Assembly: GCF_025136295.1 (NCBI RefSeq)
Contig: NZ_CP062788.1
Coordinates: 3,489,588-3,553,587 of the forward strand
Direction: 5' to 3'
DNA length: 64,000 nucleotides
Source of the DNA: Aestuariispira ectoiniformans
GTDB taxonomy: Bacteria > Pseudomonadota > Alphaproteobacteria > UBA8366 > Aestuariispiraceae
A model generated the notes under the pieces. It was not told the DNA's origin. It did not search any database and worked only from the letters and a program-made list of their open reading frames with translations. Within the stretch, counting starts at the first letter, position 1. Each line of letters starts with the position of its first letter. This document shows, piece after piece, positions 1 to 64,000 of the stretch. The translations under genes and the position numbers were made by a program.

Positions 1-294
1 AGGACTGTAGTCGTTGATGCCCGGCACGTCGTCGGCCGTCAGCACGACGGCCACGCCCGGTGCCGCACGGACCTTGTCCAGGTTCGTGGACAGAATTCGG
101 GCATGGGCCTTGGGGCTCATGGCAATATAGACCTGCAGGCTGCGCGGCGGTTCCGGGATATCGTCAGTATAGACCGCCTCACCGCTGACATGCTTGTGGC
201 CGCTGTCATGCAGGCGCGACTGACGCACACCGCCTTTGATCTGTTCTTTATTGATTGCGTTCATTGTTTCCACACGTGCCAGATTATCAGACAT
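1..294 (-). CDS. xdhB: Xanthine dehydrogenase molybdopterin-binding subunit, N-terminal part (runs off the window)
   Basis: This is the large subunit that carries the molybdenum cofactor site oxidising hypoxanthine/xanthine to urate. Only the first 98 codons are in the window and the frame stays open to base 1. The start ATG at 294 overlaps the end of xdhA (stop at 287-289) by 8 bases, typical of translationally coupled subunits. The visible part contains the family's N-terminal signature HVSGEAVYTDDIPEP at about residues 35-49, followed by AMSPKAHARI and a VVLTADDVPG segment, as in bacterial XdhB. Catalytic residues lie outside the window. The identification rests on this N-terminal signature plus the adjacent xdhA. 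Confidence 0.9.
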   Translation of the reverse strand, partial: MSDNLARVETMNAINKEQIKGGVRQSRLHDSGHKHVSGEAVYTDDIPEPPRSLQVYIAMSPKAHARILSTNLDKVRAAPGVAVVLTADDVPGINDYSP

Positions 295-1798
295 GGGCCA
301 GGCTCCGGTCGCCTACCAGACGGGTTTCGGCCTGCGTGTCGGTGGTTTCCACAAAGAATTTATACAACAAATTCTTTGCCACCGTTTGGCGATAGGAGGC
401 CGAGGCCCGCATATCGGTCATCGGGGAATAATCCCTGTCCATCGCCGCCATGGCGGTACGGACACTCTCTTCCGTCCAGGCTTTGCCCAGAAGTGCAGCT
501 TCCGCATTTTTGGCGCGCGCCGGGGTTCCGGCCATCCCGCCATAACAGATACGGATATCTTCCACCTTGCCGTCTGTGATCAGGGCATTGAACACGCCCA
601 ACGAGGCCGTGATGTCCTGGTCGAAACGCTTGGATATCTTGTAGCTGCGGAACTTGGCACCGGCCTGCGGCTTGGGCAGGCGGATCATTTCCACGAACTC
701 ACCGGGCTCGCGATCCTGCTTGCCATATTCAATGAAGAAGTCTTCCAGCGGCATCTCGCGCTGTGTCATTCCCTTGCGCAGGACAAGCGTTGCCCCTGCC
801 GCGATCAAAGCAGGCGGGCTATCCCCGATGGGCGAACCATTGGCCACATTGCCGCCGATGGTACCCGCGTTGCGCACCTGGGTGGAGCCGATCCGGCGGA
901 TCAACTCGCCGAAATCCGGATAGAGCTTTGCGATTTCCTTCCAGGCATCGGTGTAGGAAACACCGGCACCAATCTCCAGCCCCGCATCGGTTTCGCGGAC
1001 CTGCTGCAAATCCCTCACCCGGCCCAGATAGACAACCGGCTTCAGTTCCTTGTGCATCTTGGTCACCCAAAGGCCCACATCGGTGGCGCCCGCCACGATG
1101 GTAGCGTCCGGATTGGCTTCCAGGATTTCCGCCAATGCCTCGACAGTGGCCGGGGCGTAATAGGTCTTGTCCCCCAGGCCGGTCACAACAGTGGCGTCAT
1201 CCTGCAGACTTTCCAGTAACGCCTTCACCTTCGCCTCTTCCGCCGCAAAGTGATCATCTCTGGGCAGGTCATACATTTTGGATGCGGCGTCGATGATCGG
1301 GCCATAGCCGGTGCAGCGGCACAGGTTCCCCGCCAGCACATCATTGGTGCGTTGCAGGTCAGGCTTCCCTTCCGTGCGATACATGGCGTAAAGCGACATG
1401 ACAAAGCCCGGTGTGCAGAAACCGCATTGCGAGCCGCTGGTATCGACCAACGCCTGCTGCGCCGGGTGCAGACGGCCATCATGGGCCTTCAGATCTTCCA
1501 CGGTGATCAATTGTTTCCCATGCAGGGTGGGCAGGAACTGGATGCAGGCATTGACCGCCCGATAGCGCATCCCACCATCCACCAATTCACCCAGAACCAC
1601 CGTACAGGCACCGCAGTCGCCTTCGGCACAGCCTTCCTTGGTTCCCATCGCAAGCTCATCCTCACGCAGCCAGCGCAGAACCGTCTGCGTCGGATCAACG
1701 GAGGTCAGCTCGCGGATTTGTCCGCGGAAGACAAACCGGATGGGGGTTTCATCCCCCAGAGCCGATGTACGAACCTTATGCGTTTCCGCCTTTGTCAT
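287..1798 (-). CDS. xdhA: Xanthine dehydrogenase small subunit (2Fe-2S and FAD domains)
   Basis: This 503-residue electron-transfer subunit passes electrons from the molybdenum subunit to NAD through two 2Fe-2S clusters and FAD. The plant-type ferredoxin domain has C57, C62, C65 and C85. The second cluster domain has C125/C128 (CGFC) and C160/C162 (NLCRC). The FAD-binding domain follows from about residue 210, with the GGNVANGSPIGDSPP stretch. Length and order match bacterial XdhA, as opposed to single-chain eukaryotic enzymes. It lies directly downstream of the permease gene (6-base gap) and overlaps xdhB, so permease, xdhA and xdhB probably form one transcript. The cofactor insertion factor XdhC would be expected after xdhB, outside the window. 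Confidence 0.96.
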   Translation of the reverse strand: MTKAETHKVRTSALGDETPIRFVFRGQIRELTSVDPTQTVLRWLREDELAMGTKEGCAEGDCGACTVVLGELVDGGMRYRAVNACIQFLPTLHGKQLITVEDLKAHDGRLHPAQQALVDTSGSQCGFCTPGFVMSLYAMYRTEGKPDLQRTNDVLAGNLCRCTGYGPIIDAASKMYDLPRDDHFAAEEAKVKALLESLQDDATVVTGLGDKTYYAPATVEALAEILEANPDATIVAGATDVGLWVTKMHKELKPVVYLGRVRDLQQVRETDAGLEIGAGVSYTDAWKEIAKLYPDFGELIRRIGSTQVRNAGTIGGNVANGSPIGDSPPALIAAGATLVLRKGMTQREMPLEDFFIEYGKQDREPGEFVEMIRLPKPQAGAKFRSYKISKRFDQDITASLGVFNALITDGKVEDIRICYGGMAGTPARAKNAEAALLGKAWTEESVRTAMAAMDRDYSPMTDMRASASYRQTVAKNLLYKFFVETTDTQAETRLVGDRSLAHV

Positions 1799-1804
1799 TC
1801 TTTT

Positions 1805-3139
1805 CTAAGCCTTTTCTTCTTTCGGCAGGATTAAATTCAGGATCAGGGAGACGAACCCTGCGGGGATAACCCCGGATTTCAGAACAATCGCCAGATTGGC
1901 GTCGAGCGAAGAAAGTGCCTCGGGCACTTGCGCCAAGCCGATTGCGGCCGATAGCGACATGGCAATGATCAGCATATTGCGACGGTTCAGGTCACAGGAG
2001 GCCAGCAGCTTGATCCCGGCGGAGACGATCATGCCGAACATGACAATCGCCGCCCCGCCCAGAACTGCATTGGGCATCACACCCACAACCGCGCCCAGCT
2101 TGGGAAACAGGCCCGCCAGGATCAGGAAGACACCGCCATAGGTCACCACATGACGGCTCATCACGCCGGTATAGGCGACCAGCCCGACATTCTGGCTGTA
2201 GGTCGTATTTGGCAGCGCATTGAGGAATCCGGCCAGGAAAGTGCCGAAGCCGTCCCCCATGATACCGCCGGACAGCTCCCGCTTGGTCGGTTCGCGCTTG
2301 GCACCCCCCATGGTGATACCGGAGATATCTCCAACCGATTCCATCGTGGTGACAAAAGCCATGATTACCATGCTGACCACGGCGGCCACCGGGAAATCCA
2401 GGCCATAGGCCAATGGCTTGGGCAGTTCGAACCAGGCAGCACCTGCCACGCGGCCGAAATCAACCATCCCCATCGGAATCGCAACCAGATAACCCACAAT
2501 AATTGCGATGAGGATAGACGCCGCAGCAAAGAAACCTTTCACGAATTGATGCAGGCCCAGTGCAATGGCAATGACCAGCAAGGCCAGCCCCCAGTGGTTC
2601 AGCGCGCCGAAATCATCCGGCATATGCGCCCCGCCTGCCGCATATTTAATGCCCGTGGGTAGCAGCATGATGCCGATTGTCGTCACCACCGTGCCGGAAA
2701 CCACCGCCGGAAAGAAACGGCGCAGCGAATTCATGAAAAAGCCCAGGATCATCTGCACAACACCGCAGACAATGGCGCCACCGAAAACGGCGCTTAATCC
2801 GCCCGCCTTGGCGATCGGCAGGGCTATCGGCAGAAAACCGAAACTCGTGCCTTGTACGACGGGCAGCCTTGCCCCCACGGGACCGACGCCGATAGTCTGA
2901 ACCAGGGTTGCAATCCCGGCAACAAACATGGCCGCCTGGATCAGGAACACCTTTTCATCGACAGTCGCCCCCAGCACCCCGGCAACGATGATCGGCACAG
3001 TCACGTTGCCGGCAAACATTGCCAACACATGCTGCACACCCAGCACGATACCTTCCCGAACGGACGGTTTGTATTCGACGGAACTGTTGTTACCCGTCTC
3101 CATCGGCTCGGATACTGCAATTTCTTCACTCGCCATCAT
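1805..3139 (-). CDS. NCS2-family xanthine/urate permease
   Basis: This is an inner-membrane purine transporter of the nucleobase:cation symporter-2 family (444 residues from the chosen start). The sequence is rich in hydrophobic segments and has the family features: the QHVLAMFAGNVTVPI region near the N-terminus, VVQGTSFGFLP in the middle, and the SGGIMGDGFGTFLAG stretch before NTTYSQNVG. NTTYSQN is typical of UacT/PucK-type uric acid or xanthine carriers. The start at 3139 is preferred over an upstream ATG because AGGGAGG sits just before it. The neighbours (hydroxyisourate hydrolase upstream, xanthine dehydrogenase downstream) support a purine substrate. Whether it prefers urate or xanthine cannot be told from sequence. 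Confidence 0.92.
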   Translation of the reverse strand: MMASEEIAVSEPMETGNNSSVEYKPSVREGIVLGVQHVLAMFAGNVTVPIIVAGVLGATVDEKVFLIQAAMFVAGIATLVQTIGVGPVGARLPVVQGTSFGFLPIALPIAKAGGLSAVFGGAIVCGVVQMILGFFMNSLRRFFPAVVSGTVVTTIGIMLLPTGIKYAAGGAHMPDDFGALNHWGLALLVIAIALGLHQFVKGFFAAASILIAIIVGYLVAIPMGMVDFGRVAGAAWFELPKPLAYGLDFPVAAVVSMVIMAFVTTMESVGDISGITMGGAKREPTKRELSGGIMGDGFGTFLAGFLNALPNTTYSQNVGLVAYTGVMSRHVVTYGGVFLILAGLFPKLGAVVGVMPNAVLGGAAIVMFGMIVSAGIKLLASCDLNRRNMLIIAMSLSAAIGLAQVPEALSSLDANLAIVLKSGVIPAGFVSLILNLILPKEEKA

Positions 3140-3245
3140 GTGCCTCCCTGTCGTTAGCACAATATTTCCCATGCAGCGGCGCCTGCTTTATTATTTTGGA
3201 TACGCCGCCACGGCTTGCGAGACCGTCAATATCGACTATGGCAGA

Positions 3246-3596
3246 TCAGCTGCCGCGATAGGTCGAGAATGCAAAAGGAGAAATCAAAAGGGGCACGTGA
3301 TAATGCTCACCCGGCGCGGCAATCCCGAACCGGATCACAACCTCGTCCAGAAATTTCGGCGATGGCAGGTCCTGTCCGCTTTCGTCGAAATAGTCGCCCG
3401 CATGGAAGACCAATTCATAGACACCAGCCTTGAAGGCATCGCCCTCCAGAATCGGCCCGTCGCAACGCCCGTCATCATTGGTCACGACTTCGGTCAGCTT
3501 TTCACGGCCACCATCCACCGAAAACAACTCGATCCGGATCCCCTTACCTGGACATCCAAGCGCTGTATCCAAAACATGCGTAGTGAGACGCCCCAT
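3246..3596 (-). CDS. uraH: 5-hydroxyisourate hydrolase (transthyretin-like)
   Basis: It hydrolyses 5-hydroxyisourate, the product of urate oxidase, to OHCU. This 116-residue protein has the transthyretin-related family layout: an N-terminal LTTHVLDTALG with the active-site histidine, an RIEL arginine strand, and the diagnostic C-terminal YRGS tetrapeptide after a conserved HYHVPLLISPF strand. The start at 3596 is chosen because a GAGGAGA ribosome site lies just upstream; four earlier codons are possible. It is the first gene of the minus-strand purine operon, about 100 bases before the permease, and faces the GntR gene across an operator-rich intergenic region. Confidence 0.95.
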   Translation of the reverse strand: MGRLTTHVLDTALGCPGKGIRIELFSVDGGREKLTEVVTNDDGRCDGPILEGDAFKAGVYELVFHAGDYFDESGQDLPSPKFLDEVVIRFGIAAPGEHYHVPLLISPFAFSTYRGS

Positions 3597-3697
3597 ATTT
3601 CTCCTCATCCATCCTGTGCCTTACGGCGGTATATTATTCACCTGATCGCGTCGGAATTGACCTGATCACGGGTGTCATTATGTCACATTGTTCAAAA

Positions 3698-3709
3698 TTG
3701 TGTACACAA
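3698..3709. promoter_or_regulatory. Perfect 12-bp palindrome, candidate GntR (FCD) operator
   Basis: TTGTGTACACAA is a perfect inverted repeat about 100 bases upstream of the hydroxyisourate hydrolase start and 267 bases upstream of the gntR start. FCD-type GntR regulators commonly bind T-N-G-T...A-C-N-A palindromes, which this fits. Related half-sites lie nearby: TTGTGTTCAA at 3723-3732 and, on the minus strand, TTGTGTTTAA at 3761-3770. Binding by the adjacent regulator is inferred. Confidence 0.5.
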
Positions 3710-3895
3710 AAAATTACCATCATTGTGTTCAATACCGAATCCACACGCCTTATCAATACATTAAACACAATAATTTTTGCCAGAGCAGCCATTCCCCACC
3801 TACCACAGCAATCCAAATCATCACGGAACCGTATAGTGTGAAACTTTAGTACAGAACAAATCCCGCTTGATTATATGTTCTTTCTCACAACCATG

Positions 3896-3924
3896 TTGAC
3901 CGAATGATTTATTGGATACATAAT
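3896..3924 (+). promoter_or_regulatory. Predicted sigma-70 promoter of the gntR-puuE-uraD-alc-allA unit
   Basis: TTGACC (3896-3901) and CATAAT (3919-3924) are separated by 17 bases and sit 52-80 bases before the gntR start. Both hexamers are close to consensus. The first TGGATACA direct repeat (3913-3920) overlaps the -10 box. Confidence 0.5.
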
Positions 3925-3942
3925 CATACGAAACTGGATACA
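3913..3942 (+). repeat. Direct repeat TGGATACA, two copies 22 bp apart over the gntR promoter
   Basis: TGGATACA occurs at 3913-3920 and 3935-3942, a spacing of two helical turns. One copy overlaps the predicted -10 box and the other lies around the expected transcription start. This layout would suit autorepression by the GntR protein, which is an inference. Confidence 0.4.
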
Positions 3943-3975
3943 ATATCTATACGCAATTCGGAGCGGACAAACCGT

Positions 3976-4692
3976 ATGAGCAAACGCCCACGCAAACGCA
4001 ATCAGGATGAATGGATTTACCAGGAGGTCTTCGACGCCATTCTGGAACAACGCCTGGCGCCCGGCACGAAACTGGCAGAAGACGCGATGGGTGAAATCTT
4101 TGGTGTCAGCCGCACAGTCGTCCGCAAGGTGCTGCAACGTCTCTCACATGAACGGGTCGTGGATATCCGTCCTAACCGCGGGGCCATGGTCGCCGCCCCC
4201 ACAATCGAAGAAGCCAAGGATGTGTTCGAGGCACGCCGTCTGGTGGAACGCGGCGTAACACGGCTTGCCTGTGCCAGAATCAATGATGAGGCGGCCCATG
4301 AGTTGCACGACCTGATCGAGGCCGAAGACGCCTGCTATGAACGCGGCGACCGAAGCGGTGGCATCCGCATGTCCGGCGAATTCCATATGAAACTGGCGGA
4401 GATTGCAGGCAATGAAACCCTTGCAGGCTATCTGAAGGAACTCGTGACGCGAACGTCGCTGATCATTGCCCAGTATGAAACACCGGGCAATGTCATCTGC
4501 ACCCATCATGACCATGAGGACCTTGTGAAAGCGATCCAGTCCGGCGACGCGGATAAAGCCGTCTCGCTGATGGAACATCACATCCGCGCCTGCGAGGACA
4601 AACTCAACCTGGATGAAGAGGAAAGCACGCCGGACCTGAAGGCGATCTTCTCCAATATCGGCACGGCCCGCGCGACGGAAGACGCCGCCTGA
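3976..4692 (+). CDS. FCD-domain GntR-family transcriptional regulator of the purine genes
   Basis: This is a 238-residue DNA-binding regulator. A winged helix-turn-helix occupies about residues 10-70, with LAPGTKLAEDAMGEIFGVSRTVVRKVLQRL, here quoted in parts: LAPGTKLAED then FGVSRTVVRKVL. An all-helical FCD ligand domain follows, with the usual acidic/histidine metal-site residues around EFHMKLAE and HHDHEDLV. The start at 3976 is preferred over an in-frame ATG 72 bases upstream because GGAGCGG precedes it and basic residues then begin the typical N-terminus. It sits between the divergent halves of the purine locus, 44 bases before puuE, so it probably senses a purine intermediate. The ligand is unknown. 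Confidence 0.93.
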   Translation: MSKRPRKRNQDEWIYQEVFDAILEQRLAPGTKLAEDAMGEIFGVSRTVVRKVLQRLSHERVVDIRPNRGAMVAAPTIEEAKDVFEARRLVERGVTRLACARINDEAAHELHDLIEAEDACYERGDRSGGIRMSGEFHMKLAEIAGNETLAGYLKELVTRTSLIIAQYETPGNVICTHHDHEDLVKAIQSGDADKAVSLMEHHIRACEDKLNLDEEESTPDLKAIFSNIGTARATEDAA

Positions 4693-4736
4693 GCCCATCG
4701 GCCAATAAGAATAAGAACCACAAAGGTGAGCCTACA

Positions 4737-5657
4737 ATGACCATTGAACAGGACTATCCGAGAGACCTTATCGGTTACGGCCCCACCCCGCCCAAGGCCA
4801 ACTGGCCCGGCGGCGCACGGGTCGCGGTCCAATTCGTCCTCAATTACGAGGAAGGTGGCGAAAACTGCATCCTGCACGGCGACCGCGCCTCCGAGGCCTT
4901 CCTGTCGGAGATTGTCGGGGCAGACATGCGCGAAGGCGTGCGTCATATGAGCATGGAATCAATCTATGAATATGGCAGCCGCGTCGGGGTCTGGCGGGTC
5001 CTGAAACTGTTCAAGGAGCTTAACATCCCGATCACCGTATTCGCGGTCGCCATGGCGCTGCAACGCAACCCAGCCGTGGCGGATGCGGTCCTGGAAGCGG
5101 GCCATGAGATTTGCAGTCACGGTTATCGCTGGATCGATTATCAATATGTGCCCGAAGAAATCGAGCGCGAGCATCTCTACAAGGCAATCGAGATCATCAA
5201 GTCGGTGACCGGCGAGCGTCCGCTTGGCTGGTATACGGGCCGCACGAGCCCCAACACCCGCCGGATCGTGATGGAGGAAGGCGGCTTCCTCTATGATGCC
5301 GACGACTATAACGACGACCTGCCCTTCTGGGTCACCCGCCCCGACGGCGAACCGCATCTGGTGGTGCCCTACACGCTGGACGTCAACGATATGCGCTTTG
5401 CCTCCCCGCAGGGCTTCAACAGCGGCGATCAGTTCTTCACCTATTTGCGCGACAGTTTCGACACGCTTTACGAAGAAGGGGCCGAAACCCCGCGCATGAT
5501 GTCGATCGGTATGCATTGTCGGCTGGTCGGACGCCCCGGGCGCTTCCAGGCGCTGAAACGCTTTCTGGAGCATGTGCGCAGCCATGAAGACGTCTGGTTC
5601 TGCCGCCGTATCGACATCGCGCGCCATTGGCACGAGAACCATCCATTTCAGGGGTAG
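4737..5657 (+). CDS. puuE: Allantoinase, polysaccharide-deacetylase type (PuuE)
   Basis: It opens the allantoin ring to give allantoate. The 306-residue protein belongs to the NodB/polysaccharide-deacetylase fold rather than the amidohydrolase AllB family. Visible signatures are RDLIGYGPTPP near the start, VQFVLNYEEGGEN at about residues 32-44, EICSHGYRWIDYQ in the middle and WYTGRTSPNTRRIV. These match the cofactor-independent PuuE allantoinases described in Pseudomonas and relatives. It begins 44 bases after gntR with AAAGGTGAG as ribosome site and ends 3 bases before uraD, so it is clearly operonic. Confidence 0.95.
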   Translation: MTIEQDYPRDLIGYGPTPPKANWPGGARVAVQFVLNYEEGGENCILHGDRASEAFLSEIVGADMREGVRHMSMESIYEYGSRVGVWRVLKLFKELNIPITVFAVAMALQRNPAVADAVLEAGHEICSHGYRWIDYQYVPEEIEREHLYKAIEIIKSVTGERPLGWYTGRTSPNTRRIVMEEGGFLYDADDYNDDLPFWVTRPDGEPHLVVPYTLDVNDMRFASPQGFNSGDQFFTYLRDSFDTLYEEGAETPRMMSIGMHCRLVGRPGRFQALKRFLEHVRSHEDVWFCRRIDIARHWHENHPFQG

Positions 5658-5660
5658 ATC

Positions 5661-6179
5661 ATGACCGGCAAGACTTTTACCGACGCGCCCAGCCAGATGG
5701 ACAAGGCGCAGTTTATGGCTGTCTTTGGCGGCATTTATGAACATTCCCCCTGGGTGGCAGAACGAAGCTGGGAAAAAGGCGTCACCGCCGAACACGACCG
5801 GATCGAGGCCCTCGCCGCGACCATGGCGGAGGTGCTGGCCGAAGCCACCCGAGCCGAGCAACTGGACCTGATCAACGCCCACCCCGATCTGGCAGGCAAG
5901 GCCGCCATGGCGGGCAAGTTGACCCAGGCCTCCACCGGCGAGCAGGCCAGCGCAGGACTGGACCAGTGCAGCGCGGAGGAGTTCGAGAAGTTCACGCGAC
6001 TGAACGAAGCCTATAAGGAAAAATTCGGCTTCCCCTTCATCATGGCGGTCAAAGGCCGCCACCGCAGTGAAATCCTGGATGCTTTCGAGACACGCCTGGA
6101 GCATGACGAGGCTGTCGAATTCCAGACTGCGCTGGACCAGATCAACCGAATTGCGCTTTTGCGCCTGAACGATCTCTGA
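5661..6179 (+). CDS. uraD: OHCU decarboxylase
   Basis: This 172-residue enzyme decarboxylates 2-oxo-4-hydroxy-4-carboxy-5-ureidoimidazoline stereospecifically to S-allantoin. The catalytic histidine is H74 in NAHPDLAGK. The substrate-binding S91, E94 and Q95 are present in the STGEQ motif, and the [13 protein letters not shown] strand is conserved. It acts between uraH (minus strand) and puuE (immediately upstream). The fact that both urate-product enzymes UraH and UraD are encoded shows the cell makes 5-hydroxyisourate, although no urate oxidase is in the window. Confidence 0.95.
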
Positions 6180-6196
6180 GATTGGAAAACACGCAT

Positions 6197-7204
6197 ATGA
6201 GCAACATAACGTCAGACCTGCCCGAATTCGCCAAACGCTGCATCAACCTGGCGCAGACCCGTCTTGGTGCGAAAGCCGTTTTCGCCACCGATGATTTCTT
6301 TGCGCCCGTTGAACGGATGCTGCAGCCACAGCCCGCAGTCTTCATTCCCGACAAATATGACGATAACGGCAAGTGGATGGACGGCTGGGAAAGCCGCCGC
6401 AAACGCGGCGAAGGTTATGACTACTCTATTGTCAAACTTGGCCTCAAAGGTGTCATTCAGGGCTTCGATATCGACACGTCTCATTTCACCGGTAACTATG
6501 CGCCCGCGACCTCTATCGACGCCTGCGTCAGCGACAGCGAGATGCCGGGTGACGATGCGGTCTGGACCGAAATCCTGCCCGCCACCAATCTCCAGGGCGA
6601 TACACATCATTTCCTACCGGTCAGCAGCGACGGAAGCTGGACACATCTGCGGGTGAACATCTACCCCGATGGCGGTATTGCGCGCCTACGCGTTTACGGC
6701 ATCCCCCAGGTGGACTGGAGCGGTCGCGACAAGAGCCAATTGGTCGATCTGGCCGCCACCGTCAACGGCGGCCGCGCGATCATGGCCAACGATGCCCATT
6801 TCGGCGTGCCGGATAACCTTCTGGCACCGGGCCGCGGGCTTAACATGGGCGATGGCTGGGAAACCCGCCGCCGCCGCGAACCGGGCAATGACTGGTGTAT
6901 CATCGCCCTTGGCCACGCCGGGGAAATCGAGAAGATCGAGGTCGATACCGCCCATTTCAAAGGCAACTTCCCGGACCAGGTCTCCATCCAGGCCGCCTTT
7001 GTGGACTGGGGCACGGAAGACGCCCTGATCAGCCAGTCTATCTATTGGAAAACACTGCTGCCGCCGCAAAAAATGGAAATGGATAAACAGCACTACTTCG
7101 AAGAGGAAGTGCAGAAAGTCGGCCCCATCACCCATGTGCGCCTGAACATTCATCCCGATGGCGGGGTCAGCCGCCTGCGCCTGTTTGGCCGGCCGACCGA
7201 ATAA
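6197..7204 (+). CDS. alc: Allantoicase
   Basis: It cleaves allantoate to ureidoglycolate and urea. The 335-residue protein shows the family's internal duplication. The first jelly-roll domain contains [15 protein letters not shown] and [14 protein letters not shown] (about residues 60-110). The second contains [15 protein letters not shown] and [14 protein letters not shown] (about residues 215-265). Each half ends in an RLNIxPDGGxxRLRxxG element. The start at 6197 (ATG) is preferred over a TTG 15 bases upstream. The gene is 17 bases after uraD and 14 bases before allA. Choosing allantoicase means urea, not ammonia, is released at this step. Confidence 0.95.
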
Positions 7205-7218
7205 GGAGAGGTTGATCC

Positions 7219-7734
7219 ATGTCCGTCCACCATCTGACCATTCGCCCCTTGACCCGCGAGGCCTTCGCCCCCTATGGCGATGTCATCGAAACCGAAGGTG
7301 CGAACCATTTCACCATCAACAATGGCAGTACGGAACGCTTCCATGATCTGGCGAAAGTGGATGTCATTGACGGCGGTGGGCGGACCCTGATCAACATCTT
7401 CCGGGCAACGCCACTGGACTATCCGTTGCGAATCCGGCTGATGGAACATCACCCGATGGGCAGCCAGGCCTTTATCCCGCTGGATAACCGGCCCTATCTG
7501 GTGCTGGTTGCACGGCCCGGAACCGACGAAGTCCGGCCGGATGATCTGCAGGCCTTTCTCGCCAGCGGACGCCAGGGCGTGAATTACCACAAAGGCGTAT
7601 GGCATCATCCGGTGCTGGCACTGGAAACAGTCAGTGATTTTATGGTGGTCGACCGCGGCGGCGAAGGCAACAACTGCATCGAATACTATTTCGACGACGA
7701 CCTGGAAATCGTCCTGCCAGGTGCCGACAGGTAA
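7219..7734 (+). CDS. allA: Ureidoglycolate lyase
   Basis: It splits ureidoglycolate into glyoxylate and urea, the last step of the pathway encoded here. The cupin-fold protein has 171 residues, the usual AllA length. Recognisable elements are the N-terminal LTREAFAPYGDVI, the central MEHHPMGSQAFIPL, and VNYHKGVWHHPVLAL with the conserved histidines. It is the last gene of the plus-strand purine unit, with AAGGAGAGG before the ATG. No convincing Rho-independent terminator follows. No urease gene is visible in the window. Confidence 0.95.
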   Translation: MSVHHLTIRPLTREAFAPYGDVIETEGANHFTINNGSTERFHDLAKVDVIDGGGRTLINIFRATPLDYPLRIRLMEHHPMGSQAFIPLDNRPYLVLVARPGTDEVRPDDLQAFLASGRQGVNYHKGVWHHPVLALETVSDFMVVDRGGEGNNCIEYYFDDDLEIVLPGADR

Positions 7735-8154
7735 GGTGGCAACATCCCTACCAATCTACCGTTGCAGAATACGCAATGTCGCAATGCACAAAATGGATGA
7801 CGATTTTTCTTGAATTCTGAATCTGGTTATGGCTTATAACCTCTCCAGGTGTCGGGCCTAGAGCCTCCGCGTCGAACGGTTTTCCGTTCCTCGTTCTCCG
7901 TATCCAAAGTAGTAGGAATATGCGCTTTGCGCCTTGCTGCTGATTTGTCTTTTGACAGGATGCGTTCAGGCTTTCCCAGACCGCCACCGAATAATTTTAA
8001 GAATTTGGTTGCCCGTTCACGTCCGCGAGCCACCCCATGCAAAAAAGCTGGATGGCTATGCAGAAAGATGCGTTGCTTTTTTTCAGGCCGCACCTATTTC
8101 ATATGACGGTATGAGAATGGGAATGTTGAGCGAAAGATAAGAAAGGAAAAGACC
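7735..8154. other. 420-bp intergenic stretch with no supported gene
   Basis: Between allA and the zinc-ribbon gene there is no reading frame with a ribosome site or protein-like composition. A minus-strand frame at 7827-8093 is open for 88 codons but is very rich in Arg/Lys and has no recognisable motif. The last 80 bases probably hold the promoter of the zinc-ribbon gene, for example TTGCTT at 8073-8078 with a weak TATTTC 16 bases on. Confidence 0.5.
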
Positions 8155-8325
8155 GTGAGCGATTCCGAAAAGAACAAGAAGCCGCAGTCCGACCGCAAAT
8201 ACGAAGCCAAGCCGCGTAAATGCCTGATGTGCCGGAACGACTTCAAGAGCTCCTGGCCCGGTGAGCGTATTTGCTCCAACTGCAAACAGACCAGCGCCTG
8301 GAACGATTCTTCCCTGGCTGCCTAA
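8155..8325 (+). CDS. 56-residue zinc-ribbon protein
   Basis: This small protein begins at a GTG with AAAGGAAAAG just upstream and reads MSDSEKNKKPQSDRKYEAKP, then a zinc-ribbon core. The core has two CxxC knuckles 15 residues apart, CLMC (residues 23-26) and CSNC (residues 41-44), separated by a KSSWPGERI loop; two treble-clef/ribbon knuckles can bind one zinc ion. The N-terminal third is highly charged and probably disordered. I do not recognise a named family. The pattern resembles small alphaproteobacterial zinc-ribbon proteins of unknown function. A strong bidirectional terminator follows within 30 bases, so it is probably monocistronic. Confidence 0.8.
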   Translation: MSDSEKNKKPQSDRKYEAKPRKCLMCRNDFKSSWPGERICSNCKQTSAWNDSSLAA

Positions 8326-8352
8326 CGCTGTCGGCTGATTCTCAGCGTTTCC

Positions 8353-8393
8353 AAAAGCCCGCCGTTCAATCCTTAAGATTGCGGCGGGCTTTT
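8353..8393. terminator. Bidirectional Rho-independent terminator
   Basis: AAAAGCCCGCCG (8353-8364) pairs perfectly with CGGCGGGCTTTT (8382-8393) around a 17-base loop. The flanking A and T runs allow it to work on both strands. The stop codon of the minus-strand Sel1 gene lies inside the loop, so the zinc-ribbon and Sel1 genes share it. Confidence 0.85.
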
Positions 8394-9331
8394 GCTTCTG
8401 TAAGCCGCATTTCAATCAACTCCCCCAATTGGGTGGAGGCACTGAGATATCCCTGCCGTGCGGCATCATAAACATCCATGTGGTGATATTCCGCGGCTTC
8501 CCTGAACAGGGATGCGGCCTGATTATAGTCCGCCGGGCGGTCCGTCGGCAAAGATGCCTTCGCGATCTCAAACCAGCGTACGGCGGAAAACATGTCGCGT
8601 TTGATGCCCCGACCTTCCATAAAGCTGACACCCAGATTATAGGCACCCGCCGCATAAGCCTGGCGGGCGGACGCCAGGAACCAGCGCATGGCCTCCTGCC
8701 GCATCGCCTCGGCCTTGTCACCGCTTGCTGTCTTCAACAGGTGAAACCCCAGCAGGTTTTGCGCACCGGGAAAGCCGCGGCGCGCCAGAAGCAACAGCGC
8801 ATCCATCCATTGCTTGGTCGCCCCATCCCGATTGTAGCCGCGACGCACCTCCAGGAAGTTGAAGTCAGCCAATTCCGGCGAGATGACAATCTCCGGTGTC
8901 GTGGCGCCGTTTTCCGGGGCGGCCTGCCGACCGCGCAAATCTGCCAGTTCTTCCGCCGACATCTCACGCATTGTCGCCATTTTCAGGTCAGCGGCATCCT
9001 TGTTTCCCTGCGCGGCACTAAGTTCAAACCAGATCATGGCCTGAACCCTGTCCTGCGGCAGACCGTATCCGTTGGCATACATCCAGCCCAGGTAATACTG
9101 CGCCTCCGCCTGCCCCTGATTCGCGGCCACCTGAAACCATTCCGCGGCCTTGCTGTCGCTTTGGTCGACGCCCTCACCTTCCTCATAGCGCTTGGCGAGA
9201 TCCACCTGCGCCTGCGCATCACCGTGGCGCGCCTTATCCATCAGTGTTTGAAGGGTCTCATCGGCCCAAGCGGCGGACGACGTCAAAGCCCAGAGAGCAG
9301 TTGTCAGAAAGATCGCAAAACGCAGCGGCAT
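8366..9331 (-). CDS. Exported Sel1-repeat (TPR-like) protein
   Basis: From the chosen start the protein has 321 residues. It begins with a signal peptide (MPLRFAIFLTTALWALTSSA, then AWA before DET), so it is probably periplasmic. Sel1-like repeats are visible as A-x-A-Q-x-x-L-A/G-x-x-Y/M-x-x-G-x-G-V patterns: AQVDLAKRYEEGEGV, AQYYLGWMYANGYGL and, after a linker, GAYNLGVSFMEGRGI. Sel1 repeats form alpha-solenoids that scaffold protein complexes. No catalytic domain is visible. A longer frame starts at 9424, but its first 31 residues are unlike a signal peptide. It is divergent from fliN with a 152-base shared upstream region. Partner and role are unknown. Confidence 0.85.
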   Translation of the reverse strand: MPLRFAIFLTTALWALTSSAAWADETLQTLMDKARHGDAQAQVDLAKRYEEGEGVDQSDSKAAEWFQVAANQGQAEAQYYLGWMYANGYGLPQDRVQAMIWFELSAAQGNKDAADLKMATMREMSAEELADLRGRQAAPENGATTPEIVISPELADFNFLEVRRGYNRDGATKQWMDALLLLARRGFPGAQNLLGFHLLKTASGDKAEAMRQEAMRWFLASARQAYAAGAYNLGVSFMEGRGIKRDMFSAVRWFEIAKASLPTDRPADYNQAASLFREAAEYHHMDVYDAARQGYLSASTQLGELIEMRLTEAKARRNLKD

Positions 9332-9483
9332 ATCATGTAAAGTCTTCTTGGAAAAAACACGGCACAGCATAACCTTAACCGCACTTATCCGGCAATTGCG
9401 GCGGCAATAAGACTTGGTCCGCAATTCGAATCGCGATATTTATAATGCAGTAACCGTTCCATGTGCCTAAAGGACGTCCGATC

Positions 9484-10062
9484 ATGGCCGACGACGACGA
9501 CAATTTCGACGAAGACGATATGGCAGCCGCAATCGCCGCAGAGCAGGCAGAGCGTGAAACTGCTGCTGCGGGCGGCGACGATGGCGATGACATGGACGAA
9601 ATGGATATGGCTGCGGCAATTGCCGCAGAACAGGCCGAACGCGCAGCCGCAGGCGACGATGACGATTTCGACGCCGACCTGGATGACATGGATATGGCGG
9701 CCGCCATGGCCGCAGAGCAAGCCGAACGCGCGGACAGTGGTGGTGGCGCAGGCGGGTCAGGTGGTTCCGGCGGCGGCGGTGCCAGTGGAGCCGGTGGCGG
9801 TGCAGGCGGACCGGATGTCCGTGTCAGCGCCGTTGAAAATATCGGCGTTGATATAACGGCAGTCCTGGGCACGGCAGATATGAAGGTCAGCAATCTTCTG
9901 AAAATCGGCCGTGGTGCAGTCATCGAACTGGATAAGAAAGTGGGCGACCCTGTCGAGCTTCGCGTGGCGGGTCGTGCCATTGCAAAAGGCGAGGTCGTCG
10001 TCGTGGAAGACCGGCTGGCGGTTTCCATCACCAACGTCTACAAACGCGGTGTGATGGGCTGA
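9484..10062 (+). CDS. fliN: Flagellar motor switch protein FliN with acidic 29-residue repeats
   Basis: The C-terminal SpoA/FliN domain (about residues 111-192) has the family core: VSNLLKIGRGAVIELDKKVG, quoted to its limit, then GEVVVVEDRLAVSITNV. It forms part of the C-ring that sets rotation sense. Unusually, the first 82 residues consist of three tandem 29-residue units. Each contains DMAAAIAAEQAER or a one-residue variant (residues 12-24, 41-53, 70-82) joined by Asp-rich linkers. A Gly/Ser linker (about 85-110) follows. The start at 9484 is chosen because AAAGGA (9469-9474) precedes it. The gene stands alone, away from other C-ring genes. Confidence 0.88.
   Translation: MADDDDNFDEDDMAAAIAAEQAERETAAAGGDDGDDMDEMDMAAAIAAEQAERAAAGDDDDFDADLDDMDMAAAMAAEQAERADSGGGAGGSGGSGGGGASGAGGGAGGPDVRVSAVENIGVDITAVLGTADMKVSNLLKIGRGAVIELDKKVGDPVELRVAGRAIAKGEVVVVEDRLAVSITNVYKRGVMG
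9517..9729 (+). repeat. In-frame 87-bp tandem repeat within fliN
   Basis: The units start at 9517, 9604 and 9691, each encoding an acidic amphipathic helix DMAAA(I/M)AAEQAER. The third unit ends at the start of the Gly-rich linker. The spacing is exactly 29 codons each time, which suggests duplication of a codon block. The copies differ at synonymous sites, so the duplication is not very recent. Confidence 0.8.
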
Positions 10063-10089
10063 TTGCCCCCTGCCCCTAAGACAGGGCGG

Positions 10090-10314
10090 TTACCCCTTCC
10101 TGATTTCGAAAACCAGAATGTCGCCGTCTTTGACGACCTTAATCAATTCATGGCCCTGCGTCTCACAGAAGGCCGGGAAGTCTCTCTCGGCACCGGGGTC
10201 GGTGGCATGCACGGTCAGTACCTCCCCGCTGGCCAGGTCCTTCATACGTTTGCGGGCCTTGAGGACGGGCAAGGGGCAAAGCAACCCCGTTGCATCCAGA
10301 AATGTATCAGCCAT
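10090..10314 (-). CDS. tusA: TusA-family sulfurtransferase
   Basis: This 74-residue protein of the TusA/SirA family relays persulfide sulfur, for example in tRNA thiolation, molybdenum cofactor or sulfur oxidation pathways. The catalytic C13 is in the signature CPLP, followed by VLKARKRM, and the C-terminal HELIKVVKDGDILVFEIRK strand is typical. A longer frame exists upstream, but the ATG at 10314 has AAAAGGAGCACC before it. It lies tail-to-tail with fliN and divergent from the TauE-like gene. A link to the neighbouring TauE/TIGR02186 pair through sulfur metabolism is possible but only inferred from position. Confidence 0.9.
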   Translation of the reverse strand: MADTFLDATGLLCPLPVLKARKRMKDLASGEVLTVHATDPGAERDFPAFCETQGHELIKVVKDGDILVFEIRKG

Positions 10315-10490
10315 CTTCGGTGCTCCTTTTGTCTTCCCCCCTATCACGTCAAACAGCAAAAAATCCAGCCTTCGGTTGACCTCGCGAAAAAAAAGGCCAA
10401 AGATTTAACTTAGATTGTTGAGAATCCATCTGATTTTACAATCAGCGCAGGCCCCGCCGACGCTGCTGTATGGAGCCAAGAGCCCAGTTC

Positions 10491-11420
10491 ATGCATATTT
10501 ACCTGCCGATTGCCGAAATGTCGGTGAATATCTTCATCCTCCTGGGCATGGGATTGGGCGTTGGTGTTCTGTCCGGGATTTTCGGTGTCGGTGGCGGTTT
10601 CCTGATGACCCCGCTTTTGATCTTCCTTGGCATCCCCTCGCCCGTTGTCGTCGCGACACAGGCAAACCAGATTATCGCCTCATCCGTTTCCGGCGCACTG
10701 GCGCAGTTCCGGCGCGGCCATGTGGATATCAAGATGGGGATCGTCCTGCTGATCGGCGGCATCGTGGGGTCGACAGGCGGCGTGTGGGTGTTCCGCTGGC
10801 TCAGCGAGTTGGGCCAGATCGACCTTGTCATCAAGCTGTCCTATGTCCTGTTTCTGGGGGTGATTGGCGGCCTGATGCTGATCGAAAGCACGCTTGCCCT
10901 GTTCCGCAGCCGCAAGGGGCGTGCCGCCAAACGCGGCAAACTGCATGAACATAACTGGCTGCACGGCCTGCCTTTCAAGATGCGCTTCCGCAAATCCAAG
11001 CTTTATATCAGTGCCATCATGCCCTTTCTGGTCGGTGCATTCGTTGGCGTGTTGAGCGCAATCATGGGGGTTGGCGGCGGTTTCGTCATGGTTCCGGCCA
11101 TGATCTATCTGTTGGGAATGCCGACATCCGTCGTGATCGGCACCTCCCTTTTCCAGATCATCTTTGTCTCCGCCAACGCCACCTTCTTCCAGGCCTATCT
11201 GAACCAGACCGTCGATGTGGTGCTGGCCATGCTGTTGCTGCCCGGTGCGGTCATCGGCGCGCAAACAGGTTCCAAGATCGGTGCAAAGCTCAATGGTGAG
11301 CAACTGCGTGTACTGCTGGGCGCCATGGTCCTGCTGGTCTGCCTGAAACTGGCCTACGACCTCGTCATCCCGCCTGATGACGTCTATTCGATCACCGTGC
11401 AGCAGGAGGTGATCGAATGA
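10491..11420 (+). CDS. TauE/SafE-family (DUF81) membrane transporter
   Basis: This is a 309-residue polytopic inner-membrane protein of the TauE/SafE family, whose members export sulfite, sulfoacetate or other organic anions. Its two homologous halves each carry the glycine signature: FGVGGGFLMTPLLI at about residues 30-43 and MGVGGGFVMVPAMI at about 195-208. Both are followed by hydrophobic helices. The start at 10491 (MHIYLPIAEM) is preferred over an ATG 21 bases upstream because alphaproteobacterial relatives begin in this way. Its stop overlaps the next gene by 4 bases. The substrate is not predictable from sequence. Confidence 0.9.
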   Translation: MHIYLPIAEMSVNIFILLGMGLGVGVLSGIFGVGGGFLMTPLLIFLGIPSPVVVATQANQIIASSVSGALAQFRRGHVDIKMGIVLLIGGIVGSTGGVWVFRWLSELGQIDLVIKLSYVLFLGVIGGLMLIESTLALFRSRKGRAAKRGKLHEHNWLHGLPFKMRFRKSKLYISAIMPFLVGAFVGVLSAIMGVGGGFVMVPAMIYLLGMPTSVVIGTSLFQIIFVSANATFFQAYLNQTVDVVLAMLLLPGAVIGAQTGSKIGAKLNGEQLRVLLGAMVLLVCLKLAYDLVIPPDDVYSITVQQEVIE

Positions 11421-12169
11421 TGCGCCGCCTGTGCCGCCTTCTGGTGATCTTTGTCACGATCACCTGCCTGTCCTCGCTCTCGGCCCGGGCGGAATCGCTT
11501 GTGGCCGACCTGTCCGACCATCTGGTCGCGATCACCACCGGCTTTGTCGGTACGGAGTTACTGTTATTCGGCACGGTTGACGGTAAGGGCGATATCGTTG
11601 TCGTCACACACGGCCCGACCGAAGAAGTCGTGGTGCGCAAGAAGGAGCGGACATTCGGCCTCTGGATGAACCGGAAGTCTGTCACATTCCAGCATGTTCC
11701 TTCCTTCTACTCCTATGGCGTCAGCCAGGGGGCGCTGGATAACCTGACGCCGCGTATCCGCAAACGCCATCAGGTGGGTGCCAGCAATGTGCGGGCAACC
11801 GTCAAGGACGTCGTCAGCCCGGAAGACAGTGCGCCCTTCCTCACCGCCCTTGTCCGCAACAAACAGCGCCAGGGCCTTTACAGTGTCACCCCTGACCTGA
11901 TCGAACGGCGTGGACGGCGGCTGTTCCGCACCAAGGTCTATTTCCCATCCAACGTGCCCACCGGCACCTATATTGTCGAAACCCTGCTCCTGCGCGATGG
12001 CGAGGTGATCAGCGCGCAGACCACGCCGTTATTCATCAACAAGCTGGGTGTCGGGGCCTATCTGTTCCGCGTGGCGCATATCCATTCGATCCTGTACGGT
12101 GTTACCGCGATTATTGTTGCGGTTCTGGCCGGTTTGCTGGCCAACTGGGTCTTCCGCAAGCTAACTTGA
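11417..12169 (+). CDS. TIGR02186-family transmembrane protein
   Basis: This 250-residue protein has an N-terminal signal peptide (ending near SARAES), a periplasmic beta-rich domain and one C-terminal membrane helix (about residues 222-243, GVTAIIVAVLAGLLANWVF). The motif LTTGFVGTELLLFG-like (here ITTGFVGTELLLFG) and the FGLWMN...V segment identify TIGR02186, a family of unknown function regularly found directly after TauE-like transporters in alphaproteobacteria. Its ATG overlaps the transporter stop by 4 bases, indicating translational coupling. It probably works as a periplasmic partner of that transporter. Confidence 0.85.
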   Translation: MMRRLCRLLVIFVTITCLSSLSARAESLVADLSDHLVAITTGFVGTELLLFGTVDGKGDIVVVTHGPTEEVVVRKKERTFGLWMNRKSVTFQHVPSFYSYGVSQGALDNLTPRIRKRHQVGASNVRATVKDVVSPEDSAPFLTALVRNKQRQGLYSVTPDLIERRGRRLFRTKVYFPSNVPTGTYIVETLLLRDGEVISAQTTPLFINKLGVGAYLFRVAHIHSILYGVTAIIVAVLAGLLANWVFRKLT

Positions 12170-12290
12170 TCGTAACTGCACCCGGCCGGTTTTATCATGA
12201 TGCAAATAACCTGCTTGATTATTTGCACTTACCGAACCTTTGGCTATGCTGCCGATACGGTATGCATAACAATCAGGACAAGAGACAAGC

Positions 12291-12692
12291 ATGGCCTTCG
12301 ACCTGCACCCGCGTCTGGACGCAGACACACATTTGATCCGCGACTGGTCGCTTTCCCGTGTGTTGCTGATGGATGACAAGCGCTTTCCCTGGGTGATCCT
12401 GGTTCCCCGCCGGGAAGATATCCGCGAATGGCACGATCTGGACCAAAAGGACCAGCAGCAATTGCTGACGGAAATGAACCGTATCGCCGCCGCCATGCAG
12501 CGGGAGTTCAAGGCCGAAAAGATGAATATCGGCGCGCTGGGTAATATTGTACCGCAATTGCATATCCATGTGATCGCCCGCCACGGCGGCGACGACGCCT
12601 GGCCCGGCCCGGTCTGGGGCCAGGGAGAACGCGTGCCCTATGAGGACGAGGCGGAGGAGATGCTGACGCGCCTGCGCAATCAGTTGGGCTGA
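12291..12692 (+). CDS. HIT-domain nucleotide hydrolase/transferase
   Basis: This is a 133-residue histidine-triad protein. The active-site strand is LHIHVIAR (about residues 93-100), a variant of HxHxHxx in which the first histidine position is replaced (QLHIH), as in several short bacterial HIT proteins. The N-terminal FDLHPRLDADTHLIRDWSLS and WVILVPRRE strands are also typical of this alphaproteobacterial HIT group. The likely substrate class is adenosine 5'-phosphoramidate-like nucleotides. The stop codon overlaps the start of the helicase gene by one base, which points to co-translation with it. Confidence 0.88.
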   Translation: MAFDLHPRLDADTHLIRDWSLSRVLLMDDKRFPWVILVPRREDIREWHDLDQKDQQQLLTEMNRIAAAMQREFKAEKMNIGALGNIVPQLHIHVIARHGGDDAWPGPVWGQGERVPYEDEAEEMLTRLRNQLG

Positions 12693-15124
12693 TGAGTAGT
12701 TTACCGGCTGTCTTCACAAGCTGGTTCAAGTCACGGGGATGGAGCCCGCATCCCCATCAATTGAAGATGGTCGAAGCCGCCCGACGCGGCGAACACAGCC
12801 TGCTGATCGCCCCGACCGGCGGCGGCAAGACCCTGTCCGGCTTTCTGGCAAGCCTTGTCGAATTATCGCAGGATAACGCGCCGGGGCTGCATACACTTTA
12901 CATCTCCCCACTCAAGGCATTGGCGGTCGATATCCACCGCAACCTCGAAATGCCGGTGCAGGAAATGGGGCTGGACCTGCGGCTGGAAACGCGGACCGGC
13001 GACACACCGGCCAACCGGCGTCAACGCCAGCGGGAAAACCCGCCGCATATTCTGCTGACCACCCCGGAATCACTGGCCCTGTTAATCTCATACGACGATG
13101 CCGATGCGATTTTTGCCAGCCTGAAATGCATCGTTGTCGATGAGGCACATGCCCTGATCGGCACCAAACGCGGCGACCAGCTGGCGCTTTGCATGGCACG
13201 CCTGCAAAAGCTGGCCCCGCAGTGCAGACGGGTGGGCCTGAGTGCCACAGTCGCCTGGCCGGAAGAGTTGCGCGCCTGGTTGTCCCCCACTGCCAGGACC
13301 GACGATGTTCACCTCATCAAAGGCGGCGGCGGCGCGAAGGCAAAGGTTTCCCTGCTGACGACCAAAGAGGAGTTGCCCTGGTCCGGCCATTACGGCCTGC
13401 ATGCCCTGCCTGAGGTTTATGAGGAACTGCGCCATGTGCGGACCGCAATCCTGTTCGTGAACACGCGTGCGCAGGCGGAACTGGTCTTTCAGGAACTTTG
13501 GCATCTGAACGAGGACGCCCTGCCCATCGCCCTGCATCATGGCAGCCTCGCCCGGGAACAGCGCCGCAAAGTGGAGGCCGCCATGGCGCGCGGCGACCTG
13601 CGCGCCGTTGTCGCCACCTCGTCCCTTGATCTCGGTATCGACTGGGCCGCCGTAGACCTTGTCATCCAGATCGGCCCGCCGAAGGGCGTCAGCCGCCTGA
13701 TCCAGAGGATAGGCCGTGCCGGGCACCAGTTGAACACGCCCAGCCGCGCCCTGCTTGTGCCCGCCAATCGCTTTGAAGTGCTGGAATGCCGTGCGGCCAT
13801 TGACGGTGTCGAGGAAGGTACCCTGGACGGCGCCCCGCCGCGGCCCGGCGGGCTGGATGTTCTGGCCCAGCATATTCTGGGCCTTGCCTGTTCAAAGCCC
13901 TTCACGGCGGACGAGATTTATAGCGAAGTGACCAAGGCCGCCCCCTATGCAGCACTGGACCGCCAGACCTTCGACGATGTCCTGCGATTTGTGATGGACG
14001 GCGGCTATGCCCTGAAGGCCTATGACCGTTACAAGCGCCTCTTCCTGACCTCCAGCGACCGGTATGAGATCACCTCCCCCAAGGTGGCACAGCGGCACCG
14101 CATGAATATCGGCACCATCGTGGAGGAAACCACACTGAAAGTACGCCTGCGGGGCGGCCCTGTTCTGGGCGAAATCGAGGAGTATTTCGTCAACGGCCTG
14201 GAAGAAGGCGACAGTTTCATCTTCGCCGGTAATCTGCTTCGTTTCGAAGGTATCCGCGAGCTGACAGTCCTTTGTAGCCGTGCTGCAGGCGACGCCCCCA
14301 AAATTCCGCAATATATGGGAGGCCGCCTGCCCTTCACGACCCATCTGTCAGATCGGGTCAGGGAAATGCTGGCCGACCCCAGCCACTGGCAGGACCTGCC
14401 CCCGCAGGTGGCGGAATGGCTGCGTATTCAGCAGTGGTGTTCGGTCCTGCCCAAGAAGGACGGCTTGCTGGTGGAAAGCTTTCCCCGCAACCAGAAGGAA
14501 TATCTGGTTGCCTATTGCTTTGCCGGGCGCAACGCCCATCAGACATTGGGCATGCTCCTGACACGCCGGATGGAACGTATGGGCCTGTCGCCTTTGGGCT
14601 TTGTCGCCAGCGATTATGTAATCGCCGTATGGGGGCTGCATGCCCCCCGGAACCTGGGGGAGCTTTTCTCGGAGGATATGCTGGGCGATGACCTGGAGGA
14701 ATGGATGGCGGAATCCTCGCTTCTGCGACGTACGTTCAAAAATGCGGCGGTGATTGCCGGTTTGATCGAGCGGAAATATCCAGGGCAGGAAAAATCCGGG
14801 CGTCAGGTGACCGTCAGTTCCGACCTGATCTATGATGTTTTGCGGGAGCATGAACCGGACCATATTCTTCTGCGCGCCACGCGCGCGGATGCGGCTTCCG
14901 GGCTGACCGACATCCACCGTCTGGGCGGTTTCCTGAAACGGATCAAAGGCAAAATCACCCACCGGCGGCTGGACAGGGTCTCCCCACTTGCCGTGCCGAT
15001 CCTGCTGGAAATCGGCAGGGAATATGTCGGTGACGATGCCATTGACGAACTGCTGGCCGAGAATGCCAATGAATTGATCGAAGAAGCCATGGCGGGCTTG
15101 GAGAATACGCGTTCCCTGTTCTAA
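12692..15124 (+). CDS. Ligase-associated DEXH-box helicase (Lhr-like)
   Basis: This 810-residue superfamily 2 helicase resembles the shorter Lhr-type proteins encoded with ATP-dependent DNA ligases (TIGR04121). Walker A is APTGGGKT (residues 40-47), the DEAH box follows in IVVDEAHALIG (about 150), and motif III is GLSATV. The C-terminal RecA domain has TSSLDLGIDWAAVD and motif VI IQRIGRAGHQ. A winged-helix/beta-barrel Lhr core follows. A DNA repair role is inferred from the family. The expected partners, an ATP-dependent ligase and a TIGR04122 exonuclease, are not next to it here; only PdeM is close. Confidence 0.93.
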   Translation: MSSLPAVFTSWFKSRGWSPHPHQLKMVEAARRGEHSLLIAPTGGGKTLSGFLASLVELSQDNAPGLHTLYISPLKALAVDIHRNLEMPVQEMGLDLRLETRTGDTPANRRQRQRENPPHILLTTPESLALLISYDDADAIFASLKCIVVDEAHALIGTKRGDQLALCMARLQKLAPQCRRVGLSATVAWPEELRAWLSPTARTDDVHLIKGGGGAKAKVSLLTTKEELPWSGHYGLHALPEVYEELRHVRTAILFVNTRAQAELVFQELWHLNEDALPIALHHGSLAREQRRKVEAAMARGDLRAVVATSSLDLGIDWAAVDLVIQIGPPKGVSRLIQRIGRAGHQLNTPSRALLVPANRFEVLECRAAIDGVEEGTLDGAPPRPGGLDVLAQHILGLACSKPFTADEIYSEVTKAAPYAALDRQTFDDVLRFVMDGGYALKAYDRYKRLFLTSSDRYEITSPKVAQRHRMNIGTIVEETTLKVRLRGGPVLGEIEEYFVNGLEEGDSFIFAGNLLRFEGIRELTVLCSRAAGDAPKIPQYMGGRLPFTTHLSDRVREMLADPSHWQDLPPQVAEWLRIQQWCSVLPKKDGLLVESFPRNQKEYLVAYCFAGRNAHQTLGMLLTRRMERMGLSPLGFVASDYVIAVWGLHAPRNLGELFSEDMLGDDLEEWMAESSLLRRTFKNAAVIAGLIERKYPGQEKSGRQVTVSSDLIYDVLREHEPDHILLRATRADAASGLTDIHRLGGFLKRIKGKITHRRLDRVSPLAVPILLEIGREYVGDDAIDELLAENANELIEEAMAGLENTRSLF

Positions 15125-15160
15125 GCTGAAACGCTAAAGCCATTCTCAAGGCGCGTGAAA

Positions 15161-15721
15161 ATGCATGAAAACCCGATAGCGGCCCGATCCAGCAGCGAGA
15201 TTTCCGATCCCGCCTTACGGAAATTATACGACTATTGGTCCGGCAGACGTGGTGACCGTCCCATGCCTTCACGGGCGGATATTGACCCCTCGGAAATTGT
15301 TTCCCTCTTGCCCCATATCATGATGGTCGATGTCCATATCGATGCCGATGGCCGAAAGAAGCACTGGTTCCGGCTGGTCGGTACGCAGGTGGCCTTTGGG
15401 ACAGACCCGACCCGCACCTATCTGGAAGACCAGGTGGGCGACAGCGCCTATGGCACGCATATCACGAAGCTTTTCAGCAATGCCTCCAGTCTGGGCCAGC
15501 CGCTATACAGCGAATATGAATATGAACATCCCGAATCCCATGGTGTACGCTTTGCCCGGCGGCTGTTCCTGCCGCTCTCCGAAGACGGTCACACAGTAAA
15601 CAAGATGCTGGTGGGGCAGCGTGTGGAATCGACCAAGCAACTGGAAAAATCATTGTGGCAGGTCCAGCCGGACATGATCCACGAACTCCGCCTGTTTGCC
15701 GTCCGTGACGATGAACGCTGA
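15161..15721 (+). CDS. PAS-domain protein of the PAS_5 type
   Basis: This is a 186-residue cytosolic protein. SDPALRKLYDYW near the N-terminus, then SEIVSLLPHIMMVDV and the HWFRLVGTQV strand match the single-domain PAS_5 (DUF1484-like) proteins abundant in Rhodospirillales. No output domain is present. The ATG at 15161 with AAGG nine bases upstream is preferred over a GTG six bases earlier. The gene is inserted between the helicase and pdeM, genes that are usually adjacent. Ligand and partner are unknown. Confidence 0.75.
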   Translation: MHENPIAARSSSEISDPALRKLYDYWSGRRGDRPMPSRADIDPSEIVSLLPHIMMVDVHIDADGRKKHWFRLVGTQVAFGTDPTRTYLEDQVGDSAYGTHITKLFSNASSLGQPLYSEYEYEHPESHGVRFARRLFLPLSEDGHTVNKMLVGQRVESTKQLEKSLWQVQPDMIHELRLFAVRDDER

Positions 15722-15762
15722 GCCCCCTTGTCAGCGCCCGGGAATCCCGGTCCAATAAAACC

Positions 15763-16455
15763 ATGACCGCTAGCCACCCGATCACCCTGAATGACATCGC
15801 CCTCGTGGCAGACCTGAGCGGCGCGCTTTATTGGCCCGCAAGGCGCACGCTTGTGGTGGCGGACCTGCATTTTGAAAAGGGCACCAGCTATGCCCGGCGG
15901 GCGGTTTTCCTGCCGCCCTATGACAGCCGGACAACCCTCAACCGGCTGGAAGCGGCCCTTGCACGATATCCGGTGGAGCGCGTGATCTGTCTGGGCGACA
16001 GTTTCCACGACCAGACTGCCTTCGACCGGCTGGACGAGCAGGACCACGATCGTCTCGCAGCGCTTGTTGCCCGCCACGACTGGGTCTGGATTGCCGGTAA
16101 CCACGACCCACAACCGCCGACCAGCGTCGGCGGCACCATCCGGGAACAGTTACAGGAAGGCAACCTGACCTTTCAGCATGAGGCATTAAAGAAACGCGTC
16201 TACGGGGAGATTACCGGCCACTTTCACCCCAAAGCAAAAATCAACCAACGTGGGCGGAGCCTGTCCCGCCCCTGTTTCATCGAAGACGGCCGCCGGTTGA
16301 TCCTGCCTTCATTCGGGGCCTACACGGGTGGATTGAATGTGTTGGACCCTGCGATTTCCCGCCATTACCCGAAGGGTTTCACCGCCCATGTCATCGGCAA
16401 GACCAAAATTCACCCTATCGCCAGCCGCAGCCTACGCGGCGACCGGGCGGCCTGA
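15763..16455 (+). CDS. pdeM: Ligase-associated DNA damage response endonuclease PdeM
   Basis: This 230-residue calcineurin-like metallophosphoesterase belongs to TIGR04123. Metal-site motifs are ADLHFEKG (residues 29-36), CLGDSFHD (about 75), GNHD (about 108) and GHFHPK (about 143). The WPARRTLVVADLH and LILPSFGAYTGG segments are specific to this family. PdeM usually accompanies the Lhr-like helicase and an ATP-dependent ligase in a bacterial repair gene set. Here it follows a PAS gene by 41 bases and precedes a second phosphoesterase by 21 bases, so the four genes may be one transcript. Confidence 0.92.
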   Translation: MTASHPITLNDIALVADLSGALYWPARRTLVVADLHFEKGTSYARRAVFLPPYDSRTTLNRLEAALARYPVERVICLGDSFHDQTAFDRLDEQDHDRLAALVARHDWVWIAGNHDPQPPTSVGGTIREQLQEGNLTFQHEALKKRVYGEITGHFHPKAKINQRGRSLSRPCFIEDGRRLILPSFGAYTGGLNVLDPAISRHYPKGFTAHVIGKTKIHPIASRSLRGDRAA

Positions 16456-16476
16456 TCTGTAAAAGAGATTCCATTC

Positions 16477-17256
16477 ATGCGCCTTGCCATCTTCAGTGAT
16501 CTTCACCTGAACCGAAACCAATGGACGCCGCCCCGGACCCTGGAGGCGGACCTGTTCATCGTTCCCGGCGACATTAACGACGGCCTTGGCGGCATTCGGC
16601 AAACCGTGGCGTTGCTGGGGCACCCCATCGTGGCAGTTCTGGGCAATCATGATTGTGTCGGCCTCGATATCGACGAGGCAGAAGGATTGTTCCGCACCGA
16701 GGCCGAGGAAACCGGATCGACACTGCTTGCCCGTGACGTGGTGATCCTTGAAGACGGGAAAGGTCCGGTCCGCCTGATCGGCTGTACGCTTTGGACTGAT
16801 TTTGCCTGCATGGAACCCGATGGGGTCGCTGCCGGCGAGGTTATGGCGCTTGTGAAGGACTGGAGCAGCGATTACACGGATATCACGCGGGATGGGAAAC
16901 CGTTGGCCCCCGTGGATTTTGTATCTCTGTTCGAGCGGGACCGCACTTGGTTGCAGCACATCTTGGCCCAGCCGTTTGACGGACGCACCATCGTCGTCAC
17001 GCATCACGGCCCCTCTCGGCGCAGCGTCCACCCCAAATACGAAAACAGCCGCTATGTCCCCTATTATGTGGCGGACCTGGAAGATATGATCCGGGCCTAC
17101 CAGCCGGACCTCTGGATACATGGTCACACGCATATGACCGTCGATTACCGGATCGGAGAAACACGCGTCTTTGCCAATCAACTGGGCACCGAGTTTGAAC
17201 CGGGCAGCAGCGATCCGGTGAACCCATTCCAGGACAACTGCGTCATAGATATCTAG
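16477..17256 (+). CDS. Calcineurin-like metallophosphoesterase
   Basis: This 259-residue protein has the complete metal-binding set: FSDLHLN (residues 5-11), VPGDIND (about 29-35), LGNHDC (about 54), VVTHHGPS (about 173-180) and IHGHTHM (about 212-218). It belongs to the generic YkuE/Icc-like group. It is distinct from PdeM and lacks its family-specific strands. Position directly behind pdeM suggests coexpression, but tandem phosphoesterases can be coincidental. Substrate is unknown. The stop codon overlaps that of the convergent LysR gene by three bases. Confidence 0.85.
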   Translation: MRLAIFSDLHLNRNQWTPPRTLEADLFIVPGDINDGLGGIRQTVALLGHPIVAVLGNHDCVGLDIDEAEGLFRTEAEETGSTLLARDVVILEDGKGPVRLIGCTLWTDFACMEPDGVAAGEVMALVKDWSSDYTDITRDGKPLAPVDFVSLFERDRTWLQHILAQPFDGRTIVVTHHGPSRRSVHPKYENSRYVPYYVADLEDMIRAYQPDLWIHGHTHMTVDYRIGETRVFANQLGTEFEPGSSDPVNPFQDNCVIDI

Positions 17257-18155
17257 GCCGAAGTGATTGACGCGGACGCGTTGCCGATCTCGTCCTTCAC
17301 AATTGCAATCAACTGTTCTGCAACCGGTGCAAGCCGACTATTACTGCGATAAATGGCAAGGTTCAGGGCGGGGAGTGCAGGAAGGCCTACCAGCGGACCA
17401 TCGAGAGCGTTAACGGACGTTGGCAGTGCGAAGGCCGTACGTACGGTGATCCCCAACCCTGCGGAAACACCTGCCCAGATTCCCGACAGGTTCGGACTGG
17501 TCAGCCCGATACGCCAGGGACGGCCGACACTATCCAGGGCGCAGACCGCCGCCTGCCGGAACCGGCAACGGTCATCATAAACAACAAGCGCGACTGGTTC
17601 CCCGTCGCGGCCCGGCGCAAAGGCTTGACCATCTCCCGCCCCGATCCAGCACATCGGCAGCAAACCGATCGCCTCTCCATCCGGACAAGCGGCCTCCCTG
17701 TCTTCCCAGGCCAGGGCAAAATCCAGATCACCTTCGGATACATGCTTCAGAAGCTCATGATTGCGGGCAATTTCGGCCTCGATCCTGACTTTGGGATGGG
17801 CCCGCGCGAAACGCCCCAATATTTTCGGCAACAGGGAATCCGCAAAGTCATGCTGCAGGCCGATCCGTAACACGCCTTCCGCCGCCGCGCCCAGCATGGC
17901 AATCACCACCTCGTCATTGAGGTCCAGCAGCCGACGCGCATAGGACAAGAGCATCTCCCCCGCTTCGGTCAGGGCAAGTCCCCGTCCCGCCTTCCGAAAG
18001 AGGGGAACGCCCGCCTGTTGTTCAAGCCGCTTCAACTGCGCACTGATAGCAGATGTCGAGCGCCCCTGGCGGTCCGCCGCCTTTGCAAAGCTTTGCAGAT
18101 CAACGCCAGCAACAAAACTGCGAAGAACATCCAGATCATAGGTGGTTTGAACCAT
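17253..18155 (-). CDS. LysR-family transcriptional regulator
   Basis: This is a 300-residue regulator with the N-terminal winged helix-turn-helix (DLDVLRSFVAGVDLQSFAKA, then GRSTSAISAQLKRLEQQAG) and a periplasmic-binding-like effector domain. The region STSAISAQLKRLE fits the recognition helix of this family. It is divergently placed to an SDR gene 115 bases away, the usual arrangement for a LysR protein controlling its neighbour. A 14-bp palindrome lies between them. The effector is unknown. Confidence 0.92.
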   Translation of the reverse strand: MVQTTYDLDVLRSFVAGVDLQSFAKAADRQGRSTSAISAQLKRLEQQAGVPLFRKAGRGLALTEAGEMLLSYARRLLDLNDEVVIAMLGAAAEGVLRIGLQHDFADSLLPKILGRFARAHPKVRIEAEIARNHELLKHVSEGDLDFALAWEDREAACPDGEAIGLLPMCWIGAGDGQAFAPGRDGEPVALVVYDDRCRFRQAAVCALDSVGRPWRIGLTSPNLSGIWAGVSAGLGITVRTAFALPTSVNALDGPLVGLPALPALNLAIYRSNSRLAPVAEQLIAIVKDEIGNASASITSA

Positions 18156-18206
18156 TCTGATAGTCCACTTTTATAAAACAGATATGTCAATTAATTCAAA
18201 TTTTAT

Positions 18207-18220
18207 GGAGATTAATCTCC
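18207..18220. promoter_or_regulatory. Perfect 14-bp palindrome between lysR and SDR
   Basis: GGAGATTAATCTCC is a perfect inverted repeat 50 bases before the SDR start and 51 bases before the lysR start. It could be the LysR recognition site. Other AT-rich sequence around it (18187-18206) gives no second clear site. Confidence 0.45.
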
Positions 18221-18270
18221 TGCTATTCAGTCTTCGTCAAGCCACATCACTATCTGAAAGGACTACAGCA

Positions 18271-19023
18271 ATGAGCATGGCGATAGACCTCTCGGGAAAG
18301 GTCGCCGTTGTAACCGGCGGCGGCACAGGTATCGGCCGGGCGATCAGTCTGACCCTGGCGCACCACGGTGCATCTGTTGCAATCGTCTATTCCCGCAGTC
18401 GGCAAGATGCGGAAAATACTGTCAGCACCATCAAGGAGACCGGCGGTCAGGCCTTGGCGCTGCAGGCGGACGTCTGCCAGGACGGTCAGGTGAAGGCGAT
18501 GATCTCTTCAGTCGTGGAAACCTTCGGCGGGATCGACTATCTGGTCAATAACGCCGCCATTACCAAACAGCTTCCCTTCGACGACCTCGATGCGATTGAA
18601 GACAATGACTGGGACCGTCTCTATGCCACCAATGTGAAAGGCGCCTTCTTTTGCAGCCGCGCCGCCGCCCCCTACCTTAAGGCGGGCCCCGGAGGCGCAA
18701 TTGTGAATATCGGCAGTATCGCCGGTGAAACGGGATATGGCTCATCGATCCCCTATGCCGTTTCCAAGGCAGCAATGCATGGCCTCACAAAGTCGCTGGC
18801 CCGGGCACTTGCCCCGCAGGTCAGGGTCAACGGAGTCATGCCGGGCGCGGTCCTGACCAGATGGTGGGAAGGCGATGAAGATAAGATGCACGCCCTGTCC
18901 GGCACCCTTCCCCTGCAACGTATCTCAACCCCGGAGGACATCGCCGACACAACGCTTATGCTCCTGACGGCACAGTCGGTCACCGGCCAGAACATCAAGG
19001 CGGAAAACGGTCAGACCTTGTGA
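18271..19023 (+). CDS. Short-chain dehydrogenase/reductase
   Basis: This is a 250-residue classical SDR with NAD(P)-binding TGGGTGIG (residues 15-22), the NNAA motif, catalytic serine in NIGSIAG, and the YxxxK motif in PYAVSKAAMHG. The C-terminal GQNIKAENGQ replaces the more common VDGG ending. The start at 18271 has GAAAGGA upstream; an in-frame ATG 87 bases earlier would add an untypical leader. The gene is divergent from lysR and probably regulated by it. The basic/acidic residue set does not let me decide between NAD and NADP. The substrate is unknown. Confidence 0.9.
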   Translation: MSMAIDLSGKVAVVTGGGTGIGRAISLTLAHHGASVAIVYSRSRQDAENTVSTIKETGGQALALQADVCQDGQVKAMISSVVETFGGIDYLVNNAAITKQLPFDDLDAIEDNDWDRLYATNVKGAFFCSRAAAPYLKAGPGGAIVNIGSIAGETGYGSSIPYAVSKAAMHGLTKSLARALAPQVRVNGVMPGAVLTRWWEGDEDKMHALSGTLPLQRISTPEDIADTTLMLLTAQSVTGQNIKAENGQTL

Positions 19024-19118
19024 TAGATCCCGTGCGGATCAGGGTGTGCAATCCGACGTAAGGCAGATGTCACCCATGCGTCATCAAACGGTCATGCCCT
19101 GCGATTAGTCTTCTTTAT

Positions 19119-19225
19119 GCGAGCTCCCCGCAACGGTTCACCAGATCCCGTTACGGGTTACACCGCCAACATTCCCTATTAGGGTCGCGCTTCCCCACCC
19201 AGCATTCGGCGCGACCCATTTTTTT
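19119..19225 (+). ncRNA. Candidate trans-acting small RNA, possibly suhB/alpha-r8 (MmgR) type
   Basis: The 285-base gap between the SDR and PEBP genes holds no reading frame. It does hold a structured segment: CCCGTTACGGG (19147-19157), CCCTATTAGGG (19174-19184) and a Rho-independent terminator with stem GGGTCGCGC/GCGCGACCC (19182-19190 and 19209-19217) followed by ATTTTTTT. The terminator is almost 200 bases after the SDR stop, so it more likely ends its own transcript. The segment around CAACGGTTCACCAGATCCCG recalls, from memory only, the alphaproteobacterial suhB/alpha-r8 sRNA family. The 5' end is approximate. Confidence 0.5.
19182..19225 (+). terminator. Rho-independent terminator of the small-RNA candidate
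   Basis: A perfect 9-bp GC-rich stem (GGGTCGCGC / GCGCGACCC) with an 18-base loop is followed by seven T residues at 19219-19225. It is strong on the plus strand only. Confidence 0.8.
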
Positions 19226-19308
19226 GCCTTTATCCCCTCTATGCAGCCACACGCGTTTGGCCTACCATCCTGAAATCACAAGCAGCGATGACTAATCGGG
19301 GGAAAGCC

Positions 19309-19935
19309 ATGAAACTGGAAACAAAAGCCTTTGCCAATGGCGGCATCATTCCGGAGAAATATGCCTTTGGCAAAGTTGATCCGGAAACCCATGTTACCCT
19401 GAGCGATAACTGGAACCCCGGCTTTACCTGGAGCGGCCTGCCATCAGGCACGCAATCCCTTGCCCTGATCTGTCACGACCCGGATGCCCCGTCCCGGCCC
19501 GACAACGTCAACAAGGAAGGCAAGGTGGTCGGTAAGGAAGTGCCACGGGTTGATTTCTACCATTGGGTTCTGGTTGATATCCCGGTCACCCTGGAGGGCA
19601 TTCAGGAAGGGGCGGTATCAAACGGCGTATCCCCCAAAGGCAAGCATTTCGGCCCCATGCCCGAGGGGATCGCCGGCGTCAATTCCTACACGGACTGGTT
19701 CGCCGGTGACCCGGACATGGGCGGCTATTACGGCGGTTACGACGGCCCCTGCCCGCCCTGGAACGACGTGCTTGTCCATCATTATCATTTCACCCTGTTT
19801 GCATTGGATGTGGAAACGCTGGGCCTGGGAGACAAATTTACCGGCCCGACAGCGATTGCAGCCATGGAAGGCCATATCCTGGACAAGGCCCGCTGGTCGG
19901 GCACATACAGCCTAAATCCCGCATCGGAGGATTGA
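19309..19935 (+). CDS. YbhB/YbcL-type PEBP-family protein
   Basis: This 208-residue protein belongs to the phosphatidylethanolamine-binding/Raf-kinase-inhibitor-like family. Markers are FTWSGLPSGTQSLALICHDPDAP (quoted as WSGLPSGTQSLAL and CHDPDAP), the FYHWVLVDIP strand and the YGGYDGPCPPWND loop, with HHYHFTLFALD near the C-terminus. The ATG at 19309 follows CGGGGGAAAG, supporting this start. No signal peptide is visible, so it is probably cytosolic. Bacterial members have no firmly established role. The gene appears monocistronic. Confidence 0.88.
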   Translation: MKLETKAFANGGIIPEKYAFGKVDPETHVTLSDNWNPGFTWSGLPSGTQSLALICHDPDAPSRPDNVNKEGKVVGKEVPRVDFYHWVLVDIPVTLEGIQEGAVSNGVSPKGKHFGPMPEGIAGVNSYTDWFAGDPDMGGYYGGYDGPCPPWNDVLVHHYHFTLFALDVETLGLGDKFTGPTAIAAMEGHILDKARWSGTYSLNPASED

Positions 19936-20041
19936 AGACAAAGGGGCAGCGGTTACCAGGGCAATTGCCAGATATCCACCTTTGCCTGTATGATAGCAAT
20001 CTAATTGTGGGGGACGAGATGGAGGCTTTTGGCAAGCACCT

Positions 20042-20863
20042 ATGCATAGTTTCCCCGGATTTCCACGACAAAAGTTCCTGTCCCCTTCCGTCGTTGGCGT
20101 AGTTCTTCTAGGTCTGGGGTGCCTCTTCCCCCTTTCCGCTGAGGCGGATCAAGCCGTCCCGCGGGAGATAACCATCACCACGGGGGAATATGCCCCGTTT
20201 AATTCCAGCACCTTTAAATATGGCGGCTTCATTCCCCGCATTATAACCGAAGCCTTCCGACTGAAGGGGGTGACGGCGCATATCAAATTCTATCCCTGGG
20301 CCCGCGCCTATAAATTGTCGAAAGCCGGAGAGGTCGACGGAACGGCGCAATGGTACGACTCCGAAGAACGGCGGCAGTTCCACGTCTATAGCGATCCGAT
20401 TTTCAAGGAAACGGTGGTCTGGTTTCACCTGAAAGAGACGAAATTCGACTGGACCGATCTGAAAAGCCTGAAAAGCTTAAGAATTGGAGCCGTGCACGGT
20501 TATACTTACACCAAAGAATTCTATGACCTGATCAAATCGGGCGACCTTCAGGTGCAATTCGTCGGAGACGACGAACAAAATTATAAAAAGCTCCTCGCGC
20601 GCCGCATCGACGTTGTGCCGGAAGTTCTGGACGTGGGGCTTTACATCATCAATCGAAACTACCCGCCGGAAACCGCGCAATTGTTCACCCAACACGACCA
20701 GCCGTTCTTTTCCAGTTACACCTATCTGCTGATGCCCAGGCAAAAAAAAGCGTCCACGACCCTGATTGCCTTGTTCAACGAGGGGCTCAAAACCCTGCGA
20801 GACGAAGGGATGATCGAACAATATCTTCTTGAGTCTCGCGAAGGGAGGTACAATCCTGACTAG
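20042..20863 (+). CDS. Periplasmic substrate-binding protein, family 3 (first of a tandem pair)
   Basis: This 273-residue exported protein has a hydrophobic signal region (about residues 14-34, ending SAEADQA). The SBP_bac_3 fold follows, with TITTGEYAPFNS and the conserved KFYPWARAYKLSKAGEVDG region. Such proteins are often orphan binding proteins of the YtfJ/GltH-like group without an ABC transporter beside them. It shares the FYPWARAY / LYPWSRAY element and overall layout with the next gene, so the two are probably paralogues. Ligand unknown; amino-acid-like compounds are typical. Confidence 0.83.
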   Translation: MHSFPGFPRQKFLSPSVVGVVLLGLGCLFPLSAEADQAVPREITITTGEYAPFNSSTFKYGGFIPRIITEAFRLKGVTAHIKFYPWARAYKLSKAGEVDGTAQWYDSEERRQFHVYSDPIFKETVVWFHLKETKFDWTDLKSLKSLRIGAVHGYTYTKEFYDLIKSGDLQVQFVGDDEQNYKKLLARRIDVVPEVLDVGLYIINRNYPPETAQLFTQHDQPFFSSYTYLLMPRQKKASTTLIALFNEGLKTLRDEGMIEQYLLESREGRYNPD

Positions 20864-20907
20864 AACCATTCCGTCAAAATCATAAAAATAGAAAACAAGC
20901 GCAATCC

Positions 20908-21648
20908 ATGAAAATCTCACGTCTGCTTTATGCCGCAGCCCTTATCCTGTTCCTTGCCTGCCCGGCCACCGTCCAGGCTGCCGATTTCACGCAGGTCCGG
21001 ATCGTAGCCGCCGAATTTCCACCATACAGCTATTGGCAGGACGGCAAGCTGCGCGGCGTTGCCGTCGACAAAATCCGCGCAATCCTGAAAAAGCTGAACA
21101 TCCAAAAAAGGATTGAGCTTTACCCCTGGTCCCGCGCCTATCGCATTGGCCTGACCACGCCGGGTGCGCTGTTGTTTTCCGTTGCAAGGACGCCGGACCG
21201 CGCGAAAAAATTCAAATGGGTGGGCCGCATCGTCCATTACGACGTAAAACTATTCCGGCGGACGGATCGTGCGAACATACAGGTCAGCAGCCTGAAAGAC
21301 CTGCAGCGTTACCGCGTGGGCGGCCTGATCAACGACGTGAAGACAAACTATCTCACCGACAACGGCGTTGCCATAGAGACCTATGGAGACGAAGACAACG
21401 GCGTGCGCATGCTTCTGCGGGGGCGGTTGGATATTATGCCATCGGATGTGGAATCCATGTATTTCCGCCTTCTCAAACTGGACCACGCCCCCAAAGATGT
21501 CGTTCCTCTCTATGACCTGCCGGCAATTTCAAGGCCGCTCTATGCCGCTTTTCATGCAAAAACGGATGAAGCCATTGTCAGCGCATTCCGGACAGCCCTG
21601 GACGAGATTGGTGAAATCCCGCCCGAAGGCAACGAAACCATCAACTGA
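20908..21648 (+). CDS. Periplasmic substrate-binding protein, family 3 (second of the pair)
   Basis: This 246-residue protein has a clear signal peptide (MKISRLLYAAALILFLACPA, cleavage after VQA). The mature part opens with QVRIVAAEFPPYSYWQDGKL, a common start of SBP_bac_3 proteins, and continues with GVAVDKIRAIL, LYPWSRAYRIG and the MPSDVESMYFRL segment. No permease or ATPase gene is adjacent. It starts 44 bases after the first binding protein and is probably cotranscribed. It may deliver ligand to a transporter elsewhere or to a receptor. It has a weak ribosome site. Confidence 0.83.
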   Translation: MKISRLLYAAALILFLACPATVQAADFTQVRIVAAEFPPYSYWQDGKLRGVAVDKIRAILKKLNIQKRIELYPWSRAYRIGLTTPGALLFSVARTPDRAKKFKWVGRIVHYDVKLFRRTDRANIQVSSLKDLQRYRVGGLINDVKTNYLTDNGVAIETYGDEDNGVRMLLRGRLDIMPSDVESMYFRLLKLDHAPKDVVPLYDLPAISRPLYAAFHAKTDEAIVSAFRTALDEIGEIPPEGNETIN

Positions 21649-21885
21649 TTATCTTTGCCAAATCACATCACCATACGCATGCGTATGTTTTTGTTGCAGA
21701 CAATCCAGATTCCAGATATTACCTTTCAATAACGGGTCGTTGCTCGTTCAAATATTTCCCTACGAAAAACGAGAGGGAAAACGGTGCAACATTGAGGCAA
21801 AGCGGACTCCAGTAGAATAAACAGGGCAGCTGAAACGCGCGCAAGAAAACGCGCAGACCCTGACCAAGCATCGGGAGGCAAATTC

Positions 21886-23784
21886 ATGGCTCGTCGTTTT
21901 GACGAAATCTATACGGAAAGTTTGGAGAACCCCGAAAAATTCTGGGCCGATGTCGCCCAGGAGATCGACTGGTACAAACCGTGGGACAAGGTCCTCGACG
22001 ACAGTGGCGCCCCTCACTTTTACAAATGGTTTGCAGGCGCGGAATGCAACACCTGCTATAACGCAGTAGACCGCCATGTGGAAAACGGTCGCGGCGATCA
22101 GGCAGCGATCATTTACGACAGCCCAATCACCGGCCATAAAAAGACACTCACCTATAGCCAGTTGCAGGACAAGGTCGCGCGCTGTGCCGGGATGCTGGCA
22201 GACCTCGGTGTTACCAAGGGCGACCGCGTCATCATCTATATGCCGATGATCCCGCAGGCGGCAGTGTCAATGCTTGCCTGCGCGCGCATAGGCGCTGTGC
22301 ATTCGGTGGTTTTCGGCGGCTTCGCCCCGCATGAACTGGCGACCCGTATCGAAGACGCCAAGCCAAAAGTCATCCTGAGCGCCTCCTGCGGGATCGAGCC
22401 GGGCCGGATCATCTCCTATAAGCCAATGCTGGACGCCGCCCTGGAGCAGGCCCCCGGCCATGTGGAGAAGGTCGTCATCGTCCAGCGCGAACAGGAAACC
22501 TGTGAGTTGACCGCCGGACGGGATTTGGACTGGAAAGAGGCCATGGATGCCGCAACGCCCGTCGATTGCGTGCCCTTGGCGGCAACCGATCCGCTGTACA
22601 TCCTCTATACCTCCGGCACCACCGGCCAGCCGAAAGGCGTGCTGCGGGACAATGGCGGGCATATGGCAGCCCTGAAATGGTCCATGAAGAATATCTACGA
22701 TGTGGAACCGGGCGAGGTTTACTGGGCCGCATCGGACGTGGGCTGGGTCGTGGGTCATTCCTACATCGTCTACGGCCCGCTGCTGCACGGTTGTACGACC
22801 ATCCTGTTCGAGGGCAAACCTGTGGGCACGCCGGACGCCGGTGTTTTCTGGCGTGTGATCGAGGAACATGGCGTGACCACGCTGTTCACCGCGCCGACTG
22901 CCTTCCGGGCGATCAAAAAGGAAGACCCGAACGGCAAGCTGTTAGCCGATTATGACCTGAGCTGTTTCCGCGCGCTCTTCCTGGCAGGCGAACGCTGTGA
23001 TCCAGACACACTGGAATGGGCTAAGAGCAAACTGGGCGTGCCGGTCATCGACCACTGGTGGCAGACGGAAACCGGATGGTCGATCGCGGCCAACTGCATG
23101 GGCATTGAAATGCTGCCCGTCAAACCGGGCTCGCCGACGCGGGCCGTTCCCGGCCATGATGTCCGCATATTGGATACCGACGGGCACGAACTTCCCCGTG
23201 GCCAGATGGGTGCCATTTGCGTCAAACTGCCCCTCCCGCCGGGCTGTCTGCCCACCCTCTGGGGAGCGGACCAGCGTTTCATCGACGCCTATCTTGCGGA
23301 ATATCCCGGCTATTATCAGACAGGAGATGCAGGGTATATGGATGACGATGGCTATATCTTTGTCATGTCGCGCACCGACGATATCATCAATGTGGCCGGA
23401 CACCGCCTGTCGACCGGTGCGATGGAGGAAGTCCTCGCCGCCCATCCCGATGTGGCCGAATGCGCGGTCATTGGCGTTCACGATCCGCTCAAAGGTCAGC
23501 TTCCCCTGGGTTTCATGGTTCTCAAGGCCGGCGTCGACCGGTCAGAGGATGATATCGTCAAGGAAGTCGTGAAGATGGTCCGGGAACAGATCGGCCCCGT
23601 GGCGGCCTTCAAACAGGCACTGGTGGTACCACGCCTTCCCAAGACCCGATCCGGCAAGATTCTGCGCGGTACAATGCGCAAGATCGCAGATCACGAAGAA
23701 TGGAAAATGCCTGCCACGATCGATGATCCGGCTATCCTGGACGAGATCAGCGACGGATTGCGCAGCATTGGCTACGGCGACTAA
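21886..23784 (+). CDS. prpE: Propionyl-CoA synthetase (acyl-AMP-forming)
   Basis: This 632-residue ANL-superfamily ligase activates propionate (and probably other short acids) to the CoA thioester. The AMP-binding P-loop is YTSGTTGQPKGVLRD (about residues 239-253), with WWQTETGWS (about 391) and the C-terminal lysine motif RLPKTRSGKILRG (about 585-597), whose lysine is the acetylation-controlled catalytic residue. ARRFDEIYTESLENPEKFWA and the GHMAALKWSMKNIYDV segment separate PrpE from acetyl-CoA synthetase. It is followed by a strong terminator. A 237-base upstream region holds no gene. Confidence 0.92.
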   Translation: MARRFDEIYTESLENPEKFWADVAQEIDWYKPWDKVLDDSGAPHFYKWFAGAECNTCYNAVDRHVENGRGDQAAIIYDSPITGHKKTLTYSQLQDKVARCAGMLADLGVTKGDRVIIYMPMIPQAAVSMLACARIGAVHSVVFGGFAPHELATRIEDAKPKVILSASCGIEPGRIISYKPMLDAALEQAPGHVEKVVIVQREQETCELTAGRDLDWKEAMDAATPVDCVPLAATDPLYILYTSGTTGQPKGVLRDNGGHMAALKWSMKNIYDVEPGEVYWAASDVGWVVGHSYIVYGPLLHGCTTILFEGKPVGTPDAGVFWRVIEEHGVTTLFTAPTAFRAIKKEDPNGKLLADYDLSCFRALFLAGERCDPDTLEWAKSKLGVPVIDHWWQTETGWSIAANCMGIEMLPVKPGSPTRAVPGHDVRILDTDGHELPRGQMGAICVKLPLPPGCLPTLWGADQRFIDAYLAEYPGYYQTGDAGYMDDDGYIFVMSRTDDIINVAGHRLSTGAMEEVLAAHPDVAECAVIGVHDPLKGQLPLGFMVLKAGVDRSEDDIVKEVVKMVREQIGPVAAFKQALVVPRLPKTRSGKILRGTMRKIADHEEWKMPATIDDPAILDEISDGLRSIGYGD

Positions 23785-23810
23785 CCAGCCTAAGGCGATC
23801 TGTTCAATTA

Positions 23811-23840
23811 AAAAAGCCCCGGCACCGGCCGGGGCTTTTT
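23811..23840. terminator. Terminator after prpE
   Basis: AAAAAGCCCCGG (23811-23822) and CCGGGGCTTTTT (23829-23840) form a perfect 12-bp stem with a 6-base loop. It can also act on the minus strand and end the trcR transcript, whose stop is at 23866. Confidence 0.9.
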
Positions 23841-23865
23841 CGTCACGTCTGAAATGCCGGACGGC

Positions 23866-24483
23866 TTATTCCAACCCTTCCCAGGTCGGGCCCGCATCGG
23901 GCTTGCCGAACATCGGTTCGTTATCTTCTTCCGGTGCCGGCAGCTCTTCCAAGGGCTGACGGCCCGCCTTGATGGCTTTCTGGATTTCGGTCGCCAGATC
24001 AATCTGGCTGCACAGTCCCAGTTCAATCGGGGAGCGCGGCTTCAGGTTCGGGGAATTCCAATGTGTCCGGTCGCGGATCGCGGCAATCGTCGGCTTGGTC
24101 GTGCCGATCAGGCGACCGATCTGCGTGTCGTTCAGTTCCGGATGGAATTTCAACAACCAGGCGATGCCATCGGGCTTGTCCGCACGCTTGGAAACCGGCG
24201 TATAGCGCGGGCCCTTGTGACGAACGACCGGCTGGGGAATGTCCGTTTTGGCCATTTTCAGCCGTGCGTTCGAATCCCCTTCGCAACGCTTGATTTCTTC
24301 AGCCGTCAACTGGCCATTCTGAACCGGGTCCATTCCCTGCATGCCCGGCGCCACATCGCCATCGGCCAGTGCCTGAACCTCAAGGCTGTGCAGACCGGTA
24401 AAGTCGGCAATCTGCTCAAAGGTCAGCATGGTGTTGTCGATCAGCCAGACCCCGGTGGCCTTGGGCATGAGAAGCTTGGTCAT
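23866..24483 (-). CDS. trcR: DUF1013-family cell-cycle transcriptional regulator TrcR
   Basis: This 205-residue protein matches DUF1013, a family restricted to alphaproteobacteria. Members include TrcR, reported to affect cell-cycle gene expression through RNA polymerase pausing. The signature blocks are present: LLMPKATGVWLIDNTMLTFEQIADFTGLH (quoted as KATGVWLIDNT and TFEQIADFTGLH), then HWNSPNLKPRSPIELGLCSQ. A helix-turn-helix-like stretch TQIGRLIGTTKPTIAAIRDRT occurs at about residues 120-140. The C-terminus ends in acidic residues. It is monocistronic between two hairpin terminators. This gene supports the taxonomic placement. Confidence 0.9.
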   Translation of the reverse strand: MTKLLMPKATGVWLIDNTMLTFEQIADFTGLHSLEVQALADGDVAPGMQGMDPVQNGQLTAEEIKRCEGDSNARLKMAKTDIPQPVVRHKGPRYTPVSKRADKPDGIAWLLKFHPELNDTQIGRLIGTTKPTIAAIRDRTHWNSPNLKPRSPIELGLCSQIDLATEIQKAIKAGRQPLEELPAPEEDNEPMFGKPDAGPTWEGLE

Positions 24484-24661
24484 GGATTACGTCCCCATTT
24501 GCTCTCTATGTTAAACGCGTTTTCCCAATGCTGAAACCCGCGCCGTCCGCGGCACGGTCACACGACAAAAATTGTCAGGGATAAAAGGGCTTATAGCATG
24601 CCCCCTATCCACCAGCAAAAGAAATCGTGTCTATTTTACCACTGAACGCCCCCAAAAACCA

Positions 24662-24691
24662 AAAGGGGCAGGCCATACGGCCCGCCCCTTT
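24662..24691 (-). terminator. Terminator after the phasin gene
   Basis: AAAGGGGC-A-GGCC (24662-24674) pairs with GGCC-C-GCCCCTTT (24679-24691) around an ATAC loop, with one internal mismatch. It lies 20 bases downstream of the phasin stop on the minus strand. The stretch 24484-24661 contains no gene, only the trcR upstream region. Confidence 0.75.
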
Positions 24692-24711
24692 CGCATTCTA
24701 TCGCCTCTGAT

Positions 24712-25203
24712 TTACAGAGCGACCGGCTTCGCAGCCTTTTCCACAGCCACGGCATAGCGCTTCTGCAGCGGTGCAGCGGATTCGTTGGTTACCTGGAACG
24801 CCATTTCGGTCAGCTTGGTGCTTTCCGCGATGGCGTTGTCCACCGCATTGCGCATCAGGTCGGTCTGAATGTCGATCACGTCCGTGATGGTACGTGCGCC
24901 CATCATTGCCTTGCTGGCCTCAACACCGGTTTCAACAGAAGACTGTGCAAAGGTCCAATAGGCCTTGCCCATATCCTCAACGCCTTTGGACATGATGTTG
25001 GCGGCTTTGACAAAGGCATCCATGTTGTCTTTGTTCAGGGTCGCCAGCTCATCATAGCCGCGCAGGGCAGCGTCAGAGGCTTTCTCGACTTGTTCCTTGG
25101 TCGCGGCGACCGCCTTCTCGACGGTCTCTTTACCAACCGCGACCGCATCATTGATCTGCTTCGCTTCCGCTTTGGCAGCGGTTGCTTTCTTTGCAGCGGT
25201 CAT
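24712..25203 (-). CDS. Phasin (polyhydroxyalkanoate granule protein)
   Basis: This 163-residue all-helical protein has the phasin_2 layout: a Lys/Ala-rich N-terminus, then a long amphipathic helix including GYDELATLNKDNMDAFVKAA and MSKGVEDMGKAYWTFAQSSVE. The FVKAANIMSKGVEDMGKA part and EASKAMMGARTITDVIDIQTD are typical of alphaproteobacterial phasins coating PHB granules. It indicates that the organism stores polyhydroxyalkanoate. The gene is monocistronic, with a terminator downstream and a likely ribosome site AGGAGATGTG before the ATG. Confidence 0.9.
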   Translation of the reverse strand: MTAAKKATAAKAEAKQINDAVAVGKETVEKAVAATKEQVEKASDAALRGYDELATLNKDNMDAFVKAANIMSKGVEDMGKAYWTFAQSSVETGVEASKAMMGARTITDVIDIQTDLMRNAVDNAIAESTKLTEMAFQVTNESAAPLQKRYAVAVEKAAKPVAL

Positions 25204-25391
25204 ACCACATCTCCTGTTTTGAAACTGTTCGGGGCATCTGTCTGCCCAAGTCGCATTCCATCAACGCATGTTCCACTTTTACGCGTTGTGCGACGCACAA
25301 TTAGTAATCTTAATATGGAACAGTTTTATGACAGTTTCAAGAGATATTTTGCTGCACTGCACAATTTTATTCGAAACCTTCCTTTTTTGGC

Positions 25392-26111
25392 TTATTTGTT
25401 ACGGTCAGGAGGGAATGTTTGCCCAAGGATAACGCGGCTTTCCTTTACGGAAAGCTCATAATGTTCGAAGTTATCCAACTCCCTTTTAAAGGGTCCATAG
25501 GTAATCGGCGTGATACGTTGGTCGCCCTTCGGTTGAGAAACTGGGATATCAATCGGATCATAGTCAAAGAGATATGGTGCGAATTCCGCATCTGCGAAGC
25601 CCCGATCCGGATAGTCCCAGGCACGGAAGGTGAAGACCCCGTCCTGGCAGGATGCCGCCAACCAGAAATAGCTGGGGCTGAAAATGCGCTCTCCGGGCCG
25701 AACCCCCTTTTTGGTCATCGCGGATTTCAGGCCACTCAGCACGGCCTGTGCCTGTGCTTCCGAGAGACGGCGCGACTTGTCGACGGGATTAGGAGCCGCC
25801 ATGATTTCGCCCATGGTCATGGCTTTGACCGGAACCCCGGCCTCCAGGACACGGCTGCGCAGGTCCCAGCCTTCCCCCATACCGACAAGATCGTAGAACC
25901 TGACCTGCTTTGCGCGGTTGCCGTTATAGGTGAAGCGAATGTGAGTACCGCTGTTTTCCGCACAGGCCCGGGCAATATCCTCACCGCTTAAAAAGCTGGC
26001 CCATGTGGCCTTGCGCTTGAAGATATTGTCGATCTCACCACTCGACGTACAGGCGGATAAAACCGAAATTCCCGACATAGCCACGATCAGTTGGAAAAGC
26101 TTAATCTTCAT
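25392..26111 (-). CDS. Predicted lipoprotein of unknown function
   Basis: This 239-residue protein starts with a lipoprotein signal (MKIKLFQLIVAMSGISVLSAC, lipobox LSAC with the lipidated cysteine at residue 21). The mature protein has no motif I recognise. It contains an IARACAENSGTHIRFTYNGN stretch, conserved-looking aromatic pairs (YFWLAASCQDGVFTFRAW) and a C-terminal FEHYELSVKESR. The two further cysteines (about residues 50 and 155) could form a disulfide. The gene stands alone between the phasin and the D,D-carboxypeptidase. The function is open. Confidence 0.75.
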   Translation of the reverse strand: MKIKLFQLIVAMSGISVLSACTSSGEIDNIFKRKATWASFLSGEDIARACAENSGTHIRFTYNGNRAKQVRFYDLVGMGEGWDLRSRVLEAGVPVKAMTMGEIMAAPNPVDKSRRLSEAQAQAVLSGLKSAMTKKGVRPGERIFSPSYFWLAASCQDGVFTFRAWDYPDRGFADAEFAPYLFDYDPIDIPVSQPKGDQRITPITYGPFKRELDNFEHYELSVKESRVILGQTFPPDRNK

Positions 26112-26250
26112 TGTCTTTACCTAATTTTAAACCTGCATACGGATATTATGCATCAAAGTGGTGATTTTTATTAGACGAAACAAGCGTGATTCATTACAAT
26201 CACCAACGATTTGGGCTTGAATCTTCAAAACAAAAACCTGTGATTTATTC

Positions 26251-27513
26251 ATGTTAGACTTGGCGATCAAAGCAAAGGCGGCAATTTTTATTACAATTAT
26301 TTGCGCCGCACTGACTTTCACCGCAACTGATGCGTCGGCACGCCGTTATGCAGACATAATCGTCGATGCAGACACGGGTGAGGTCCTCCATCAGTCCAGC
26401 GCTGATGTCCGTAACTATCCGGCTTCGCTCACAAAAATCATGACGCTCTATATCGCTTTCGAAGAGCTTGAGAAAGGGCGTCTGAAACTGAACCAGCGCC
26501 TGAAGGTCTCCCGCCGGGCGCAGCGTCAGCCGCCATCTAAGCTGAACCTTCGCCGCGGGCAGACGATCACAGTCGAAAATGCCATTCTCGCCCTGGTCAC
26601 CAAATCCGCCAATGACGTTGCCGTCGTTCTCGCCGAAGCCATCGCAGGTACCGAGGCGGACTTTGCAAAACGAATGACCGCCAAGGCCCGCGAACTGGGC
26701 ATGACCCGGACAACCTTCAAAAACGCATCAGGCTTGTACGCCAAGGGCCAGCGGACGACCGCGCGGGATATGGCCCAGCTCGGGCGACAGATATACAACC
26801 GTTTCCCGGACAAATACCGCTATTTCGGCACACGGGTTTTCAGCTACAAGGGCAGCCGCTATTCCAACCATAACAAGCTGCTGGGTCATTATGAAGGCAC
26901 AGACGGTATCAAGACCGGCTATATCGGCGCCAGCGGCTTCAATCTGGTGGCATCGGTCAAACGTCACGGGCGGCACCTGATTGGCGTGGTCTTCGGCGGC
27001 CGCACAGGCAAAAGCCGCGACCGCCAGATGAAAAAGCTGCTAACGAAGTCCTTCCACAAAATCCAGATTGCCGCAATCCGCCCGCCGGAACGCCCGTCCG
27101 CCCTGCCGACAACGATCGCCGGTGTACAGCCGACCGAGAACCCCTTCACCAAAGTGACAACCGCGGCTGTAGACGTGAGCACGCCTGACGACCAGGCACT
27201 GCCGCAGGACAACGATATCGAGGTATTTGAGACGCCGGTAGCCTGGGGCATCCAGGTTGGCGCCTTCCGCCACAAGATCCGCGCCCAGCAGGCCGCACGG
27301 CTCGCTGCCGCGCAAATCCGCCCGATCACCAGTGACGCCCAGATCATGATCTCCGCCGTCTCGTCAAAGAAAGGCCGCCTCTATCAGGCACGACTGGTCG
27401 GCTTTACCGAGCCCCAGGCCCGGAATGCTTGTGACGCCGTTGAGACCACGGAACTGGCCTGTGTTCCGGTACCTCCCGAATCCCTGGACAAACTGGCCTT
27501 CAACAAGAACTAG
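26251..27513 (+). CDS. D-alanyl-D-alanine carboxypeptidase (S11) with SPOR domain
   Basis: This is a periplasmic low-molecular-weight penicillin-binding protein trimming peptidoglycan pentapeptides. All active-site motifs are present: S59-L-T-K62, S119-A-N121 and K221-T-G223. The signal peptide ends near ATDASA (residue 30). After a Pro/Thr-rich linker (about residues 265-325) there is a C-terminal SPOR domain (about 330-410, WGIQVGAFRHKIRAQQAARL and YQARLVGFTEPQARNAC). SPOR binds denuded septal glycan, so the enzyme probably acts at the division site. This DacA-SPOR fusion is common in alphaproteobacteria. It is monocistronic. Confidence 0.93.
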   Translation: MLDLAIKAKAAIFITIICAALTFTATDASARRYADIIVDADTGEVLHQSSADVRNYPASLTKIMTLYIAFEELEKGRLKLNQRLKVSRRAQRQPPSKLNLRRGQTITVENAILALVTKSANDVAVVLAEAIAGTEADFAKRMTAKARELGMTRTTFKNASGLYAKGQRTTARDMAQLGRQIYNRFPDKYRYFGTRVFSYKGSRYSNHNKLLGHYEGTDGIKTGYIGASGFNLVASVKRHGRHLIGVVFGGRTGKSRDRQMKKLLTKSFHKIQIAAIRPPERPSALPTTIAGVQPTENPFTKVTTAAVDVSTPDDQALPQDNDIEVFETPVAWGIQVGAFRHKIRAQQAARLAAAQIRPITSDAQIMISAVSSKKGRLYQARLVGFTEPQARNACDAVETTELACVPVPPESLDKLAFNKN

Positions 27514-27547
27514 GCCATGGCGAGTCAAACGCACAAAACACAAGTAT

Positions 27548-27582
27548 AAAAAAAAGGGGCACAACTCCAGCGCCCGTTTTTT
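27548..27582 (+). terminator. Weak terminator after the carboxypeptidase gene
   Basis: GGGC and GCCC, flanked by A8 and T6 runs, form a short stem-loop (about 27556-27575 core). Reading through on either strand gives a T run, so it could also end the histidine kinase transcript (stop at 27612). Confidence 0.5.
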
Positions 27583-27611
27583 ATATGCAGCCTTCCCGGC
27601 TATCCAGCTAT

Positions 27612-29807
27612 TCAGTCATTCGCGACCGCAGCGCGCCCTGTGAACTCAATCGTAAACTCGGCCCCTTTATCAACCTCGCTCTCCAGGGTCAGGCGAGCCC
27701 CCATCATCGCGACAAGATGGCGCGTGATGTTCAGGCCGATGCCCGTACCGTCCGCCTGTCGGCGGCCTGCAGCGAGACGCTGGAAGGGTTGAAACACTTT
27801 TTCCTGGTCATCCTGCGCAATACCGGGCCCTTGGTCCCGTATGACAAAGCGAATGTTGTTACCGTCGAACTGCTCACAGAAGAACTCTACCGGACCATAG
27901 GCCCCGGCATAGTTAATGGCGTTTGAGACGATATTCAAAATTGCCTGTGACAAGGCGGTATGATCGGCAAAGATGCTGACATTCGGCACCTTGCCACCCT
28001 CAGTCAGGCGAAGTTCCACTTCATGACTTTGCGCCATCTGCTTTGCGACACCGGCACAATAGTCATATACGTCCCCCGCAGGCACCCATTCGGAATCCAG
28101 CTCATAATGCCCCGCCTCGATCTTCGCGAGGTCCAGGACCTGATCAATCAGCCTGACTGTATGATGAGCGGCCTTTAGGATTGTGGCGACCTGGTCACTT
28201 TGCCGTTCCGTCAGCGGGTCCCTCTCGTCACCGCGCAACAGTTCGCTGAACCCGACGATGGCGTTCATCGGCGTCCGCAATTCGTGGCTCAGGTTTGAAA
28301 GGAAACCGGATTTGGCCCGGTTCGCCTGATCCGCCTGCTCCATTGCCTGCTGAAGCTGTTTTTCCGACCTTTTGCGCTCAACCACGCGCCCCAACTGGAC
28401 ACCGACATCCCGCATGATTTCAAACAGGTCACTTTCCGGCCTGCGCCCGGAGGTGGAGAAGAACTCCAGAACGGCAACAACCTCCCGTCCGACCAGAACT
28501 GGAAAGGCAAATCCCGCCATGAGGCCGCATTCCTCGGCTGCACCGGCACGACGCATGGTGCGCCTTGCGCCGCCGGTGACCCAAACAGGACTGCCACTGC
28601 GCATGACGCGACCGGGCAGGCCTTCTCCCAAGGTAACGGTCAGGTTTTCCGCCGCCTTCCGGAACTTGCCGAAATGCACACGATCCTCGATATGCCAAAG
28701 CCCCGTGCTGATCATCTCTTCACTGGAGCCCTCCCGCAGCATGAAGACATGCCCCACGGGCCAACCGAAATAGCCGCAGACAGAATCCAGACATACCTGC
28801 AACGCATCCTCGACGGTGGCCGACTCATTGGCCGCCACGGTAATACGTTGCAGCAGCCGCACGATTGAACTTTGCCGCCGAAGCGCGCGACCGGTCATCT
28901 TATGCTCTTCCACCTCTTTCTCCAGGTGGTTGACCGCCTCTTTCAGTTCTGCCGTGCGCTGTTCAACCCGCGCTTCCAGCGTCTCATTGGCCTCGCGCAG
29001 TTGATCTTCAGCCTCGTCGCGCTGAAGACCGCGCCGCTGCAGGTCTTCAGCCATATTGTTGAGGCCGCTTTCCAACAGGCCGATCTCGTCATTGGCCGTC
29101 TTGGGCATGCGTTCATTCAACTGCCCGGCCCGCACATGCCCGGTAAAAGTCACCGCACTGCGAATACGCGCCAGGATCATCCTGTTGAAACTGAGGAAGA
29201 TGATAAGTGTGGTCACGACGATGCAAAACAGTGATCCCATCACGACCCGGTTCAGGGCCGCCGCCTTGCGGTCATCCAGTTGCGTTGTATTCACCTTCAA
29301 ATAGGCAAAGAGGAACGGCTGCGAACTGTCCAATGTGAAGATCGGCGTGATTCCCACAACATAGCTGCCAGTGTCGTCGGTGGTATGCAGGATCAGTTTT
29401 TCCGTCTGCGTCGTTTTAAACCAGGCAGGGTCCAGCCCGTCGATATCCTCTACGGCACGACCGATGTCTGCGGGGTCCAAAGCATGAAATACATGACCCG
29501 TCGCCCCGATGACCATCCCATCGGTCAATTCCTCCCCGACCAGTTCCGTCATAACGGCACGATCGGCAATTGCGGCATATTTCAACAGGGATTCCTGCAG
29601 AAGGACACTTACCGCGTGGACACGCTGTTCCGCAGCCGCATCGATTTCCACGCTCAACTGGCGGACATAGTAGGTTCCAATAATTGACAGGACGAGAATT
29701 TCGGCAAGCACAATGGCCACACCAACTTTCACCGCCAGACTTTTGAGGAAAGCCGGTCTTGGTTTCGGTTCATCGTGGTGGTTGCTGACAATCGCGTCTG
29801 TGGTCAT
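27612..29807 (-). CDS. Membrane sensor histidine kinase with GAF domain
   Basis: This is a 731-residue kinase. The first membrane helix is at about 24-46, a periplasmic sensor region of about 140 residues follows, and the second helix is at about 188-207. HAMP is at about 208-262 and a long coiled coil at 262-310. A GAF domain (about 325-475) precedes the HisKA domain with H508 in NLSHELRTP. The ATPase domain has the N box ILNIVSNAINYA (about 623), G1 DQGPG (658-662) and G2 GTGIG (687-691). No receiver domain and no response regulator gene are adjacent. It lies 25 bases downstream of a family-5 binding protein on the same strand, which suggests that the two work together. Confidence 0.93.
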   Translation of the reverse strand: MTTDAIVSNHHDEPKPRPAFLKSLAVKVGVAIVLAEILVLSIIGTYYVRQLSVEIDAAAEQRVHAVSVLLQESLLKYAAIADRAVMTELVGEELTDGMVIGATGHVFHALDPADIGRAVEDIDGLDPAWFKTTQTEKLILHTTDDTGSYVVGITPIFTLDSSQPFLFAYLKVNTTQLDDRKAAALNRVVMGSLFCIVVTTLIIFLSFNRMILARIRSAVTFTGHVRAGQLNERMPKTANDEIGLLESGLNNMAEDLQRRGLQRDEAEDQLREANETLEARVEQRTAELKEAVNHLEKEVEEHKMTGRALRRQSSIVRLLQRITVAANESATVEDALQVCLDSVCGYFGWPVGHVFMLREGSSEEMISTGLWHIEDRVHFGKFRKAAENLTVTLGEGLPGRVMRSGSPVWVTGGARRTMRRAGAAEECGLMAGFAFPVLVGREVVAVLEFFSTSGRRPESDLFEIMRDVGVQLGRVVERKRSEKQLQQAMEQADQANRAKSGFLSNLSHELRTPMNAIVGFSELLRGDERDPLTERQSDQVATILKAAHHTVRLIDQVLDLAKIEAGHYELDSEWVPAGDVYDYCAGVAKQMAQSHEVELRLTEGGKVPNVSIFADHTALSQAILNIVSNAINYAGAYGPVEFFCEQFDGNNIRFVIRDQGPGIAQDDQEKVFQPFQRLAAGRRQADGTGIGLNITRHLVAMMGARLTLESEVDKGAEFTIEFTGRAAVAND

Positions 29808-29832
29808 ATCCGTGAGAGCTTACTACGCCAAA

Positions 29833-31779
29833 CTAGCGAATGAAATACTGTGCCGGATTCGTGGGCGCAGGCGTTGGATAGCTCCAGGCAGCCGGCATGA
29901 CAGCCGGAATATTATGCATTGTCTTACGGTAAATGCCATGCCTGACGGGCGGCAGACTGACACCGATCACCATAAACTCGTCAGCGGCAATCTGGAGAAT
30001 CTCACGCATCATCCGTTTACGCTTCTCGGCACTCCCCTGTTCTGTCAACTGATGATAAAGGTCCATCTGGCGACGTACCGCTGTCGGAGGGATTTCCGCC
30101 GCCGGATCGTCCGGCGACTGGAACCAGCGCGCCCAGCGTGTCGCAAACAGAGACTCATATGTGTAGGGGAAATAATAGATCGGCGCCAGCATCACGGCGA
30201 TACCACCGTCACCGCCCCAGGCCGAAACGTCATGCTGGTTCACTGCACGCATATCGTAAAAGGCGCTGCGCTCCAGGTTTCTCGCAGTGACATCAATGCC
30301 GACCGAACGCCAGTAGCCGGCAACCGCCTTGATGATCTCAAAACGCTTTTCGCCGACCGTATCCAAAAAGACGGAAAGCGGCTTGCCATCCGGGCGCAGT
30401 CTGATCCCGTCCGGGCCGACCTTCAGCCCCATTTCATCCAGAATGGCTTTGGCCTTCGCCGGGTCATAATCCAGATACTGTGTTGCCAGTTGGTCATTGT
30501 AATATGGCGATTCCGGTCGGGGGCCCACCTGGAAAGGTTTGCCCTTTCCATCCAGCGCCTTGGCGATGATCGCCTTCCGGTCAAGGGCATGGGACAGCGC
30601 AATACGGAATTTCTTGTTCTGGAAAATATTCCTGAGTACCGGATCGCGATGGTTCAGGTTGAGAGACAGGGCCGCAGTATTATTGTCAGTGTCGATAGCC
30701 TCGAATGTCGTCAGGTCCGGCCAATCCTGCGGATTATCGAATACCTCTTCCGCGAAGACATTCATGTGACGGACCTGCATATCAACACGCCCTTCACGTG
30801 CAACCTGCCGGGCATCCGCCTTCGATTCCACGACCTCATAGCTGATACGGTCAATATAGGGTAGTTGCTGACCAGCCGGATCGACCTTCCAGTAATAGGG
30901 ATTACGAACCGCCTCGAGGGGTTCATCGACCGTATAGGTTCCCTTCAGCAACCAGGCATTCAACACGGGCAGGTCCGGGTTCAGCCAGCGCGACTTGTCG
31001 TCAATCGTGCCCGGTTTGCCGAAAACATCGTAGAACTGTTGCGTCCAGTCCTTGAAACCCGCCGCCCGGGCCTTTGAATTGGCATCGGGATTATAGTCAA
31101 TGTGATAGGGTTTCAGATAATGCGCGGGATAGCTTGTCGCCTCCGCCCCTTCGGGTGCTGCCAGATATTCCAAGAACATGCCCTGCGGCTCGTCAAATCG
31201 GAAGGCCACCTCATATTTGCCCAGCTTCTCGACTTCGAACTTTTTGCCGTTGGAGATGCGCCAGGCATCCAGCCCCTCGGTCAGGTCCTTGTTCAGCAGG
31301 ACATCGTTATACCAGAACAGGATGTCATCGGCGGTGAAAGGCGCACCGTCGGACCAACGGATGCCTTCACGCAGTTTGAAGGTATAGACCGTAGCGTTGT
31401 CATTTACGGTGTATGACTGTGCGATATTCGGCACGATACCCGTCCATTCCGGGTTCCAGCGAATTAGATTCTCGTAGCCGATTGTCCGGATCAACAGCGC
31501 ATGGTCCCGCCCACGGCGCATTGCCATCCGCCAGGTTCCGCCGTAATGGCCGATAGACTTTACAGGCTGTACCAGCACTGGCGTGACCGGCAGCCTGGCA
31601 TCAACATCGGGCAATTCACCGGCCTTGGTTTTTTCAGCCAGCATGGGCGCCTGCCTATAGACCCCGGCCTCGACAGGAGAGCCGATGGGCGTTGCAGCGA
31701 AGAAAAATGAGATCAATAGAATTGCGAATACGTGGCCCCAAAGCCGTTTCGTGCATTTCTGCATTGCCTGTCTCACCAT
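29833..31779 (-). CDS. Family-5 (oligopeptide/nickel type) periplasmic binding protein
   Basis: This 648-residue exported protein has a signal peptide (hydrophobic part about residues 14-30). The SBP_bac_5 landmarks follow: YENLIRWNPEWTGIVPNIAQSY, then TFKLREGIRWSDGAPFTADDILFWY, quoted as FKLREGIRWSDGAPFTADD. HALDRKAIIAKALDG and the DYDPAKAKAILDEMGLK stretch are also typical of this family. There are no permease or ATPase genes nearby. The start could be the ATG at 31764, preceded by GAGACAGG. Peptides or sugars are typical ligands for the group; the real ligand is unknown. It is the first gene of a two-gene unit with the histidine kinase. Confidence 0.9.
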   Translation of the reverse strand: MVRQAMQKCTKRLWGHVFAILLISFFFAATPIGSPVEAGVYRQAPMLAEKTKAGELPDVDARLPVTPVLVQPVKSIGHYGGTWRMAMRRGRDHALLIRTIGYENLIRWNPEWTGIVPNIAQSYTVNDNATVYTFKLREGIRWSDGAPFTADDILFWYNDVLLNKDLTEGLDAWRISNGKKFEVEKLGKYEVAFRFDEPQGMFLEYLAAPEGAEATSYPAHYLKPYHIDYNPDANSKARAAGFKDWTQQFYDVFGKPGTIDDKSRWLNPDLPVLNAWLLKGTYTVDEPLEAVRNPYYWKVDPAGQQLPYIDRISYEVVESKADARQVAREGRVDMQVRHMNVFAEEVFDNPQDWPDLTTFEAIDTDNNTAALSLNLNHRDPVLRNIFQNKKFRIALSHALDRKAIIAKALDGKGKPFQVGPRPESPYYNDQLATQYLDYDPAKAKAILDEMGLKVGPDGIRLRPDGKPLSVFLDTVGEKRFEIIKAVAGYWRSVGIDVTARNLERSAFYDMRAVNQHDVSAWGGDGGIAVMLAPIYYFPYTYESLFATRWARWFQSPDDPAAEIPPTAVRRQMDLYHQLTEQGSAEKRKRMMREILQIAADEFMVIGVSLPPVRHGIYRKTMHNIPAVMPAAWSYPTPAPTNPAQYFIR

Positions 31780-32073
31780 CCCAATCGTGGCATACCGAAA
31801 ATTGGTTCACCATCTCCGCACGGAGATGTTGCCAGCTTATTGTCGCATTTCACTCAAGACGAATGTTGAGTGCCCGGTGCAGCAGCGCCCACCTGCTACC
31901 AATACGCGAATAGTATCAATACAAAATCCTTACTTTTTTGTTAATTTTGGCAATAGCACAACCAAGAAGAAAATACAGTTTATAGTTAATTTTCAACAAA
32001 TTAACTGAATTTAGATTTTTTGTATATTAGAAAAATACTCAGGATAATAAATAGATTTCCGGATTTTGCATGC
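31780..32073. other. AT-rich intergenic region upstream of the binding protein / histidine kinase unit
   Basis: This 294-base stretch is clearly richer in A/T than its surroundings and has no gene. It holds GTTAATTT (31985-31992) and AAATTAAC (31998-32005) as an 8-bp inverted repeat with a 5-base spacer, and another GTTAATTTT copy at 31940-31948. It presumably contains the promoter for the minus-strand unit. Confidence 0.6.
31985..32005. repeat. Inverted repeat GTTAATTT-N5-AAATTAAC
   Basis: Perfect 8-bp arms, 5-base spacer, about 210 bases upstream of the family-5 binding protein gene. It may be an operator. Its A/T content makes it unlikely to be a terminator. Confidence 0.4.
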
Positions 32074-32103
32074 AAAAAAGGCCGCCCCGAAGGGCGGCCT
32101 TTT
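32074..32103 (-). terminator. Terminator of rpsD
   Basis: AAAAGGCCGCCC (32076-32087) pairs with GGGCGGCCTTTT (32092-32103). Read on the minus strand the loop is TTCG, an exceptionally stable tetraloop, and the tail is six T residues. It lies about 20 bases beyond the rpsD stop. Confidence 0.92.
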
Positions 32104-32124
32104 CCGATTTCGATTTCGTCCCGA

Positions 32125-32739
32125 TTAACGGGAGTAGAATTCGATGACCAGGTTCGGTTCCATCTGAACCGGATAGGGCACATCTTCCAGCTTCGGCATA
32201 CGAACGAAGGTCGCCGTCAGCTTGTTGTGGTCTGCTTCGATGTAGTCCGGAACGTCGCGCTCTGCGGAGGCGATTGCTTCCAGGAGCATCGGGATTTCAC
32301 GGCTCTTGTCGCGAACGGAGACAACGTCACCTTCTTTAACCATGTAAGATGCGATGTTGACTTTCTTGCCGTTCACACGGACGTGGCCGTGGTTGACGAA
32401 CTGACGTGCAGCGAAAACGGTCGGTACGAATTTCGCGCGATAGATAACGGCGTCCAGGCGCTGTTCCAGCAGGCCAATCAGGTTTTCGCCGGTGTCGCCG
32501 CGACGACGAACAGCTTCCGCATAGTATTTTTTGAATTTCTTCTCGCCGATGTTGCCGTAGTAGCCTTTCAGCTTCTGCTTGGCCATCAGCTGGGTACCGA
32601 AGTCGGACGGCTTCTTACGGCGCTGACCGTGCTGACCCGGGCCATATTCACGGCTGTTGATCGGGCTCTTCGGACGACCCCACAGGTTTACACCCAGGCG
32701 GCGGTCGATTTTGTACTTGGAATTGTGACGCTTACTCAT
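32125..32739 (-). CDS. rpsD: 30S ribosomal protein S4
   Basis: This 204-residue protein binds 16S rRNA at the start of 30S assembly. It begins [15 protein letters not shown], contains [20 protein letters not shown] and the S4 RNA-binding domain (residues about 95-160, [20 protein letters not shown] and [15 protein letters not shown]). Length and order match alphaproteobacterial S4. As in many alphaproteobacteria, it stands alone, not in the main ribosomal protein operon. A stable TTCG-loop terminator follows it. Confidence 0.98.
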
Positions 32740-32935
32740 AGCAATTTCCCGTATTAATCGGAGTCATTTTTATTCCGGTAGTCCATCCTTGACTTTAAGG
32801 TGGCGGGAAGGCAGTTCAGGCCATCCACTTTCCCGGAAAGCGGGCGCACTATAGGGAAATCCGCGGGTTTGTCAAACCCCGATAAAACAGGCGCCTTCCG
32901 TTTTGGAAAAGAAATAACGAACAAAGGAATTTACG

Positions 32936-33817
32936 GTGGGGACAAGCGATCACGGCAAGGGCTTTTTGCTGACTTTTCTGGGCGTCATGGTACTGACACC
33001 GGACACCCTTCTGATCCGGCTGGTCGGGCTGGACCAATGGTCGGTTGTCTTCTGGCGCGGCCTGTTGATGGGCAGTACGCTCATGGTTACCCTCGCCCTG
33101 ATCTATCGCCAGCGCCTGTTCGGGGCCATCCGGGAAACCGGCCGATACGGCCTCATGATCTCCGCCAGCTACACGTTAAGCTCTATGGGGTTCGTGCTGT
33201 CCGTATCCCATACCTCGGTCGCCAATACCCTGGTGATTGTGGCCACCTCCCCCATGTTTGCCGCGCTGCTCAGCATCGTGTTGCTGAAAGAGAAGATCAA
33301 TCTTGCGACCTGGGTCGCCATTGGCCTTTCCTTTATCGGCATTCTGGTCGTGGTGGGCGACAGTTTTGGCAGCGGCGACTATGCCGGTAATCTGTTTGCG
33401 CTGATGACGGCGGTTTCCATGGCCTTTGGCTTCACAATGATCCGGCGCAAACCCAATACCGATATGGTTCCTTCCCTCGCCGTGGCCGGCCTGGCTGCCG
33501 CAGCGATCACATTCCCGCTCACCGGCGCGTTCGACTACAGCCAGGACCAGATGCAGTGGATCGCCGTAATGGGCGTCGTCGTCTTGCCCATCTCCTTCGG
33601 CCTGCTCACCATCGGCCCACGCTTTATCCCCGCACCTGAGGTCAGTCTGCTGATGTTGTTGGAAACCACGCTGGGGCCGCTTTGGGTCTGGCTGGTCATC
33701 GGTGAGGAGCCTAGCCGCAACGCCCTGATCGGTGGCGGCATCGTGGTCGGCACGCTGGTCATCCACTCCCTGCGCCGCCTGATGCGCGCCCGCAAGCGCA
33801 AGAATGCACTGGCGTGA
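32936..33817 (+). CDS. EamA-family (DMT) transporter
   Basis: This 293-residue inner-membrane protein has ten predicted hydrophobic helices in two EamA repeats, for example FLLTFLGVMVLTPDTLLIRL at the N-terminus and PEVSLLMLLETTLGPLWVWL near the end. The latter motif is typical of drug/metabolite exporters. The start is a GTG with AAAGGAATTTAC upstream. A Lys/Arg-rich tail is cytoplasmic. Substrate cannot be predicted. The stop is 4 bases from the convergent trmJ stop. The promoter lies in the 196 bases shared with rpsD. Confidence 0.88.
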   Translation: MGTSDHGKGFLLTFLGVMVLTPDTLLIRLVGLDQWSVVFWRGLLMGSTLMVTLALIYRQRLFGAIRETGRYGLMISASYTLSSMGFVLSVSHTSVANTLVIVATSPMFAALLSIVLLKEKINLATWVAIGLSFIGILVVVGDSFGSGDYAGNLFALMTAVSMAFGFTMIRRKPNTDMVPSLAVAGLAAAAITFPLTGAFDYSQDQMQWIAVMGVVVLPISFGLLTIGPRFIPAPEVSLLMLLETTLGPLWVWLVIGEEPSRNALIGGGIVVGTLVIHSLRRLMRARKRKNALA

Positions 33818-33821
33818 CGGA

Positions 33822-34556
33822 TTAGTTTTTTTTGCCTGCCTTCTGCAAGGCAACAATAATTCCATGCAGGGTACGGATTTCCTGCTCAGTGGGTTGACCG
33901 CGTTTGAACAGGTTTCGGATATTACGCAGCACGCCCGGGCGCATGGCAGGTGATTTGAAGAAACCGCCCTTGTCCAGGCCATCGGCCAGCCGCGTCATGA
34001 AATTGTCCAACTCGGCTTTACTGGCCGGTTCCGACTCATTGGTCTCCAGCCGCTCACCCAGTGTCGCGTCCTGGCTCATCCGCCATTCATAGGAAACCAG
34101 CAGCACCGCCTGCGCCAGATTGAGCGATTTGAAGTCCGGGTTCAGCGGCACTTCGATCACCGCATCGGCCAGCGCCACATCGTCATTGTTCAGACCGGAG
34201 CGCTCCCCGCCGAAAAGAATACCGACCTTGGTCCCGTCGGCGATTTCACGGCGCATTTCCTCCGCCCCATGACGCGGCGTCACAATTCTGGTCACCATGC
34301 CACGCGGGCGGCCCGTCGTTGCATAGACCCTATTCAGGTCGGCGACCGCATCCAGCGTCGTTTCATAGAGCGTTACACCGTCGATCACTTCCACCGCCCC
34401 GGCGGAGGCATCGATCGCCGCCTGCGACGGCCAGCCGTCGCGCGGGCGCACGATACGCAGTTCCGTCAGCCCGCAATTCAGCATCGCACGGGCGACCATG
34501 CCGATATTCTCGCCCAATTGCGGGTCGACCAGAATGATTACAGGTTGTTCAGTCAT
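33822..34556 (-). CDS. trmJ: tRNA/rRNA methyltransferase of the SPOUT/TrmJ type
   Basis: This 244-residue SPOUT (TrmH) methyltransferase acts on ribose 2'-O positions; TrmJ modifies residue 32 of tRNAs. Motif 1 is PQLGENIGMVARAMLNCGL (residues 12-30). Motif 2/3 includes ILFGGERSGLNNDDV (about 113-127) and PLNPDFKSLNLAQAVLLVSYEW (quoted as NPDFKSLNLAQAVLL), forming the trefoil knot. A C-terminal helical extension (FLKR-type, about 170-244) is as in TrmJ. It is the last gene of the cysS-cimA-mtnN-trmJ run, 21 bases after mtnN. Confidence 0.9.
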   Translation of the reverse strand: MTEQPVIILVDPQLGENIGMVARAMLNCGLTELRIVRPRDGWPSQAAIDASAGAVEVIDGVTLYETTLDAVADLNRVYATTGRPRGMVTRIVTPRHGAEEMRREIADGTKVGILFGGERSGLNNDDVALADAVIEVPLNPDFKSLNLAQAVLLVSYEWRMSQDATLGERLETNESEPASKAELDNFMTRLADGLDKGGFFKSPAMRPGVLRNIRNLFKRGQPTEQEIRTLHGIIVALQKAGKKN

Positions 34557-34577
34557 TAAAGATTACGTCTCTGGAAA

Positions 34578-35330
34578 TCAGTCAAACGCCTCGACCAGAC
34601 GCCGGGTGACGCTGGCAGCGTTTTCGGTGGTAACGCTCAGGAAACCATTAAAGTCCATATGGCTTTCCGCACCCGCCAGGTCCGACAGGCAGCGGACGAT
34701 CAGCCAGGGCCGCCCCATCTGGGTGGCAACCTGGGCGACAGCCGCCCCTTCCATCTCCACCGCCTGGGCCTTGAAGTCATCATGCAGGCGTTGGCGGGTC
34801 GCTTCGCAATTCACAAAGGAATCACCGGTCAGGATCGTGCCGAAGACAACGCGCGGGTTGGTATTCGCCGCACCTTCCACGTCGTCCAGGCCTTTGAGAG
34901 CAACGCCGTCCAAAGCCTCTTCAGCCCTGGCCATCAACACGTCGTCAATCTCAAAGCCATGGGTGGAATCCATCCCCGGCAGCGGGAAAGCCCCGGGCTG
35001 GAAGGTGATCAGCTTTTCATTCTGAAGACGGCCGTAGTCATGCTGTACGACGCGCTTGCCGATCACCACGTCACCGATGCTGAGTGCCGGGTCCAGCCCG
35101 CCTGCCACGCCGGAGAAAAGCACACCCCGGCAGTCGAAGCGTTCTATCAGCAGGGTCGTCACGATCGCCGCATTCACCTTGCCGATCCCGGTTTCCACGA
35201 GAACCGCGTCGCGCCCGTCGACCTTGCCCTTGTGGAAGGACAGGCCACAGACCTCAACAGTTTCCAGGCTTCCGGATTTCAGATGTTCGATTTCTTCAGG
35301 CAGGGCAGAGATGATACCGATGGGCTTCAT
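34578..35330 (-). CDS. mtnN: 5'-methylthioadenosine/S-adenosylhomocysteine nucleosidase
   Basis: This 250-residue enzyme removes adenine from methylthioadenosine and S-adenosylhomocysteine, products of SAM-using reactions. Visible are the N-terminal IGIISALPEEIEHL, the FSGVAGGLDP glycine motif (about residues 74-83), and VEMEGAAVAQVA (about 172-183), which contains the ribose-binding MEGAA core. The catalytic Asp sits in the conserved LSDLAG near residue 205. The start is three bases after the cimA stop, so translation is probably coupled. Downstream lies the SAM-dependent trmJ. Confidence 0.93.
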   Translation of the reverse strand: MKPIGIISALPEEIEHLKSGSLETVEVCGLSFHKGKVDGRDAVLVETGIGKVNAAIVTTLLIERFDCRGVLFSGVAGGLDPALSIGDVVIGKRVVQHDYGRLQNEKLITFQPGAFPLPGMDSTHGFEIDDVLMARAEEALDGVALKGLDDVEGAANTNPRVVFGTILTGDSFVNCEATRQRLHDDFKAQAVEMEGAAVAQVATQMGRPWLIVRCLSDLAGAESHMDFNGFLSVTTENAASVTRRLVEAFD

Positions 35331-35333
35331 GGA

Positions 35334-36926
35334 TCAACGAACTCCTTCGCGGTAAAGCTTGTAGGCATAGGCATCACGCAAGGCGACATAGGATGCATCG
35401 ATGATATTGGCGGAAACGCCCACTGTCGACCAGCGATGCCCCTCACTGTCCGAACTTTCGATCACCACGCGGGTAACCGCATCCGTGCCGGTGGTATCGG
35501 CCCGAGGGGGCATGATGCGCACCTTATAATCCACCAGATGCATGTCTTCCAGATTGGGATAGCATTCCACCAACGCCTGACGCAAAGCCACATCCAATGC
35601 GTTGACCGGGCCGTTGCCCATGGCAACGCGCATGACTTCCTGTCCACCCACATTGACCGTCACCGTCGCCTCGGATTCCGTGACCAGTTCATGACGGGCG
35701 CTCCAGCGGCGGTCATCCATCACGCGGAAACGGGACAGGCGGAAATAATCCGGCACCTCGCCCAGCGCCTTGCGCGCCAGCAGCTCAAAGCTGGCCTCCG
35801 CGCCGTCATAGGCATAGCCTTCGAATTCCTTTTCCTTCACCTTGTCCAGCAACAGGCGGATCTTGGATTCGTCTTCGATGACGATGTCGAATTCCTTCAG
35901 CCGCGCCAGCAAGTTGGACCGGCCAGCCTGGTCGGAGACCACGATATGGCGCTGGTTGCCGACCAGTTCCGGCTCGATATGCTCGTAGGTCTTCGGGTCT
36001 TTTGCGACGGCTGACACATGCAGCCCGCCCTTATGGGCAAAGGCGCTGGCGCCCACATAGGCCTGATGACGGTTGGAGTTGCGGTTGAGACGCTCGTCCA
36101 GCATACGCGAAATATGGGTGAGCTGTGCCAGACCCTCGTCCGTCATGCCGGTGTCAAAACCCATTTTCAGCATCAGCGACGGGATCACCGACATCATATT
36201 GGCGTTGCCGCAACGCTCGCCCAAACCGTTGATCGTGCCCTGGACCTGGCGCACACCGCCCCGCACGGCGGCCAGCGTGTTGGCAACGGCATTTTCCGTG
36301 TCGTTATGGGCGTGAATGCCAAGATGAGTGCCGGGGATATGTTCCGTCACCTCACGAACGATACGTTCCACCTCATCCGGCAGGGTGCCGCCATTGGTGT
36401 CGCACAGCACGATCCAGCGCGCACCGGCTTCGTAGGCCGCCTTGGCACAGGCCAGCGTAAAGTCCGGATTTGACTTGTAACCGTCGAAGAAGTGTTCCGC
36501 ATCATACATGGCCTCGCCTTTGCGCTCCTTCGCATAGGCAATGCTGTCGCGGATCATTGCGATATTTTCTTCGTGCGGAATTTCAAGCGCCACATCCACA
36601 TGGAAGTCCCATGCCTTGCCCACCAGGCAGATCGCGCTGGCCTGACTGTTCAGCAGCGGTGCCAGACCGGGATCGTTTTCGGCACTACGCCCCGGACGGC
36701 GGGTCATGCCGAAGGCCACCAGACTTGCATTTTTCAGCTTCGGCGGGGCCAGGAAGAAGCTGTCATCGGTCGGGTTCGCCCCCGGCCAGCCGCCTTCCAC
36801 ATAATCCACACCCAGTTCGTCCAAAGCCTCGGCAATGGCGACCTTGTCGGCAACCGAGAAATCAACGCCTGTCGTCTGCGCGCCATCGCGCAGGGTCGTG
36901 TCGAACAGATAAACGCGCTCACTCAT
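35334..36926 (-). CDS. cimA: Citramalate synthase
   Basis: This 530-residue enzyme condenses pyruvate with acetyl-CoA to R-citramalate, the threonine-independent route to isoleucine. The HMGL-like catalytic domain has FDTTLRDGAQTTGVDFSVADK (quoted as FDTTLRDGAQ), CDTNGGTLPDE and HAHNDTENAVANTLAAVRGG (HAHND motif). A LeuA-type allosteric domain occupies about residues 400-530. The RDGAQTTGVDFSV variant and the total length fit TIGR00977 citramalate synthase rather than LeuA or homocitrate synthase. It starts 18 bases after cysS and ends 3 bases before mtnN. Confidence 0.92.
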   Translation of the reverse strand: MSERVYLFDTTLRDGAQTTGVDFSVADKVAIAEALDELGVDYVEGGWPGANPTDDSFFLAPPKLKNASLVAFGMTRRPGRSAENDPGLAPLLNSQASAICLVGKAWDFHVDVALEIPHEENIAMIRDSIAYAKERKGEAMYDAEHFFDGYKSNPDFTLACAKAAYEAGARWIVLCDTNGGTLPDEVERIVREVTEHIPGTHLGIHAHNDTENAVANTLAAVRGGVRQVQGTINGLGERCGNANMMSVIPSLMLKMGFDTGMTDEGLAQLTHISRMLDERLNRNSNRHQAYVGASAFAHKGGLHVSAVAKDPKTYEHIEPELVGNQRHIVVSDQAGRSNLLARLKEFDIVIEDESKIRLLLDKVKEKEFEGYAYDGAEASFELLARKALGEVPDYFRLSRFRVMDDRRWSARHELVTESEATVTVNVGGQEVMRVAMGNGPVNALDVALRQALVECYPNLEDMHLVDYKVRIMPPRADTTGTDAVTRVVIESSDSEGHRWSTVGVSANIIDASYVALRDAYAYKLYREGVR

Positions 36927-36944
36927 GCAAAGATCCTCCCCGGC

Positions 36945-38318
36945 CTATGCCCGACGCCATTCGGTGACACCACCGGGTTTGTCATCCAACAGAATACCAC
37001 GCGCCTTCAGGTCATCACGAATTTTGTCAGCCATCGCGAAATCCTTGGCTTTCTTGGCCTCCAAGCGTTGCTGGATCAGGGCCTCGATCTCCGCATCATC
37101 GTCGGAGGCACCGCCCTTCAACCAAGCGTCCGGGTCCTGCTGCAACAGCCCCAGCACCGCACCATTGCCCAGGACGCGGGCCTTTGCAGCGGCTTTCTCC
37201 TCATCCGACCGCGCCTTGTTGAGCGCGCCCATGGCATCATGGAGCCCCGCAATGGCGAGCGGCAGGTTCAGGTCGTCCTCAAGCGCCGCCAGCAAAGCCT
37301 CGTCAGCTTTGGGCTCCACCTCAATCGCGGCCACTTCGCGCAGACTGCCATACATCCGGTCCAGCATGGCTTTGGCATCCGCACATTTGGCCTTGGAGAA
37401 GTCCAGCGGCTGGCGGTAATGCGACTGCAAAATCACCAAGCGCAGCGCTTCCCCCGGAAACTCTTCCAGCAACTCATGGACGGTGTAGAAGTTGCCCAAG
37501 GACTTGGACATCTTCTCACCTTCGGACATGAGATAGCCGTTATGCATCCAGTAATTGGCAAATTTGCCGGACGCATTGCCGCAGCAGCTCTGTGCAACCT
37601 CGTTCTGGTGGTGCGGGAAGATCAGGTCCAGACCACCGCCGTGAATGTCAAACTGCTCGCCCAGATGCTTGGCGCTCATGGCAGAGCATTCGATATGCCA
37701 ACCCGGACGGCCACGGCCCCAGGGGCTGTCCCAGCCGGGGGTGTCATCATCGGAAGGCTTCCACAGCACGAAATCCGCTGCATCCTTCTTATAAGGAGCC
37801 ACCTCGACACGCGCACCCGCCTCCAGTTCCTCGCGGTCCTTATTGGCGAATTTGCCATAATCGGGCCAGCTTCGCGTATCGAACAGAACATGACCTTCCG
37901 CCGCATAGGCGTGGCCCTTGTCGATCAGGGCCTGAATCAGGTCCTGCATTTCCTGAATATGGTCGGTTGCGCGCGGCTGCACATTGGGCGCAAGGCAGCC
38001 GAGGCTTGCCGCATCATCCTGGAACTGCTGGTTGGTGCGTTCGGTCAGGCTCCGAATATCTTCGTCATTTTCGGCCGCACGCTTGTTAATCTTGTCATCC
38101 ACATCCGTGATGTTGCGGACATATTTGACCTGATCCCCGCCATATTCCGCGCGAAGCAACCGGTAGAGCACATCAAACACCACCAGCGGCCGCGCATTGC
38201 CGATATGGATATAGTCGTAGACCGTCGGGCCGCAGACATACATGCGGACATTCTTCGCATCAATCGGTTCAAAATCCACTTTCTGGCGGCGGGCGGTATC
38301 GTAAATTTTCAAAGCCAT
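36945..38318 (-). CDS. cysS: Cysteinyl-tRNA synthetase
   Basis: This 457-residue class I synthetase has the zinc-site and HIGH region [16 protein letters not shown] (about residues 29-44), the [14 protein letters not shown] zinc ligands ([14 protein letters not shown], about 201-214) and the KMSKS loop [10 protein letters not shown] (about 266-275). The C-terminal anticodon-binding part ends with [12 protein letters not shown]. The start at 38318 follows CGGAAGACCC; an in-frame ATG 51 bases upstream lacks a ribosome site. It leads the cysS-cimA-mtnN-trmJ unit. Confidence 0.97.
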
Positions 38319-38379
38319 GGGTCTTCCGGTGTTCTTTTTATGGCGCGGAAACGCGCGAAATAACATCAATTGTCCTGGA

Positions 38380-38399
38380 AAAGGTCGGGTTTGTCCCGA
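38380..38399 (-). terminator. Weak terminator after the 37-residue peptide gene
   Basis: On the minus strand TCGGG-ACAAA-CCCGA (38385-38399) is followed by CCTTTT. It lies 34 bases after the peptide stop codon and 60 bases before the cysS start. Confidence 0.45.
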
Positions 38400-38432
38400 T
38401 CGGCTGTTCCGTATGTCCGGGGCAGGGCCGGA

Positions 38433-38546
38433 TCAACAGCAACAGCCGCCGGTAATCGGCGGCCAGGTGATCGGAAACAGGGCACAGGCAATCGCAACCG
38501 GGAATTGGTCGTTACGGATTGCCGAGATTTCATGTGACTTGGTCAT
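38433..38546 (-). CDS. 37-residue peptide ending in GGCCC, unknown function
   Basis: A short frame reads MTKSHEISAIRNDQFPVAIA, then CALFPITWPPITGGCCC and TGA. It has its own promoter-like hexamers (TTGTTT, 16 bases, TATAAC at 38578-38605), an AAGGG ribosome site eight bases before the ATG, and a weak hairpin with T tail after the stop. The N-terminal half is polar, the centre hydrophobic and Pro-rich, and the end is Gly-Gly followed by three cysteines, suited to metal binding or processing. The third codon positions are mixed but plausible. It sits between tetR and cysS, 65 bases after the tetR stop. I know no matching family, and it could still be fortuitous. Confidence 0.4.
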   Translation of the reverse strand: MTKSHEISAIRNDQFPVAIACALFPITWPPITGGCCC

Positions 38547-38577
38547 CACAAAGGCCCTTCGTTTAAATCGTCCGTCG

Positions 38578-38605
38578 GTTATAGCGAGGCTTGCCGAAAA
38601 AACAA
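38578..38605 (-). promoter_or_regulatory. Predicted sigma-70 promoter of the 37-residue peptide gene
   Basis: On the minus strand TTGTTT (38600-38605) and TATAAC (38578-38583) are 16 bases apart, about 30-60 bases upstream of the peptide ATG. The -35 box lies within an A-rich/T-rich segment right after the tetR stop. Confidence 0.45.
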
Positions 38606-38611
38606 AGTTTT

Positions 38612-39172
38612 TTAGCCCAGAAGGGTCGCGACAAACCGTTCCAGATTTTGCCGGACAAAGTCATCAACAGGCTGATCCGGTTCAAACCCCCACCACAATA
38701 CTGTCCCCTGCCATTGCGTGAACAGCAGAGAACCGATGCCATCAGGCGCAGCGGGAGTCCCCTCGAAACACGCCTCCAGACGGGCTGACAATGCTTCTTT
38801 CCAGGCCACCCCACGCCTCCGCAGGACCGGATCGCGAAAGTCCTCCCGCAAGACCAGCAGACTGTCGGAATAGCTTTCGGCGTCCCTGCAATCACCGGAC
38901 AGGGCAACCAGTATGTCCACCGCGCCCGCAGGCGTCTTCGGCATTTGCCCGGCAAGGTCTTCGGTCCGGGTATCCAGCCGATCCCAGGCATGCAGCAACG
39001 ATGCCCGGACAAGTCCTTCCTTGTTTTGAAAGCGCTGGACAAGTGTTGCAGCGGACAGGCCGCTTTCCTTAGCCAACGCGGCAAAGGTCAGGGAGGCGGG
39101 GCCGCAAGTCTGGATCATCCTGAGTGCGATATCGAGAACCCTGGCGTCGGGAATTTTCTTCGGGCGTGACAT
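38612..39172 (-). CDS. TetR-family transcriptional regulator
   Basis: This is a 186-residue regulator. The N-terminal helix-turn-helix is at about residues 8-52: RVLDIALRMIQTCGPASLTF, LAKESGLSAATLVQRFQNKEGLV (quoted as GLSAATLVQRFQNKE). The ligand domain is C-terminal and ends in RFVATLLG. The start at 39172 is chosen over an ATG 12 bases upstream; either is possible. It is divergent from an SDR gene, 94 bases away, with a nearly perfect 26-bp palindrome between them. So it probably represses itself and that reductase. The inducer is unknown. Confidence 0.92.
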   Translation of the reverse strand: MSRPKKIPDARVLDIALRMIQTCGPASLTFAALAKESGLSAATLVQRFQNKEGLVRASLLHAWDRLDTRTEDLAGQMPKTPAGAVDILVALSGDCRDAESYSDSLLVLREDFRDPVLRRRGVAWKEALSARLEACFEGTPAAPDGIGSLLFTQWQGTVLWWGFEPDQPVDDFVRQNLERFVATLLG

Positions 39173-39183
39173 CTTGACTCTCA

Positions 39184-39209
39184 TTTATAAACGAATATTC
39201 ATTTATAAA
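39184..39209. promoter_or_regulatory. Palindromic operator between tetR and the SDR gene
   Basis: The 26-bp element reads TTTATAAA-C-GAATATTC-A-TTTATAAA, with one mismatched pair. It begins 12 bases from the tetR start and is about 60 bases from the SDR start. Size, symmetry and position are those of a TetR-family operator. Confidence 0.65.
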
Positions 39210-39266
39210 TAAACTTGAGGACTTTGCAAAGTCCATCCCGATAAGGCTGCAAATTCGGAGACGATC

Positions 39267-40175
39267 ATGAAACTGGAAGGGAAAGTGGCTCTCGTTGCGG
39301 GAGGCACACGCGGCGCCGGACGTGGCATTGCCATTGAACTGGCAGCAGCAGGCGCAACCGTCTATGTCACGGGCCGCACGACACGTGAACAGCAATCAGA
39401 GTATCTGCGCCCGGAAACCATAGAGGAGACCGCGGAATTGGCATCGGCTGCGGGTGGCGCCGGCATCGCCGTCCAGGTCGATCACCTGATTGTAGAACAG
39501 GTCGAAGCGCTAATTGAGCGAATCCGAAAGGAACAGGGGCGGCTGGATATTCTGGTGAATGATATCTGGGGTGGCGAGAACCTTGTGGAATGGAACAAAC
39601 CCGTCTGGGAGCATGACCTGAGCAAGGGCCTGCGCATGATGGAGCTGGGGCTCAACACCCATCTGATCACCGCCCGTCACGCCCTGCCCCTGCTGATCGA
39701 AAAGCCCGGCGGATTGTTGGTGGAGATGACCGATGGCACCGCCAGCTATAACGCCGCCAATTACCGTCTCTCTCCCTACTATGACCTGGTAAAGAATGCC
39801 GTCATCCGCATGGCCTGGGCTCACGCCCAAGATCTGGCAAAGCATAAAGCAACCTCCGTCGCCCTCACCCCCGGCTGGATGCGTTCCGAAATGATGCTGG
39901 AGATATTTACAGTTACCGAGGACACCTGGCGGGACGCTTGCGAGAATGAGCCGCATTTCGCTATTTCCGAAAGCCCCCGCTATGTGGGCCGCGCCGTTGC
40001 GGCACTCGCTTCAGACCCAGACCGCGCCCGTTGGAACGGCCAGGCACTCAGCAGCGGCGACCTCGCCAAACACTATAGCTTCACCGACGTTGACGGCAGC
40101 CAGCCCGATGCCTGGCACTATATCCCCGACGTGGCCGACGCCGGGAAACCGGCGGATGTCACCGGCTACCGCTAA
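39267..40175 (+). CDS. Short-chain dehydrogenase/reductase under TetR control
   Basis: This 302-residue protein has an SDR cofactor motif AGGTRGAGRGIA (residues 11-22), the YVTGRTTR segment typical of NADP preference, and a VNDIWGGE motif where classical SDRs have NNAG. The active-site serine/tyrosine region is atypical: EMTDGTASYNAANYRLSPYYDLVKNA carries Tyr and Lys in YxxxK form as YYDLVK. It therefore belongs to the divergent atypical SDR group. The C-terminus (after about residue 235) is longer than in classical members. Substrate unknown. It is convergent with the DUF1801 gene. Confidence 0.85.
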   Translation: MKLEGKVALVAGGTRGAGRGIAIELAAAGATVYVTGRTTREQQSEYLRPETIEETAELASAAGGAGIAVQVDHLIVEQVEALIERIRKEQGRLDILVNDIWGGENLVEWNKPVWEHDLSKGLRMMELGLNTHLITARHALPLLIEKPGGLLVEMTDGTASYNAANYRLSPYYDLVKNAVIRMAWAHAQDLAKHKATSVALTPGWMRSEMMLEIFTVTEDTWRDACENEPHFAISESPRYVGRAVAALASDPDRARWNGQALSSGDLAKHYSFTDVDGSQPDAWHYIPDVADAGKPADVTGYR

Positions 40176-40176
40176 C

Positions 40177-40566
40177 TCAAGCCTTCACATTCAACGCCGC
40201 TGCGGAACGAAGAAGAGTAACCAGCGCGCCTTCATCGATCTCATCACCTTCATAAAAATCGATGGCGCGCCGGGCATTGCCGGTGAGACTGGCGTTGAAA
40301 AGCCCGGCAGGGTCATCGACTTTGGCCCCTTTGACAAAGGTCATCTTCACCTTGTCCTTATAGGTTTCCCCGGTGCAGATCATTCCATTGTGATACCAGG
40401 TCGGCACACCGCGCCATTTCCATTCCTCAACAACCTCGGGAATGGCCTGCTTTACCAGCGCACGGACCCGGGCCAGCGTCTCACCCCGCCAATCGCCCAA
40501 TTCGGCTATCCGCCCATCGATCAGTTCGGACGGCGTCTTATCCTTTTGGGCACCCATTTCAGCCAT
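40177..40566 (-). CDS. DUF1801-domain protein
   Basis: This is a 129-residue protein with the DUF1801/YdhG-like fold. Markers are SELIDGRIAELGDWRGETLARVRALV at the N-terminus (quoted as LIDGRIAELGDWRG), EWKWRGVPTWYHNGMICTGE with the conserved Trp residues, and KVKMTFVKGAK. It probably binds small molecules or iron; the function of the family is not settled. It is the last of four minus-strand genes (arsR, SRPBCC, small membrane protein, this gene), a combination commonly seen in proteobacteria. GGGGAAGAG precedes its ATG. Confidence 0.85.
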   Translation of the reverse strand: MAEMGAQKDKTPSELIDGRIAELGDWRGETLARVRALVKQAIPEVVEEWKWRGVPTWYHNGMICTGETYKDKVKMTFVKGAKVDDPAGLFNASLTGNARRAIDFYEGDEIDEGALVTLLRSAAALNVKA

Positions 40567-40599
40567 AGTCTCTTCCCCTTCCCTGCTTCCGAATATCCA

Positions 40600-40827
40600 T
40601 CACACCGTCTTTCTACGACCGGTTGTACGCCATTTGGCGGCATAAGGCAGGACGAACAGGTAAAGCCCTGTCCCAAAAAGTATAAACAACGGCACCAGTG
40701 CGAGAAAATAAACCCAAGATGCGGGTTCATTTCCCTGTAGCGCAAAAACAAGATTCACGATGAATCCCAACGTGAACGCAATAGACAGCCAACGATGGGC
40801 TTGCCGTATCCATTTGCTCCAGTTCAA
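40600..40827 (-). CDS. Small two-helix membrane protein
   Basis: This 75-residue protein starts at TTG with GGGGGGAA seven bases upstream. It has two hydrophobic segments (about residues 12-29 and 38-61) separated by a short polar loop, and a basic C-terminal tail RTTGRRKTV. The WxxWIRQAHRWLS N-terminus resembles small PepSY-associated or DUF-type membrane proteins, but I cannot name a family. It belongs to the arsR-SRPBCC operon by position and strand. Confidence 0.7.
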   Translation of the reverse strand: MNWSKWIRQAHRWLSIAFTLGFIVNLVFALQGNEPASWVYFLALVPLFILFGTGLYLFVLPYAAKWRTTGRRKTV

Positions 40828-40877
40828 CGTCTATTCCCCCCCCGTGTTTGGTTGTTGCCACCAAGCTGGCGCGCAGG

Positions 40878-41288
40878 TCAGTCCATCCGCGCCAGAACCT
40901 GTTCAATATTGTCGAAGAAACGCGGCCACCCGGCCTTGGCACCGCCATAGTAACGCGGCTGCCCTTTCTGGAAGCCCGACTGCTCCATACGCAAATGCGT
41001 ACCGACATTCGTGGGTGTAAGCGTCCAGGTAACGACCGTCTTCAGGTCATCGTCACCCCAGGTATAGGAGAGGCGCTTATCCTGTTCGACTTCCAGAACC
41101 TGACAATCGACAACACTCCATTCAAAGCGCAGGTCGAATGCATGCCCAACAACCGGTTTGAAATCGCATTTCATCAGCCAGTCTTCAATCAGATGCGGTT
41201 GCGTCAATGCGCGCCAGAGCTTTTCCGGCGAACAGGAAAACTCCCGTTCCACGACAACGGAACGCGTGTCTGCAGCCAAATCGTCCAT
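40878..41288 (-). CDS. SRPBCC (AHSA1/CalC-like) domain protein
   Basis: This 136-residue START-like ligand-binding domain has the typical REFSCSPEKLWRALTQPHLIEDWLMKCD start (quoted as PEKLWRALTQPHLIEDW) and the VTWTLTPTNVGTHLRMEQSGF strand. The AHSA1-like type is regularly encoded after an ArsR-type repressor. The ATG at 41288 overlaps the arsR stop (TGATG), which indicates translational coupling. The ligand is unknown. Confidence 0.9.
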   Translation of the reverse strand: MDDLAADTRSVVVEREFSCSPEKLWRALTQPHLIEDWLMKCDFKPVVGHAFDLRFEWSVVDCQVLEVEQDKRLSYTWGDDDLKTVVTWTLTPTNVGTHLRMEQSGFQKGQPRYYGGAKAGWPRFFDNIEQVLARMD

Positions 41289-41611
41289 CAATCCATCCTT
41301 CTAAGTAGGTCTTCGAGATCATCGAACCGGCGTTCCCAAAAACCGGTCATCTCCTCTGCCCAGTCCTTAAGGGGTGCCAATGCACCAAGCTGTGCGCTGT
41401 AATGGGTCTGACGCCCTTCGTGGCGGTCAGAAACCAGTCCGGCCTCTTTCAAAAGCCGGAGATGCTTGGAAACAGCCGGTTGTGAAACCCCGGCGCGCGC
41501 TGTCAACGCCCCCACGGTCTGGTCGCCATCGCGGCACAGACGCTCAAAAATCGCTCTTCGCGTGGGGTCCGCGAGCGTTCTGAAAAGAGTATCCTGCGCC
41601 GATTGTGACAT
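41288..41611 (-). CDS. ArsR-family transcriptional repressor
   Basis: This 107-residue winged-helix protein has FRTLADPTRRAIFERL (residues 10-25), a helix-turn-helix VGALTARAGVSQPAVSKHLRLLKEAGLV and RHEGRQTHYSAQLG in the wing. It lacks the metal-binding CVC motif of ArsR/SmtB sensors, so it is of the non-metal type usually paired with SRPBCC proteins. It leads a four-gene operon. An inverted repeat just upstream (CATAAC-N6-GTTATG) is a likely operator. Confidence 0.92.
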   Translation of the reverse strand: MSQSAQDTLFRTLADPTRRAIFERLCRDGDQTVGALTARAGVSQPAVSKHLRLLKEAGLVSDRHEGRQTHYSAQLGALAPLKDWAEEMTGFWERRFDDLEDLLRRMD

Positions 41612-41618
41612 TACAAAT

Positions 41619-41664
41619 CCATAACTACCTGATTATATATTTACTCATAACCAATCAGTTATGG
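41619..41664. promoter_or_regulatory. CATAAC/GTTATG repeats upstream of arsR
   Basis: CATAAC at 41646-41651 and GTTATG at 41658-41663 form an inverted repeat with a 6-base spacer. A further CATAAC (41620-41625) gives the longer pair CCATAACT/AGTTATGG (41619-41626 and 41657-41664). The cluster lies 8-53 bases before the arsR start, as expected for an autorepressor site. Confidence 0.55.
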
Positions 41665-41706
41665 AAACGTCAACCCATAAGCTTTGAGTTTTTACTGAAA
41701 ATGTCT

Positions 41707-43044
41707 TTAGGACGTCAGGCGCGCCAAAACCCGGTCACGCCCGATCAGCGGCATCAGGTCCTTGAGTTCCGGCCCGTGGTCGCGCCCGGTCAAGGCCTTG
41801 CGCAGCGGCAGGAAGAGCTGTTTTCCCTTGCGGCCCGTTGCATCCTTGACCGCAACGGTCCAGGCCTTCCAGGTGGTTTCGTCCCAGTCGCCTTCCGGCA
41901 GATGATCGGCGGCGAACGCGATGAAGTCCTTGTCCTCTGCCTCCACCAACGGAGTAATTTCCCCGTGGCAGACGTCCCACCAGTATTTGGCTTCGTTCAA
42001 CCCATCGATATTGCCGTGGATCGCGGCCCAGAAGGCCTCGCTGACCTCATCCAGCCCCTGCTCTTTCAGGCGGCTTTGTACCTGATCGAACGGCAGGTGA
42101 TGCAGCACCTTGGCATTCAGGTTGGACAGTTCCGTCGGGTCATAGCGCGGGGCCGCGCGACCGAAACCGCGAATATCAAAGTCGCTTGCCAGATGCTCCA
42201 AAGTCTCCGAGCCTTCGGGGGCATGAGAAGTCCCCAGGCGCGCCAGATAGGTCACGACAGCCAGAGATTCCATGCCTTCTTCGCGCAGCTCCCGCAGGGA
42301 CAGGCTGCCCTCGCGCTTGGAAAGCTTTTTCCCTTCCGCACCAACCATCAGCGGCAGATGGGAAAATTCCGGCACGTCAAAGCCGAGCGCCTTGAAAAGC
42401 TGTACCTGAACGGCGGTGTTGGCCACATGATCCTCGCCACGAATGACATGACTGACCTTGGTGTCGCCATCATCAACAACAGAACTCAGGGTATAAAGCG
42501 GCCGCCCGTCTTCACGGATCAGCACCGGATCGGACAGGTGGCCCGGCGCGAAATGCACAGCCCCGCGCCCCAGATCATCCCATTCCACGGCCTCGTCCAA
42601 CAGGCGGAAACGCCAATGCGGCTTGCGCCCTTCCGCTTCCAGCTTTTTCCTGTCGTCGTCCGACAGGTCCAGCGCGCCACGGTCATAGACCGGCGGTTTC
42701 CCCTGCCCCAGACGGATTTTGCGCTTCATCTCAAGTTCATCCGGAGTCTCGAAACAGGGATAGAGACGACCATCGGCTTTCAGCGTTTCCACCGCCTCGT
42801 CATAACGCGCATAGCGGTCCGACTGGCGCAAGAATTCGTCATGCCCCAGGCCCAGCCAGTCCAGGTCGGCATAGATCCCCTCTTCGAAAGCCTTCGTGCT
42901 GCGGGCTTCGTCCGTGTCATCCATGCGCAACAGGAAGACACCGCCTTGCGAGCGGGCAAACAACCAGTTCAGGATCGCAACGCGGGCGTTGCCCACATGC
43001 AGTTCACCGGTCGGGCTGGGAGCGAAACGGACTTTGACGGACAT
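41707..43044 (-). CDS. gltX: Glutamyl-tRNA synthetase
   Basis: This 445-residue class I synthetase has the HIGH-region [16 protein letters not shown] (residues 6-21), the RxDDTD motif [10 protein letters not shown] and the KMSKS variant KKLSKREGS (about 248). The start at 43044 is the first ATG; an upstream TTG exists in frame. Alphaproteobacteria often carry two GltX paralogues, one of which charges tRNA-Gln; the shorter form here fits either, so specificity is not certain. It lies 42 bases after nadE on the same strand. Confidence 0.95.
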
Positions 43045-43086
43045 GGATTTGAACCTGTTTTCTGGTTGGCTGGCCAATGGGACAGC

Positions 43087-44760
43087 TTACAAAATCTTGC
43101 GGAACGCGTTGGTGATCGGGTAACGGCGGTCACGACCAAAGGCACGTGACGTGATCTTCACGCCCGGCGGGGCCTGACGGCGCTTGTATTCCGCAAGGTC
43201 CAGCATGCGCCAGACACGTTGCACCGTCTGCGGATCATGGCCACGTGCGACAATCTCTTCAACGCTCTTCTCCCCTTCCACCAGACAATAGAGGATATCA
43301 TCGAGCACGTCATAGGGTGGCAGACTGTCTTCATCTTTCTGGTCGGGGCGCAGTTCCGCCGAAGGCGGCTTGGAGATGATCCGTTCCGGCATCACCGGGC
43401 CATCCGGCCCCAGCATAATATCTTTCCAGGTGACGGGTTTGCCTTCGTTGCGCCAGCGGCACAGACGGAAAACATCAGTCTTGTAGATATCCTTCAACAC
43501 CGAATAGCCGCCGCACATATCACCGTAAAGTGTGGCATAGCCCACCGACATCTCTGATTTATTGCCCGTGGTCAGCACCATGTAGCCCATCTTGTTGGAC
43601 AGCGCCATCAGCGTCAGTCCACGAGAGCGCGCCTGGATATTCTCTTCCGTCACATCCGCCGCCCGGTCGCCGAACAGCGGGGCGAACATCTGCTGGAAAG
43701 CATCCATGGCCGGTTTGATGCCGACCTCATCAAGGCTTACCCCCAACAGCGCGCAGGCAGAGGACGCATCCTCAAGGCTTTCCCTGCTGGTATAGGGCGA
43801 CGGCATCATCACGCAATGCACGCGGTCCGCCCCCAGGGCATCGACCGCAACCGCTGCGGAAAGGGCTGAATCAATACCGCCGGACATGCCCAGGATAATG
43901 CCGGGGAAGCCGTTCTTGTTCACATAGTCACGCAGTCCCAGAACCACGACACGATACATATTCTCCAGCCGTTCCGGCGGCGCGACTTTCGCGCCCGACT
44001 GACAGGCCCAGCCCTTTTTCCCGCGCTCCCAGGTGGTGAGTTCCATGGCCTCTTCACAGGCGGGCATCTGTACCGCCATCGAACAATCGCCGTTCAGGAC
44101 AAAGGATCCGCCATCGAAGACCAGTTCATCCTGGCCGCCAACCTGGTTCACATAGGCCAGAGGCAGGCCGCTTTCAGTGACACGGGCCACCGCATTCTGC
44201 ATCCGCTGGTCTGACTTATCGACCTCAAACGGGGATCCATTGGGCACCAACAACATCTCCGCGCCGCATTCTTCAAGGCATTCGGTCACATCCGGGAACC
44301 ACATATCCTCGCAGATAGGAATGCCGATCCGCACGCCTTTGAAATCGACCGGGCCCAAGAGCGCGCCCGGTTCAAAGACACGCTTTTCATCAAAGACACC
44401 GTAATTGGGCAATTCATGCTTGCAACGGACGGCAGAAATTTCCCCATCAACGATCAACAGGGCCGCATTATGCCGCTTTCCGTCAACACGCCAGGGCGCG
44501 CCGACGATCATGCCGGTGTCGCGGCCTGCGGTCAGTTCCACAAGGCTCTGCACCGCCGCCTCGACCTTATCCAGGAAAAAGGGCTTCAGTACGAGGTCTT
44601 CCGGCGGATAGCCGCTGACCACCATCTCGCTGAACAAGACCAGGTCTGCCCCTTGGGCAACTGCCTCCAGATATCGGTCCTTGATCCGGGATACATTGCC
44701 TGTCAGATCGCCCACGGTGGGGTTGATCTGGGCCAGTGCTATCATCAACCGGTCGGTCAT
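43087..44760 (-). CDS. nadE: Glutamine-dependent NAD+ synthetase
   Basis: This 557-residue two-domain enzyme makes NAD from deamido-NAD. The N-terminal nitrilase-type amidase has E (FSEMVVSGYPPED), K (CKHELPNYGVF) and C (ICEDMWFPD) catalytic residues, delivering ammonia. The C-terminal synthetase has the ATP motif LGMSGGIDSALSAAVAVDALG (quoted as SGGIDSALSA) and the TGNKSEMSVGYATLYGD segment. The ATG at 44760 follows GAGGAAGCAGGCAG. pncB, another step of NAD salvage, lies about 1.1 kb upstream. Confidence 0.96.
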   Translation of the reverse strand: MTDRLMIALAQINPTVGDLTGNVSRIKDRYLEAVAQGADLVLFSEMVVSGYPPEDLVLKPFFLDKVEAAVQSLVELTAGRDTGMIVGAPWRVDGKRHNAALLIVDGEISAVRCKHELPNYGVFDEKRVFEPGALLGPVDFKGVRIGIPICEDMWFPDVTECLEECGAEMLLVPNGSPFEVDKSDQRMQNAVARVTESGLPLAYVNQVGGQDELVFDGGSFVLNGDCSMAVQMPACEEAMELTTWERGKKGWACQSGAKVAPPERLENMYRVVVLGLRDYVNKNGFPGIILGMSGGIDSALSAAVAVDALGADRVHCVMMPSPYTSRESLEDASSACALLGVSLDEVGIKPAMDAFQQMFAPLFGDRAADVTEENIQARSRGLTLMALSNKMGYMVLTTGNKSEMSVGYATLYGDMCGGYSVLKDIYKTDVFRLCRWRNEGKPVTWKDIMLGPDGPVMPERIISKPPSAELRPDQKDEDSLPPYDVLDDILYCLVEGEKSVEEIVARGHDPQTVQRVWRMLDLAEYKRRQAPPGVKITSRAFGRDRRYPITNAFRKIL

Positions 44761-44926
44761 ACTGCCTGCTTCCTCATAATCCCGTGGCACAGGGCCGAAT
44801 TGGTGCGGGTTTTGCGTGCCCGTTTCGTGCTAATCTATTATCGTCGGGTTAGCCTTTAAACGGGGACAAATCAACCCCTGGCCCAAGGCGAAGAGTTGTG
44901 ACCGGCCACCAGAGGAGGAAACTGCA

Positions 44927-45793
44927 GTGGGAGCAATAAAAAACGGCAATGGCGACGACAGTTCAAACCTTGCCAACGACCTGACGGCTCTGGGCTATGG
45001 TCCTTATAAAGTCTCCCAGCTTTTACGTCAGGTTCTGAACCTTGCAGAAGAGCGCCTGTTGGAACATGGCGCGTCCCTGTCTGAGGACGTTGTTCGTGCG
45101 ACCATGCTGGGCCTGCGTGATATGTCGGACCCTGAAATGCAGAACCTTGTCTCCGACGGCTGGCAGATGATCTATCGCGCCGTGGAGGAGGTCAACTGGT
45201 CGGAAGAGCGCAACCAGGTTCTGGAACGCCTGATTGTGCGCCATTTCTCCCATCTTCTGCCGCCACGGGGAAAACCGCCGCTTCAAAATGAAACGCTTTC
45301 CCGCCGTGTCATTCCTGCCTTCCTCTTCATGCTGCAACAGATGATCGGCCGCGAACGCCTGGACGAATATCAGGCCAAATGTCACGAAATTGTGGACGAG
45401 ATGAAACAGGAAAACGGCGATATCTTTGAGTGGGACAAGGTCTATGAGAGCCCCTACGCCGCCATGCTGGTGCAGGATGTCCTCGTCCTGATGGCCCAAT
45501 ATCTGAGGGATGCCCCCAAACGCCGGCACTGGATGATCGACGTCTTCAGCCGCAACATGCCAACCCCGCACAGCGATGCGGAGCGGAACTGGCATTTCGG
45601 CGATCAGGAATTCCATCTGCTGATGGACGCACTCTATACCCCCATGGCAGAGAGTTTGAGCAAGCCCGACCGTCTGACCGAGATGCGCAATCGCTATGGC
45701 GAGGCCAATATCGTCATGGTGCAGGAAGCCCTGCGCGCCCTGGCCCGCGACAAAATGATCGTCGCGGAAAACCTGGTAGAGAAAAAAGCCTGA
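44927..45793 (+). CDS. Conserved-looking protein of unknown function
   Basis: This 288-residue protein starts at GTG with a strong AGGAGGAAACTGCA ribosome site. It is soluble, helical and strongly charged, without signal peptide, membrane helices or cysteine motifs. Segments such as NDLTALGYGPYKVSQLLRQV, HLLPPRGKPPLQNETLSRRV, and FLFMLQQMIGRERLDEYQ look like ordered helices. I recognise no domain. It lies between nadE (divergent) and pncB (convergent), both NAD genes, but that may be chance. Codon usage matches its neighbours, so there is no sign of recent transfer. Confidence 0.85.
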   Translation: MGAIKNGNGDDSSNLANDLTALGYGPYKVSQLLRQVLNLAEERLLEHGASLSEDVVRATMLGLRDMSDPEMQNLVSDGWQMIYRAVEEVNWSEERNQVLERLIVRHFSHLLPPRGKPPLQNETLSRRVIPAFLFMLQQMIGRERLDEYQAKCHEIVDEMKQENGDIFEWDKVYESPYAAMLVQDVLVLMAQYLRDAPKRRHWMIDVFSRNMPTPHSDAERNWHFGDQEFHLLMDALYTPMAESLSKPDRLTEMRNRYGEANIVMVQEALRALARDKMIVAENLVEKKA

Positions 45794-45828
45794 ATCCACT
45801 CAGGACCTGCAGTGCCGGAGGTCCGGGG

Positions 45829-46965
45829 TCAGTCGTCAGTTTCCTCGGCGACTTCCCCCTGGCGCAGCAGGAATTCACGGCCAACCTTGACCCGCGCTTC
45901 CCCATCATATTCCACGATATCCGCCGTGGCATAGGTCTCCGACCATTTTTCCGGCAGGTAACTTCCGGTGCCAACGACATCAATCGGTGCATCGGCCAGC
46001 GACATGACGCGGCATTTCTCCGGACCGAAACCGCTGGAGGCAACAATCCGCACCTTGTCGAAACCGGCAGCATCCAAGGATTCGCGCAGCTTCCAGAGCG
46101 CGGCCGCCGACACGCCCGGACCGATCAGGTGACGCAGTTCGCTTTCGGTGCGATAGCCACGGATGGCCTGCGGCACGTGACGCTCCAGCACGGCATAGCT
46201 TTCCGCCGGATCCAGCCCCTCGCAGAAGCGCCCGCCCAGGGTGTCCAGGCGAATCGCCAGTTTGCCCTGTCGTGCCACGTCCGGGAAACGGTTGGCAACC
46301 GCAAGGGCATCGGTGATTTCCTTGCCAAAATAATCCACCAGGACCGTCATCGGTTCGTCCTGGAATGTCTCGTGATACATTTCCGCTGCCCGGAGCGTCG
46401 ATCCGGCGTAACCGATCAACGCATGGGGCATGGTTCCAAACCCTTTGGGCTGGTTGAAATAATGGGCCGTGGCATCGGTGGCGTTGCCGATAAAGCCGAT
46501 GGCATTTGCCTTGCGGTTGGCGCGGTCCGACCCGACGGAGGCCGCATAGGCCATCAGTTCGGCCATTTCCATGCCTGCGCAATGGCGGGCATCCATGGCG
46601 AGGAAGGCCGCCTTGGGCAATTCCGTACACATGGTAAAGGCGTTGTAGGCGGCGACGCAGGCCGGGCCCAGACGCTGCAGGAACAGGGTTTCAAGTTCCA
46701 CCAGATTGTAGAAAGAGCCCGAGATATACATCAGCGCCTCACCGGCGCCGACCCAGCGGCCTTCGGCATAACGCAGGTCTACCTTCACCTCGAAATCCCG
46801 GTCTTTGGCGACACGTTTCAGCCACTCCAGCGCAAGCCGTGGGGCCGAGACGACCGGACGCCGCATGAAGACGGCGTAAGTCACCTTCGCGTCTCCGAAT
46901 TTGCCAATCACATCCCTGGTGCGTTTGAAATAGGCGTCCGTCCAAGTCGGGATCGTATCCGTCAT
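45829..46965 (-). CDS. pncB: Nicotinate phosphoribosyltransferase
   Basis: This 378-residue enzyme converts nicotinate and PRPP to nicotinate mononucleotide in NAD salvage. The phosphoribosyl region FCEGLDPAESYAVLERHVP, the RLDTLGGRF motif and VRIVASSGFGPEKCRVMSLADAPIDVVGTGSYLP (quoted as SSGFGPEKC and DVVGTGSYLP) are as in the NAPRTase family. The start at 46965 has GGGGGAGA at suitable distance; an earlier in-frame ATG is too close to that site. It faces the unknown gene 44927-45793 tail-to-tail. Confidence 0.92.
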   Translation of the reverse strand: MTDTIPTWTDAYFKRTRDVIGKFGDAKVTYAVFMRRPVVSAPRLALEWLKRVAKDRDFEVKVDLRYAEGRWVGAGEALMYISGSFYNLVELETLFLQRLGPACVAAYNAFTMCTELPKAAFLAMDARHCAGMEMAELMAYAASVGSDRANRKANAIGFIGNATDATAHYFNQPKGFGTMPHALIGYAGSTLRAAEMYHETFQDEPMTVLVDYFGKEITDALAVANRFPDVARQGKLAIRLDTLGGRFCEGLDPAESYAVLERHVPQAIRGYRTESELRHLIGPGVSAAALWKLRESLDAAGFDKVRIVASSGFGPEKCRVMSLADAPIDVVGTGSYLPEKWSETYATADIVEYDGEARVKVGREFLLRQGEVAEETDD

Positions 46966-47052
46966 GGGCCCCATTCTCCCCCTGCGTTGAAAATGCGGCT
47001 GCGACGTCACCGCCGCAGCCGTATACCAAAAATGGAGTTTTTGTTTAGCCTG

Positions 47053-48435
47053 TTAGGACGCTTCTGCCAATGCAGAGGTTTGCTCGCCCCGCGCTTCTTT
47101 CAATTCTTCCGCAATCAGGAAGGCAAGTTCCAAAGCCTGTTTGCCGTTCAGACGCGGATCACAATGGGTGTGATAGCGTTCCGACAGGCCGTCTTCCGTG
47201 ATCGCCTGCGCGCCGCCCAGGCATTCGGTAACATCGCTGCCGGTCATCTCGAAATGCACACCGCCGCCATGCGTTCCTTCTGCGTTATGCACCTCGAAGA
47301 ATTTGCGCACTTCGGTCAGGATGCGGTCGAACGGGCGGGTCTTGTAACCCGAATCGGCCTTGATCGTATTGCCATGCATCGGGTCACAGGACCAGACGAC
47401 ATTGCGGCCTTCTTCCTTCACCTTGCGGACCAGCTTCGGCAGGTATTGTTCCACCTTGTCGTGGCCCATCCGCGCGATCAGGGTCAGACGCCCTGCTTCG
47501 TTTTCCGGATTCAGGATGTCGATCAGGCGGATCAGTTCATCCGGGTCCATGGTCGGGCCGCATTTCATGCCGATCGGATTATCGACACCCTTCATGAATT
47601 CCACATGGGCGCTTTCCGGCTGACGGGTCCGGTCCCCGATCCACAGCATATGTGCGGAACAGTCATACCATTTCCCGTTGATGCTGTCCTGACGGGTGAG
47701 CGCTTCTTCATACCACAGCAACAGTGCCTCGTGAGAGGTATAGAAATCGGTTTCACGCAGTTGCGGGACGTTGTCGGAGGTAATACCGCAGGCCGCCATG
47801 AAGTTCAGCGTCTCGTCCAGGCGCTGTACCATAGCCTGATATTTTTCACCCTGCTGGCTGTCATTGACGAAATCCAGGTTCCAGCGATGCAGCTTGTGCA
47901 GGTCAGCAAAACCGCCCTGCGCGAATGCGCGTAACAGGTTCAGCGTCGCGGACGCCTGATTGTAGGCGCGCACCATCCGGTTCGGGTCCGGCACACGGGA
48001 AGCTTCGGTGAAATCAATCCCGTTGATGATATCACCGCGATAGCTGGGCAGCTCCACGCCGTTGATCACCTCATTGGGGGCAGAACGCGGTTTGGCGAAC
48101 TGACCGGCCATACGGCCAACCTTGACCACCGGAGAGGAAGCCCCAAAGGTCAGGACAACAGCCATCTGCAGGATGACCTTGAAGGTGTCGCGGATATTGT
48201 TGGCGTGGAATTCGGCAAAGCTTTCGGCGCAATCGCCGCCCTGCAGCAAGAAAGCCTTGCCTTCCGCAACCTCACCCAGTTCCCGTTTCAACCGGCGCGC
48301 TTCACCTGCAAAAACCAAAGGTGGATACGAACGCAGAGACTCTTCAACGGATTCCAGCACGGACAGGTCCGGATATTCCGGAACCTGGCTGATTTCCTTG
48401 TCTCTCCAGCTCGTCGGAGTCCAGGTATTGGACAT
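47053..48435 (-). CDS. aroG: Class II DAHP synthase
   Basis: This 460-residue plant-type (class II) 3-deoxy-7-phosphoheptulonate synthase starts the shikimate pathway. Diagnostic stretches are [46 protein letters not shown] and the metal-site CDPMHGNT. The N-terminal [20 protein letters not shown] is family-typical. The gene appears monocistronic, with a strong ribosome site GGAGAAGAAC before the ATG. 162 bases separate it from gor upstream. Confidence 0.95.
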
Positions 48436-48597
48436 GGTTCTTCTCCACCAATAAAAATCGTCTCAGTCGCTCAAATCCTCGCAATGCGCCCTTCAGGGAT
48501 TTATTGCGAAGAATTAAGATTTCTAGCGGTCTTTCCTCCGCATTGCCAGACTTTATCAATCCGATTCGCGGATTTTTCCCGCAATAAAGTTACAAGT

Positions 48598-49956
48598 TCA
48601 ACTTGATACAGGTTCACGCATTGTGACGAATTCCTCCGCACTGGTCGGATGAATACCGATCGTAGCGTCGAAATCAGCCTTGGTCGCACCTGCCTTGATG
48701 GCAATTCCCATGCCCTGAGTGATCTCACCAGCATCCGGACCGACCATATGCAGGCCAACCACTCGGTCGCTGGCCTTGTCCACGATGAGTTTCATCAAGG
48801 TGCGTTCGTCGCTGCCGCTCAGGGTGTGTTTCATCGGGCGGAATTCGGACTTGTAGATTACGACCTCGCCGTATTTCTTCCGCGCCTCTTCCTCCGTCAG
48901 GCCGACGGTCCCTATGTTGGGCTGGCTGAAGACGGCGGTCGGAATGTCGCTGTAATCCATCTTGCGGCCTTCACCGCCGTAGAGATTGTGCACCAGAATC
49001 ATCGCCTCTGCGATCGCCACCGGCGTCAGTTGAATGCGGTCCGTGACATCACCCAGCGCATAGATGCTGGGTACGGAGGTCTGGAAATCATCGTTGATGA
49101 CAACCGCGCCGTTTCCGCGCATTTCCACACCGGCCTGCTCCAGACCGAGACCATCCACTTTCGGCGCACGGCCTGTCGCATACATAATGACATCTGCCTC
49201 CAGGGTGGAGCCATCCTCCAGCGTCGCCAAAAGGCCGCTATCGGTCTTCTCCACCGACGCGATATTGCTGTCAAAGCGCAGGTCGATTTCCTTCTTGCGC
49301 ATTTCGCCTGCCAGAAACTCCCGGACGTCCTGGTCGAAGCCACGCAGGAAAAGCGGCCCGCGGTAAAGCTGTGTCACCTGGGAGCCCAAACCATTGAAAA
49401 TCCCGGCGAATTCCACCGCAATATAGCCGCCACCGACCACAATCACCCGCTTGGGCAGGTCAGCCAGATAGAAGGCCTCGTTGGAGGTAATGACATGTTC
49501 CTTGCCCGGAATATCAGGCACCATCGGCCAACCGCCGACGGCTACCAGGATTTTCTCCGCGCTATACCGCTTGCCGGCAACCTCTACCGTGTGGGCATCG
49601 ACCACGGTGGCACGCCCTTCAACCAGATCGACCCCTGCATTGGAAAGGAGGTTTTCGTAAATCCCGTTAAGACGGCTGATTTCCTTGTCCTTGTTGGCAA
49701 TCAGGGTCTTCCAGTCAAAGCTGCTGTCACCAACTGTCCAGCCAAATCCGCGCGCCTCATGGAAGTCTTCGGAATAATGGGAGGCATAAACCATCAGTTT
49801 CTTCGGCACGCATCCCACGTTCACACAGGTGCCGCCCAGATGCAGATCTTCCGCCACCGCAACCCTTTTGCCGAACTTGCTGGCTGCCATGCGACTGGCC
49901 CGGACGCCGCCGGACCCGGCGCCGATGACGAAAAGATCATAATCAAAACTGCTCAT
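48598..49956 (-). CDS. gor: Glutathione-disulfide reductase
   Basis: This 452-residue flavoprotein has the FAD motif [14 protein letters not shown] (about residues 11-24), redox-active cysteines in [13 protein letters not shown] (about 42-54), an NADPH motif [17 protein letters not shown], and the C-terminal [11 protein letters not shown] with the catalytic histidine, as in GR. The [10 protein letters not shown] variant is typical of alphaproteobacterial Gor. The ATG at 49956 follows GAGGTGCGC. It reduces GSSG using NADPH in the cytosol. It is monocistronic and divergent from the ferredoxin-like gene. Confidence 0.95.
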
Positions 49957-50060
49957 GCGCACCTCAAACCGGTATAATTAATCTCTAATACAACAGGGAG
50001 TTCCTGTTGACGCCGCTAACCAAATAAGCTTCCGTGGCCTAACCTACAAGACCAACGTGC

Positions 50061-50408
50061 ATGAACAAGAAAGTGAAGATGGGTAATTCTCCGTACACAA
50101 CGCTTCGCATTTGCGTGAACTACCGTGCGAATGAACAGCTTCCCTCCTGTGCTGCCCGTGGCAGCCGTGAACTGTTGGAAGCCTTGGAGCGAGGCATCGA
50201 AGAACGCGGGATTCCGCTAAAGGTCGACACGGTCCATTGCATGGGGAAATGCCATCTTGGACCAACCATGCGGCTGTTGCCGCGCGGCCCCTATATCATG
50301 GGGGCATCGGTGGATGACGTTATGGAGATTCTGGATTTGTTGGCGAAGCAGGATTATGACACCCTGGCGAAACGGTTCCCCTTGCCCGCCGAAGAGGACG
50401 CAAGATGA
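50061..50408 (+). CDS. Thioredoxin-fold 2Fe-2S ferredoxin-like protein
   Basis: This 115-residue protein has four cysteines spaced C18-x11-C30-x29-C60-x3-C64 (CVNYRA...PSC...HCMGKC), the pattern of thioredoxin-like (Shethna/NuoE-type) 2Fe-2S domains. LLPRGPYIMG after the last pair is also typical. It is probably a small electron carrier or a metal-sensing module. The start could instead be the ATG six codons later. The stop overlaps the next gene by 4 bases. Role unknown; it is often found as a single gene in alphaproteobacteria. Confidence 0.85.
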   Translation: MNKKVKMGNSPYTTLRICVNYRANEQLPSCAARGSRELLEALERGIEERGIPLKVDTVHCMGKCHLGPTMRLLPRGPYIMGASVDDVMEILDLLAKQDYDTLAKRFPLPAEEDAR

Positions 50409-50842
50409 TCCGCAAGGCAGCCATCCTGTTTTGTCTGCTCGTCTCGATTGCCGGAACTGCAGGTGCCCAGAACGAACAAAAGAAGTTCTTCCCCATCTTC
50501 GGGTCCAGCAAATTATTGCGGATGGAAGACGACCGCTATCCCTTGTTCCGGCGCGGCGGCACGCGTGTCGAATTCTTCGTGGATGGCAATCAGCTACGAA
50601 GTATCCTGTCCAGCAACCTGTCCACGGCCTGCGCCCTGGGGCGTTTCAACCAGAAAAAGAACAAACGCTATTATATCTGGGTCACCTTGCCGGGCGGGGA
50701 ACGAAAGAAGTTCGGTTATGCCAACTGGCGGGGGTTCAACCTGCGTGATCCGGATCACCGCGTCGGTCGCGACCAGGTCTATCTTTTCGATATGGACCGG
50801 ACGTCCGAATGCCGCGTTTATGCGGTCGTGACCCGGCGCTGA
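50405..50842 (+). CDS. Small exported protein of unknown function
   Basis: This 145-residue protein begins with a signal peptide (MIRKAAILFCLLVSIAGTAG, cleavage near AQN). The mature part is basic and aromatic, with two cysteines (STACALGRF and TSECRVYAV) that may pair. I recognise no family. It is translated from an ATG overlapping the stop of the ferredoxin-like gene (ATGA), so the two are made together. The two proteins would act in different compartments, which makes the coupling curious. Confidence 0.75.
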   Translation: MIRKAAILFCLLVSIAGTAGAQNEQKKFFPIFGSSKLLRMEDDRYPLFRRGGTRVEFFVDGNQLRSILSSNLSTACALGRFNQKKNKRYYIWVTLPGGERKKFGYANWRGFNLRDPDHRVGRDQVYLFDMDRTSECRVYAVVTRR

Positions 50843-50868
50843 TCACGCCGGGCCTTGCCTGAGAGGTC

Positions 50869-51714
50869 TTACATGCCTTTGGAAGGATCGGCATTCGGGA
50901 TAAACAGCTCTTCGCCGTTGATCTTGAATGCGCCGATGACTTTCTGGCCTTCGTCTGAAATCAGCCAGTCAATGAAGGCCTGACCTTCGGCCACTTTCAC
51001 ATGGGGATATTTTTCCGGGTTAACCAGGGTCACGCCATACTGGTTGAACAGGCGTTTATCCCCTTCGACCAGGATATCCAGGTTCTGCCGGTTTTTGAAG
51101 CTGAGCCAGGTGCCGCGATCCGCCAGAACATAGGAATCGGACGCTGCCGCCATATTCAGGGTCGCCCCCATGCCGGACCCGGTTTCCTTATACCAGGAAC
51201 CGGATGCATCCTTCACATTCACACCGGCGTCTTTCCAGAGAGACTTTTCCTTCTTATGGGTGCCGCTATCGTCACCGCGGGAGGCAAAGCTGGACTTGCT
51301 GTCTGCGACCTTGGCCAGGGCAGCAGCCACATCCTTCATACCGTTGATACCGGCGGGGTCCGACTTCGGACCGGCGATGATGAAGTCGTTATACATCAGG
51401 TCAAAGCGCTTTACGCCGAAGCCGTCCGCGACAAATTTTTCTTCCGACGGCTTGTGGTGGACCAGCAGAACATCCGCATCCCCCTTGCGTGCCAAACGGA
51501 TCGCCGCGCCGGTGCCGACGGCAACCACACGCACTTCAATGCCGGTTTTCTCCTGGAATTTCGGCAGGAGATAATCGAACAGGCCGGAATTCTGGGTCGA
51601 GGTGGTCGATGCCACGGTGATGAATTTGTCAGCGGCCAGAGCCTGACCGGCTGCAAATATCCCGATGGCCGCAACAAAGCCCGCCACCTTGCGCATGAAT
51701 GATTTCTTGAACAC
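50869..51714 (-). CDS. tupA: Tungstate-binding periplasmic protein
   Basis: This 281-residue binding protein has a signal peptide (ending near ALAAD) and the oxyanion-binding start ASTTSTQNSGLFDYLLP typical of TupA (the TTSTxNSGL motif, about residues 35-44). It continues with the GTGAAIRLARKGDADVLLVHH stretch. This pattern separates TupA/WtpA-like tungstate binders from molybdate-specific ModA. The gene order tupB-tupC-tupA on the minus strand makes a complete ABC importer. Tungsten enzymes (formate or aldehyde oxidoreductases) are the likely users; none is in the window. Confidence 0.93.
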   Translation of the reverse strand: MFKKSFMRKVAGFVAAIGIFAAGQALAADKFITVASTTSTQNSGLFDYLLPKFQEKTGIEVRVVAVGTGAAIRLARKGDADVLLVHHKPSEEKFVADGFGVKRFDLMYNDFIIAGPKSDPAGINGMKDVAAALAKVADSKSSFASRGDDSGTHKKEKSLWKDAGVNVKDASGSWYKETGSGMGATLNMAAASDSYVLADRGTWLSFKNRQNLDILVEGDKRLFNQYGVTLVNPEKYPHVKVAEGQAFIDWLISDEGQKVIGAFKINGEELFIPNADPSKGM

Positions 51715-51747
51715 TGTCTGACTCCCGTCTCAATCAGTTTTGGTTGG

Positions 51748-52512
51748 TTAGCATCGTTCGGAGCCGCATTCCTCAGGGCGGCGCTGCCACCAGAGAAGCT
51801 CTCCCTTCAAAAACGCCTGTGCCAGGTCGTTTTCCGGCCCGGCAAAAAACTTCTCCGCCGCCGCCATTTCCTTTACCCGGCCACGGAACATGAACAAAAC
51901 ATCGTCCGCCAGTCGGCGCGCCTGCCCCAGATCATGGGTCGTCATGATAATCGTGGTGCCATTTGCCGCAATTTCCTGCAGCAATTCCTCAATGATATGA
52001 CTGGCCGGCGGGTCCAGGCTGGCAGTCGGTTCGTCCAGAAACAGCACCTGAGGCCGCAACGCCCAGGCCCGCGCCAGAGAAAGACGCTGCTGCTCTCCCA
52101 GCGACAGCGCGCGCGCAGGCCGGTTCGCCACCTGCCGCAAGCCGGTTCTCTGCAGCACATCCTCAACACGGGCTGCACGCTCCGCCCGGGGCACGCCATG
52201 AACCGACAAGGCAAAGTCGATATTGGCAGACGCCGTCCGACGCAACATAACCGGTCGCTGAAAGACCATTGCCTGCTTGCGTTTGGCTTGGCGGGCATCG
52301 GGACCTTCCCAACGCACCTTGCCCTTGCTGGGCTTGATCAGGCCATGCGCAAGACGCAACAACAGGGTTTTCCCAGCCCCGTTGGGACCGATAATCAGGT
52401 AACGCCGCCCGGCCTCAAACCGGCAGGTGAAATCCTTAACGAAATCGCGCCTGCCGATTCGGTAGCAGACATTGTCAAAGGCCAGCGGCAGGATCGTATT
52501 CATTCCTGTCAT
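51748..52512 (-). CDS. tupC: Tungstate ABC transporter ATPase
   Basis: This 254-residue ABC ATPase has Walker A GPNGAGKT (about residues 38-45), the signature LSLGEQQRLSLARAW (about 137-151) and Walker B VLFLDEPTASLDPP. The Q-loop lies in AMVFQRPVML and the switch histidine in IIMTTHDLGQ. It overlaps tupB by 4 bases and precedes tupA by 33. It energises import of tungstate captured by TupA. Confidence 0.93.
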   Translation of the reverse strand: MTGMNTILPLAFDNVCYRIGRRDFVKDFTCRFEAGRRYLIIGPNGAGKTLLLRLAHGLIKPSKGKVRWEGPDARQAKRKQAMVFQRPVMLRRTASANIDFALSVHGVPRAERAARVEDVLQRTGLRQVANRPARALSLGEQQRLSLARAWALRPQVLFLDEPTASLDPPASHIIEELLQEIAANGTTIIMTTHDLGQARRLADDVLFMFRGRVKEMAAAEKFFAGPENDLAQAFLKGELLWWQRRPEECGSERC

Positions 52513-53216
52513 GCGCCATACCGCCTTTCACCCATCTCCTTGACCAGATAGGCCGCCAGATTAACGGCCAGTGAGAGACAAATCAGCACCGCCCCCAGCC
52601 CGAGCGCCATGGGCAGGTCGCCCTTGCTGGACTCCAGGGCAATTGCCGTCGTCATCACACGGGTCACATGATCAATGTTACCACCGACAATCATCACCGC
52701 GCCAACTTCTGCGATGGCACGCCCGAACCCTGCCAGTTCCGCCGTCGTCAGGGAAAAACGGCCATCCCACAGCAAGGCTGCCAGCGTCTGCCAGGGATTG
52801 GCGCCGATGGATCGCAACTGTTCCTGATATTCACGCCACAATTCTTCCATCACCTGCCGGGTGAGCGAGGCAACGATCGGCACCACCAGCAGGACCTGGG
52901 CGATGACCATGGCCGTTGGTGAAAACAAAAGTCCGAACACGCCAAGCGGCCCGGAACGCGACAGCATGATATAGACGATCAGGCCGACGACAACCGGCGG
53001 CATCCCCATCAGGGCATTCAGGGTCACGATCAGGATACGCCGCCCCGGAAAGCGGGTCATGGCCAATATGGCGCCCAGAGGCAGCCCGATGACGGAAGCG
53101 GCCAATACGGCCGTCAGGCTGACCTGCAGGGACAGCCCGACAATTTCGATCAGATCGTGGTCTAAAGTCGTGATCAACCGTCCGGCTGTTTCAAAGGCCG
53201 CCCAGAATTCTTCCAT
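52509..53216 (-). CDS. tupB: Tungstate ABC transporter permease
   Basis: This 235-residue inner-membrane permease has about five to six hydrophobic helices and the ABC-permease EAA-like cytoplasmic loop EYQEQLRSIGANPWQTLAALLW, with the conserved G. The N-terminal LSLQVSLTAVLAASVIGLPLGA and GMPPVVVGLIVYIMLSRSGPLG fit TupB. It is the first gene of the operon and has a well-matched promoter 40-68 bases upstream. Confidence 0.93.
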   Translation of the reverse strand: MEEFWAAFETAGRLITTLDHDLIEIVGLSLQVSLTAVLAASVIGLPLGAILAMTRFPGRRILIVTLNALMGMPPVVVGLIVYIMLSRSGPLGVFGLLFSPTAMVIAQVLLVVPIVASLTRQVMEELWREYQEQLRSIGANPWQTLAALLWDGRFSLTTAELAGFGRAIAEVGAVMIVGGNIDHVTRVMTTAIALESSKGDLPMALGLGAVLICLSLAVNLAAYLVKEMGERRYGA

Positions 53217-53255
53217 TTCAGCCCCGGGAAATGCGTCTAAGATACTGACCGCATT

Positions 53256-53284
53256 ATGATAGCGCCCGACGCTTTCCGCGCCAA
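53256..53284 (-). promoter_or_regulatory. Predicted promoter of the tupBCA operon
   Basis: On the minus strand TTGGCG (53279-53284) and TATCAT (53256-53261) are 17 bases apart, ending about 40 bases from the tupB ATG. It lies in the gap between the cysteine-rich lipoprotein gene and tupB, so tupBCA is probably independent of the lipoprotein gene. Confidence 0.5.
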
Positions 53285-53318
53285 GCCCGGCGACATCATT
53301 TGGTCACCGCGCGCCGCA

Positions 53319-54200
53319 TCACCCGGCATGACATTCCAATATCAGTTCCACCTGCAGGTCCGGCCATGGGTTACGGATGTTGGTTGGCTCGCAGACCGGT
53401 GGCGGCAGAATCGACCGGTCCAAAACCGGCATTGCAGCGGACCAACGCCCGCCAAATTTACCGTTTAAGTCCGTCACGACCTCCCCCGGCATGATGGTCA
53501 CGGGTCCACGCAACGGGTCTCCGCCGGACAGCTCAAGCCGTCTGCCGCTGGTATTGCGCACACCGACGATGCGCACAAATTCTGACGATGTCGGTCCCAG
53601 GCTATCGATATCATAATTTGCCCAGCCGGGTCCGCTTCCCGCGCAGGTAAATGGGAATGACAGCATCACATTGGTTTCAGGAACAGCCGTGACCAGAGTC
53701 GCGGTCTTGGTATCCGTAAGAAAGGCCCGCAGGGGGGGATGATAACCGCCCGACACATCAAAGGTAACCGTTTCCGTCGGTGACAATACCCGTTCTCCCA
53801 CGACCTCGGCTTGCTCATTGTCAACCAGCACCATGTCATCCGGCGACATAGTGATCGTCAGGCTGAAATCCGCCAGACAGCCCTCGCTCGTCCGGCACTG
53901 TGATCCCGGCAGAGACTCGGGACAGCATGTGCCATCCAGGCAATATTGCCCAACCATACACATATCGGAACTGCTGCAGCTTTCACATGTGTCCAGCGAC
54001 CGCGGCAAATCGGCCAGGTTCCAGGAAACCGTGACCTGATCGCCCGGACAAAACAGTGCAGGCTCAACGGACCAGTCCAGGTCCACGCCAAGTCCTGAAC
54101 GGTCCAGTGTGCATCCCGATACTGCAAAGAACAGCATCAGGAAAACAGTCTTGAGCGCCCAGTGGTGTTTGTTTCGCCGAATTCCAAGCCCTATTTTCAT
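53319..54200 (-). CDS. Cysteine-rich lipoprotein of unknown function
   Basis: This 293-residue protein carries a lipoprotein signal with lipobox VSGC (cysteine at residue 30). After a beta-rich start (ALFCPGDQVTVSWNL) there is a cysteine-dense stretch at about residues 73-107 (CESCSSSDMC, VGQYCLDGTCC, SQCRTSEGC), with a C-x4-C-x2-G-x-C-C rhythm seen in small disulfide-rich modules. The C-terminal part (about 110-290) looks like beta-sandwich. I know no named family. It is upstream of tupB on the same strand, but a promoter lies between. A GTAGTATACTAC palindrome sits 36-47 bases before its ATG. Confidence 0.75.
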   Translation of the reverse strand: MKIGLGIRRNKHHWALKTVFLMLFFAVSGCTLDRSGLGVDLDWSVEPALFCPGDQVTVSWNLADLPRSLDTCESCSSSDMCMVGQYCLDGTCCPESLPGSQCRTSEGCLADFSLTITMSPDDMVLVDNEQAEVVGERVLSPTETVTFDVSGGYHPPLRAFLTDTKTATLVTAVPETNVMLSFPFTCAGSGPGWANYDIDSLGPTSSEFVRIVGVRNTSGRRLELSGGDPLRGPVTIMPGEVVTDLNGKFGGRWSAAMPVLDRSILPPPVCEPTNIRNPWPDLQVELILECHAG

Positions 54201-54235
54201 TGCCTGCCCCCGCTCGGATGCATACCAAAAATTAA

Positions 54236-54247
54236 GTAGTATACTAC
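54236..54247. promoter_or_regulatory. Palindrome GTAGTATACTAC upstream of the cysteine-rich lipoprotein gene
   Basis: A perfect 12-bp inverted repeat, 36 bases from the lipoprotein start. Eleven of its 12 bases recur at 57948-57959 before aapQ. The T-N-G-T-AT-A-C-N-A form is that of many FCD-type GntR operators. Confidence 0.5.
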
Positions 54248-54313
54248 CATAGATTGGGCTGGCAATTAAGGTCGTACTGGAATCAATATGGGATATTAAG
54301 AGGACTGCACCCG

Positions 54314-54694
54314 CTACCCGTGGACCACATTCATGATCAGCACGTCGTTTATCGTACCCTGCCCGACGATGCCGTTAACGGCGGAAAGCACGATTTGTTT
54401 GATCACCGGGTCGCTGACGGACTTTTCCTTATTCAGATGCTTCTTAAGTTCCGCATAAACGGATGCCATGATTTTCGGCATATAGGCAGAGATGCGCTCG
54501 GTCTTCGCCTGATCATCATATTCAAGCTGTGAGGAGATCATGACGGTATCATAACCGCAATTCTTGGTCTCATGCTGGACGGCAATCGCAGGCATTGGAT
54601 AGAAAATGGGTGGTGTTTCTTCGGCCAGACCGGTGGACGTCATTCCACCGAGCAGCAGAACCGCCCATATAATCCGTTTTAAAGTGCCGTACAT
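54314..54694 (-). CDS. Exported FliL-like protein
   Basis: This 126-residue protein has a signal peptide (MYGTLKRIIWAVLLLGGMTS, cleavage near LAEE) rather than an uncleaved membrane anchor. The mature part resembles the FliL core: a strand with VMISSQLEYDDQ, then the ISAYMPKIMASVYAELKKHL helix and the ending IKQIVLSAVNGIVGQGTIND, then VLIMNVV. FliL associates with the stator at the flagellar base. I infer the family from this pattern alone; a stand-alone FliL paralogue or an unrelated exported protein is possible. No canonical flagellar gene adjoins it. Confidence 0.5.
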   Translation of the reverse strand: MYGTLKRIIWAVLLLGGMTSTGLAEETPPIFYPMPAIAVQHETKNCGYDTVMISSQLEYDDQAKTERISAYMPKIMASVYAELKKHLNKEKSVSDPVIKQIVLSAVNGIVGQGTINDVLIMNVVHG

Positions 54695-54885
54695 GCCGAA
54701 GTCCTCACAAATTTACTATCCACCGATTATACTTATCGGCTCTTAATCAAAATATTATTAATATCCACCACAGACTTGGCAGAGCCCGCGCACAGGAATA
54801 TCCCGCGTCAATCTGTCTACTGCTTTTGCAATCCAGCTTCCGGCATCTTACCTGCGGCCTGATGGCGGACCGCCTGTATTATTAA

Positions 54886-55767
54886 ATGCTGATTCGGACA
54901 ACATCGATAAAAAACATGATAAATCTCGTAGAATATTCAGGGACGGAACCTGCGACAGACGACTGGTGCGAAGCCGTTTTCGATGGTGACATCGTCGTCT
55001 TCTCAGGATTTCCGGCCGTCGATGCCTTGATCGACCATGGGCGCAGACTTTGCTGTGACGCCTATGACAGCGACAGCCCAAACCGTCTGGAAGGGCTGAG
55101 CGACAAGGAAGGCTTCCTGACCGCGGCCGATCAGTTGGACGTAGCCTTCAACAAGGCCCCGGAAACAATTTCCCTGTTCAACACATTCTTCCGCGCGACG
55201 GGGCTATCCCCGGAAGACCTTTACTATGACCGGTGGCGGCTGCGAACAAACCCGTCCCATAAAATATTCCTGAGCGACAAGACCCGCCACGTCCCGCCTC
55301 ACCGGGACAACTGGGGGTCCCACATACACTGTCAGCTAAACTGGTGGGGTCCATTATTTGAGATTGAGCCCCAGCAGGCCCTCCTCTTCTACCCGGACTA
55401 TTGGAATGCCCCGATTGCCAATGACAGTGAGGTCTGGAGCCTCGACGCCCTTAAGGAACATCGCAGCCAGGGCAAAGACTATCCGACCCTGCCAACAGTA
55501 ACGGCCCCCTTGCCTGTCGGGTCCGCGCAGCCGCTGATGCTGAAACCGGGGCAAATTGCCTGTTTTTCCGGTGCGCATCTGCACGGCAGCGCCACCAACC
55601 GGTCGGGCCGATGCCGGTTCAATATCGAGACGCGCACAGTCTGTCCCGGCGATATTGCCCGGGAACGCCTTGCCCCAAATGTGGACGGCCCCCACGACAA
55701 ACCGCCGGCCAATCATTGGTTCCGCCACTGCCTGAACGGCGACAAGCTGTCCTCCCGGCAAATTTGA
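54886..55767 (+). CDS. Fe(II)/2-oxoglutarate-dependent oxygenase (PhyH-like)
   Basis: This 293-residue protein carries a plausible 2-His-1-carboxylate site: H139-x-D141 in PPHRDNWGSHIHCQ and H233 in AHLHGSATNRSG, with R244 in RCRFNIETR as the 2-oxoglutarate anchor. The surrounding PGQIACFSGAHLHGSATN region matches phytanoyl-CoA dioxygenase-like hydroxylases. The substrate is unknown and could be a protein or sugar. The start is uncertain (ATG at 54886 or 54916) because no clear ribosome site is visible. It is between the FliL-like and FlaF-like genes, facing the latter. Confidence 0.72.
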   Translation: MLIRTTSIKNMINLVEYSGTEPATDDWCEAVFDGDIVVFSGFPAVDALIDHGRRLCCDAYDSDSPNRLEGLSDKEGFLTAADQLDVAFNKAPETISLFNTFFRATGLSPEDLYYDRWRLRTNPSHKIFLSDKTRHVPPHRDNWGSHIHCQLNWWGPLFEIEPQQALLFYPDYWNAPIANDSEVWSLDALKEHRSQGKDYPTLPTVTAPLPVGSAQPLMLKPGQIACFSGAHLHGSATNRSGRCRFNIETRTVCPGDIARERLAPNVDGPHDKPPANHWFRHCLNGDKLSSRQI

Positions 55768-55777
55768 CCGGCCATAG

Positions 55778-55805
55778 AAAAACGCCCCGTTAAAACGAGG
55801 CGTTT
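55778..55805. terminator. Convergent-gene terminator
   Basis: AAACGCC-C-CG (55780-55789) pairs with CG-A-GGCGTTT (55796-55805) around TTAAAA, with a single mismatch and flanking A/T runs. It separates the oxygenase and FlaF-like genes, which converge. Confidence 0.75.
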
Positions 55806-55842
55806 CATGAAGTTTTACGGTCGGTAGGAGGTAAGTCTGCCG

Positions 55843-56274
55843 TTAGGCCGCAGCGGCAAAAGCCTGATTCATCGGCGGCACATAATTCGGGATGGAACCA
55901 ACCCGCATACGCAGGATCTGGTCACACATGTTCAGGTTCAACTGAACAATCTTGCCGGCAAGCTCTACATCAAGTTCTGCATGCATGGCAGAACGTGCAC
56001 GCATCATATATTGGGAAATCGATTCCAGGGTCGTCGTCGTCTGCTCGGACACCTCATTATCAAAGGTCTGCGGCAGGTAGTTCTTGAAGAACATCCAGAC
56101 GTACGCATTCGCGTCCATCAGCGCGCTCCAGTCATCGGCGGAAATGCCGTTCAGACGAGCCGCTTCGAAACGCTCCGCCAGTTCGAGGAATGGCAGCGCC
56201 ATTTCATCGATGATTTCTTCACGATTCTCTTCGGTGACTTTGGTCAGTTGCAGTTCGAATTCTTTCGTAGCCAT
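55843..56274 (-). CDS. FlaF-like protein (tentative)
   Basis: This 143-residue, mostly helical protein starts at the ATG at 56274, preceded by GGGAGAATGGC. It lacks a signal peptide. The central ALMDANAYVWMFFKNYLPQT, then ESISQYMMRARSAMHAELD and a final helix with IVQLNLNMCDQILRMR resemble FlaF, the regulator that links flagellin synthesis with hook completion in alphaproteobacteria. No flagellin or flbT gene is adjacent, so the assignment is tentative; a phasin-like or unrelated helical protein is the alternative. A reading frame continues 94 codons further upstream but looks unlike coding sequence. Confidence 0.45.
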   Translation of the reverse strand: MATKEFELQLTKVTEENREEIIDEMALPFLELAERFEAARLNGISADDWSALMDANAYVWMFFKNYLPQTFDNEVSEQTTTTLESISQYMMRARSAMHAELDVELAGKIVQLNLNMCDQILRMRVGSIPNYVPPMNQAFAAAA

Positions 56275-56814
56275 TTTGCCATTCTCCCGGAACGATTTTC
56301 CAAAGGAACTCACTCGCGCCGGTTTCACCGGCCATTCGACGAAACACCAAGCGATTTTCGTGCCAACTGTGACGCCAAGATATTTATTTGTTTTATTATA
56401 TGCACTTAAGAATATTTCACCGTTTTGATCCCGGCTAAATAAAGAACCTGAAATGCAACTGGGAGAGCAATCCTGCACCCTCCAGCCGCCTTTGCCGGGC
56501 ATAATTTTCCGTGCCGAGTCAGGAAATATGTGGAAACGGCAGCAATAACTTGCCACTATACGAACAGTGGACTGACGGAAGCGGTAAGCATTTCGCCGTC
56601 AAGCGAAAATAAGTTGATTGCTTTCTTTCTGTTCACTTGACTCAACGGAACCGTAAGGGCACTAATTTTCTTACTCCGTTGGGGAGTTTTATAGAAGAAC
56701 TGCACAAAGCAGTCGTCTGGGATGATATCTTGAGGGAGAAGGACTCCCAGTATGAATGAGCGGCTGAACCGTGCAGTAACGGACAACAACCGAAGCATTA
56801 GGGGTAATATACAA
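56275..56814. other. 540-bp intergenic region upstream of aapJ
   Basis: No supported gene is present. A possible promoter is TTGACT (56637-56642) with ACTAAT (56661-56666), 18 bases apart. A short hairpin ACTCC-GTTGG-GGAGT (56673-56687) follows it. An ATG at 56752 is in frame with aapJ and has a ribosome site, but would give an unlikely 21-residue leader before the signal peptide. Confidence 0.45.
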
Positions 56815-57828
56815 ATGAAATTTAAAACGCTTTTGGCTGCTGGTGCAGCTATTGCGATGGGGAGCACCATGGCAAGCGCATCCACCCTGGATGACGTGAA
56901 GGCTGCCGGTCAGATCAAATGCGGCGTGAGCCAGGGTCTGCCGGGCTTCTCCAACCCGGATGACCAGGGTAACTGGACCGGTATCGACGTTGACGTCTGC
57001 CGTGCAGTATCCGCCGCTATCTTCGGCGATCCGGACAAAGTCGAATACAAGCCGCTGTCGGCCAAGACCCGTTTCACCGCACTGCAGTCCGGTGAAATCG
57101 ACGTCCTGTCCCGTAACACGACCTGGACGGCAACCCGCGACAACAGCCTGGGTCTCGACTTCACGGGCGTGACCTACTACGACGGTCAGGGCTTCATGGT
57201 CCGCAAAGACCTTGGTGTGAAGAGCGCGACGGAACTGTCCGGCGCCGCAGTCTGCACCAACACCGGCACCACCACCGAGTTGAACGTTGCCGACTATTTC
57301 CGTGCCCATGGCATGGATTACACGGTCGTTGCGTTTGAAAAAGCCGACGAAGTGGTTGCCGCTTATGACTCCGGTCGTTGCGACGTATACACCACCGACC
57401 GTTCCGGTCTGGCTGCACAACGCGTCAAGCTGAGCGAGCCGGATGCCCACGTCGTTCTGCCGGAAATCATTTCCAAGGAACCGCTGGGTCCGGTGGTCCG
57501 TGAAGGCGACAACAACTGGGGCGACATCGTTCGCTGGTCCCTGAACGCAATGATTGACGCTGAAGAACTCGGCGTGACCTCTGAAAACGTCGACCAGATG
57601 AAGGGCTCCGACAACCCGGGCATCAAGCGCCTGCTCGGTACCGAAGGTGACTTGGGTGGTCAGTTGGGCCTGAGCAGCGACTGGGCTTACAACATCATCA
57701 AAAAGGTCGGTAACTACAGCGAAATCTACGAACGCAACGTTGGCCCGAACACCCCGCTGAAGCTGGAACGCGGTGTCAACGCTCTGTGGACCAAAGGCGG
57801 CATCCTCTACGCTCCGCCGCTCCGCTAA
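56815..57828 (+). CDS. aapJ: General L-amino acid ABC transporter, binding protein
   Basis: This is a 337-residue periplasmic receptor for a broad range of L-amino acids. It starts MKFKTLLAAGAAIAMGSTMA with a signal peptide cleaved near ASA. The mature protein has GVSQGLPGFSNPDDQGNWTG, DVLSRNTTWTATRDNSLG and YDGQGFMVRKDLGV, all close to AapJ of Rhizobium. The start at 56815 is preceded by AGGGG. A stem-loop after the stop separates it from aapQ, so it is probably made in excess over the membrane parts. Confidence 0.94.
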   Translation: MKFKTLLAAGAAIAMGSTMASASTLDDVKAAGQIKCGVSQGLPGFSNPDDQGNWTGIDVDVCRAVSAAIFGDPDKVEYKPLSAKTRFTALQSGEIDVLSRNTTWTATRDNSLGLDFTGVTYYDGQGFMVRKDLGVKSATELSGAAVCTNTGTTTELNVADYFRAHGMDYTVVAFEKADEVVAAYDSGRCDVYTTDRSGLAAQRVKLSEPDAHVVLPEIISKEPLGPVVREGDNNWGDIVRWSLNAMIDAEELGVTSENVDQMKGSDNPGIKRLLGTEGDLGGQLGLSSDWAYNIIKKVGNYSEIYERNVGPNTPLKLERGVNALWTKGGILYAPPLR

Positions 57829-57844
57829 GTAAGTACTTGTAATT

Positions 57845-57873
57845 AAAGGCGGCTCTTAACCGAGCCGCCTTTT
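57845..57873 (+). terminator. Stem-loop between aapJ and aapQ
   Basis: AAAGGCGGCTC (57845-57855) pairs perfectly with GAGCCGCCTTT (57862-57872), followed by T. It lies 16 bases after the aapJ stop and likely acts as a partial terminator or mRNA-stabilising hairpin, giving more AapJ than AapQMP. Confidence 0.8.
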
Positions 57874-57947
57874 CCATTCTTATTAGCCGTGCAAAAATAA
57901 GAAATTACGGGGGAAAAAGCACGGCTGCGGACCAAACCTGAGGTATA

Positions 57948-57959
57948 GTAGTATACTAA
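57948..57959. promoter_or_regulatory. Palindromic site GTAGTATACTAA upstream of aapQ
   Basis: TAGTATACTA (57949-57958) is a perfect inverted repeat 31 bases before the aapQ ATG. The 12-base site GTAGTATACTAA shares 11 bases with the palindrome at 54236-54247. It lies between the stem-loop and aapQ, so it may control aapQMP separately from aapJ. Confidence 0.45.
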
Positions 57960-57989
57960 TATGCGTCAGGGATAAGGGGGCATACAATA

Positions 57990-59195
57990 ATGGCGCTCAA
58001 AGCGGAGGCCAATAAGGCCGCAGGTTCTGTTCTATATGACCCGCGCTACCGTTCCATATTTTATCAGGTGGCGGCACTCGCGCTTGTTGTCTGGGTCGGG
58101 TGGTTTCTGACCGACAACACGTTGACCAATATGGAACAACGCGGGATCCAATCCGGTTTTGACTTCCTCAATACCACCGCCGGATTTGGTATTATCCAAT
58201 CACTCATACCCTACAGCGAAACTTCAACTTACGGGCGGGCCTTCCTGGTCAGCCTGATCAACACGATTCTGGTTGCTGGCGTTGGCGTTTTATTAGCCAC
58301 GGTCATCGGTTTCGTCGTGGGTGTGGCGCGGCTGTCTCACAACTGGCTGATCTCCAAACTGGCGACGGTCTATATCGAGACATTCCGTAACATTCCTCTG
58401 CTTTTGCAGATTTTCTTCTGGTACCACGCGGTACTGAAACCCTTGCCGGCCCCGCGCGCCATTCTGGAACGCGGCGAAGTCGTCACTTTCAGCCTGAACA
58501 ACCGCGGCCTCTATTTACCGAGGCCCGTTTTTGACACAGGCTTCGATATTATTCTGATTGCACTGGCCGTGGCCATCGCAGGGACAATTTTCCTGTCGAA
58601 ATGGGCCAGTAAACGTCAGATGGCCACCGGGGCCCAGTTCCCGATCTTTCGGACGGGCCTGGCCATTATCGTCGGTCTGCCGCTGATTGCTTTCGGTCTG
58701 GTTGCCCTGGTCGAAGGTGGCTCGCCCATGCATTTCGACTATCCGGTCATGAGAGGCTTCCAGCTGTCCGGCGGTATGCCGATCATCCCGGAATTCATTG
58801 CACTGGTGCTGGCCCTGTCGGTCTACACTGCTGCATTCATTGCCGAAATCGTCCGTGCAGGGATTGAATCCGTCAGCCATGGTCAAACGGAAGCCGCTCA
58901 TGCCCTGGGATTGCGTAATGGTCCGACCTTGCGTCTGATCATCATTCCGCAGGCCCTGCGCGTGATCATTCCGCCGCTGACCAGCCAGTATCTGAACCTG
59001 ACGAAAAACAGCTCGCTTGCAACAGCAATCGCCTATCCTGACCTGGTATCGGTTTTCGCCGGTACGACCCTGAACCAGACGGGTCAGGCCCTTGAGATCA
59101 TCATGATCACCATGGCGGTTTACCTGTCCTTGAGCCTGATGACGTCAACGTTCATGAACTGGTACAACGCAAAGATTGCATTGGTGGAGCGGTAA
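57990..59195 (+). CDS. aapQ: General L-amino acid ABC transporter, permease
   Basis: This is a 401-residue permease of the polar amino-acid uptake type. Markers include AFLVSLINTILVAGVGVLLA, ETFRNIPLLLQIFFWYHAV, and the EAA loop HGQTEAAHALGLRNGPTLRL. AapQ-type proteins have a large insertion between membrane helices, present here (about residues 155-260). It forms a heterodimer with AapM. The start is preceded by a GGGGG-rich stretch, and three bases after the stop aapM begins. Confidence 0.94.
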   Translation: MALKAEANKAAGSVLYDPRYRSIFYQVAALALVVWVGWFLTDNTLTNMEQRGIQSGFDFLNTTAGFGIIQSLIPYSETSTYGRAFLVSLINTILVAGVGVLLATVIGFVVGVARLSHNWLISKLATVYIETFRNIPLLLQIFFWYHAVLKPLPAPRAILERGEVVTFSLNNRGLYLPRPVFDTGFDIILIALAVAIAGTIFLSKWASKRQMATGAQFPIFRTGLAIIVGLPLIAFGLVALVEGGSPMHFDYPVMRGFQLSGGMPIIPEFIALVLALSVYTAAFIAEIVRAGIESVSHGQTEAAHALGLRNGPTLRLIIIPQALRVIIPPLTSQYLNLTKNSSLATAIAYPDLVSVFAGTTLNQTGQALEIIMITMAVYLSLSLMTSTFMNWYNAKIALVER

Positions 59196-59198
59196 GTC

Positions 59199-60323
59199 AT
59201 GACCAAAGCACAAGCATATGTAAAAACGGAGAAGACCCCGGATATGCCACCGCCCGCCAGCAGCATTGGCATTATCGGCTGGCTGCGGGAAAATCTGTTT
59301 TCTTCACCGATCAACACGGTCCTGACGATTCTGGCAGCCCTGTTTGTTGCCTGGGTCGCCCCACCGTTGTTCGACTGGCTGTTCTTCAGCGCCAACTGGT
59401 CTGGCGGGCCGGATGCCTGCCGCGCAGACCCCACGGTTGCCTGCTGGACCTTCGTCGATACCCGTATCAGCCAGTTCCTGTATGGGTTCTATCCGCATGA
59501 AATGCGCTGGCGCGTCGATATTCCCCTGCTGATTCTGGTAGCGGGCATCGCCGCCCTCGTCATCGATCGGGTTCCGGCCAAACGCTGGGTCGGGCTGTTC
59601 ATGCTGATCGCCTATCCGATCCTGACCTGGATACTGCTATATGGTGGCTTCTTCGGCCTGGACGTCGTACCGACCAACCGTTGGGGCGGCTTCATGCTGA
59701 CCCTTGTCATCGCACTCACCGGCATTGTGATTTCACTGCCGTTGGGGATTGTGTTGGCGCTTGGTCGGCGCTCTCACATGCCGTTCATCCGGCTGATCTG
59801 CGTCTTCTTCATCGAGTTCTGGCGCGGTGTGCCGCTGATCACAGTTCTGTTCATGTCCAGTGTGATGCTGCCATTGTTCCTGCCGGAAGGCGTCAGCTTC
59901 AACGAATTGCTGCGCGCCCTGATCGGTGTCGCCCTGTTCTCGTCGGCCTATATGGCAGAGGTTGTTCGTGGCGGTCTGCAGGCCATCTCAAAGGGCCAGT
60001 ATGAAGGTGCGGATAGCCTGGGCCTGGCCTATTGGCAGAAAATGCGTCTGATCATTCTGCCACAGGCCCTGAAGATCGTGATCCCGGGTATCGTGAACAC
60101 CTTCATCGGTCTGTTCAAGGATACCACGCTGGTCCTGATCATCGGCCTGCTGGACCTGCTGGGTGCGGTTCAGGCAGGTATTGCGGACCCGAACTGGAAC
60201 GCAAAGAGCGTCGCTTACAGCGGCTATGTCTTTACCGCATTCGTTTTCTGGGTCTGCTGCTATAGCATGTCGCAATACAGCCGCAAGGTTGAACGGAAAC
60301 TGCACACCGGACACAAGAGGTAA
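59199..60323 (+). CDS. aapM: General L-amino acid ABC transporter, permease
   Basis: This is a 374-residue permease partner of AapQ. Characteristic stretches are FIEFWRGVPLITVLFMSSVM, AYMAEVVRGGLQAISKGQYEGADSLGL (quoted as EVVRGGLQAISKGQYEGA) with the EAA loop, and PGIVNTFIGLFKDTTLVLII near the end. Extra membrane helices and a periplasmic insertion at the N-terminal half are typical of AapM. It is 3 bases after aapQ and 16 bases before aapP. Confidence 0.94.
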   Translation: MTKAQAYVKTEKTPDMPPPASSIGIIGWLRENLFSSPINTVLTILAALFVAWVAPPLFDWLFFSANWSGGPDACRADPTVACWTFVDTRISQFLYGFYPHEMRWRVDIPLLILVAGIAALVIDRVPAKRWVGLFMLIAYPILTWILLYGGFFGLDVVPTNRWGGFMLTLVIALTGIVISLPLGIVLALGRRSHMPFIRLICVFFIEFWRGVPLITVLFMSSVMLPLFLPEGVSFNELLRALIGVALFSSAYMAEVVRGGLQAISKGQYEGADSLGLAYWQKMRLIILPQALKIVIPGIVNTFIGLFKDTTLVLIIGLLDLLGAVQAGIADPNWNAKSVAYSGYVFTAFVFWVCCYSMSQYSRKVERKLHTGHKR

Positions 60324-60339
60324 TTGGGGATAGGAAATA

Positions 60340-61113
60340 ATGGCTGATACAGCAGCACAAAACATGCAGATCTCGGACGAGATCGCCATCCAAATCACCA
60401 ACATGCATAAATGGTATGGCGAATTCCACGTCCTGAAGGACATCAACCTGTCGGTTCACCGGGGTGAACGTATCGTTATCTGCGGTCCGTCCGGTTCCGG
60501 TAAATCCACGATGATCCGCTGCATCAACCGTCTGGAAGAACACCAGAAGGGCAGCATCAATGTGGACGGCATCGAGCTGACCAACGACCTGAAGAACATT
60601 GATGCGATCCGTCGCGAAGTGGGCATGTGCTTCCAGCACTTCAACCTCTTCCCGCATCTGACCATTCTGGAAAACTGCACCCTGGCTCCGATCTGGGTGC
60701 GCAAGGTGCCGAAGAAGGAAGCGGAAGAAGCCGCGATGCACTATCTGGAACGCGTGAAGATTCCGGAGCAGGCCAACAAATACCCGGGCCAGCTTTCCGG
60801 TGGTCAGCAGCAGCGTGTGGCAATTGCCCGCTCGCTCTGCATGAACCCGCGCATCATGCTCTTTGATGAGCCGACCTCCGCACTGGACCCGGAAATGATT
60901 TCCGAGGTTCTGGACGTGATGATCGACCTGGCGGAATCCGGTATGACGATGCTTTGCGTGACCCACGAGATGGGCTTTGCCCGCAAGGTCGCCAACCGCG
61001 TCATCTTTATGGATGGCGGTGAAATCATCGAACAGAATGAACCTGAAGAGTTCTTCAATAATCCGCAGTCCGAACGGACCCAGCTTTTCCTGAGCCAGAT
61101 TCTGAACCACTGA
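60340..61113 (+). CDS. aapP: General L-amino acid ABC transporter, ATPase
   Basis: This is the 257-residue ATPase of the Aap importer. Walker A is GPSGSGKST (about residues 48-56), the signature [15 protein letters not shown] (about 150-164), Walker [15 protein letters not shown] and the switch H in VTHEMGFAR. It matches the polar amino-acid GlnQ/AapP subfamily. It follows aapM within the operon and ends before a stem-loop terminator. Confidence 0.95.
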
Positions 61114-61151
61114 TCCGGCATTAATCAGGCTTTAAAGAAAGCGGAACTATC

Positions 61152-61180
61152 ATGGGGCGGCCGGTTGGCTGCCCCATTTT
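61152..61180 (+). terminator. Terminator of the aap operon
   Basis: ATGGGGC (61152-61158) pairs with GCCCCAT (61171-61177), with an inner GCC/GGC, followed by a TTT tail. It lies 38 bases after the aapP stop. Confidence 0.75.
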
Positions 61181-61276
61181 CGTTTACCGGAAAAATAGAG
61201 GTAAAAGACACCAGCCGACGTTGACCGAAAATCGCAGCGGGCGTAAAAAAGAAAAAGAGAATCAAGGAAATAAACT

Positions 61277-62287
61277 GTGCCCTTGTCCCGTATCCCCGCC
61301 GTTGTCGCAATATTGCTTTTGCTGCTGAGCCAGACAAGTGCTTTTGCCGCCGACGGGAAGTTGACCTTCTTCCGCATCGGGTCCGGACCGACCAGTGAAA
61401 CCCTCTACGCCCTGGCAGCCTCCATTTCCGCAGGTATCAGCCGCCCTCCCGGCAGTGCGCCCTGCAATCAGGGCGGGGTCTGCGGCGTGCCGGGACTGAT
61501 CGCCGTCGCCCAATCGCGCAGTGGCTCCATTGAAAATATCTTTGCCATGATGAGTGGCGAACTTGATTCCGCCCTGGTCCGCGCGGATGTGGCGTTCCAG
61601 GCCTATCATGGGCGAGGCCCTTTTCGCTATGAGGGCGCACAGTCTGACCTGCGCGTCATTGCAAATCTGACGCCTGTCCAGCTTCACATCGCCGTCAGGC
61701 GGGATTCCGATATCAAGACCGTCCGCGACCTGCGCGGCAAGCGCCTGTCGGTCGGGGCCAGAGGCTCGGGCACGCGCAACTTTGCCCTGATTGTCCTGCG
61801 GATGCATGGCCTGGAGGCAACCGACCTGCATTTAAGCTATCTCAAGCCCGCACAGGCGTCAGACGCCCTCGTCGCCGACAAGCTGGACGCCGTCTTGATG
61901 CTTGGCGCCGCACCGATTGAGGCGGTCTCGGAACTGTCACGGCAGATACCGATCAGATTGCTGGACCTGACAGACTACCCGCGCCGCCAGTTGATCAGCC
62001 TCTATCCCTTCGTCGACACGACAACGATCCCGTCCGGCACCTATCCGGGCGTGGACACGGCCAATACGGTAAAGATGAATGTGCAATGGGTTGTCTGGCG
62101 CAGCGCAAAAGAGGCTCTCATTCGCGATATCACCCGCGCCTTATGGCTCAGCGACACACGTGAATTATTCATACGCAACAATCCGGAACATGACTTCCCG
62201 CCGCTAAGCGGCGGTGTTCCGCGCAGTGGTGTGCCGGTGCACCGGGGCGCAATGCTCTATTACCGTTCCGCCGGTGTCGCACGCTAG
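61277..62287 (+). CDS. TAXI-family solute-binding protein
   Basis: This 336-residue periplasmic protein is of the TRAP-associated extracytoplasmic immunogenic (TAXI) type. A signal peptide ends near SAFAAD. Then FFRIGSGPTSETLYALAASI, the VAQSRSGSIENIFAMMSGELDSALVRADVA region (quoted as GSIENIFAMMSGELD) and DLRGKRLSVGARGSGT follow. The start is a GTG with AAGGAAAT upstream. TRAP membrane subunits (DctM/DctQ fusion) are not adjacent. A separate promoter is likely because an aap terminator lies before it. Ligand unknown; glutamate-like acids are known for some TAXI proteins. Confidence 0.88.
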   Translation: MPLSRIPAVVAILLLLLSQTSAFAADGKLTFFRIGSGPTSETLYALAASISAGISRPPGSAPCNQGGVCGVPGLIAVAQSRSGSIENIFAMMSGELDSALVRADVAFQAYHGRGPFRYEGAQSDLRVIANLTPVQLHIAVRRDSDIKTVRDLRGKRLSVGARGSGTRNFALIVLRMHGLEATDLHLSYLKPAQASDALVADKLDAVLMLGAAPIEAVSELSRQIPIRLLDLTDYPRRQLISLYPFVDTTTIPSGTYPGVDTANTVKMNVQWVVWRSAKEALIRDITRALWLSDTRELFIRNNPEHDFPPLSGGVPRSGVPVHRGAMLYYRSAGVAR

Positions 62288-62291
62288 GGCC

Positions 62292-63014
62292 TCAGGAAAA
62301 CAACGACATCTGATCAGCGGGGTCGTCAGGGCCGACCGGTTCAATCAACGCCGGGCCATCATTGGCAACGCGATTGACCGCCTTGCCGACCTGATAAAAG
62401 GAAATCTCCCGTTCTCCCGCATAGGGCCGCAGCAGGCCCAGTGCTTCCGGCACCGACCCGCGTAACCAGGTCTGGAATTGGCCTTTGTCCAGAATCACCG
62501 GCATGCGGTGATGAAGCTGCCGGACCGGTTCGCTCGCCTCTGTCGTGAGAATGGTGCAGGTATCCACCTCCGAACCGTCCGCCCCCATCCAGTATTCCCA
62601 GAGACCGGCAAAGGCAAAGGGCTTGTCGTCGGTCATATGGATAAAGAATGGCCGTTTATCCCCAGAGCGTCCGCGCCATTCATAGAAGCCATCCGCCGGG
62701 ATCAGGCAACGCCGACGTTTGAAGGCTGCCCGGAAGGACGGTTTTTCCGCAACCGTCTCGGATCGGGCATTGAACAGTTTGCCACCAATATCCGGGTCCT
62801 TGGACCAGTTTGGAATGAGCCCCCAACGCATCAGCGTCAGTGTCTCCGGACCGGGATTGACGGTTTCCATCTGTTCCCCCTGCCCGGGCCGCAGGACCAG
62901 AACCGGTTGGGTCGGCGCAATATTATAGCGCGGCGGCAGGTTCGGCCTGTCCGGCACATCAAAGAGGTTTCGCAGGGCCTCTACCGGGCTGAAGAAAGCG
63001 TAACGACCGCACAT
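62292..63014 (-). CDS. SRAP-family DNA-protein crosslink protein (YedK/HMCES-like)
   Basis: This 240-residue protein has the catalytic cysteine as residue 2 after Met removal (MCGRYAFF), which forms a thiazolidine crosslink with abasic sites in single-stranded DNA. Also present are NIAPTQPVLVLR with the conserved Asn, the GLIPNWSKD region, the ECGR-like pocket residues in RCLIPADGFYEWRG, and a histidine in LHHRMPVIL. The family protects abasic sites from error-prone repair. The gene is preceded by the flotillin terminator and is probably independent. Confidence 0.92.
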   Translation of the reverse strand: MCGRYAFFSPVEALRNLFDVPDRPNLPPRYNIAPTQPVLVLRPGQGEQMETVNPGPETLTLMRWGLIPNWSKDPDIGGKLFNARSETVAEKPSFRAAFKRRRCLIPADGFYEWRGRSGDKRPFFIHMTDDKPFAFAGLWEYWMGADGSEVDTCTILTTEASEPVRQLHHRMPVILDKGQFQTWLRGSVPEALGLLRPYAGEREISFYQVGKAVNRVANDGPALIEPVGPDDPADQMSLFS

Positions 63015-63025
63015 GACGACCTCAT

Positions 63026-63055
63026 AAAAAAGGTGGGCTCAACCAGGAGCCCACC
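63026..63055 (-). terminator. Terminator of the flotillin gene
   Basis: GGTGGGCTC (63032-63040) pairs with GAGCCCACC (63047-63055), and on the minus strand a run of six T follows. It lies between the flotillin stop and the SRAP start. Confidence 0.9.
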
Positions 63056-63083
63056 CTATTACATTTAGTCAAACCACCGCAAT

Positions 63084-64000
63084 TCAGTCGGCGGCATTCG
63101 CCGGCGGCGTTTCACCGGTGACGGCCGGCTTTACCGCGTCGACCAGCGATGTCAGGTCGCTGCCGCCAATGCCCACTTCTTTCAGCAGGGAATCCAGAAG
63201 CGGTGCCTGGCTGCGATAGCGCAGGGCACTGTCAACCACCTGGTCGGCAAGGCTGCCGTTGGAAGCCCCCTCGCCGCCATTCACCGTGTTGGCGCTACCG
63301 CCACCGTTCAGTCCATCGACCTGAACGATCTTGATGCCGTCGATCCGCTCCATCGGTTTCACGGATTCGCGGATGATTTCCTGCAAGCGTTCAATCAGCG
63401 CCAGTTTCACCTTCATGGCGATGACTTCTTCGGTCAGGGAATTATCTGCATCGTTGAGTGCTTTCTGACCGGCCGCCTCAACAGCATAGCGTACTTCCTG
63501 TGCAGCGGCCCGCAGGCGTTCCGCTTCAGCGTCACCACCGGCTTCGATCTTGACCTTCTGGGCCGCAGCTTCCGCAAGGGTACGGATGGATTCCGCCTCA
63601 TCATCTGCCGCCTGTTTCTGCGCCTCGGCCGCCATGGTGATGGCAATCGCATCTCGTTCCGCCTGCCGGCGGGCCTCGATCAGATCCACCTGCTTCTGGC
63701 GTTCCGCGATCTCGGCTTCCCGTGTGGTGGTCACGCGTTCTTCCGACCGCACGGCTTCCGCACGCGCTGCGTTGGCTTCCGATTCAGCCTCAGACTGCGC
63801 CCGTGATTTTTCCGCAATGGCAATCTGGCGTTCCTGGTTCGTCAGTTCGACCGTTTTCTCACGCTCAATATCTGCCGCTTCCAAAGCACGCTGACGGGCA
63901 ATCTCGCGTTCACGAATCTGTTGTTCCTTGGCAATCCGCTCCTCTTCGACCTTACGTTCTGCGGTCAATTTGGACAGGGCCACATCCTGGTCTGCTGCGA
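63084..64000 (-). CDS. Flotillin-family protein, C-terminal part (runs off the window)
   Basis: The visible 305 residues form the C-terminal half of an SPFH/flotillin protein. There is a long Glu/Ala/Arg coiled coil with repeated AEAE-type heptads (about 210 residues, e.g. RKVEEERIAKEQQIRERE, then AEAERLRAAAQEVRYAVEAAG). A flotillin C-terminal region follows, with LIERLQEIIRESVKPMERID and IKIVQVDGL. The tail is Gly/Asn-rich and then Ala/Pro-rich. The N-terminal membrane and SPFH domain lies beyond base 64000. Such YqiK-type proteins organise membrane microdomains. Stop at 63084-63086. Confidence 0.9.
   Translation of the reverse strand, partial: AADQDVALSKLTAERKVEEERIAKEQQIREREIARQRALEAADIEREKTVELTNQERQIAIAEKSRAQSEAESEANAARAEAVRSEERVTTTREAEIAERQKQVDLIEARRQAERDAIAITMAAEAQKQAADDEAESIRTLAEAAAQKVKIEAGGDAEAERLRAAAQEVRYAVEAAGQKALNDADNSLTEEVIAMKVKLALIERLQEIIRESVKPMERIDGIKIVQVDGLNGGGSANTVNGGEGASNGSLADQVVDSALRYRSQAPLLDSLLKEVGIGGSDLTSLVDAVKPAVTGETPPANAAD

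Follow-up and report, generated by a model that had tools for sequence, protein, structure and literature searches.

A candidate Cys-sensing attenuator in the cysS mRNA leader of Aestuariispira ectoiniformans and its relatives

Gene organization and features upstream of cysS

The window analysed here, the whole 64,000-nucleotide stretch of the Aestuariispira ectoiniformans contig NZ_CP062788.1, carries on its minus strand a gene for a TetR-type regulator (38612-39184) followed by cysS (36945-38318), which encodes cysteinyl-tRNA synthetase (Pfam tRNA-synt_1e at E 4e-123, together with CysS_C) and is the proposed target of the leader described below. All of the intervening features lie on the same strand. 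A -35-like box TTGTTT (38600-38605) and a -10-like box TATAAC (38578-38583) are separated by a 16-base spacer and match the consensus at 8 of 12 positions. A Shine-Dalgarno-like GAAGGG (38555-38560) is separated by 8 bases from the ATG at 38546, which opens a leader frame of 37 codons plus stop (MTKSHEISAIRNDQFPVAIACALFPITWPPITGGCCC; 38433-38546, with the stop codon at 38433-38435); the frame would be one codon longer if the GTG at 38549 were the start. The encoded peptide ends in Gly-Gly-Cys-Cys-Cys and has a further Cys at codon 21, giving four Cys among 37 residues, three of them adjacent, a richness in cognate codons of the kind expected of an attenuator. The three adjacent codons UGU UGC UGU (38436-38444) are the proposed sensor.

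A conserved element (38396-38456), recovered both by a consensus fold and by a leave-one-out model, contains a hairpin, P1, with a 5' arm CCGGCGGCUGUU (38441-38452) that takes in part of the Cys run and a 3' arm AACAGCCGAUCGG (38396-38408). An alternative to P1 is the hairpin 1:2, GCCGCCG-AUUAC-CGGCGGC (38445-38463), which overlaps the end of the leader frame and is one of two terminator-like sites in a terminator scan (2.3 in shuffles). The minimum free energy fold of the whole leader includes P1 containing the Cys codons and a weak 5-bp stem followed by CCUUUUCC.

A preliminary description of this small unit (promoter-like boxes, ribosome site, a frame ending in GGCCC, and hairpins) had its coordinates and composition right, as read from the sequence, including the GCCGCCG/CGGCGGC hairpin at 38445-38463. 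The promoter pair that it named is present, but a stricter scan of 37400-39600 returned no promoters (1.0 in shuffles), so that the leader promoter taken by itself is weak. The terminator-like hairpin that it placed 60 bases before the cysS ATG is also present (UCGGG-ACAAA-CCCGA followed by CCUUUU; 38379-38399), but its stem has just 5 bp, its tail four U, and the terminator scan omits it from the sites listed.

The leader frame by itself is unusual yet not decisive. When the 300 bases preceding cysS were dinucleotide-shuffled, a frame of 8-70 codons with a run of three Cys appeared in 7 of 4000 shuffles, and the leader RNA folds with a z-score of -2.83, an equally stable fold occurring in 1 of 200 shuffles. 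Across the genome that holds the window, a pattern of three Cys codons followed by TRR is found at 84 sites, as against 33 for its reverse; by our own reading, 24 of the 84 end in a stop, one of them being the leader. The 23 remaining sites of this Cys-Cys-Cys-stop type were set aside as not leader-like: 22 are inside open frames of at least 120 codons, and L332 is flanked on both sides by genes of the opposite strand. A looser pattern with two mismatches has 75 sites (reversed, 33); 30 of these had loci, and nothing came of the 29 peptides and 7 surroundings that were viewed.

Leader frames and a conserved hairpin in related genomes

The strongest support for the leader comes from comparison with relatives at the level of sequence. 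A collection based on CysS matched 55 of 59 related genomes and gave 30 loci, and a second collection took the best 80 of 375 relatives among named genomes; removal of duplicates and of the partial cysS genes L027 and L138 left 94 distinct upstreams. We found a leader frame over the shared hairpin P1 in 11 of the 14 cysS upstreams of the window's family, which comprises 14 genomes on the Rhodospirillales side of Alphaproteobacteria. These are L001 (the window), L003 (identical in sequence to Curvivirga aplysinae), L009 and L014 (Hwanghaeella), L015 (Pacificispira), L016, L017, L019, L022, L025 and L026. The NCBI taxonomy places Curvivirga aplysinae and Aestuariispira insulae, both of this family, in Rhodospirillales. 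Ten of the 11 leaders have two to six Cys codons and one (L022) has a single one, bearing out the expectation that Cys-rich short frames would precede cysS in relatives. Endings directly before the stop include VICCCPAEISIMGGCCC, IICCIMGGRCCC, PCRIICGCRCC and MAFTIDIIGIICGCRARGGRWRC. The closest relative by CysS (79%), Aestuariispira insulae (L002), has a frame MSANMQAKPVKIRRDCCRRSR whose two Cys codons belong to a hairpin's 5' arm, which, read by eye, would raise the family leaders to 12; no leader was visible in the cysS upstreams of L021 and L023. Frames with at least two Cys in four residues occur in the last 200 nt of 8 of the 14 family upstreams (shuffle mean 1.7; antisense 0). Eight of the 11 leaders have a TTGC[CA]A-16/18-TATAGT pair whose end lies 35-41 bases ahead of the leader ATG; this pair is missing from the window, L003 and L019.

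We aligned the 11 family leaders from AUUA onward, where they share the pattern AUUAY..GGCYG..RGYC. The unaided RNAalifold consensus is P1, with 10 pairs, two of which are changed on both sides; the exchanges are U-G/U-A/C-G and C-G/U-A/G-C/G-U. Treated as an 11-pair helix, P1 has 93.4% of cells able to pair as against 19.6-67.0% when the arms are slid, and its covariation score is 0.301, whereas shuffles average 0.192 (none of 500 as high). P1 exceeded the slid or shuffled controls on four of five measures; the number of pairs changed on both sides was no higher than in shuffles, 91 of 500 of which reach it. A leave-one-out model (R2) was built from the ten leaders other than the window, and its top match in the 64 kb was the window copy at E 0.0049, the next being 0.068; these E-values are rough, the fragments having been trimmed by eye. 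The full model gave a single notable match in the window's genome, the leader, at E 3e-8 (next, E 1.1), a value that is circular because the window leader belongs to the model. By these sequence comparisons, the leader frame with its Cys codons, its position before cysS in the family and the conservation of P1 are established.

These results also bear on two readings of the frame that do not involve control of cysS. That it arose by chance in a GC-rich spacer is very unlikely: the frame is short, and its shuffling frequency of ~0.002 comes from a single locus that an earlier reader had picked, but its recurrence across the family, the covariation of P1 and the leave-one-out recovery argue against coincidence. 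The preliminary description had likened the peptide to metal-binding or processed peptides, which would make it a small functional product. Apart from that analogy, the idea draws on the CysCysCys terminus; the peptide has no Pfam match at E 0.1, and the family peptides vary in sequence and in length (21-37 residues) while the RNA hairpin and its place before cysS persist. We consider such a product extremely improbable.

Predicted competition between terminator and antiterminator

To follow the folding of each leader during translation, a ribosome footprint was masked at each codon and the probability of the terminator, P(terminator), was then computed. A clean terminator/antiterminator switch was predicted only in the relatives L009 and, with reservations, L019; it is for these two that the models have a ribosome at Cys codons deciding between the exclusive folds. 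In L009, P(terminator) is 0.00-0.10 when the A site is on any of codons 9-13, among them Cys12, and 0.98-1.00 at codons 4-8 and from codon 14 to the stop. In the predicted stalled state P1 pairs GGCGGCC, which is also the 5' arm of the terminator. In L019, P(terminator) is 0.00-0.01 at Cys15 and Cys16 and 0.79-0.92 at codons 10-14 and from codon 17 onward, and it is low (0.00-0.25) at codons 1-9 as well. The terminal CysCysCys of L003 lowers P(terminator) from 0.74 without a ribosome to 0.02-0.03, and codons 21-23 and the stop take it as low as the Cys run does. The low-terminator state is therefore not unique to Cys, as codons 1-9 of L019 and codons 21-23 and the stop of L003 produce it too.

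Other family leaders gave varied outcomes. P(terminator) in L015 is low for codons 1-10 (Cys6 included) and high afterwards. It is at least 0.81 at all codons but two in L016, L017, L022, L025 and L026, the two exceptions both being Gly beside Cys (0.41 in L022 and 0.19 in L026). The terminator chosen for L014 hardly forms, with P at most 0.16. Terminator-like hairpins with T-rich tails follow the leader in L003, L009, L015, L016, L017 and L019. These hairpins argue against Cys-dependent control acting through Rho-dependent termination or through initiation of cysS translation and not through an intrinsic hairpin, which we regard as quite improbable, even though the intrinsic terminator of the window is weak and the available text of PMC1262725 describes mycobacterial cys leaders as lacking a conserved terminator hairpin and suggests Rho.

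The window copy was folded under 18 settings, and the outcome varied with footprint, transcript length and temperature. P(terminator) is 0.16-0.94 when no ribosome is present, and an A site at Cys21 gives 0.95-0.97. At Cys35 it spans 0.01-0.79, the values of 0.01-0.06 arising only with the largest footprint and the others lying at 0.35-0.79; it is 0.80-0.98 at Cys36, 0.43-0.91 at Cys37 and 0.03-0.23 at the stop codon. No clear switch at the Cys codons is therefore predicted for the window, and a ribosome waiting at the stop codon would favour read-through. Competing terminator and antiterminator folds are predicted in two relatives; for the window, mask folding gives no clean switching at the Cys run and argues neither for nor against a switch at Cys35-37.

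Two wirings of the window copy may be envisaged from the folding. P1 itself may serve as the antiterminator, with the end of its 3' arm doubling as the 5' arm of the terminator: when the element is folded alone, the last four bases of the P1 3' arm (to 38396) coincide with the terminator 5' arm (38395-38399), and in the whole-leader fold the terminator coexists with a shorter P1. Alternatively, UUUCCGAUC of codons 24-26 (38469-38477) may act as the antiterminator strand by pairing with GAUCGGGACA (38392-38401), as predicted by folding.

An ancestral Cys attenuator may also have decayed or been rewired in the window lineage, leaving a CysCysCys that owes its presence chiefly to the P1 5' arm GGCUGUUGCUGUUGA being read in that frame. 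The acting Cys codon of L009 stands in UGC CGC AUU, and the window equivalent, by eye, is UGG CCG CCG AUU; such a loss of the upstream control codon, the ambiguous mask folding and the weak terminator would all accord with decay, and GGCUGU occurs in the P1 arm of 9 of the 11 family leaders whatever the peptide. However, P1 and the leader frame, together with its stop codon and final GGCCC, are retained in L003 at ~70% CysS identity, and P1 shows compensatory changes. We consider decay or rewiring of this kind unlikely.

Distribution of Cys-rich frames across Alphaproteobacteria

Cys-rich frames before cysS were also seen in several other alphaproteobacterial groups. At least two Cys in four residues were found in the last 200 nt of 32 of 80 alphaproteobacterial upstreams, the family included (shuffle mean 9.2; antisense 4), a set that is not independent and whose class label was assigned by exclusion (L122, titled Oceanobacillus, is among its members). 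The corresponding count for gammaproteobacterial upstreams was at the shuffle level (1 of 14; shuffle mean 1.4; antisense 1), with L134, titled only Proteobacteria, among these controls.

Several recurring or extreme peptides were observed before cysS. A second class, RSHRCCCPG..RITA/G or similar, ends 60-64 bases upstream of cysS in uncultured Alphaproteobacteria (L068, L069, L075, L079, L080, L085, L086, L088, L090 and L095), and a third, ITLPxCCTGGGC or similar, occurs in L099, L102, L103, L106-L108, L112, L113, L115 and L124. L210 (genome G160) has an extremely Cys-rich frame of 41 residues (MAQDIKQNKSCKCGCGCACCTCTSCDCCHGCSKDCSCGCCA) ending 59 bases before cysS; it has no Pfam match at E 0.1 and may be a metallothionein-like peptide or an extreme leader. 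L243 (G112) has a minimal leader-like frame, MMYKFLNCCRCCC, with its stop 48 bases before cysS.

A survey of the class located 125 cysS places in 123 of 124 genomes and covered 110 upstreams (the 30 loci and 80 more), two of them shortened by contig ends. Among 106 new class upstreams, 46 had at least two Cys in five residues, many being wrong-frame readings of the upstream gene, and about eleven were leader-like by eye (L155, L167, L180, L187, L188, L190, L192, L194, L219, L224 and L243). A shared core motif was picked after the data had been seen; in a frame with at least two Cys it occurs in 10 of the 14 family upstreams (shuffle mean 0.25). Outside the family, 15 of 172 alphaproteobacterial upstreams have it, where shuffles average 1.9 with a maximum of 6 and the antisense count is 1. 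The covariance model R1 found no leader in 69 loci (66 non-family loci together with L021, L023 and L002, whose leader it missed), nor in 95 of the 106 class loci, where it gave only E 0.058 to 0.88. It matched 8 of 289 class genomes: two are family members already in the model, five have matches away from the cysS place, and the last is G301. Shared ancestry of the alphaproteobacterial cysS leaders is thus hinted at by the core motif but not by the covariance model.

Upstreams of other Cys genes were scanned at 14 cysE and 30 cysK/M loci of relatives, the window's genome contributing one cysE and two cysK/M-like genes (other cysK-like matches had no locus), and no recognisable leader was found before any of them. 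Frames with at least two Cys in five residues occur in 9 of 14 cysE and 11 of 30 cysK/M upstreams, and frames with three in five occur in 3 of 14 and 0 of 30. Other open frames of at least 80 codons overlap 11 of 13 cysE frames and 12 of 14 cysK/M frames, leaving four without such overlap (L278, L288 and two in L314). A conserved Cys-rich frame, PPCxGCGCRNRAIGA, before cysE in the window's genome and in relatives (L279, L283, L287 and L288) could fool a leader scan; it was rejected as an artefact because each of the four loci inspected has it antisense to a conserved gene (MPEVIINGPEGRLEGRY..HPHPQHGGTMNNK).

Discussion

Since the product of cysS charges tRNA-Cys, Cys codons in a leader ahead of this gene invite a reading as an attenuator. 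We conclude that the window element is probably a cysS mRNA leader that acts as a ribosome-mediated transcription attenuator sensing charged tRNA-Cys. Attenuation was also the interpretation given in the preliminary description, and it is supported as the best one by the conserved hairpin and by the competing folds of two relatives, but its claim of a very good fit went too far for the copy in the window. We infer transcription, translation, stalling and polarity as follows: the transcript would begin just past the tetR stop, and the 37-codon frame would be translated. With ample Cys-tRNA the ribosome would complete the frame and depart, and the terminator before cysS could form. With Cys-tRNA scarce it would stall at Cys codons, in the window presumably the final three, and the hairpins would rearrange; an antiterminator would capture the 5' arm of the terminator, and polymerase would continue into cysS.

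Switches of this general kind are known, and the window leader adds a clade for which no report was found. Classical attenuators are described by a scheme of regions 1 to 4, and a 2020 paper reportedly deals with polycysteine attenuators in mycobacteria. In the model folding of L009, a stalled ribosome would similarly cover region 1 and free region 2. The accessible text on trp-type attenuators, such as Sinorhizobium trpL (PMC10117765), describes the same use of control codons and mutually exclusive hairpins; these respond to another amino acid, and the window differs further in that its Cys run lies inside region 2 and not over region 1. Leaders with Cys runs have been predicted before cys operons in Actinobacteria (PMC1262725). 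As far as the available part of that source goes, these resemble the window in having a Cys run near the leader stop and a downstream gene proposed to be controlled through Cys, but they precede cys operons and cbs and not cysS, belong to another phylum and have no conserved terminator hairpin.

The idea of a Cys attenuator for cysS is itself not new, because uORFC-8-2, in the accessible portion of its report, is described from 145 examples found exclusively before cysS of Rhodobacterales, with characteristics of ribosome-mediated attenuation, and is presumed to be a Cys attenuator (PMC8632094). Compared by description only, and within what that portion gives, uORFC-8-2 and the window leader are both short AUG frames with adjacent Cys codons, placed directly before cysS in Alphaproteobacteria; uORFC-8-2 has a pair of stems, its Cys codons lying in the first, and a 3' U run, and the same logic was proposed for it (PMC8632094). 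Its tandem Cys codons are usually 14 and 15, whereas those of the window are 21 and 35-37, the latter directly before the stop of a longer frame, and the window's family lies on the Rhodospirillales side. For bacteria other than Rhodobacterales, searches of the open-access literature turned up no description of a cysS leader of this type, and a search of Rfam 15 returned no family at the cut-off for the leader, with sub-threshold matches on the other strand. More tentatively, and with considerable doubt, the cysS leaders of many alphaproteobacterial orders might go back to one old Cys-sensing ancestor with a shared core of Cys codons followed by AUUAY..NGC..UGA and a hairpin, uORFC-8-2 being its Rhodobacterales branch; the sensor codons would then have moved over time, in the window lineage from ahead of the hairpin to within its 5' arm.

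CysS is required for all protein synthesis. A leader with Cys codons before its gene would provide a simple feedback in which the level of the synthetase is tied to that of charged tRNA-Cys. Because such leaders occur beyond the one order reported, with differing peptides and sensor placement, this type of control is suggested to be wider in Alphaproteobacteria than reported, and the variety of the leaders lets the rewiring of an attenuator be traced through evolution.
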